Virus record (IMG/VR): IMGVR_UViG_3300034685_000383
Span: 1 to 24,801 of that record
Reading direction: 5' to 3' (one strand)
DNA from: a virus
DNA length: 24,801 nucleotides
Part shown: in pieces, positions 1-24,801 of the stretch
Layout: each line of letters starts with the position of its first letter
Position numbering within the stretch: the first letter of the stretch is position 1
Program-made: the position numbers and the translations under genes
Notes under the pieces: generated by a model
What the model was told of the DNA's origin: nothing
The model's database searches: none
What the model saw: only the letters and a program-made list of their open reading frames with translations

Positions 1-581
1 ACAGCAAAGACAGGCTCATAAACTTCTGTATACCAGCCGGTAATGATTTCAGGCGATACGCCGGGATCGTCCTCGCTTACCTCTGCCTTCCAGGGATGTT
101 TTCCTTGGCCATCCGGTTTGTTACGCCGCATGACTGTCCCTTCAATGGTGGGTGTCGAAAAGGTAATGCTGTCGCCTTTCGTCTGTAGATTTGTCGTCGG
201 GATGCCGAATTTTACGCGGTACAGCCAGAAGTACCTGTACTTGCCGTTAGCTTTCTTGGCTCTAAAGCCAATTGCCACAGGCGCGCCTCCATCCTCGCTG
301 GTGGAAATCAGCACCTTATTGTCATCAAGGGTGGCTCCCGTCAAAACCTCGGCTGCGGCGACGCCGATATCGTCCACGCCCAGCGATAGGGTGCCGGATT
401 GAAACTCCTTGACGATCTCCGCCGCGCCGTCGTCGGCATAAAGCGTCGCCTCGGCCAACTCCACCGAAAGCTCCGCCGTAATCGCCTTGGCCAGCGGAAC
501 AGGCGTATCGTAGGTTTCTTCTCCGTTTTCATTCTCGGTTATTTTGGCGTAATACAACCTGTCCAGTCCGATTGTCGCCAT
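1..581 (-). CDS. Major tail (tube) protein, phi13-like family, 3' end outside window
   Basis: About 193 residues are visible, starting MATIGLDRLYYAKI; the C-terminus runs off the left edge with no stop seen. The ATG at 581 has GGAGG ten bases upstream. The opening, with an N-terminal strand followed by an 'AKAITAELSVELAEATLYADD' -like stretch, resembles the phi13-type major tail proteins of Gram-positive siphophages, which polymerise into the tail tube. The position, directly after the tail-completion protein and gp10 gene, is where such phages encode the tube protein. It implies a long-tailed siphovirus. The family assignment is by recall of similar proteins and no search was run. Confidence 0.8.
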   Translation of the reverse strand, partial: MATIGLDRLYYAKITENENGEETYDTPVPLAKAITAELSVELAEATLYADDGAAEIVKEFQSGTLSLGVDDIGVAAAEVLTGATLDDNKVLISTSEDGGAPVAIGFRAKKANGKYRYFWLYRVKFGIPTTNLQTKGDSITFSTPTIEGTVMRRNKPDGQGKHPWKAEVSEDDPGVSPEIITGWYTEVYEPVFA

Positions 582-586
582 GCCTC

Positions 587-931
587 TCATTCCTCCTCTA
601 TCTCGTATTCTTTTGCTACATCAATAGCGTAATGGTGGTATCCGGTATCGTCCTCATGGCCAATATACCGCCGGTCGGTAATGGTAAAGCCCGCGTTCAG
701 CAGCGCCTTCACCAACTGATTTTTGAGAGTCATATAATTGCCCTTGACAAACAAAGACAACCGCGCCTCTTGCACTTCATGGCGAGGACGGTTGTCGGCA
801 AAGACTTCAAAGGTATCCGCCAGCGGCATGATCACGAGGTACTCATCCGGCGGTACGCCGCTGAATACGCCGGTTTCAACAGGGATGCTCAGTGTTTCCA
901 CTATGGAATTTATCTCAGACAATATGCTCAT
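587..931 (-). CDS. Probable tail-completion / tail-terminator protein
   Basis: A protein of 114 aa that opens MSILSEINSIVETL and ends with an acidic tail (EYEIEEE). I recognise no clear motif. The size, the alpha/beta composition and above all the place between gp10 and the major tail protein fit the small proteins that cap the tail tube or join it to the head (gp17/DUF3168-type position). Its ATG overlaps the gp10 stop by 4 nt (ATGA) and its stop lies 5 nt before the tail tube start, so it is translationally coupled on both sides. The role rests on synteny only. Confidence 0.6.
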   Translation of the reverse strand: MSILSEINSIVETLSIPVETGVFSGVPPDEYLVIMPLADTFEVFADNRPRHEVQEARLSLFVKGNYMTLKNQLVKALLNAGFTITDRRYIGHEDDTGYHHYAIDVAKEYEIEEE

Positions 932-1359
932 ATCCGCCCCAGCTCCTCTTCAAGCCTTGCTTTCATCGCCTCGATGCAGGGCTTCCTCGAAGCCGATTTC
1001 GCCGGTTTCAAAAACGGCTTTGCGGGCTGTCCGGACTTGCCGTATTCGATGATATTGGCAATCATGGCGTTGCTTTCTCCGTCTTTTCTCGGCTCCGAAA
1101 AGCCGATTTTAATATTGTGGTTTCCGTCCCTGTCCTGCTTGGCAGGGGAGAGGCCCAAAGCGTTTACCAATTCTCCCGTTGTTCTGGACGGGTATTTAGT
1201 GCCGCTTCCGATGACCGACTGCAGGTTGGACTTCACTTTGGAAAGCACCATTTCTCCGCCCGCCTCCAGTACCTTTGGTATGATCTCGTCTGTCTTTTCT
1301 CCAAGCCTGGAAAGCCGGAGCAAAAACTCCTCCGGCATCTTAACGTCAACCTTTGCCAC
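928..1359 (-). CDS. HK97 gp10-like head-tail / tail-completion protein
   Basis: I place the start at the GTG at 1359 (VAKVDVKMPEEFL, 143 aa), because GGAGG lies about 11 nt upstream. An ATG at 1392 would add an Arg-rich stretch of 11 residues that looks like the adaptor gene read in another frame. The N-terminal helix (LLRLSRLGEKTDEIIPKVLE), the middle with 'TGELVNALG' and the 'IIEYGKSGQPAKPFLKPA' segment are characteristic of the HK97 gp10 family, whose 'E-G-t..qpa.PFl.pA' signature is common to Gram-positive phages. It acts in joining head and tail. It overlaps the upstream adaptor gene by 14 nt. Confidence 0.8.
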   Translation of the reverse strand: MAKVDVKMPEEFLLRLSRLGEKTDEIIPKVLEAGGEMVLSKVKSNLQSVIGSGTKYPSRTTGELVNALGLSPAKQDRDGNHNIKIGFSEPRKDGESNAMIANIIEYGKSGQPAKPFLKPAKSASRKPCIEAMKARLEEELGRI

Positions 1360-1687
1360 TGGCCTTCGCCTCCTTCTCCGCAAGCACCTCAATATACATT
1401 CCGCGCCCTTTCACATCCTCAATGCTGATGATGTTGTATCTGCCGTCGCTGCAGATAAGCACAAGATCGGCGGTGATTTCAAGGTTCGGGATCCTGCGGA
1501 AGCGGAACAGGGCAGACGCCTGTGAAAAGGCCGCCCTGTTTGCCCATTTTTCGCTGCCATGCCTGTCTTCCTTGTACGCCCTGACCGAAGCAAGGATAAT
1601 GTCCCCTTTTTCAGCAAAACCCTCGCTGTCCTTAACCGGCTTGGGGGAGATGATGTCAACAAATGTGTTCATTTTCCCGAAGCTCAT
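1346..1687 (-). CDS. Head-tail adaptor / head-closure protein (SPP1 gp16-like)
   Basis: A protein of 113 aa starting MSFGKMNTFVDIISP. The 'V..I..P.P.KD.EGF' opening, the middle 'RAAFSQASALFRFR' and the late 'DGRYNIISIEDVKGRGMYIEV' follow the pattern of the phage head-tail joining family (Phage_H_T_join), small beta-barrel proteins that plug the connector after DNA packaging. It starts 3 nt after the connector gene stops, and gp10 overlaps its end. Order and length both fit. The assignment is by remembered family pattern. Confidence 0.8.
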   Translation of the reverse strand: MSFGKMNTFVDIISPKPVKDSEGFAEKGDIILASVRAYKEDRHGSEKWANRAAFSQASALFRFRRIPNLEITADLVLICSDGRYNIISIEDVKGRGMYIEVLAEKEAKASGKG

Positions 1688-1690
1688 CCC

Positions 1691-2011
1691 TCAAACCCTC
1701 CAGTACTTGTCCAGCCGCAGCAGCATATTCACCGTATTCCACACCTGCTGCCCAGCCTGCACGCTATCTCCAAAAAAACCGGCTGTCGAGCCGTCCCTGC
1801 TTTCATAGAAATGACTTGACAGCATGATGACAGCCTGTTCGGTAGTGGGCGGCATGGAGTTTTCGGAATAAAAGTCTTCAGCAATGTGCTGGTAGCTCTC
1901 GGCATAGGAAACGGCGGCGCGGATGTACCCTTTCAGCAAGTCGTCATCCTCGTTATGCTCCAGAACAAGGTTTGCCTTGACCTTCGGAAGCAGGCTGTCA
2001 ATCACGCCCAT
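1691..2011 (-). CDS. Head-tail connector protein (HK97 gp6-like)
   Basis: A protein of 106 aa that is mostly alpha-helical, starting MGVIDSLLPKVKANL. The pattern 'DDLLKGYIRAAVSYAESY' followed by 'TEQAVIMLSSHFYESRDG' is typical of the gp6-like connector family (Phage_connect_1), in which the second helix carries 'AiliLvghwYenRe'. Twelve or thirteen copies form a ring below the portal. It follows the capsid gene by 14 nt with a GGAGGT-type ribosome-binding site, in the expected order capsid, connector, adaptor, gp10. Confidence 0.85.
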   Translation of the reverse strand: MGVIDSLLPKVKANLVLEHNEDDDLLKGYIRAAVSYAESYQHIAEDFYSENSMPPTTEQAVIMLSSHFYESRDGSTAGFFGDSVQAGQQVWNTVNMLLRLDKYWRV

Positions 2012-2025
2012 GTCGGCACCTCCCT

Positions 2026-3222
2026 TTACGACGCTTTCTGCTGCAGGATTTTGACTGCCTCGGCCAGCACCAGCTTGCCGTCCACGCGCTGGGTTGCCAT
2101 GAAGCCCACCTGCCCTGTTGCGGCATACAGCTCGTTGAGGCGCTTGAAGACTCTGCCCTGGCGGTCGGCCACCCAGTAGTAGGAAAAATCGCCGAACACG
2201 ATGGTCTTTGCTCCCGCGGCAATGGCAGGCATGTAGGCCGACGTCCTGACCGGGCGGTTGAGGATGGTGTCCGGCGTTCCGGCGGCAACGGAGGGCTGCC
2301 AGAGGTACTGTCCGTTGTTGTCCTTAAGCTTCCTAATGGCCTTGACGGTCGAATCGTTCATGATAAATACGGCGTTCCTGCGGTAGGGAGACTTAAGGCT
2401 GTAGAACAAATCCATAATCTCGTCAAGGGTAATGGCTGTCGCACTTGCCGCGGTAACGCCCACCTGGCCGCCTCCGTTATTGGCCAAAATTCCGGTCGGC
2501 TTGCCGGAGCCGTCGCCGACAAAGAAAGCTTCCTCCTCTTTGGCCCCTATGCGGCGGGCAAACTCTTTGGCGATATACTGCTCCAGATTGAATACGCTGT
2601 CGTTTAAGAGCTCCTCGGACACCTTGATCATGGTGGCCAGCTTGTAGGCTCCGATGGATACCTGTGCGAAGGAGTCGTCGCTTTCCGGGATCTGGCCTTC
2701 CTCGTCCACCCAAGATGCGGTGCCCTTGCTTGCCACCACCGGAATTTTTCTGTCTCCGCTGGACGTTGTAATGACATTGGCAATCTGGCGGAAGATATTC
2801 TCCTCTTCCAGCGCTTCCACAAGAGTGCGCTCAAATTCGTCGGGGACAAGATACCCGCCTTCGCTTTCAGTTCCTACCTGCAAGGCGTTCTGTACGTCAA
2901 AACTGAGCTTGTTGCGCATGGCCTTCCAAAACGCGTTCTTATACTCGTCAGTTGCCCTGCCGGTTTTGGTTTCGCCCGAAGGAGCGGGTTTATTGGTGAT
3001 GGGATTGTTGACTGGCTTTGACAGTTCCAGGTCAATGGCGGCCTGGCGCTCCAGCCGTTCGATTTCCTTGCCCAGCGCCACAACGTCGGCTTCTATTTTT
3101 TCATATGTCGCTGTGTCCTCCGGTGAAAGCAGCCCGTCGCTCCCGCGTTTGCCGTCGGGGAAAGCCTTGGCCGCTTCCCAGGCTTTCGCGCGTTTTTCGC
3201 GCAGTTCCAATATTTTGCTCAT
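2026..3222 (-). CDS. Major capsid protein, HK97 fold
   Basis: A protein of 398 aa from the ATG at 3222, which has GGAGGA about nine bases upstream; a TTG six bases further up is too close to that site. Roughly residues 1-75 are charged and helical (LREKRAKAWEAAK, KEIERLERQA) and match the delta (scaffold-like) domain of HK97 gp5, which the prohead protease removes. A Pro/Thr-rich linker follows, then the shell domain with 'GGYLVPDEFERTLVEALEEEN', 'KIPVVASKGTASWVDEEG' and 'GDFSYYWVADRQG', all familiar capsid segments. The neighbouring ClpP-type protease is the expected partner. The reading frame is intact. Confidence 0.95.
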   Translation of the reverse strand: MSKILELREKRAKAWEAAKAFPDGKRGSDGLLSPEDTATYEKIEADVVALGKEIERLERQAAIDLELSKPVNNPITNKPAPSGETKTGRATDEYKNAFWKAMRNKLSFDVQNALQVGTESEGGYLVPDEFERTLVEALEEENIFRQIANVITTSSGDRKIPVVASKGTASWVDEEGQIPESDDSFAQVSIGAYKLATMIKVSEELLNDSVFNLEQYIAKEFARRIGAKEEEAFFVGDGSGKPTGILANNGGGQVGVTAASATAITLDEIMDLFYSLKSPYRRNAVFIMNDSTVKAIRKLKDNNGQYLWQPSVAAGTPDTILNRPVRTSAYMPAIAAGAKTIVFGDFSYYWVADRQGRVFKRLNELYAATGQVGFMATQRVDGKLVLAEAVKILQQKAS

Positions 3223-3236
3223 TGTCAAATTCCTCC

Positions 3237-4067
3237 TTATGGTTTTAATAAATAAAGCCGCTTTTCCAGCGACTCAACCGGGGTTCCTTTGGGTTTTTCT
3301 TTTTCTTGGGGTCTGTTAAGGAAAGAAGGGGCCCCCGCGGAATCGCCAGATTCCGCGGGGAAAGGAGCTGCAACGGAGCAGGCAAGCTTTTGTCGTTTAC
3401 GGCAAAACGAGCTAAGCGCAGTTTGCAGCGACGCAGTCACAGCCTGCCTGCTAAAGATCATCCCCTCTGATTCCTCAAACTCAAAAGAGGGTGATTCATT
3501 CTCCATAAACAGGATGCCATCGGCAAAGCCCAGTTCCACCGCTTTTCTTGCGTTAAACCAGCTTTCCGCATCCATAAGGTGCGATATTTTCGCCCGGGAA
3601 AGCCCGGTTTTCAGCTCATAGGCATTGATGATGGATTCCTTGATCTCCTCCAGCATAGCGATGGCTTTCTCCATCTCCTCCGTATCGCCGATGGCGATTG
3701 TGGCCGGATTATGGATCATGAGCATTGAAACCGGCGACATGAACACGTCGCCTCCGGCCATGGCAATGACCGAAGCGGCGCTGGCCGCAATGCCGTCAAT
3801 CTTTACGGTGACTTTGCCTTTGTAATCCATCAGCATGTTGTAAATTTGGTTGGCCGCAAATACATCGCCGCCGGGGCTGTTGATCCAGATCGTTATGTCG
3901 CCCTCTCCGGATAACAGCTCCGACTTGAACTGTTTGGGAGTCACTTCGTCTCCCAGCCAGCTTTCTTCGGCTATGGGCCCGTCGAGGTACAGAGTCCGGC
4001 TGCCGTCATCGTTTTGCGTCCAGTTCCAAAAGCAGCGAGCCGGCCTTGGTTTTGATAATTTGCTCAT
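3237..4067 (-). CDS. Prohead maturation protease, ClpP-like serine peptidase, with in-frame repeat insertion
   Basis: A protein of 276 aa in the ClpP/SppA-type prohead protease family that cleaves the capsid delta domain. Visible: 'INSPGGDVFAANQIY' near 62-76, the nucleophile Ser96 in DGIAASAAS, His119 in MLMIHNP and Asp166 in HLMDAESW, giving a complete triad. The core is about 190 residues, as usual. The C-terminal tail is odd: residues about 211-248 are encoded by a 106-bp two-hairpin repeat (3328-3433) that is also present elsewhere in the window. The tail then resumes with the familiar 'KGTPVESLEKRLYLLK' end. The gene overlaps the portal stop by 4 nt and precedes the capsid gene. Confidence 0.92.
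   Translation of the reverse strand: MSKLSKPRPARCFWNWTQNDDGSRTLYLDGPIAEESWLGDEVTPKQFKSELLSGEGDITIWINSPGGDVFAANQIYNMLMDYKGKVTVKIDGIAASAASVIAMAGGDVFMSPVSMLMIHNPATIAIGDTEEMEKAIAMLEEIKESIINAYELKTGLSRAKISHLMDAESWFNARKAVELGFADGILFMENESPSFEFEESEGMIFSRQAVTASLQTALSSFCRKRQKLACSVAAPFPAESGDSAGAPSFLNRPQEKEKPKGTPVESLEKRLYLLKP
3328..3433. repeat. Two-hairpin structured repeat, copy A (inside the protease gene)
   Basis: On the plus strand it reads GGGGC, then stem 1 (3333-3344 with 3349-3360, 12 perfect pairs, loop GCCA), then linker AAAGGAGCTGCAACGGAGC, then stem 2 (3388-3395 with 3400-3407, 8 pairs including one G-T, loop TTTA), then AGCGCAGTTTGCAGCGACG. Copy B at 13102-13203 has the same linkers in the same order and spacing, while both stems have different sequences that still pair. 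The copy is read through in frame by the protease gene on the other strand. I do not know a named family for it. Confidence 0.8.
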
Positions 4068-5329
4068 CTTTTTAATCCCTCCGTTTCTGTATTGATTTTG
4101 CCTGCAAACGCTCCGGCATCCTGAAGTTTGGTCATGTTGCCATTAATGAGATACAAATCGCCGCCCAGTTCCGCGGGAATACGGTTCATGTTCTCAAGCT
4201 CGCGGATATCGTTGGCGCTCATCCAGCCGTTCTGGCGCGCCACGGCATAGCCGTTCATGCGGCTGGCATAATCCCCGCGCAAGAGGCCGTCCACGTTGAA
4301 CTTGACAAAGTATGTCCGCTTCTCCGACGGCAAGAGAAGCGCCTTTTGGATGGCCTGCTCCCAGCGCACCACCCACGGGTCAAGGGTATACTTGACAAAC
4401 TCCAGCGACTGCTGCTCAATGTTTGAAAAGCTTGACTTCTCAAGGTCGCCCACCATATGGGGCGGCACGCGGAATATCCGGGCGATCTCGTTTATCTGGA
4501 ATTTCCTTGTCTCCAGAAACTGCGCCTGCTCCGGCGGGATGCCGATTGGTTGGAACTTCATGCCCTCTTCCAGAACGGCAATGCGGTGGGCGTTGGCGCT
4601 GCCCTGATAGACGGCGTTCCAGCTTTCGCGCACCTTTGCCGGGTCCTTGAGCACGCCGGGATGTTCCAGCACGCCGCCCGGGTTTGCGCCGTTGGCAAAA
4701 AAGGACGCACCGTACTCTTCACAGGCAATAGCCATGCCTATGGCGTTCTTGGCCATAGCGATAGGGGAGTAGCCTACAAGACCGTCAAAGTCGAGCCCCG
4801 GGATATGCAGCACCTCGTCGCTTCGCAGGTATACCAGCCCCGCCTTCGGATTTGTCCTGCTTTCCTCGCTGTCCCGCCGGTAGGTGTAATACAGTTCACC
4901 GTTTGGGGCCCTGTCCACCGTCATCTTGCTTGGCAGAAGGGGATAAAGCGCCAGCACCCGGCCTGCGCCGTCCCTGATAACCTGGGCGTAGGCGTTTCCC
5001 CATAAAAGAAGATGACTCATCAGCGCCTCGCGGAACACGAATGAAGTCATCTCAGGGTTTGGCTCGTCATGGAGCAGGTAATATAACGGGTGGGTCAGCG
5101 CTTTTTCTTTGCCGCCGTCTTCTTTATACCGGTACACATGCAGCGGAAGACCGGCGATGGCCTCGGCCAGTATCCTCACACAGGCATACACAGCCGTTGT
5201 CTGCATGGCCGTCCGCTCATTGACGGCCTTGCCGCTGGATGTGCCGTCGAAGAAAAAGCTGTATGCGTTGCCGAACAGGCTGTTTTTCGGCTTGTCCCTT
5301 GCTTTGAACATGCGGGAAAAAATGTTCAT
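4064..5329 (-). CDS. Portal protein, HK97 family
   Basis: A protein of 421 aa, typical for HK97-type portals. The opening MNIFSRMFKARDKPKN is followed by 'NERTAMQTTAVYACVRILAEAIAGLPLHVYR', the family signature in which the first crossing helix sits. Then come 'HPLYYLLHDEPNPEMTS', 'LLLWGNAYAQVIRDG' and 'FLETRKFQINEIARIFRVP', all conserved in the Phage_portal family. It forms the dodecameric ring at the packaging vertex, through which terminase pumps DNA. The start ATG overlaps the terL stop (ATGA), and its own stop overlaps the protease start by 4 nt. Intact. Confidence 0.95.
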   Translation of the reverse strand: MNIFSRMFKARDKPKNSLFGNAYSFFFDGTSSGKAVNERTAMQTTAVYACVRILAEAIAGLPLHVYRYKEDGGKEKALTHPLYYLLHDEPNPEMTSFVFREALMSHLLLWGNAYAQVIRDGAGRVLALYPLLPSKMTVDRAPNGELYYTYRRDSEESRTNPKAGLVYLRSDEVLHIPGLDFDGLVGYSPIAMAKNAIGMAIACEEYGASFFANGANPGGVLEHPGVLKDPAKVRESWNAVYQGSANAHRIAVLEEGMKFQPIGIPPEQAQFLETRKFQINEIARIFRVPPHMVGDLEKSSFSNIEQQSLEFVKYTLDPWVVRWEQAIQKALLLPSEKRTYFVKFNVDGLLRGDYASRMNGYAVARQNGWMSANDIRELENMNRIPAELGGDLYLINGNMTKLQDAGAFAGKINTETEGLKR

Positions 5330-6926
5330 ATAAACAACAACCCCCTTTCATCGTAAACCGAGCCGGTATTCTCCCCGCTGTGCCTTAATGCGCGGTCAAG
5401 AGCCATAATGAGCGCAACCGCGCCGTCTATTCTCTCGGTGGATTTTTCCTTATCAGGCTTGATATTTCCGGCCGGATCGTTTTGACAAAGATATTGTCCA
5501 TCATCCATCTGAGCACCGGATGTCCGCCATGAGCTATGCGCTCCTCCAAAGTCAGCTTCATCAGTTCTTTTGTGGGCGGCGACATATCCTTGAAACCCTG
5601 CCCGAAAGGAACAACCGTAAAGCCCAAAGCCTCGAGGTTCTGCGTCATCTGCACCGCGCCCCAGCGGTCGAAGGCGATTTCCCTGATGTTGTATTTCATG
5701 CCAAGCTCCTCAATAAAGCTCTCGATAAAGCCGTAGTGCACCACGTTGCCCTCGGTGGTATACAAAAAGCCCTGCCGTTCCCAGACGTCGTACGGCACAT
5801 GGTCCCGCCGCACGCGCTGGTCGATATTGTCCTCCGGTATCCAGAAAAACGGCAGGATCTGATATTTGTCCGATTCATCCAGCGGGGGAAACACCAGCAC
5901 AAAAGCTGTGATGTCCGTTGTGTTGGATAAATCAAGCCCGCCGTAGCAGGTGCGACCGCGCAGGCTGTCGGCATCGACGGGGAAGGCGCATTTATCCCAT
6001 TTCTCCATCGGCATCCAGCGCACCGATTGCTTTACCCACTGGTTCAGGCGAAGCTGGCGGAATAAGTTTTCCTCCACGGGATTCTGTTTGGCGTTTTCAA
6101 AGGCCACCCTCAATTTTTCAATATCCACTGTAATGCCCAGCGACGGATTGACCTTTTTCCATACCTTTTCGCTTGTCCAGTCGTCGGTATCGGCAGCGCT
6201 GTAGATAACCGGGTAGAATGTCGGATCTATCTTGCGTCCCTGCAGGATATCCTCCGCTTTTTGATGCACCTCCCAGCAGATGGAATTCCGGTCTGTGCCA
6301 GCGGTTGTAATCAGAAAAAACAGCGGCTGCTTCCTTGCGTCGCCGGATCCGTGCAGCATCACGTCATATAGATCCCGGTTCGGCTGCGCGTGCAGCTCGT
6401 CGAATACCACGCCATGGACGTTCAGCCCATGCTTGGTATACGCCTCCGCTGAAAGCACCTGATAGAAGCTCCCAAGCGGCCTGTACACCAGCCGCTTCTG
6501 CGACAGCATCGGCTTAATACGGGACTTTAATGCCGGACACTGCTCCACCATGTCCACCGCCACGTCGAACACGATGGAAGCCTGCTGCCTATCGGATGCG
6601 CAGCCATACACCTCGCCGCCATGCTCGAAATCGCCGCAGGTCAGGTATAGGGCAATGGCCGCCGCAAGCTCGCTCTTACCCTGCTTTTTTGGGATTTCTA
6701 CATAGGCGGTGTTGAACTGCCGGTATCCGTTGGGTTTTAAGATTCCAAATATATCCCTGACAATCTGCTCCTGCCAGTCAATGAGCTCAAAGGGCATCCC
6801 GTACCATTCGCCCTTGGTATGTTTCAGGCAGTTTATAAAGGCAACGGCGGCGTCCGCCGCTTCCTTGTCGTATCGGGAGCCTTCCGCCATAAACTTTGTA
6901 GGTCTGTATCGCTTTAACTTCCGCAG
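5326..6926 (-). pseudogene. terL: Terminase large subunit (terL), frameshifted near the 3' end
   Basis: Packaging ATPase/nuclease (Terminase_1 type). Counting from the ATG at 6890: Walker A PKKQGKS (67-73), Walker B VVFDE (161-165), nuclease Asp320 in GGLDLSNTTD and Asp408 in IAFDRWGA. The frame then breaks at 5480-5483 (AAAAC): one frame runs on to a stop at 5427. The -1 frame continues with DPAGNIKPDKEKSTERIDGA to a stop at 5326, the expected end with the last nuclease Asp. One base is missing. A start at the CTG at 6926 is likely: it has GGAGG at 6935-6939, eight bases away, and adds LRKLKRYRPTKF, whereas the ATG at 6890 has no ribosome-binding site. The stop overlaps the portal ATG. Confidence 0.9.
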
Positions 6927-6958
6927 CTTTGCCGCCTCCTTTCCTGAAAGTGAACAAG

Positions 6959-6985
6959 AAAAAAGGAACCTCCTTACGAAGTTCC
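6959..6985 (-). terminator. Intrinsic terminator between the GGCT gene and terL
   Basis: On the minus strand GGAACTTC (6985-6978) pairs with GAGGTTCC (6972-6965) through 8 pairs including one G-T, with a 5-nt loop, followed at once by six T. It stands 49 nt after the cyclotransferase stop and some 30 nt before the terL start, so it would separate the cargo genes from terL unless read through. Confidence 0.75.
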
Positions 6986-7034
6986 TCTCATCAAGTGGAT
7001 TTCTATGAAATTTCTATGCCGGCGGCGTCTTTCC

Positions 7035-7502
7035 CTATATCTCCGCTTTATCCATATGCGCCGCAGAATCCCGCACCGCTTTATTGAGCACTGAAATATC
7101 AAAGCCCGCGTCCATATATCCCTGCCGAATTACTTCGTAGTAGTAACAGCCCGGCGTTCCCAGCGGCCTGCCTTCATTCATGATATATGCCATAGCGGAC
7201 ACCCACTGCCCTTTGAAACGCACCTTAACCGTTTCCTTCCGGTAAAGATGCGGATAGCCTTCATACCGGTCCAGTGCTTCTTCGTCATTATGCGTGATTC
7301 TCCAAAGCAATACCGGCACGCTTCCGCCTTTTTGCTTTTCTATTGTCGCCACCGCGCCGCCGTTCCCGCCTCTGAAAAATAGCCGATAGCCTGTAAGCTT
7401 CGCACCTCCCAGAACCTTCGCCGTCGGACAGCGGCATGCCATCTGCTTCAAGTTCAGGTTGCTTCCGTATGCCAGATAAATTGTTCCTTTTTCCTTGTCC
7501 AT
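7035..7502 (-). CDS. Gamma-glutamylcyclotransferase-like protein (AIG2/GGCT fold)
   Basis: A protein of 155 aa from the ATG at 7502 (GGAGG six to nine bases upstream; an ATG two codons earlier is too close). The nucleotide/glutamyl-binding loop YGSN is at 12-15, and the acid expected for catalysis is Glu81 in LDRYEGYPHLYRKETV, the hallmark of the AIG2-like superfamily. Members cleave gamma-glutamyl amides to release 5-oxoproline. The gene is the last of a set with an amidoligase, an amidoligase-like paralogue and DUF4314. Such pairs of amidoligase and GGCT have been described in phages and are thought to attach and remove amide-linked tags; the substrate here is unknown. Confidence 0.85.
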   Translation of the reverse strand: MDKEKGTIYLAYGSNLNLKQMACRCPTAKVLGGAKLTGYRLFFRGGNGGAVATIEKQKGGSVPVLLWRITHNDEEALDRYEGYPHLYRKETVKVRFKGQWVSAMAYIMNEGRPLGTPGCYYYEVIRQGYMDAGFDISVLNKAVRDSAAHMDKAEI

Positions 7503-7536
7503 TTGCATCCTCCTCCTTGCGTTTCCCGCGGAATAA

Positions 7537-7554
7537 GGGGCGGCTGTCCGCCCC
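7537..7554 (-). terminator. Short GC hairpin between amidoligase and GGCT genes
   Basis: GGGGCGG at 7537-7543 pairs perfectly with CCGCCCC at 7548-7554 around a 4-nt loop, in the 66-nt gap between the two genes. On the minus strand it is followed by TTATT only, so it is a weak terminator at best and may instead be an mRNA processing or stability hairpin. Confidence 0.35.
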
Positions 7555-7568
7555 CAGCGCCCGGTTAT

Positions 7569-8471
7569 CTATGCCGCCCGAAACCGCCATGCTGCGTTGC
7601 CGCCCAAGTGTTTGCAAAGGTGCTCCCGGCAGTTTTTGAACTCGTCGCCGATAAGCCCGATGCGGTTGAGGTATGTCCGCATGGCAAATTTTTCGTTTTC
7701 AACCTGCGGCTTTTTGCTGCTGGCACATTTTTGTGTCAGCGCCTGATGGTTCAGGGCCAATGCAAGCACTATGTAGCTCCTTATTTTCCTCGCATGAAGT
7801 TCGCTGTTGAATCCCCTCAGTTCGATCGTTCCGTTCCCGTTGAAAAAGCTGTGCAGGTTGAGAAAATGGTACCTGCTGTTGTGGTAATGGGTGCTCCGGC
7901 TTTCGCTGTAACCCTCATACCAGATGCTTTCAATCGCCGCCATGGTCTTGGGCTTGCGGCGGTTTATCTTCTCCACCAGCGCCGCGTCCATCTTCTTGCA
8001 GAACCTCATCCTTTCCGGCTCAATCTGCAGCGCCTTGTAGAGCAGGTCGTTCTTGCTGGCGATGATGTTGATGAAGTTGCGGATGCTTCGCGGCGTGTGG
8101 TTTGCGCTTTCAATATGAACATGAATACCACAGCAGCTCGGCACCGCAAAGCCGCCCGCCTTGCGGAGCATCCTGATCAGCTCCTGCAGGGTTTCAATGT
8201 CCTCGCGGTAGGTGAGTATGGGGCTTACCAGCTCGACGCTGTATTCCCGGCCCGCCTCCACAATCCGGCCGCGTTCCTTTTTCTGTGTCCGGATGCTGCC
8301 GTCGCTCATGAATTTCCATATCCGTCCATCCGGTGCAATAACCTTTTGGGTATCGTAATAATCTCCGCTGGATTCAATCCTCCCTCCAAGAAAAGCTGCT
8401 GCAGTTTTTGCCGCCTGTTTTCTTGTAATCCCCGTCAATTCTACCTCGATTCCAAATCTCGTTGTAAGCAT
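7569..8471 (-). CDS. Amidoligase family enzyme (glutamine-synthetase-like carboxylate-amine ligase)
   Basis: A protein of 300 aa from the ATG at 8471 (AGGAG seven bases upstream; a more distant upstream ATG gives a basic, unrelated leader). The motifs of the Amidoligase_2 family are all visible: Glu9 and Glu11 in FGIEVELTG, SDGS at 56-59, ELVSP at 80-84, GIHVH at 115-119 and TIELRGFN around 215-222. These are the metal- and ATP-binding positions of the GS-like fold, so the enzyme is probably active, joining an amine to a carboxylate at the cost of ATP. The substrate is unknown. Its C-terminal third is clearly paralogous to the gene at 9171-9845. Confidence 0.88.
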   Translation of the reverse strand: MLTTRFGIEVELTGITRKQAAKTAAAFLGGRIESSGDYYDTQKVIAPDGRIWKFMSDGSIRTQKKERGRIVEAGREYSVELVSPILTYREDIETLQELIRMLRKAGGFAVPSCCGIHVHIESANHTPRSIRNFINIIASKNDLLYKALQIEPERMRFCKKMDAALVEKINRRKPKTMAAIESIWYEGYSESRSTHYHNSRYHFLNLHSFFNGNGTIELRGFNSELHARKIRSYIVLALALNHQALTQKCASSKKPQVENEKFAMRTYLNRIGLIGDEFKNCREHLCKHLGGNAAWRFRAA

Positions 8472-8612
8472 TGCGCTTTCTCCTCGCTTTCTCTGTGTTT
8501 TTTGCCCTTTGGCAGTGTACATTAGGCCATTGAAAACACAGGATAGCAAGGCAATTCTGCATGAGTTTCCACTGGATTTTGAACAATTTTACACATCTCA
8601 ATTTGTGTACAT

Positions 8613-8843
8613 TTATAGCTTTCTGATCATATCTACACCATAAGCTGCATCCAAAGAAGAACCGCAGTCCCAGTTGATGTGAATGGTTCCGATATCATCT
8701 ACAAAAGAGACTGTACCTTGGTCTCCCGGTTTCAGCGCGGCATACGGATCATCCATGCGGATGAGCTCCACGCGTGTCCCCGTCGGGTATTGCTTCCGCA
8801 GCCGGAGGACGGTTTCCTTTGGCGGAAAGCCGTTTTTGCTCAT
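8613..8843 (-). CDS. DUF4314-type small protein
   Basis: A protein of 76 aa. The pattern 'YPTGTRVELIRMDDPYA.LKPGDQGTVSFVDDIGTIHINWD.G..LDAAYGVD' is that of DUF4314, a small KOW/SH3-like beta fold common on phages and conjugative elements. Its molecular role is not known. It recurs near amidoligase genes as I remember such regions, so it may belong to the same module. The start ATG overlaps the stop of the upstream gene by 4 nt. The next 141 nt up to the amidoligase start are AT-rich and hold no gene, and I see no convincing promoter there. Confidence 0.8.
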   Translation of the reverse strand: MSKNGFPPKETVLRLRKQYPTGTRVELIRMDDPYAALKPGDQGTVSFVDDIGTIHINWDCGSSLDAAYGVDMIRKL

Positions 8844-9178
8844 TCTTCATCCGTCTCCTCTCCCGGGTAATATGCGGCGTATTTGGGATAATCCGTACCG
8901 TCCGGCATCACCAGCACTCCGTCCGGCTGCCCGTGCCGCCGAACCAGCAGGCAGCGCCATACGCCGTCTTCGCCAATTCGGCAAAGCTCCTTGTTCTCCT
9001 CGATAAACCGGCGGTCAACGCAAAGATCGGCAATGAAGTTCTCATAGTCAATCTTTGAAAGCCTGATGGTTTTCACAACCGCAAAGGGCTTTTCCTCCTT
9101 GTGCGGATGCGGTTTTCTCAAATCCTCGATCGCAAACGGACGCCTGACAAAGAAGTCGGTATTTTGAAAATCATTCAT
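8840..9178 (-). CDS. Hypothetical phage protein of the amidoligase cluster
   Basis: A protein of 112 aa (MNDFQNTDFFVRRPFAIEDL), with the ATG at 9178 chosen because GGCGG lies six bases upstream; the ATG at 9184 abuts that site. The middle 'LCVDRRFIEENKELCRIG' leads to 'VWRCLLVRRHGQPDGVLVMPDGTDYPKYAAYY'. I recall similar proteins of unknown function next to DUF4314 in mobile elements (DUF6329/DUF4313-like), without certainty. It overlaps the upstream amidoligase-like gene by 8 nt and DUF4314 by 4 nt, so the three are one translational unit. Confidence 0.7.
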   Translation of the reverse strand: MNDFQNTDFFVRRPFAIEDLRKPHPHKEEKPFAVVKTIRLSKIDYENFIADLCVDRRFIEENKELCRIGEDGVWRCLLVRRHGQPDGVLVMPDGTDYPKYAAYYPGEETDEE

Positions 9179-9845
9179 CTTCATCCGCCGCCTTTGCACT
9201 GCCTTTCCGGTATGCCCCGTTGCCGGACAGCCTTGAAAGCAATATCCTGCGCTCGGTTCTGAATTCATCCCCGATAAAGCCCAGCCTAAACAGGAAACAG
9301 CGGAAGGCATACTTTTCATTGTCCGACGGTTTTTCGGCGGCCAGCACGCGCTTTTGCACCTTGGCCTGTTCCGCCATCTGCCTTGCCAGCGTAATATACG
9401 TCTGCACCTCGTCGGCATTTAAGGTCGCATTCCAAAAAGGGAATGTGATTTCACCGTTTTCAGCCGAAACTTCAATATTGCGCTCAACAGACAGCGCCTT
9501 CTTGATCAGCTTTTCCTTGCTGGCCAGCATATTTTTAAGGTTTTCAAGATTCGCCTCGCCAAAGCCATGTAAAGAAAGCGCAATCGTCATGCCTCCCTCC
9601 GCTGACAGCCCGGCGATATTCAGCGCGTCGATCACCGGCCGGACGCTTTTGATTTCATCAAGGCCGATTTCCGGCGAATGCACCACGCCGTCCCTGTCAA
9701 CCGTCCAGCCGTCTGCTTCGTAGGCAAAGCCCGGCGCTCCGGCATAGCTCACCTGGCCTCCGAGGGCCTCGGCGATTATTGCGGCGATGACTTTCCTCTC
9801 CTGGCCGGCAACCTTCTGCGAAAAGCGGAAGCTGTTATTCCTCAT
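9171..9845 (-). CDS. Degenerate amidoligase paralogue (probably non-catalytic)
   Basis: A protein of 224 aa from the ATG at 9845 (GGAGG at 9854-9858, eight bases upstream). The C-terminal third aligns with the amidoligase at 7569-8471: NEKYAFRCFLFRLGFIGDEF here against NEKFAMRTYLNRIGLIGDEF there, and TFPFWNATLNADEVQTYITL against TIELRGFNSELHARKIRSYI. The residues expected to bind metal and nucleotide are gone: no ExE pair at the N-terminus (SFRFSQKVAG), IALSLHG instead of GIHVHIE, and FPFWN instead of the ELR motif. It is therefore likely a regulatory or structural partner, or a decayed copy. The reading frame is open throughout, which speaks for a kept function. Confidence 0.75.
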   Translation of the reverse strand: MRNNSFRFSQKVAGQERKVIAAIIAEALGGQVSYAGAPGFAYEADGWTVDRDGVVHSPEIGLDEIKSVRPVIDALNIAGLSAEGGMTIALSLHGFGEANLENLKNMLASKEKLIKKALSVERNIEVSAENGEITFPFWNATLNADEVQTYITLARQMAEQAKVQKRVLAAEKPSDNEKYAFRCFLFRLGFIGDEFRTERRILLSRLSGNGAYRKGSAKAADEDE

Positions 9846-9891
9846 TCCGAACACCTCCCTCCGGAAAAGCTGAAATTGTTCTGATGCTCAT
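9835..9891 (-). CDS. Possible 18-residue leader peptide
   Basis: An ATG at 9891, directly after the T-run of the terminator, opens 18 codons (MSIRTISAFPEGGVRNEE) whose stop at 9835-9837 lies just past the start of the amidoligase-like gene. It spans that gene's ribosome-binding site, so its translation could couple to or compete with it. Its own ribosome-binding site (GGTGGGA) is weak. This may be chance. Confidence 0.2.
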   Translation of the reverse strand: MSIRTISAFPEGGVRNEE

Positions 9892-9922
9892 AAAAAAATC
9901 CCACCTTTCTTTATTGGCGGGG
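9892..9922 (-). terminator. Intrinsic terminator after the first ParB-methyltransferase
   Basis: On the minus strand CCCCGCC (9922-9916) pairs with GGTGGGA (9905-9899) through six or seven pairs with one G-T, around a 10-nt AT loop, and seven T follow (9898-9892). It lies 41 nt after the restored stop of the methyltransferase. Confidence 0.65.
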
Positions 9923-9962
9923 TACATTAACGCTCTGTTTTGAAGGGAAAGCAAGGACATTT

Positions 9963-11215
9963 TCAAGCAATCTGTGTTTCCGCATAAGGAATTTTCTCAT
10001 CCCCGCGCAGCAGGAATGCGGCGTTATCCCCGAACTGGGAAACATAGCGCTTTGCAATCACGTCACAGTTTTCGGGTCAAGCTCCATCATGAAGCAGACC
10101 CGCCCGGTCTGCTCGGCGGCAATCATTGTCGTGCCGGAACCACCGAACAGGTCAAGCGCCAAATCTCCCGCATGGGAACTGTTGAGCATGGCCTTGGCCA
10201 CAAGCGAAACAGGCTTCATGGTCGGGTGCTCCTCCGACACTTTCGGGCGGGGTATCTCCCAGACATCCGACTGCTTTCGGTCTTTAAGCGGGCATAGGCA
10301 CGTCCCCTCCAGCCAGCCGTACCAGATCGGCTCGTACTGGGTGTGGTAATCCTTGCGGGACAGCACAAGGCTGTCCTTTTTCCATATGATCGTGCTTGAC
10401 CAGTGGTACCCCGCCTCCCGCAGGGCGTTCATAACGTTGCCCCATTCCTTGGCGCTCATCACCACATAGGTCATGCATCCGGCCTCCGAAACCTCGCGCA
10501 TGCAGTTAAAAGCTTGCAATAAAAAAGTGCCGAATTCCTCGGTGCTCATCCTGTCGTTTAGAATTTGCCTCGGCTTCCAGCTTGGATGCCGGGCGTCAGA
10601 ACCGTAATCCACATTCCATGGCGGGTCGGTGAAAATAAAACTCGCCTTTTGGCCGTCCATCAGCAGCCGCACCTCCGGCAGGGAAGCGCTGTCGCCGCAC
10701 ATCAGACGGTGCCTGCCAAGCAGCCATATATCGCCCCTTTTGGTAACAGGAGTTTTGATTTCAGCTGCCGCCTTTTCCGCATCGAAATTGTCCTCCTTGA
10801 CATTGGCGGCAGTTTTGTCGCGGAACAGCTCGTCGATCTCAGCAGCGTCAAAACCGGTCAGCGACACATCAAAACCACTATCATTTAAATCACGTAGCAG
10901 GTCGGACAGAAGCGGAATATCAAACTCTCCGCTGATTTTATTGAGCGCCACATTGAGCGCTTTTTCCCGCTGCTCGTCCAGATCAACCACAACGCAGTCG
11001 ATTTCCTTGTATCCCAAGGCAGTCAATACCTTATACCGCTGGTGTCCGCCGACGATATTCCCTGTGTGCCTGTTCCATATGACCGGCTCCACATACCCGA
11101 ATTCTTCAATGGAGCGGCGAAGCTTTTCATATTCAGCATCGCCCGGCTTTAAATCTTTCCGCGGATTATATTTTGCAGCTTTTAATTTTTCTGCAGGTAT
11201 TTTCTGTATCTCCAT
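9963..11215 (-). CDS. ParB-like nuclease/partition domain fused to DNA methyltransferase (DPPW type), frame break near the C-terminus
   Basis: N-terminal ParB/Srx-like domain (about 1-110) with GGHQR, then a beta-class methyltransferase with motif IV TDPPWNVDYG and motif I DLFGGSGTT; DPPW suggests adenine-N6 or cytosine-N4 transfer from SAM. The uninterrupted frame stops at 10058 right after ELDPK. In the -1 frame the expected end follows (CDVIAKRYVSQFGDNAAFLL) up to a stop at 9963, so one base is missing in AAAAC at 10069-10072. The catalytic part is intact and only the last 38 or so residues are lost. ATG at 11215 with GGAGG ten bases upstream. It is a close paralogue of the next gene. Confidence 0.88.
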
Positions 11216-11220
11216 AAATG

Positions 11221-12519
11221 CTAACCCTCCAGTTTGACGGCTTTTTCGCCGGTGAAGTCCTCCCAGCGCTTAACCGCCAAATCACAGTAAACAGGAGATA
11301 ACTCCATCGCATAGCAGCGGCGCCCGGTCTGCTCAGCCGCAATTATAGTGGTTCCGCTGCCGGAGAACGGCTCCAGCACAATACCGCCCTTGTCACTGTG
11401 CATTTTGATGCACCGCCATGGAAGCTCTACTGGGAACATGGCAGGATGCTCCTTGTTTGCCCGGACAGTCGTCATCTCCCAAATACCGGCATAGCCCCAT
11501 TTCTTGCGTTCTTCCTTTGTAAGCCGCTTCACAAATTTATAACTGTGCCCGGCAAATGCTGAAAGCCACATATACTCCTGATCGTTGTATTCCTCAGCCT
11601 CGCCGTTATTGCTGAAAGCTGAAATGTACTCATACTGCTGAACCGGCTTGTTTGAAACAAGATGATAAGGTCCTACGCCGAAATTTTGCCCTTGTTTCTT
11701 CCAAATACGGATCCAGATAGGGCGGTAGCCGTTGTCCAGAAACATATTCACGCTGTATACGCTGGTAGGTTCAATGAACTGGGAGCCGGTGGCGTAGAGA
11801 TCACCTAAGTTCCAGCAAACTATATCCGCATGCCTGCACAGGTTTTTGATCACCGGGCGCACGGTTTCAAACCACGGCTCGATTCCGGCCTTCTCATATT
11901 CTTTGCCTACACCATAGGGAGGAGAAGTGACCGCTATTTGAGCATGCGCTCCGTCCATGAGCTTTGCGAAGTCTGCCTCGCTGCCGGAGTCGCCGCACAT
12001 CAAACGATGATCCCCGAGAAGCCAGATATCGCCCCACTTTGTCACCGGCTCGCGCTGCATTATTTCCTCGTGCGCCTTGTCTATGTCAAAGCTATCTTGT
12101 ACCGCCTCTTTGGAGTACCATCGGTTAAGCAGTTCATCTATTTCAGAAGCGTCAAACCCTGTAAGCGAAACATCAAATGCACCTGCGTCCAACTCAGCCA
12201 TTAGCTCGGCCAGTTTATTCTCGTCCCACTCGCCCTGAATCTTGTTGAGAGCAAGATTGAGCGCTTTTTCCCTCTGCGGGTCAAGCTCCACCACAACGCA
12301 GTCGATCTCGGTCTGCCCCAAATCCAACAGCACCTTTAACCGCTGGTGGCCGCCTACCACATTGCCGGTCTGCTTATTCCAGATAACCGGCTCTACATAC
12401 CCAAACTCCTCTATTGAGCGTTTGAGTTTTTCATATTCCTTGTCGCCGGGCTTTAAGTCTTTGCGGGGATTATATGCCGCGGGATTCAACAGCTCGGCTC
12501 TGATTTTCTGTATGTTCAA
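11221..12519 (-). CDS. ParB-like domain fused to DNA methyltransferase (SPPY type)
   Basis: A protein of 432 aa from the TTG at 12519, where the alignment with the sister gene begins (MNIQKIRAEL against MEIQKIPAEK) and GGAGG stands ten bases upstream. It starts 1 nt after terS ends. The ParB/Srx domain carries GGHQR; the methyltransferase has motif IV TSPPYGVGKEY and motif I EPFSGSGTT. The SPPY signature is usual for N4-cytosine enzymes, while the sister has DPPW. No restriction enzyme gene is nearby, so these are likely orphan phage methylases that protect the DNA from host restriction or mark packaging or replication sites. The frame is intact. Confidence 0.9.
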   Translation of the reverse strand: MNIQKIRAELLNPAAYNPRKDLKPGDKEYEKLKRSIEEFGYVEPVIWNKQTGNVVGGHQRLKVLLDLGQTEIDCVVVELDPQREKALNLALNKIQGEWDENKLAELMAELDAGAFDVSLTGFDASEIDELLNRWYSKEAVQDSFDIDKAHEEIMQREPVTKWGDIWLLGDHRLMCGDSGSEADFAKLMDGAHAQIAVTSPPYGVGKEYEKAGIEPWFETVRPVIKNLCRHADIVCWNLGDLYATGSQFIEPTSVYSVNMFLDNGYRPIWIRIWKKQGQNFGVGPYHLVSNKPVQQYEYISAFSNNGEAEEYNDQEYMWLSAFAGHSYKFVKRLTKEERKKWGYAGIWEMTTVRANKEHPAMFPVELPWRCIKMHSDKGGIVLEPFSGSGTTIIAAEQTGRRCYAMELSPVYCDLAVKRWEDFTGEKAVKLEG

Positions 12520-12520
12520 A

Positions 12521-13072
12521 TCAACCACCCCTCCTTGCAGTAAGCAGCCGCTCCATAGCGTCGTCGTGGGGCGTCGCTCCTTTGTATTCGCCGGCACAGT
12601 TTTCGCGCACAACCTGATAAATCTGATACCACAGGTTGTTGGCCTGCTTCATGAAGCTTTGGCTCATGGCCACATATGGCGACGGGATGGCGTTGCCGGT
12701 GGTCGGATGCTTGGCAAGAAAGCCGAACTCGGTGATGCATTCCTCGCTCTGGATCCACCGCGCCACGCTCTGTGCGTATTGCTCGATTAGCTGCGCGGGG
12801 ATAAGATGCTCGCACCGGCGTTCCTTAAGCCACTGCCATGTCTTTTCGTATATTTCCACCGCCAGCGTCGCCTTGCCGTTCTTCTGCTTTGCGGCAAGAT
12901 AATCCCTCGGCGGCGGCATGCTCTGGCCTTCTAAATCCGCAGTTTCCGTAAACTCCATTACCATGAGCTTGCGTCTGCCGGGGTTTCCTTCCAAAATCTT
13001 ATCCGCCAGCGGCTTTTTCTTCTGTCCCGCGCCGATACGCGCCCCGCCGCGGCTGGTACCGTCCTTTGCCAT
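12521..13072 (-). CDS. terS: Terminase small subunit, P27 family
   Basis: A protein of 183 aa from the ATG at 13072 (GAGG eight bases upstream; an ATG three codons earlier is too close). The N-terminus AKDGTSRGGARIGAGQKKKP and 'ILEGNPGRRKL' are the signature of P27-type small terminases. The central helices with 'YEKTWQWLKER' and the end 'TPHDDAMERLLTARRGG' also fit. It recognises the phage DNA and hands it to the large subunit. Unusually it is about 5.6 kb from terL, with seven cargo genes between. Confidence 0.92.
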   Translation of the reverse strand: MAKDGTSRGGARIGAGQKKKPLADKILEGNPGRRKLMVMEFTETADLEGQSMPPPRDYLAAKQKNGKATLAVEIYEKTWQWLKERRCEHLIPAQLIEQYAQSVARWIQSEECITEFGFLAKHPTTGNAIPSPYVAMSQSFMKQANNLWYQIYQVVRENCAGEYKGATPHDDAMERLLTARRGG

Positions 13073-13101
13073 ACACATCACCTCGATTCATATAATTAAT
13101 T

Positions 13102-13203
13102 GGGGCCTGCAAAGCCGCAGACTTTGTGGGGAGAGGAGGAGCAACGGAGCGGAGCAAATGCCCGCCGTCAGGCGGGCGCAGCACAGCGCAGTATGCGACG
13201 ACG
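13102..13203. repeat. Two-hairpin structured repeat, copy B (between terS and the toxin-antitoxin cassette)
   Basis: Same layout as copy A: GGGGC, stem 1 (13106-13114 with 13122-13130, 9 pairs including two G-T), linker ending GGAGCAACGGAGC, stem 2 (13159-13166 with 13171-13178, 8 pairs with a terminal G-T, loop GTCA), then AGCGCAGTATGCGACGACG. The stem sequences differ from copy A while the linkers are largely identical. The repeat may extend further right: 13204-13290 is GC-rich, gene-free and contains another small hairpin (GCGTG/CACGC near 13240). Confidence 0.8.
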
Positions 13204-13332
13204 AGGGATATACCCCGTTTGAAACTGCGACTTTTCGCGCGTGACCCCACGCCCGTTGCACAAAACATATCCACCGGAGATTTTGACCGCCCCTATGGTC
13301 TGTTTCATTGTATCTAATCGAACAGAATATTG

Positions 13333-13361
13333 TTGACTAAATCGCACAAAATGCATATAAT
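13333..13361 (+). promoter_or_regulatory. Sigma-A-type promoter of the toxin-antitoxin operon
   Basis: TTGACT at 13333-13338, a 17-bp spacer and a perfect TATAAT at 13356-13361, 38 bp before the antitoxin start. AT-rich near-palindromic sequence (AACAGAATATTGTT) overlaps the -35 box and could be the site where the Phd-type antitoxin represses its own operon; that is inference. Confidence 0.9.
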
Positions 13362-13398
13362 ATAATTGAACACAGCGCAAGAGAAAGGAGTGAACGAC

Positions 13399-13632
13399 AT
13401 GCGCGTTTCAGCCACCGAACTTAAGATGAACATGGGCAAGTATATCGAGCGCGCCGCGGTCGAGGACATCATCATCACCCGCAACGGCAAAGACGTCGCG
13501 CTCCTTACAAACGTCGAAAGCAAAAAGAAAGACGCGATCAAATCCCTGCGCGGCATTTTAAAGGGCGTCGATGTCACCCGGGAGCAGATACGAGAGGAAA
13601 GGCTGGCAAGGTACAATGAAGATCCTAATTGA
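13399..13632 (+). CDS. Antitoxin, Phd/YefM family
   Basis: A protein of 77 aa from the ATG at 13399 (AGGAG eight bases upstream). 'MRVSATELKMNMGKYIERAAVEDIIITRNGKDVALL' is the standard Phd/YefM N-terminal DNA-binding fold (sATElk.n.gkyle.a...i.itrnGk.va.L). The charged C-terminus (about 45-77) would wrap the toxin. It is on the opposite strand from all phage genes, has its own promoter and overlaps the toxin start by 17 nt, the usual arrangement for co-translation with the antitoxin first. Confidence 0.92.
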   Translation: MRVSATELKMNMGKYIERAAVEDIIITRNGKDVALLTNVESKKKDAIKSLRGILKGVDVTREQIREERLARYNEDPN

Positions 13633-14026
13633 CACCAACGTTATCATCGACTACCTTGTCGATCGAACGCCTTTCGCAGATCATGCCGAACGGGTTCTGG
13701 AGCTCTGCAGAGTTGGCAAGGTCGAGGGCTTTCTGACCGCCAGCGCCGTCACAGACATCTACTATGTGGTGAGGAAAGCGGCCGGAAGGGAGAAAACGCT
13801 GGAAGCTATTCGGACGCTGTGCTCTGTTCTGGATATCACCGACGTTGGGAAGGCGGACGTCCTCGGCGCGATGGAGCTTGACATGACGGACTACGAGGAC
13901 GCGCTCGCCGCGCAGTGTGCCAGGCGCATCAAAGCAGACTGCATTGTCACGCGCAACACCGCCGACTTTGCAGCTTCGCCTGTTCCCGCAAAAGAGCCCG
14001 CCGAATTTTTCAGGCAGTTTGATTGA
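13616..14026 (+). CDS. PIN-domain toxin (VapC-like ribonuclease)
   Basis: A protein of 136 aa starting MKILIDTNVIIDYL. The PIN acidic residues are in place: Asp6 in LIDTN, Asp47 in AVTDIYYVV, Glu94/Asp95 in TDYEDALAA and Asp117 in TRNTADF, so it should be an active metal-dependent RNase, probably cutting tRNA or mRNA like other VapC-type toxins. PIN_3-like by the spacing of motifs. The usual partner of PIN is VapB, AbrB or Phd; here it is Phd/YefM. A terminator follows 5 nt after the stop. Confidence 0.9.
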   Translation: MKILIDTNVIIDYLVDRTPFADHAERVLELCRVGKVEGFLTASAVTDIYYVVRKAAGREKTLEAIRTLCSVLDITDVGKADVLGAMELDMTDYEDALAAQCARRIKADCIVTRNTADFAASPVPAKEPAEFFRQFD

Positions 14027-14030
14027 AAGC

Positions 14031-14054
14031 GCCGCCGCAAGGCGGCTTTTCTTT
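14031..14054 (+). terminator. Intrinsic terminator of the toxin-antitoxin operon
   Basis: GCCGCC at 14031-14036, loop GCAA, GGCGGC at 14041-14046, then TTTTCTTT. Its T-run reaches the stop codon of the convergent HNH gene, so the cassette ends exactly where the phage gene ends. Confidence 0.88.
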
Positions 14055-14406
14055 ATCCCCAGCGTCCGCCTTCTTTCGCCGTTATCGACGAGTGGCATCT
14101 CGTGCACAGGCTCATGAGATTGCTGTCTTCATTGGTTCCGCCTTGAGATAAAGGGATAATATGATGCACCTCTTCGACCGGAGTGAGCCTTCCGGCCTTT
14201 TTGCATTCCTCGCAAAGCGGATGCTCCGCTATGTACCTGTCCCGGATGCTCTTCCAGCTCCTGCCGTAGCGTTTTCGTGTCGCCAGGTCGCGCTCATATT
14301 TGTTGTATCTTGCGTCCATTTCCTTTTGGTGTTTCTCGCAGTATCTTTTGTCCGTCAGCTCCGCGCAGCCGGGATAGCCGCACGGACGCTTTGGTTTTCT
14401 TGGCAT
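14053..14406 (-). CDS. HNH endonuclease
   Basis: A protein of 117 aa. The HNH core is 'VHHIIPLSQGGTNEDSNLMSLCTRCHSSIT': His81-His82, Asn95 and His105, with zinc-binding Cys65/Cys68 (CEEC) and Cys101/Cys104 (CTRC). A second Cys/His cluster is at the N-terminus (Cys9, Cys14, Cys23, His26). HNH proteins encoded just before terS in such phages help terminase in DNA cleavage and packaging, as shown for HK97 gp74. Here a toxin-antitoxin cassette separates it from terS. A strong terminator stands just upstream. Confidence 0.92.
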   Translation of the reverse strand: MPRKPKRPCGYPGCAELTDKRYCEKHQKEMDARYNKYERDLATRKRYGRSWKSIRDRYIAEHPLCEECKKAGRLTPVEEVHHIIPLSQGGTNEDSNLMSLCTRCHSSITAKEGGRWG

Positions 14407-14424
14407 AGCTCCATCTCCAATGCA

Positions 14425-14460
14425 GAAAAAAGCCCCCGGAGCGGCTGTTCCGAAGGCTTC
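14425..14460 (-). terminator. Strong intrinsic terminator upstream of the HNH gene
   Basis: On the minus strand AGCCTTCGGA (14458-14449) pairs with TCCGGGGGCT (14440-14431): ten pairs with two G-T, 8-nt loop, preceded by A and followed by six T. It lies between a promoter-like site (14491-14519) and the late genes. Confidence 0.85.
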
Positions 14461-14490
14461 TGAAAATATTCTGTAGTTTTTGATAATACC

Positions 14491-14519
14491 AGTATAGCAC
14501 CTTTAAATGCATAAGTCGT
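14491..14519 (-). promoter_or_regulatory. Candidate late promoter with extended -10
   Basis: Minus strand TGC-TATACT (14499-14491) is a good extended -10. The -35 position at 17 bp (ACGACT) is poor, as expected for a promoter that needs an activator. The upstream gene is an ArpU/DUF1492-like regulator. A transcript starting near 14484 would meet the terminator at 14425 after about 60 nt. Confidence 0.5.
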
Positions 14520-14531
14520 CCGCGAAATTAC

Positions 14532-14988
14532 TCATTTGCCGTACAGCAAAAGCGCCAGCCGGGCTAGCGCCCTGTTCTTTTTGTTGTAGGCGGATGAACG
14601 CTCGATATGGAACCGCTCGCAGATATTCCCGACCGTCGGTCTGCCGCACATCGCCGCCGCAGTAAAACTCCGACAGGACGAATTGCTCATCCTCCGTCAG
14701 GGCGTCCCAGGAGGGCTGGAACCACTCCATATATTCCAGCGCCCTCCGGTACCGCTCCTTAAGGACGTCTATCTCGTCGAGCGAAGCCGCCAGCCGTGCT
14801 TCGCCCGCTTTCAGGTTTTTCGCCCTCGGCCGGCCGTCCGGCAGGGAGGAAGGAAGAGAAGTCATCCGTTCCATGGCCTCCTCAAGCTCGCAGTGATGGT
14901 TTTGGATGATGTACTTCATGCTGGCGTAATCTTTCAGCGCGTCAACCGCCGCCGACTTCTTGTCCAAATATGCCCAGGCTATCATCAT
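14532..14988 (-). pseudogene. ArpU/DUF1492-like sigma-type late transcription regulator, frameshifted
   Basis: Start ATG at 14988 (GGAGG at 14998-15002, nine bases upstream), MMIAWAYLDKKSAAVD. The first about 118 residues are in frame: helical, with 'ALEYMEWFQPSWDALTEDEQFVLSEFYCGGDVRQTD', as in phage sigma-70-like/ArpU regulators. At 14631-14637 the frame changes. The other frame gives VGNICERFHIERSSAYNKKN and then RALARLALLLYGK to a stop at 14532, the expected C-terminal HTH, while the uninterrupted frame gives unrelated residues to 14503. Two bases are missing, or one is extra; GACGCGGTC shortened to GACGGTC would explain it. The DNA-binding helix is lost from the product. Confidence 0.8.
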
Positions 14989-15277
14989 GGGCAGGCACCT
15001 CCAAAGCATCAAGAATAACCTTTACATCCCCGACGCTTGTCACCTTGAAGGCTTCGCCCTTTGCAGCCTTGATTTTACGCATCGTCGCTTCCTGAAGCTT
15101 TGTCAGCCTGCCGGACGCCGTTTTCACCTCAAAGGCGACAAGCCTGCCTTTAATGCAGCAGATAATGTCCGGCAGACCGGCTGTGCCGTACATGCCGCCA
15201 TGCTCCTTCCAGCAGAAGCATTCCGGCACAGATTTTAAATACCGCATGATTGCGGACGTGATTTCCTTTTCCGTCAT
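14942..15277 (-). CDS. VRR-NUC domain nuclease
   Basis: A protein of 111 aa. PD-(D/E)XK residues of the VRR-NUC family are visible: Asp37 in GLPDIICC, Glu50 and Lys52 in LVAFEVKT, followed by 'GRLTKLQEATMRKI', a typical family helix. Stand-alone VRR-NUC proteins occur in many phage replication modules beside SNF2 helicases and primases and may process branched DNA. The last about 17 residues (PAHDDSLGIFGQEVGGG) overlap the next gene by 47 nt, longer than usual for this phage, and may be a tail of no importance. Confidence 0.9.
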   Translation of the reverse strand: MTEKEITSAIMRYLKSVPECFCWKEHGGMYGTAGLPDIICCIKGRLVAFEVKTASGRLTKLQEATMRKIKAAKGEAFKVTSVGDVKVILDALEVPAHDDSLGIFGQEVGGG

Positions 15278-15293
15278 AATCCCACCTCGTTTT

Positions 15294-15474
15294 TTGACAG
15301 GTTTGACAGGAAATCCACATACCTTTATATATATTCATTTTTCTCTCTATACCTATCTCATCCTTGGTTTCATGCAAAAGAAAAGGGTGAAACCCGTCAA
15401 ACCCGTCAGAAGCAAGCTGCAATCAGGGTTTTGCCGGTCCTAAACCCGTCAAATACCCGTCAAAAAGCCGTCAA
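15294..15474. repeat. Iteron cluster with AT-rich core, candidate phage replication origin
   Basis: The 200-bp gene-free stretch between primase and VRR-NUC has TTGACAGG twice on the plus strand (15294-15301, 15303-15310). The related CCCGTCAA, its near-complement, occurs five times: 15393-15400, 15402-15409 (ends AG), 15445-15452, 15456-15463 and 15467-15474 (starts G). The two sets face each other across an AT-rich core of about 80 bp (15311-15390) containing TTTATATATATTCATTTTT. Iterons flanking an unwinding region next to the primase-helicase gene are the classic layout of a phage or plasmid origin. This is inferred from the layout. Confidence 0.6.
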
Positions 15475-15477
15475 AAG

Positions 15478-17976
15478 CTACTCCCTAAACCGCAGGCCGC
15501 GCCAGGTCCTACGCTTGCCCAGCTTGTCTACCGCCCTGCAGATTTGCTCGCCGTACGATTCCACATCCTTGTTGAAGTTGGCCTGCGACATCGGCTTGAA
15601 GCCGTTTTTCTGGCAATAGTCCCGGTATGCCTGGAACAGCTCCTCCCGGACGCATTCCGCTTCGTCTTCCAGCACGCAGCATTCCTCCACAAACGACAGG
15701 GCGCTGTTGCTCTCCACCTTGTATCTTTGAAGCTCCGCTTTCGTGCTGTCCGTTTCCGAAAACGCATAGCCGTTCGCAATCAGGCGCTTAAGCCCCTCAA
15801 GCGCCCACATAAAAATGCCGTCGCGTTCCGCCGCGAGCTTTTCTATCAGGTTCGGATCACGCTTTTCGGGCGGCACCGGGTTTTCAAACCGGATGATGAT
15901 GAGCCTTCGGAAAAACCCCTCGCTGCGGTCTCCGTAGTTGCGGGGGATCTCGTTGCAGGAAAAAAGCAGCCGGGCATAAGGCTTGAAGCTGAACGGGTTC
16001 TTGTTCTTGCGCTCGGCGGTGATGTAGTCCTCTCCTGTCAATGCCTTGAAAATGCCGTTGTCGTCCACGCTCTTTGAGGGCAGGTCGGCAAAGATGTTTG
16101 CAAGTTTCCCGAATAATTCTGCTGTCTTGAACCGGTCGCTTAAGGACTGCCACGGGATGTTGCTGACGTTTTCACTCCCGAGCAGGATTTCCTGCGCCAC
16201 CGACAGCAGCGTCGATTTGCCCGCGTTGGGCGCGCCCACCAGCACAAAGCTTTTCTGCGCCTTGTTGACCGGGATGAGCAGGTATCCGAAGATCTCCTGC
16301 ATCAGATGGATTTCCGCGTCTCCCAGAATGCCCTGAAGGAAGGCCATAAATTTCGGGCACTTTGCGCTTTCATTGTACGAGGCTTTAAGCTGCACCGTAG
16401 AATAGTACTCCGGCGTGTGCGCCTTAAAGCTCCCGTCCAGCACGTTGTACAGCCCGTTTTTGAGGTTGATAATAAAAGGGTTGCAGTTGATTTCACGGAT
16501 GGGCTTGTAAATGAGCATCCGCCACTGGCCCTCCGTATCGTTGATCGCAGACATGGTGGCGTACCGCTCGATGAGATGCCCGCGCACCCTGGCCGCTGCC
16601 TGCAGGTCGGAGGCCGCTTTATATACGCCGTTTTCGTAGATGTAATAGCTTTCCGCCCCGTAAAATGCGCTGACGTTTTTAGCCATGTGGCTTGCCAGCA
16701 GGCCCGGGATAAAGCGCAGGCCGCCGCGCTCGGAGGGTTCGTACCAATCCGGCAGTTCTTCGCCCATGGTTTCCCGCTTTGTTTCCTTGCTCTCGCGGTA
16801 TTCTTTGAAAAGATCCTTCTGTAATGCGGAAAGTGATTTCACCGCTCCGGCTTTTAAGCCATAATGCTCCTTCATTTCGTATTCAATGAACGTCCCGGCA
16901 ACGACCGTATCCGCATTGTATAAAAAATCCCGGACAAAATCCTGCGCTGTCTGCACGTTGTCCACCGCCGACTTTGCAACCGGCTGCCCGGACAGAAATT
17001 CGCGCAGTTCCTCCACGGAAAGCGGCTTGTAGCAGAGAGCGGCCGGGGACTTGCATCCGCAGGAGCTGTCCTCAAGCCTCGGGCACTTGAAGCCCTTTTC
17101 CGCGATCGTTCTGCAGGTGATGGGCTTTGTGCTGGATTCAAGGAAATGATTGATTTTGTCCTGCGTTTCTTTACGGCTGTATTTGGGATATGGCTTTGAC
17201 AGGGCGTGGATCAGCCGCTCGCCGCCCTCAAAAACCGCAAGGTTTGCAATCATCGCATACCAGTCGTGCTCGGGGAGCGTTTCTGCATTTTCCCTGCAGT
17301 GCCGTATAAACAGGCACCGCCTGCCGACCAGCTCAAGGCCTTTTCGCGTTCCTTTCGGAGCCGGTGTTCCGGGTTTGGGTTCTTCCCGGATTTCAGGCAG
17401 CGCCGCTTCCAGCTCCGCCTGCGTATAGCGCAGCTCGGGGCTGAATTTGATGCACTCTACCATGACCGGCTCGCCCTTGCAGTGGAAGAAGCCCGGCAGG
17501 CGGAGCACACGGCTTTCGTTGACGCAGGCCGGATCGCCGTTGAATTTGGCAATCAGGCGTTTTTGCACCCTGCGGAAATCTTCGACCTTTGCATTTTTCA
17601 TCAGCCAGTATGTGTGCAATGATTTTTTTGTTTTGACAATCAGCGAAGGTTCCATCGGAAACGCTTCAATCGCGGCAAGCTGCTCCTCGAAGCTCAGACT
17701 GTCGCACTCTACAAACTGGGCGTTGATGCGGGTAATATCCGCATCTTCATGGCCGCCGTAATTGACCACAAAGAAAATGCCCCGGTTCTTTGCGTTATGT
17801 TTTTTCAGGGTTTCCATCATGCCGCCGATCCTACCCGCCGGGCACTCAAGCTTCGCGCCCTTGAAGGCCGGATCTTTCCGGTCGCTGAATACCCGCAGGC
17901 AGACCGTTTCGCCCGCGTCGAAAAATGGGCGCAAAAACTCCCCGATGGGAATATCCAGCGCTTTATACTCGCGCAC
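15478..17976 (-). CDS. Primase-helicase: AEP-type primase domain fused to D5/SF3 helicase
   Basis: A protein of 832 aa from the GTG at 17976 (GGAGG nine bases upstream). The N-terminus resembles RepB-type archaeo-eukaryotic primases: FVECDS at 88-93, KSLHTYW around 118-124 and RVLRLPGFFHCK at 156-167. A Cys cluster at about 288-315 (C..KC..C.C..C) may bind zinc. The C-terminal half is the D5_N/SF3 helicase: Walker A GAPNAGKS (581-588), Walker B region NIFADLP, sensor LLFSCNEIP (670-678) and Arg finger region FFRRL. It should load at the origin, unwind it and prime for the phage polymerase. It overlaps the DUF4406 gene by 14 nt. Confidence 0.93.
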   Translation of the reverse strand: MREYKALDIPIGEFLRPFFDAGETVCLRVFSDRKDPAFKGAKLECPAGRIGGMMETLKKHNAKNRGIFFVVNYGGHEDADITRINAQFVECDSLSFEEQLAAIEAFPMEPSLIVKTKKSLHTYWLMKNAKVEDFRRVQKRLIAKFNGDPACVNESRVLRLPGFFHCKGEPVMVECIKFSPELRYTQAELEAALPEIREEPKPGTPAPKGTRKGLELVGRRCLFIRHCRENAETLPEHDWYAMIANLAVFEGGERLIHALSKPYPKYSRKETQDKINHFLESSTKPITCRTIAEKGFKCPRLEDSSCGCKSPAALCYKPLSVEELREFLSGQPVAKSAVDNVQTAQDFVRDFLYNADTVVAGTFIEYEMKEHYGLKAGAVKSLSALQKDLFKEYRESKETKRETMGEELPDWYEPSERGGLRFIPGLLASHMAKNVSAFYGAESYYIYENGVYKAASDLQAAARVRGHLIERYATMSAINDTEGQWRMLIYKPIREINCNPFIINLKNGLYNVLDGSFKAHTPEYYSTVQLKASYNESAKCPKFMAFLQGILGDAEIHLMQEIFGYLLIPVNKAQKSFVLVGAPNAGKSTLLSVAQEILLGSENVSNIPWQSLSDRFKTAELFGKLANIFADLPSKSVDDNGIFKALTGEDYITAERKNKNPFSFKPYARLLFSCNEIPRNYGDRSEGFFRRLIIIRFENPVPPEKRDPNLIEKLAAERDGIFMWALEGLKRLIANGYAFSETDSTKAELQRYKVESNSALSFVEECCVLEDEAECVREELFQAYRDYCQKNGFKPMSQANFNKDVESYGEQICRAVDKLGKRRTWRGLRFRE

Positions 17977-18397
17977 TTTGCTTCACCTCCGCGCATTGCC
18001 CGGTGAAATGCCGTATGGGGATGCCCAGCCGCTTTGCCTTTTCCAGTTCTATCGCCATGCCGGAGGATATTTTATTGCCGAAACACCACAGTTCATGGCA
18101 TTTTGAAAGCAGCACCAATCCCATAAAGATGGCCAGGTTCCTTTCAATTTTGTCGCTGTCATCCATAAACTGCGGAAACAGCAGATGGGGCGCCAGCGGT
18201 ATTGCGCCTTTCGTTACGGCAAACCGGCAGAAGCGCCTTGCCTGCTCCAGATTATGCTCAACATCTCCTGCCAGAGGCGAGCAGATGAACACCAGCGGCC
18301 GGAATGCCGCTTTTTTTGCCTCCCGCGTGGTGGCCAGCAGCGCTTCGTAAGCCATCAGATCAAGGTATCCTTCGGCGTTGTATTTATTTATGCTCAT
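17963..18397 (-). CDS. DUF4406 protein (nucleoside deoxyribosyltransferase-like fold)
   Basis: A protein of 144 aa. 'PLVFICSPLAGDVEHNLEQARRFCRFAVTKGAIPLAPHLLFPQFMDD' followed by 'CHELWCFGNKISSGMAIELEKAKRLGIPI' is the DUF4406 pattern, a Rossmann-like fold related to nucleoside 2-deoxyribosyltransferases. The S-G-M-..E segment corresponds to their catalytic Glu region. It may salvage or alter nucleotides for phage DNA, but no activity is established for the family to my knowledge. It is coupled at both ends: 4-nt overlap with the polymerase and 14 nt with the primase. Confidence 0.85.
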   Translation of the reverse strand: MSINKYNAEGYLDLMAYEALLATTREAKKAAFRPLVFICSPLAGDVEHNLEQARRFCRFAVTKGAIPLAPHLLFPQFMDDSDKIERNLAIFMGLVLLSKCHELWCFGNKISSGMAIELEKAKRLGIPIRHFTGQCAEVKQSARV

Positions 18398-20355
18398 GGA
18401 ACAACCTCCTCGTTGGTTTTTAATGTTTCATTTGCCTCAAGCTCCTTTAATTCCCCAAACCTTTCTCCGGCCGCGGCTTCCGCAAGGATCGGCACGTCAA
18501 ACTCTTCAAAAGGCCGCCCTTCCATGCAAGCCTTAATGAACACTGCCGCCTCGCGCACCTTGCCTTCCGGAACCTCAAACACCAGCTCGTCATGGATCTG
18601 CAAAACCGGGCGCAGCCATATCCTCTGCGGCAGGCCCTCAATGATGCGGCCTATCGCCAGCTTTAAAATATCCGCCGCCGTTCCCTGTATCGGAGTGTTC
18701 AGCGCGCACCGCTCGGCAAAGCTCTTTTTGCCCCAGTCGGAGGAGGCGATGTCCGGCAGATAGCGCCGCCTGCCCAGCCAGGTTTCCGTATAGCGCCTTG
18801 ATGCCGCGCGCTTTTTCGTCTCCTCCTGCCACAAGGCGAGCTTTGGGTAACCTGCTTTAAGGTTTTCGATGATCCGCTCGCATTCCGAAAGCGGAGTGTT
18901 CAGTCCCGCCTTGAATTTCAGGTTTCGCTGAAGCCCCTTTGGGAACAGGCCGTAGAACACGCCGAAGTTGCAGTTTTTGGCGATAGCGCGCCGCTCTTTG
19001 TAATGCCCGGCATTTTTGTCCGCAGCCTCCTCGAAAGGGATGCGGTAGATAACCGAAGTTGTCTGAGCGTGAATGTCTCCTCCTGTGCGGTAGGTTTCCA
19101 GCATCCGCTCGTCCCGGCAGTAGAATGCGCCGACACGAAGCTCGATCTGGGAGAAATCCAGCGAAAGCAGCGCTTTTCCCTTGGGCGCGATAAAGAAATT
19201 GCGCACGCCGACAGGGTCGTTGTCCTTGCGGGGGCAGTTTTGCAAATTCGGATTCTTAGCCGCAAAGCGCCCCGTCTCGGTGCCCAGCGGGAACAGATCA
19301 GGATGAATCCTGCCGGTGACGCTGTCTATATGCTCCAGATACCCGTCTATGTAGGTGGATTTGATTTTTCCCCATCTGCGGTATTCCTGCACCAGTTCAA
19401 ACAGCGCCGCAAGTTCAGGGCGGTTTTCGCGGCACCATTCTGCAAGCAGGATCATGGCCTCATCGTCCATGGCTTCCTGGTATTTGGCTGTTGTCTTGAA
19501 TACCGGCAGCCTCAAATCGTCATACAGATATTTCTTGAAAGCCGATGTGCTGGCATTTGCTCCGATATTCACGTCACCGATCATAAAAGCGATCTCTTCT
19601 TTTAATTGCTTAATCCTTTCCTCAGCCTCCGCTTGTTTTTTAAGCATCAGTTCTTTATCCGCAAGCAGGCCGTTGTACTTCATAAGCCCGCAGTAAACCG
19701 CCGCGGGCGATTCAAGCTTTTCCACAATAAGACGGTGCTTCGGCAGATAACGGTTAAACCAGTCATTGAAGAGGTGATACAGCCGTAAGGTAAAGTCGCT
19801 GTCGGCGCAGGCATAGCGGATGGTTTCTTCGTCCTGCGGATCCAGTTCGTCGAAATACCTGCCTGCCGTCACCGTTTCAAAGCTTGGCAGATTTTCGCCA
19901 AGCAGCTCCTGCGCCAGCGTTTTCAGCCCGCTGTCGGACAGCGTTCTGAATGCCGTATTGCTCTTCAGCGTCATCTGCGCCGCCGCGATGGTGTCATAGC
20001 AGGGCGGCTGCAGCACGACGCCGAGGGCATACAGGAACATCGCCTCGAAGTTCATATTATGCGCTATTTTCACAATCTCTTTATTTTCAAACACACTCTT
20101 TGACAGCCATTGCATGATCTTATCAGGCGAACCGGCGTTTCTTCCGGTTTTATGCCTTAACGGAACATAAACCGCCGTTCCATCGGAAACTGAAAAACTC
20201 ACTCCGGCGATATCCGCCTTATGGGCATCCAGCGCCGCCTTTTCATCCCCGCGGTATTCCTCCCGGGGCGCGGTTTCAAAGTCGAAGGCGACCAGCCGCG
20301 CTCCGCCAAGGTAATCCTGCAATTCAGCTAAATCTGTCACGCATCTGTATTCCAT
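18394..20355 (-). CDS. polA: DNA polymerase I-type (family A) phage polymerase with 3'-5' exonuclease
   Basis: A protein of 653 aa. The 3'-5' exonuclease domain (about 1-200) has Exo I Asp25/Glu27 in FDFETAP, the Exo II region KIAHNMNFEAMFL (Glu at the place of the usual Asp) and Exo III YACADSD (Asp185). There is no 5'-3' exonuclease domain, as usual for phage enzymes. The polymerase domain has TGRFAAKNPNLQNCP at 361-375, motif A Asp400 in LSLDFSQIELR, motif B RRAIAKNCNFGVFYG with Lys460 and motif C LQIHDELVF with His588-Asp589-Glu590. All catalytic residues are present. It is the replicase of the module. Confidence 0.95.
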   Translation of the reverse strand: MEYRCVTDLAELQDYLGGARLVAFDFETAPREEYRGDEKAALDAHKADIAGVSFSVSDGTAVYVPLRHKTGRNAGSPDKIMQWLSKSVFENKEIVKIAHNMNFEAMFLYALGVVLQPPCYDTIAAAQMTLKSNTAFRTLSDSGLKTLAQELLGENLPSFETVTAGRYFDELDPQDEETIRYACADSDFTLRLYHLFNDWFNRYLPKHRLIVEKLESPAAVYCGLMKYNGLLADKELMLKKQAEAEERIKQLKEEIAFMIGDVNIGANASTSAFKKYLYDDLRLPVFKTTAKYQEAMDDEAMILLAEWCRENRPELAALFELVQEYRRWGKIKSTYIDGYLEHIDSVTGRIHPDLFPLGTETGRFAAKNPNLQNCPRKDNDPVGVRNFFIAPKGKALLSLDFSQIELRVGAFYCRDERMLETYRTGGDIHAQTTSVIYRIPFEEAADKNAGHYKERRAIAKNCNFGVFYGLFPKGLQRNLKFKAGLNTPLSECERIIENLKAGYPKLALWQEETKKRAASRRYTETWLGRRRYLPDIASSDWGKKSFAERCALNTPIQGTAADILKLAIGRIIEGLPQRIWLRPVLQIHDELVFEVPEGKVREAAVFIKACMEGRPFEEFDVPILAEAAAGERFGELKELEANETLKTNEEVVP

Positions 20356-20366
20356 GGCTCCTCCTT

Positions 20367-20404
20367 GCCGCTTAAAGCGGGGAACAGGACTAAATCCTGC
20401 TCCC
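20367..20404 (-). other. mRNA hairpins in the leader of polA
   Basis: In the 67-nt gap upstream of the polymerase gene, 20404-20395 pairs with 20389-20380 (ten pairs, one G-T, 5-nt loop). Right after it comes CCGCTTTAAGCGG (20380-20368), a near-perfect small palindrome, immediately before the GGAGG of polA. No T-run follows, so these are not terminators; they may pace translation or protect the message. Confidence 0.4.
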
Positions 20405-20422
20405 GCGCCTTAAGCGTCATCC

Positions 20423-21190
20423 TTATTTCAAAGGTTCTATTACCTCGCCGGTTTCGGGATCCGCAAACGGCGCTTCATCAATGTCCGCTTCCACGGTATT
20501 GTCCGCCTCGAAGCCGACCCGCCTGCTGTACTCCCTGACCTGCTCGGACAGCTTGCCGATAAGCGCGTATTCCTCGGCCGTCAGCGGCCTGTCTATGGCA
20601 AACTGCGCCTGCGAATAAGCAATGCCGCCGCTGTTGGTGGCTTTTTTCAGGGAAAAACGAGTCACCACGCTGTTGGATTTCCTGCCCTTGGACAGCAGGC
20701 GCTTGACGTATTTCGTAAACTCCTTTAAAGAGCCGGTTGGGAGGGACAAGAGCAGCGGAAAAATCTCGCCTTCCCGCAAAACATAGATCCTGCGGCGGTT
20801 CTTGCACGCCTTGCTGCCGTTTTCGCCGGTGCCGAACCGGTTCAGCGGGCAGGTACTGCAATTCCCGCCCGGGTCGCCCTCGCCGGTCACGCCGTCGAAG
20901 CTGCCGCAGTCGGGCGGCTGGCTGCCTCCGGTGTATTTGGTCTTGTAGTAAGCATGCAGCGGATGATGGTATAAAATCACCGCCGAAAATTCCTTGACCG
21001 TATCCGGCTCGCCCGGGTTTTCGCCGGGGACTTCAAAGACGGTGCTGCCCGCCGACGGGATTTTAATCCGCTCAAAGCTCATATCCAGGCCGTTCAGCTC
21101 TTCGGCCATCATTCCTGCCATGTTAAAGTCCGCAAGCCTCAGAAAACCGTTGCCCTGCTTGGTTAACGACGTTTCTTTTTTAGCCGACAT
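20423..21190 (-). CDS. Conserved phage protein with four-Cys motif, replication module
   Basis: A protein of 255 aa from the ATG at 21190 (GGAGG eight bases upstream; an in-frame TTG at 21205 lies within that site). Recognisable segments are 'ELNGLDMSFERIKIPS.G', 'YHHPLHAYYKTKYTGG' and 'CGSFDGVTGEGDPGGNCSTCPLNRFG', then 'ACKNRRRIYVLREGE'. The four cysteines (DCGS, NCSTC, ACKN) probably bind zinc. I have seen homologues in Gram-positive phages at the place of the DUF2815/single-strand-binding gene upstream of polA, so a DNA-binding role is plausible but unproven. The C-terminus is acidic (DIDEAPFADPE), as in many SSBs. Confidence 0.7.
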   Translation of the reverse strand: MSAKKETSLTKQGNGFLRLADFNMAGMMAEELNGLDMSFERIKIPSAGSTVFEVPGENPGEPDTVKEFSAVILYHHPLHAYYKTKYTGGSQPPDCGSFDGVTGEGDPGGNCSTCPLNRFGTGENGSKACKNRRRIYVLREGEIFPLLLSLPTGSLKEFTKYVKRLLSKGRKSNSVVTRFSLKKATNSGGIAYSQAQFAIDRPLTAEEYALIGKLSEQVREYSRRVGFEADNTVEADIDEAPFADPETGEVIEPLK

Positions 21191-21234
21191 ATTCCATACC
21201 TCCAATTCTCAATGCTTTTTTACTTTCCGCATGA

Positions 21235-21657
21235 TTACTTTGCCGCTTTTCTCATCCCGACCGAGGTTTTTTCAAAGACGTTCACAAGTCCTGAAAGCCA
21301 GCCGGGAAGCTCATCGTTGTTTTCTTCCATCTGCTCCTTGACAAAGGCCGACAGGGAGTTGGCGTTTACAGTTTCATAGACCAGATCGCCGAAACCTGCT
21401 TTTTTGAGCGCCGAATACAGTTCCTCTTTCCGGCCCGCGGCAGCCGACACCCTCGTCGTGCCGGTCAGATAGTACATCACGCCGCCCCGGGTAAAGTTCT
21501 GCGTTTCGGTTTCCGCCATCAGCTCTGACAGGCGGTATTCCGTCTCGCCGATCCTGTCGTTGATTTCCTTGAGCTCCTGCTCTGCGGATTTCTTCAAGTC
21601 TTTGAGTTCTTTAAGCTGTTCTGCCAGTTCAAATATTTTCTCGCCTTGCTCGTTCAT
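21235..21657 (-). CDS. Hypothetical phage protein with N-terminal coiled coil
   Basis: A protein of 140 aa. Residues about 5-50 form a strong coiled coil (FELAEQLKELKDLKKSAEQE). A compact domain follows with 'FTRGGVMYYLTGTTRVSAAAGRKEELYSALKKAGFGDLVYE', a pattern I recall from small phage replication-block proteins of unknown function. The ATG at 21657 has AGGGGGTG nine bases upstream. It sits between the SNF2 helicase (6 nt gap) and the Cys-motif protein in one operon, so it probably serves in replication or recombination. No specific function is claimed. Confidence 0.7.
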   Translation of the reverse strand: MNEQGEKIFELAEQLKELKDLKKSAEQELKEINDRIGETEYRLSELMAETETQNFTRGGVMYYLTGTTRVSAAAGRKEELYSALKKAGFGDLVYETVNANSLSAFVKEQMEENNDELPGWLSGLVNVFEKTSVGMRKAAK

Positions 21658-21663
21658 GCTTTT

Positions 21664-23118
21664 TCACCCCCTTGCCGCAAAAGGATTGAGCCCGCTTCTG
21701 TAATCGTCCACCAGCATCCTCGCCAGATCCGCCTTGTCCCTCAGCGCCTTCAGCACTTTTTCATCGATGGTGCCTTTTGCCGTCAGATACAGATAGGTGC
21801 AGTTCTCTTTCTGCCCAACGCGGTGGATGCGGGCCTTGGCCTGCTCGAAATTGCTCGTGCTGTAATCGAGGGAATAGAACACCATGGTGCTGGCGGCGGT
21901 GAGGGTCACGCCCAGTCCCGCCGTCGCGATCTGCCCGACAAATACCTGAACCTCCGGGTCGTTTTGAAACGCCGACACCTGCTCCTCGCGGTCTTTCACG
22001 CCGCCCATAAGGATCGAATACCGGATTTCCTTCTTTTCGAGCATCCGGCAGATGGCTTTGATTTCCGGTATGAACCGCGCCATTACCGCCAGCTTTTTGC
22101 CGCTTTGCAAAACATCCTCGACGATGTCTCCCAGCGCTTCCTCTTTTGCTGTGCTGACGCGCTGAACCGGGCTGCCCTCGTCGCCGCCGATAAAGCCGCC
22201 GGTTATCTGTGACAGCCGGAGCAGGCGCGTAAGTATGTTTGTCACCGTCACCTCGCTATGACCCAACTCAGCATAGCTGTCCCTGACCAGATTCCTGTAG
22301 ATCTTCATGGCGGCGGGTTCCAGCTCCACATACCGCACAATGTCGGTGGTCTCCGGCAAATCCAGGCATTCTGCCTTGGTTGCCCGGAACGCGATGCTGT
22401 GGAGTCTTTTCATCAAATCCTGCTCCATTGATTTTTTCAGTACCGGCGTGTAGTTTCCGTAGCCGACCATATCAAAATACCTGTTGCGGAACACATAGAA
22501 GCTCTGGCCGAAGATAGCAGGGTTTAAGAATTTATACTGGCTGAATACGTCGATGGCTTTGTTAGTAATGACCGTTCCGGTAAGCAGCAGCCTGTACCTT
22601 GCCCGCGCACCCAGCCGGTGCATGGCTTTGGAAGCGGCGATATTGTGGGTTTTAATCTTGTGGCCTTCGTCGGCAATAATCATGTCGGGGTTCCATGCGG
22701 ACAGTTCCTTTTCCAGCCGCCAGGCCGATTCATAATTGATTACCGCGACTTGCAGGGGAGAGCCGCGCATGTGCCGCAGGGTGTCGGTTTTCTTTGCGGC
22801 GCTGCCTTCAAGAACCGCAAGGCTGTAATCGAAATCCGCGAATTTGGCGAACTCTTCCCGCCAGACGCCTAAGATGGAGAGAGGCGCAACCACCAAAACC
22901 CTGCAGATTTTGCCCGCCTGATACAGAGCGCCGGCGACCGCGATGCTTGTTATGGTCTTGCCGGTGCCCATTTCCATGAGCAGCGCCGCGCCTGCAGACG
23001 GCATAGTCTGCGAAGGAATAAGCCCGAATTTGCCGCACACAAAGTTAAAAGCGTTGATCTGATGCCTGTAGGGCTTAGCTTTAATCGGCATGGGCAGCAG
23101 CGGTTTCGGCTGTTCCAT
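21664..23118 (-). CDS. SNF2-family DEAD-like helicase / translocase
   Basis: A protein of 484 aa from the ATG at 23118 (GGGAGGG about ten bases upstream). Helicase motifs: I MEMGTGKTITS, Ia VVAPLSILGVW, II IADEGHKIK (DEGH for DEAH), III LLLTGT, V GLGVTLTAAS and VI QAKARIHRVGQ. Length and order fit the short phage SNF2 proteins found with VRR-NUC and D5 primase genes. As a double-strand translocase it could remodel protein-DNA complexes or branched intermediates during replication. It overlaps the upstream small gene by 38 nt. Intact. Confidence 0.92.
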   Translation of the reverse strand: MEQPKPLLPMPIKAKPYRHQINAFNFVCGKFGLIPSQTMPSAGAALLMEMGTGKTITSIAVAGALYQAGKICRVLVVAPLSILGVWREEFAKFADFDYSLAVLEGSAAKKTDTLRHMRGSPLQVAVINYESAWRLEKELSAWNPDMIIADEGHKIKTHNIAASKAMHRLGARARYRLLLTGTVITNKAIDVFSQYKFLNPAIFGQSFYVFRNRYFDMVGYGNYTPVLKKSMEQDLMKRLHSIAFRATKAECLDLPETTDIVRYVELEPAAMKIYRNLVRDSYAELGHSEVTVTNILTRLLRLSQITGGFIGGDEGSPVQRVSTAKEEALGDIVEDVLQSGKKLAVMARFIPEIKAICRMLEKKEIRYSILMGGVKDREEQVSAFQNDPEVQVFVGQIATAGLGVTLTAASTMVFYSLDYSTSNFEQAKARIHRVGQKENCTYLYLTAKGTIDEKVLKALRDKADLARMLVDDYRSGLNPFAARG

Positions 23119-23272
23119 CCGTTTTATCCCTCCCTTCGTCAGGCGGCTTTTCGAGCGCCGCCAGTTTTTTTGCCAGCCGTTTTGACACAACACTGATGGC
23201 GGTCAGGATGCCGACCAGTTCTTCCGTTGTTTCCTCGTTTTTCGTCAAAGCGGCATTCACGCTTTTTCTCAT
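23081..23272 (-). CDS. Small hypothetical protein, first gene of the replication operon
   Basis: A protein of 63 aa from the ATG at 23272 (GGAGG eight bases upstream), MRKSVNAALTKNEETTEELVGIL. It is helical, with a hydrophobic stretch (VGILTAISVVSKRLAKKLAAL) too polar for a sure membrane segment, and an acidic/Ala-rich tail. Homologues of this size occur before SNF2 genes in similar phages as I recall. Its last 38 nt overlap the SNF2 gene. Function unknown. Confidence 0.65.
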   Translation of the reverse strand: MRKSVNAALTKNEETTEELVGILTAISVVSKRLAKKLAALEKPPDEGRDKTDGTAETAAAHAD

Positions 23273-23298
23273 GTCTCTCACCTCCATTTCGGGGCAAT

Positions 23299-23336
23299 AA
23301 AAAAACCCCCTCACAATCCAAAGGAAAGTGGGAGGG
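23299..23336 (-). terminator. Intrinsic terminator between the sigma-like gene and the replication operon
   Basis: Minus strand CCCTCCCAC (23336-23328) pairs with GTGAGGGGG (23314-23306) with one mismatch and one G-T around a 13-nt loop, followed by seven T (23305-23299). It ends the sigma-like transcript 19 nt after the stop codon. Confidence 0.8.
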
Positions 23337-23354
23337 TGGTTGAACGAAATTTTT

Positions 23355-23753
23355 TTATTCTAAGTTTAACTTTTTTCTCAGCCACTTAATTATCTTGTTT
23401 TTTTGATAATTAAGTGTGGTTTGTGGTATTCCGGTTTCCTTCGCTACTTGACGTTCCGTTTTGTCGTTGTAAAACAGCTCGTCAATCAGAAACCGCTCCT
23501 CGTCGGTCAGTTCCGAAAGCGCCTTGGACAGCATGTCCAATAACAGCTTGTCCTCGACGATCTCGTCAACAAGCGCCTGACTGGAAGGAATCTCAAACCC
23601 GGCGTCCGCAAACGCTTCAAGCGAAAGCTCCTTTTCCGCGCGAATCTGTCTGCGCTTGCGCTCTTTCCAAGCAGGACGCTTGAAAGCATAATATACTTCC
23701 TTGCTGACCGGAATTTGCCTGCCGTTTAGTTCAATGAAATACTTCTTGTCCAT
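23355..23753 (-). CDS. Sigma-70-like / HTH phage regulator
   Basis: A protein of 132 aa from the ATG at 23753, nine bases after GGAGG; the frame is open upstream but that part is compositionally unlike a protein and contains long palindromes. The N-terminus is basic (AFKRPAWKERKRRQIRAEKE). The region 75-130 is a sigma region-4-like HTH: LSELTDEERFLIDELFYNDK, then TERQVAKETGIPQTTLNYQK and NKIIKWLRKKL. Such proteins in phages and conjugative elements regulate early genes. It stands alone between two terminators, and its ribosome-binding site is inside a hairpin. The codons for the recognition helix contain a perfect 12-bp inverted repeat. Confidence 0.85.
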   Translation of the reverse strand: MDKKYFIELNGRQIPVSKEVYYAFKRPAWKERKRRQIRAEKELSLEAFADAGFEIPSSQALVDEIVEDKLLLDMLSKALSELTDEERFLIDELFYNDKTERQVAKETGIPQTTLNYQKNKIIKWLRKKLNLE

Positions 23754-23762
23754 CCGTTTCCA

Positions 23763-23793
23763 CCTCCTTTCCCGAAAGCTCAGGGAAAGGAGG
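23763..23793 (-). promoter_or_regulatory. Hairpin that masks the Shine-Dalgarno of the sigma-like gene
   Basis: Minus strand CCTCCTTTCCC (23793-23783) is the exact complement of GGGAAAGGAGG (23773-23763), which contains the GGAGG nine bases before the ATG. The loop has 9 nt. In the mRNA the 11-bp stem would hide the ribosome-binding site, so translation should need a factor, a ribosome, heat or an alternative structure to open it. Confidence 0.7.
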
Positions 23794-23833
23794 CGGGGAG
23801 GACTGCGGCATCTATGTAAAACAGCGCAAAGAC

Positions 23834-23873
23834 AAAAGCGGCCGAGTTTACTGAAATTCGTAAACTCGGCCGC
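23834..23873 (-). terminator. Perfect 13-bp hairpin with short T-run
   Basis: GCGGCCGAGTTTA at 23838-23850 pairs with 23861-23873 around a 10-nt loop. On the minus strand TTTTGTC follows, and on the other side it is preceded by five T's complement, so it could stop transcripts coming from the right before the sigma-like gene. Confidence 0.6.
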
Positions 23874-24006
23874 AAAAACTATTCTATCAAGCAGCGCCCT
23901 GCCAGGATGGTCGTCATTGCTTTTTGCGCTGTATTGTTTTTTTATACGGGGATGGAATCGTATCCGGCGTATAGCTTTTGCCTTATGTATATTGGCAGAG
24001 AACCGC

Positions 24007-24042
24007 TTGATATTGTATGAAGTCCAAACCATACAATATCAA
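24007..24042. other. AT-rich perfect dyad, possible operator
   Basis: TTGATATTGTATG (24007-24019) and its exact complement (24030-24042) are separated by 10 nt. No T-run follows on either strand, so a terminator is unlikely. Length and spacing suit a dimeric DNA-binding protein; it lies about 255 bp upstream of the sigma-like gene. Confidence 0.5.
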
Positions 24043-24288
24043 CCTCGTCAGCTCCAACCTACACGGCAGCACCCGCCATACGCTCAGCTACAATTTAAGT
24101 CCGGCAGGTGTTGTCATGCCGAATTTGTCTTGTTCATGTTTAGGTACCTGAATTGTTTTGCAAATATGCAGTGCATGTTGATTACCATCTTTCTTCTATA
24201 TAAATTAAATAATATTGAATTATGTTGATTGCCTAAGAAAAAACCTTTGAAGCCAAAACTGGATTACACCCTAAAAAAGATAGACATT

Positions 24289-24335
24289 ACAAAAAGAACC
24301 TTCTGCTGTAGAATAAATTAACTACAGCAGAAGGT
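24289..24335 (-). terminator. Perfect 14-bp hairpin in the insertion-sequence leader
   Basis: ACCTTCTGCTGTAG (24298-24311) pairs exactly with 24322-24335 around a 10-nt AT loop. On the minus strand TCTTTTTG follows, so it can stop leftward transcripts leaving the element. Alternatively it hinders read-through into the transposase gene, a common protection in insertion sequences. Confidence 0.55.
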
Positions 24336-24498
24336 AAGTTTATGCCAAGCGAGGATAGGCATGATTAAATCTTACTCTAATTCTGCAAAAACAAAATCGT
24401 AATTGGTAGTATTACCAAAAAATATATATGGCATAAATCCTGGCCCTGTGATAAATATTTGTTACCAACAAAAATACAAACACAGGAGGTCAGAACTT

Positions 24499-24801
24499 AT
24501 GCCTGCCACCATTGTAAACTACAACGAAGCAGTTATCAACTACTTAGAAGATGTAAATTATGGTATGACTAAACCTCAGTTTAATCATCTGTCTACAATG
24601 ATAGAAGGCATTATAAGTATAGGTGATAATAAATCAATATCTAATATTGCTGAAAATATTGCACTTGCTAAAGACAAAAGTTGTATATATAGATTTTTGA
24701 GCCAGTCTCCCTGGGATGATGAACTTTTAAATCGTAACAGAATCAGTTTCTTGCAATATCATTTAGAACATAATGTGAAACCCGATACAGTTGGATTTTT
24801 T
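24499..24801 (+). CDS. IS701-like transposase, N-terminal part (runs off window)
   Basis: 101 codons are visible from the ATG at 24499 (AGGAGGT eight bases upstream), with no stop before the window end. MPATIVNYNEAVINYLED, then KPQFNHLSTMIEGIISIGD, then NIAENIALAKDKSCIYRFLS and SPWDDELLNRNRI match the N-terminal helical domain of DDE transposases of the IS701/IS4 group ('qf.hl..iv.gll......ti..ia......  hs.iyrFLs.s.Wd...l'). The catalytic DDE residues lie beyond the window, so activity cannot be judged. Codon usage is much more AT-rich than in the phage genes, which points to a separate origin. Confidence 0.85.
   Translation, partial: MPATIVNYNEAVINYLEDVNYGMTKPQFNHLSTMIEGIISIGDNKSISNIAENIALAKDKSCIYRFLSQSPWDDELLNRNRISFLQYHLEHNVKPDTVGFF

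Follow-up and report, generated by a model that had tools for sequence, protein, structure and literature searches.

A ribosome-binding-site hairpin behind a terminator and a candidate R-x-P-P arrest peptide in the leaders of sigma-like genes from phages and conjugative elements of Clostridia

Introduction

How can a gene be translated when its Shine-Dalgarno (SD) sequence is locked inside a perfect stem, and what would open that stem? The question is raised by a sigma-like gene in a phage early operon on the minus strand of a 24.8-kb virus contig (IMG/VR record IMGVR_UViG_3300034685_000383), whose full length of 24,801 nucleotides is referred to below as the window. In SecM-secA translational attenuation, a stalled ribosome disrupts the stem that hides the SD of the next gene. 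The leader described here is alike in the proposed disruption of a stem by a stalled ribosome and bears no sequence relation to that system.

Results

The sigma-like gene is the first gene of a replication operon and is located at the prophage edge. The operon also contains a 77-aa ORF and genes for an SNF2 helicase, DNA polymerase A, D5 primase, ParB-methyltransferases and terminase. The window encodes two neighbouring ParB-domain DNA methyltransferases of one family (phrog_498) at 10058-12612 on the minus strand.

23355..23753, minus strand: sigma-70 region-4-like gene, 132 aa (translation; TIGR02937 above cut-off; PHROG sigma families; homologs in L002-L009 and L041)
23751..23753, minus strand: ATG start of the sigma-like gene (sequence)

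The match of the protein to TIGR02937 (44.1 bits, cut-off 42.9) covered the C-terminal part of the model only (positions 71-165 of 165), and the sigma likeness is confined to the C-terminal half of the protein. The score against Pfam Sigma70_r4 was under the Pfam cut-off; only region 4 was matched, and region 2, responsible for core and -10 binding, is absent. By the curated cut-off, the predicted protein is a member of the sigma-70 family but lacks region 2 of a complete sigma factor. Its C-terminal, DNA-binding half has been exchanged between relatives, with the leader and the N-terminal half conserved, and the comparison suggests that the DNA-binding part is a module swapped among phages. 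Among L002-L009 the helix-turn-helix half is strongly divergent past codon ~85, against an identity of ~90-95% in the leader and N-terminal half. The sigma-like genes of L007, L008 and L009 contain in-frame TAA codons at positions 13, 19 and 40 behind an intact leader, and probably represent decayed prophages or assembly errors.

Before the gene, the minus-strand mRNA reads CCUCCUUUCCC-UGAGCUUUC-GGGAAAGGAGG-UGGAAACGG-AUG, and the whole stem-loop spans 23763-23793 on that strand.

23763..23768, minus strand: Shine-Dalgarno AGGAGG, within the 3' arm (sequence)
23763..23773, minus strand: 3' arm of the perfect 11-bp stem, GGGAAAGGAGG (sequence and repeat analysis)
23783..23793, minus strand: 5' (anti-SD) arm, CCTCCTTTCCC, with pairing continuing outward to 23796 (repeat and folding)

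As the initial annotation of this DNA had stated, the SD is enclosed in a perfect 11-bp stem with AGGAGG inside the 3' arm; the inverted repeat extends to 14 nt at 93%, for a stem of ~14 bp. The hairpin has an MFE of -27.1 kcal/mol in the window, and at 37 °C the predicted probability of an unpaired SD is 0.000, rising to 0.003 at 70 °C, in agreement with the claim that the stem is strong enough to block initiation. Temperature had been listed among the possible openers; with the stem predicted to be closed at 70 °C, an RNA thermometer is unlikely and was rejected. When dinucleotide shuffling was applied to the upstream part only, with the SD kept, the window stem had z = -3.5 and ~1 in 300 shuffles folded equally well. 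A chance origin of the stem is excluded mainly because of its homologs.

Homologs were collected by a profile of the sigma-like protein and reduced to 21 non-redundant leaders. They occur in phages and integrated (conjugative or mobilizable) elements of Clostridia, often with a recombinase (serine or tyrosine) or excisionase gene directly downstream. With occlusion defined as at least 4 of the 6 SD bases paired with an upstream arm, the SD was occluded in 19 of 21 leaders of diverse sequence and in 17 of 20 leaders of a second sample. Median MFE z values were -3.7 in the 21 leaders and -0.35 in 102 controls (p = 2e-8), with values below -2 in 17/21 leaders versus 21/102 control genes. A more stringent test of SD accessibility, made base by base, reached significance for the set as a whole, and individually in 9 of 21 leaders only. 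The SD lies in a conserved stem whose 5' arm would be covered by a ribosome on the leader. A translational switch, as first suggested for this locus, is supported as the kind of explanation because SD occlusion has been selected for, the structure being kept while the sequence changed, and we consider it very probable that the stem is conserved for function. Autogenous control and a role in entry into the lytic programme, suggested in the same annotation, are speculative, and nothing observed here singles out the sigma-like protein as the opener.

A stable stem likewise sequesters the ribosome-binding site of the transposase in the 5' UTR of IS200 tnpA (PMC12594629). The two leaders share the hairpin that hides the ribosome-binding site, whereas the IS200 gene encodes a transposase and no RxPP peptide is described for it. 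Derivation of the present leader from IS200 was considered and rejected: in L043, an IS200 copy was inserted just downstream of a related leader, bringing its own hairpin, and represents an insertion near that leader, not its source.

Further upstream, the leader contains an intrinsic terminator, ~45 nt ahead of the SD stem, and an R-S-P-P frame whose codons adjoin the anti-SD arm, neither of which had been noted in the initial annotation. Of the possible openers of the stem, this frame is the most specific candidate.

23796..23807, minus strand: R-S-P-P codons (CGC AGT CCT CCC) following R-C, a candidate ribosome-arrest motif (frame reading; arrest literature PMC12992588, PMC10987492, PMC10951233)
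23796..24032, minus strand: upstream open frame from the ATG at 24030-24032 to RSPP, with an SD-like GAGG ahead of the ATG (translation, sequence)
23838..23873, minus strand: intrinsic terminator, GCGGCCGAGTTTAC-loop-GTAAACTCGGCCGC, then TTTTGTCTTT (repeat and terminator search; L041 has a different stem in the same place)
23980..24126, minus strand: conserved 5' leader domain with stem CGGCATGACAACACCTGC/GGCGGGTGCTGCCG and 11-bp stem GATATTGTATG/CATACAATATC (kept in L041 and the orphan L039)

Intrinsic terminators within 300 nt upstream were detected in 16 of 21 leaders versus 20 of 102 control genes (p = 1e-6), and in 19 of 20 leaders of the second sample. For the conjugative-element leaders L062, L063, L070, L080 and L088, the 3' arm of the terminator doubles as the anti-SD strand. 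An inner hairpin motif resembling AAGTAGC-loop-GCTATGCGT is common to the terminators of L047, L059 and L081. The 5' domain shows strong conservation and structure, including in L041 and L039, and its 11-bp stem GATATTGTATG/CATACAATATC encloses the ATG of the upstream frame. Rfam gave no match to the leader at gathering level, with chance hits only. The copy in L039 (1495-1635) is an orphan that interrupts a patatin-like gene and is followed by no sigma gene. In the window, the anti-SD arm could also pair at long range with the 5' domain (-22 kcal/mol); this pairing was dismissed as a conserved feature, as it is not kept in L004 or L041.

The close relatives, on two virus contigs and in six genomes (anaerobic-digester Clostridia and Thermoclostridium caenicola), belong to the same phage. 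They share 91-95% identity over the ~385 nt upstream of the gene, which is single-copy in each genome. Host DNA differs beyond about -455 in most relatives, with different host genes adjoining the leader in each; the leader is therefore the first thing inside the prophage. The T. caenicola prophage has the leader at one end, large serine recombinases at its right end, and tail and lysin genes between. The sequence AAGGCGGAAT, common to both ends of this prophage, was considered as an att core and left unused, with ~0.24 occurrences expected by chance according to our own estimate. Past the recombinase, the right ends of L110, L111, L112 and L120 carry a strong sigma-A-type promoter and a Phd-like gene; this promoter, TAGACA-N17-TATAAT in T. 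caenicola, would face the leader after excision. In L036 (~6600-7400, minus strand), a tail-type gene directly follows the conserved leader and SD as the result of a deletion, which apparently took place at a common AAAGGAGGTG. Beyond the prophage end, the window encodes a transposase-like ORF (24298-24801, plus strand) with a 14-bp inverted repeat, ACCTTCTGCTGTAG, directly ahead of it.

The position of the leader invites a simpler reading, in which terminator and SD stem do no more than silence read-through from the host and true expression comes from another promoter or the excised circle, with no stalled ribosome involved. Such an insulator would suit a leader at the left end of a prophage whose host neighbours differ in each relative, as well as the strong sigma-A-type promoters beyond the recombinases at the right ends of related prophages. 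It also has a precedent in Tn916, in which a terminator (T1) at the left end silences the genes of the integrated element and an antiterminator RNA (canT) is encoded at the other end, in the excerpted account of PMC11658703. A terminator facing host DNA from the end of the element is common to both; in that excerpt, however, Tn916 control is transcriptional only, with no SD stem or RxPP frame described. By analogy, the conserved 5' domain is a candidate, and only a candidate, for an antiterminator RNA. A purely insulating role would leave unexplained the conserved R-x-P-P frame over the anti-SD strand. Moreover, a search for sigma-70-type promoters on the minus strand at 23700-24400 found none within the leader or between the terminator and the gene, hence no promoter bypassing the stem; a transcription start inside or after the upstream arm, which would have left the SD free, is likewise unsupported. 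Altogether, we consider passive insulation unlikely.

L041 retains the order of leader, sigma-like gene and SNF2 helicase, though its leader is only ~70% identical in the best-matching part. The 5' domain is still there, as are a terminator built on another stem, an RAPP and a 14-bp SD stem of other sequence (CUUACUCCUUUCCU/AGGAAAGGAGUAAG); this altered stem is a compensatory change. The upstream frame with its ATG is intact in the window, L002 and L041; in eight close relatives (L003-L009 and L036) a 1-nt deletion leads to a stop before the terminator. The RAPP frame of L041 terminates in the hairpin loop. In the window, the upstream frame stays open into the sigma frame, giving 225 aa from 24032, and the hairpin might be incidental or internal to this longer gene, hence without control of initiation. 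The upstream frame is, however, out of the sigma frame in L002, L003, L004, L006, L007 and L041, the SD and start are conserved, and the stems are maintained by compensatory change, which makes this explanation very improbable.

Leaders were then read in three frames. R-[S/A]-P-P is encoded on the anti-SD arm or immediately 5' to it, and R-[S/A/G/D]-P-P is located at -50 to -68 from the start of the sigma-like gene. Predictions had been fixed, with the motif [RK]CR[SA]PP, before the second genome set was used. After RGPP and RDPP were seen in that set, and given published permissive variants, the motif was widened to R[ASGD]PP, present in 11 of 20 first-set leaders (0.12 expected from shuffles) and 14 of 20 second-set leaders (0.1 expected), an exact count that is partly post hoc. 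Three of 102 controls contained it, two being sigma genes themselves (non-sigma controls, 1/100). Over the motif and three preceding codons, differences at codon positions 1, 2 and 3 numbered 765, 467 and 1373, and the BLOSUM score per residue was 4.2 in the RxPP frame, compared with 0.25 and 0.78 in the two alternative frames. Across the motifs, Arg and Ser are each encoded by all six of their codons. At positions outside the motif search, Cys precedes R in 25/32 and R or K stands ahead of the Cys in 23/32. Codon bias, Arg codon use and the preceding Cys together indicate that the R-x-P-P segment is conserved at the amino-acid level.

Codon-position bias extends over a longer stretch in the phage group (68/30/106) and in L055, L058 and L156 (32/21/50); in the conjugative-element groups, such periodicity upstream of the motif is absent. 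In the latter, part of the nucleotide conservation of the motif is structural, since the motif overlaps the terminator or anti-SD arm. An origin of RSPP from RNA alone (TCCTCC gives S-P-P in one frame) was rejected for the full set, as codon variation at Arg, Ser, Gly, Asp and Ala is peptide-like; among the conjugative-element leaders, an RNA-level constraint may play a part.

RxPP is missing from between a third and a half of the leaders, and the SD hairpin is still present in L056, L061, L081, L146 and L165; therefore, other keys must exist. This occurrence, together with the conserved, structured 5' domain that L041 and L039 also carry, could speak for a different opener in general: a phage protein, a small RNA, an antiterminator at the 5' domain, or translational coupling without arrest. 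Nevertheless, a conserved trans-acting site or complementary RNA was not found, and the conservation of RxPP would be unexplained unless coupling happens to favour it. We regard such an opener as likewise unlikely.

In published arrests, R-x-P occupies the P site, with the third motif residue in that site, and Pro is in the A site (PMC10987492; PMC10951233). With the ribosome edge set at +15 and R-x-P in the P site, the modelled stalled ribosome covers the SD partner bases in 27 of 27 leaders with defined partners, a match that in part follows automatically where the Pro codons double as the anti-SD. The SD stays free, ~20 nt or more beyond the modelled ribosome.

Discussion

We propose, as the best-supported mechanism and with a probability of roughly 0.58, that the leader is a nascent-peptide-arrest translational switch located behind a terminator, whose SD stem would be opened by a ribosome on the leader. 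It would act as a two-lock regulatory RNA. The terminator, as the first lock, would halt transcription entering from the prophage edge, and the stem, as the second, would hide the SD of the sigma-like gene. The key would be translation of an upstream peptide containing [R/K]-C-R-[S/A/G/D]-P-P: the ribosome would pause with R-x-P in the P site and Pro-tRNA in the A site, occupying the anti-SD strand, so that the stem could not form and the sigma-like protein would be made. If the peptide were untranslated or the pause absent, the gene would be silent. We infer the arrest at R-x-P-P from motif and geometry; opening of the stem in vivo by the stalled ribosome, and a signal that tunes the arrest, are likewise putative steps.

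RAPP-like motifs are strongly avoided in bacterial proteomes and found in small upstream ORFs, two of which, in S. lividans, precede ECF sigma genes; RAPP and RGPP arrest strongly, and RSPP and RDPP are partly permissive (PMC12992588). The known RAPP-like arrest peptides (ApdA, ApdP, ApcA, the RQH family, the S. lividans RAPP/RGPP set and CruR) likewise consist of a small upstream R-[A/G/S/D]-P-P frame before a gene they can control, and in the present leaders such a frame is conserved as a peptide. Theirs are for the most part chromosomal host genes for Sec/YidC, metal or redox functions, in contrast to the phages and conjugative elements of Clostridia considered here. The leaders of this family mostly carry RSPP with a preceding Cys, combined with a terminator, and the arrest is a candidate; a consistent membrane segment is absent, and the start codon is often not recognisable. 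More tentatively, and with more doubt than confidence, we suggest that in Clostridia phages and conjugative elements as a class R-x-P-P arrest is the sensor that unlocks a sigma-like activator, with the state of host translation or protein export deciding when the element wakes.

Our search, confined to the open-access literature, yielded no description of RxPP leaders from phages or conjugative elements. If the proposal is true, RAPP-like motifs, known mainly as sensors of host pathways, would gain a new setting in the regulator leaders of mobile elements, with a readily testable mechanism for element silence and waking, and dozens of natural RSPP, RGPP, RAPP and RDPP leaders would become available for study.

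The reading frames themselves differ between leaders. A stop follows 3-20 codons past the motif in most, and in some, the window among them, translation could run on into the sigma frame. The RxPP frame is without a convincing start codon in many or most conjugative-element leaders, for which frameshifting, unusual starts or decay are possible explanations. Most of these leaders have an obvious upstream ORF with an SD out of the RxPP frame, nearly always at the same offset, as seen for the short SD-bearing ORFs of L062, L063, L067, L070, L076, L080 and L088, where the offset is identical. The constant offset possibly reflects a programmed frameshift. In L055, L058, L147, L154, L156 and L160, a conserved run of seven A residues near -215 lies just inside the open RxPP frame and is a possible -1 frameshift site.
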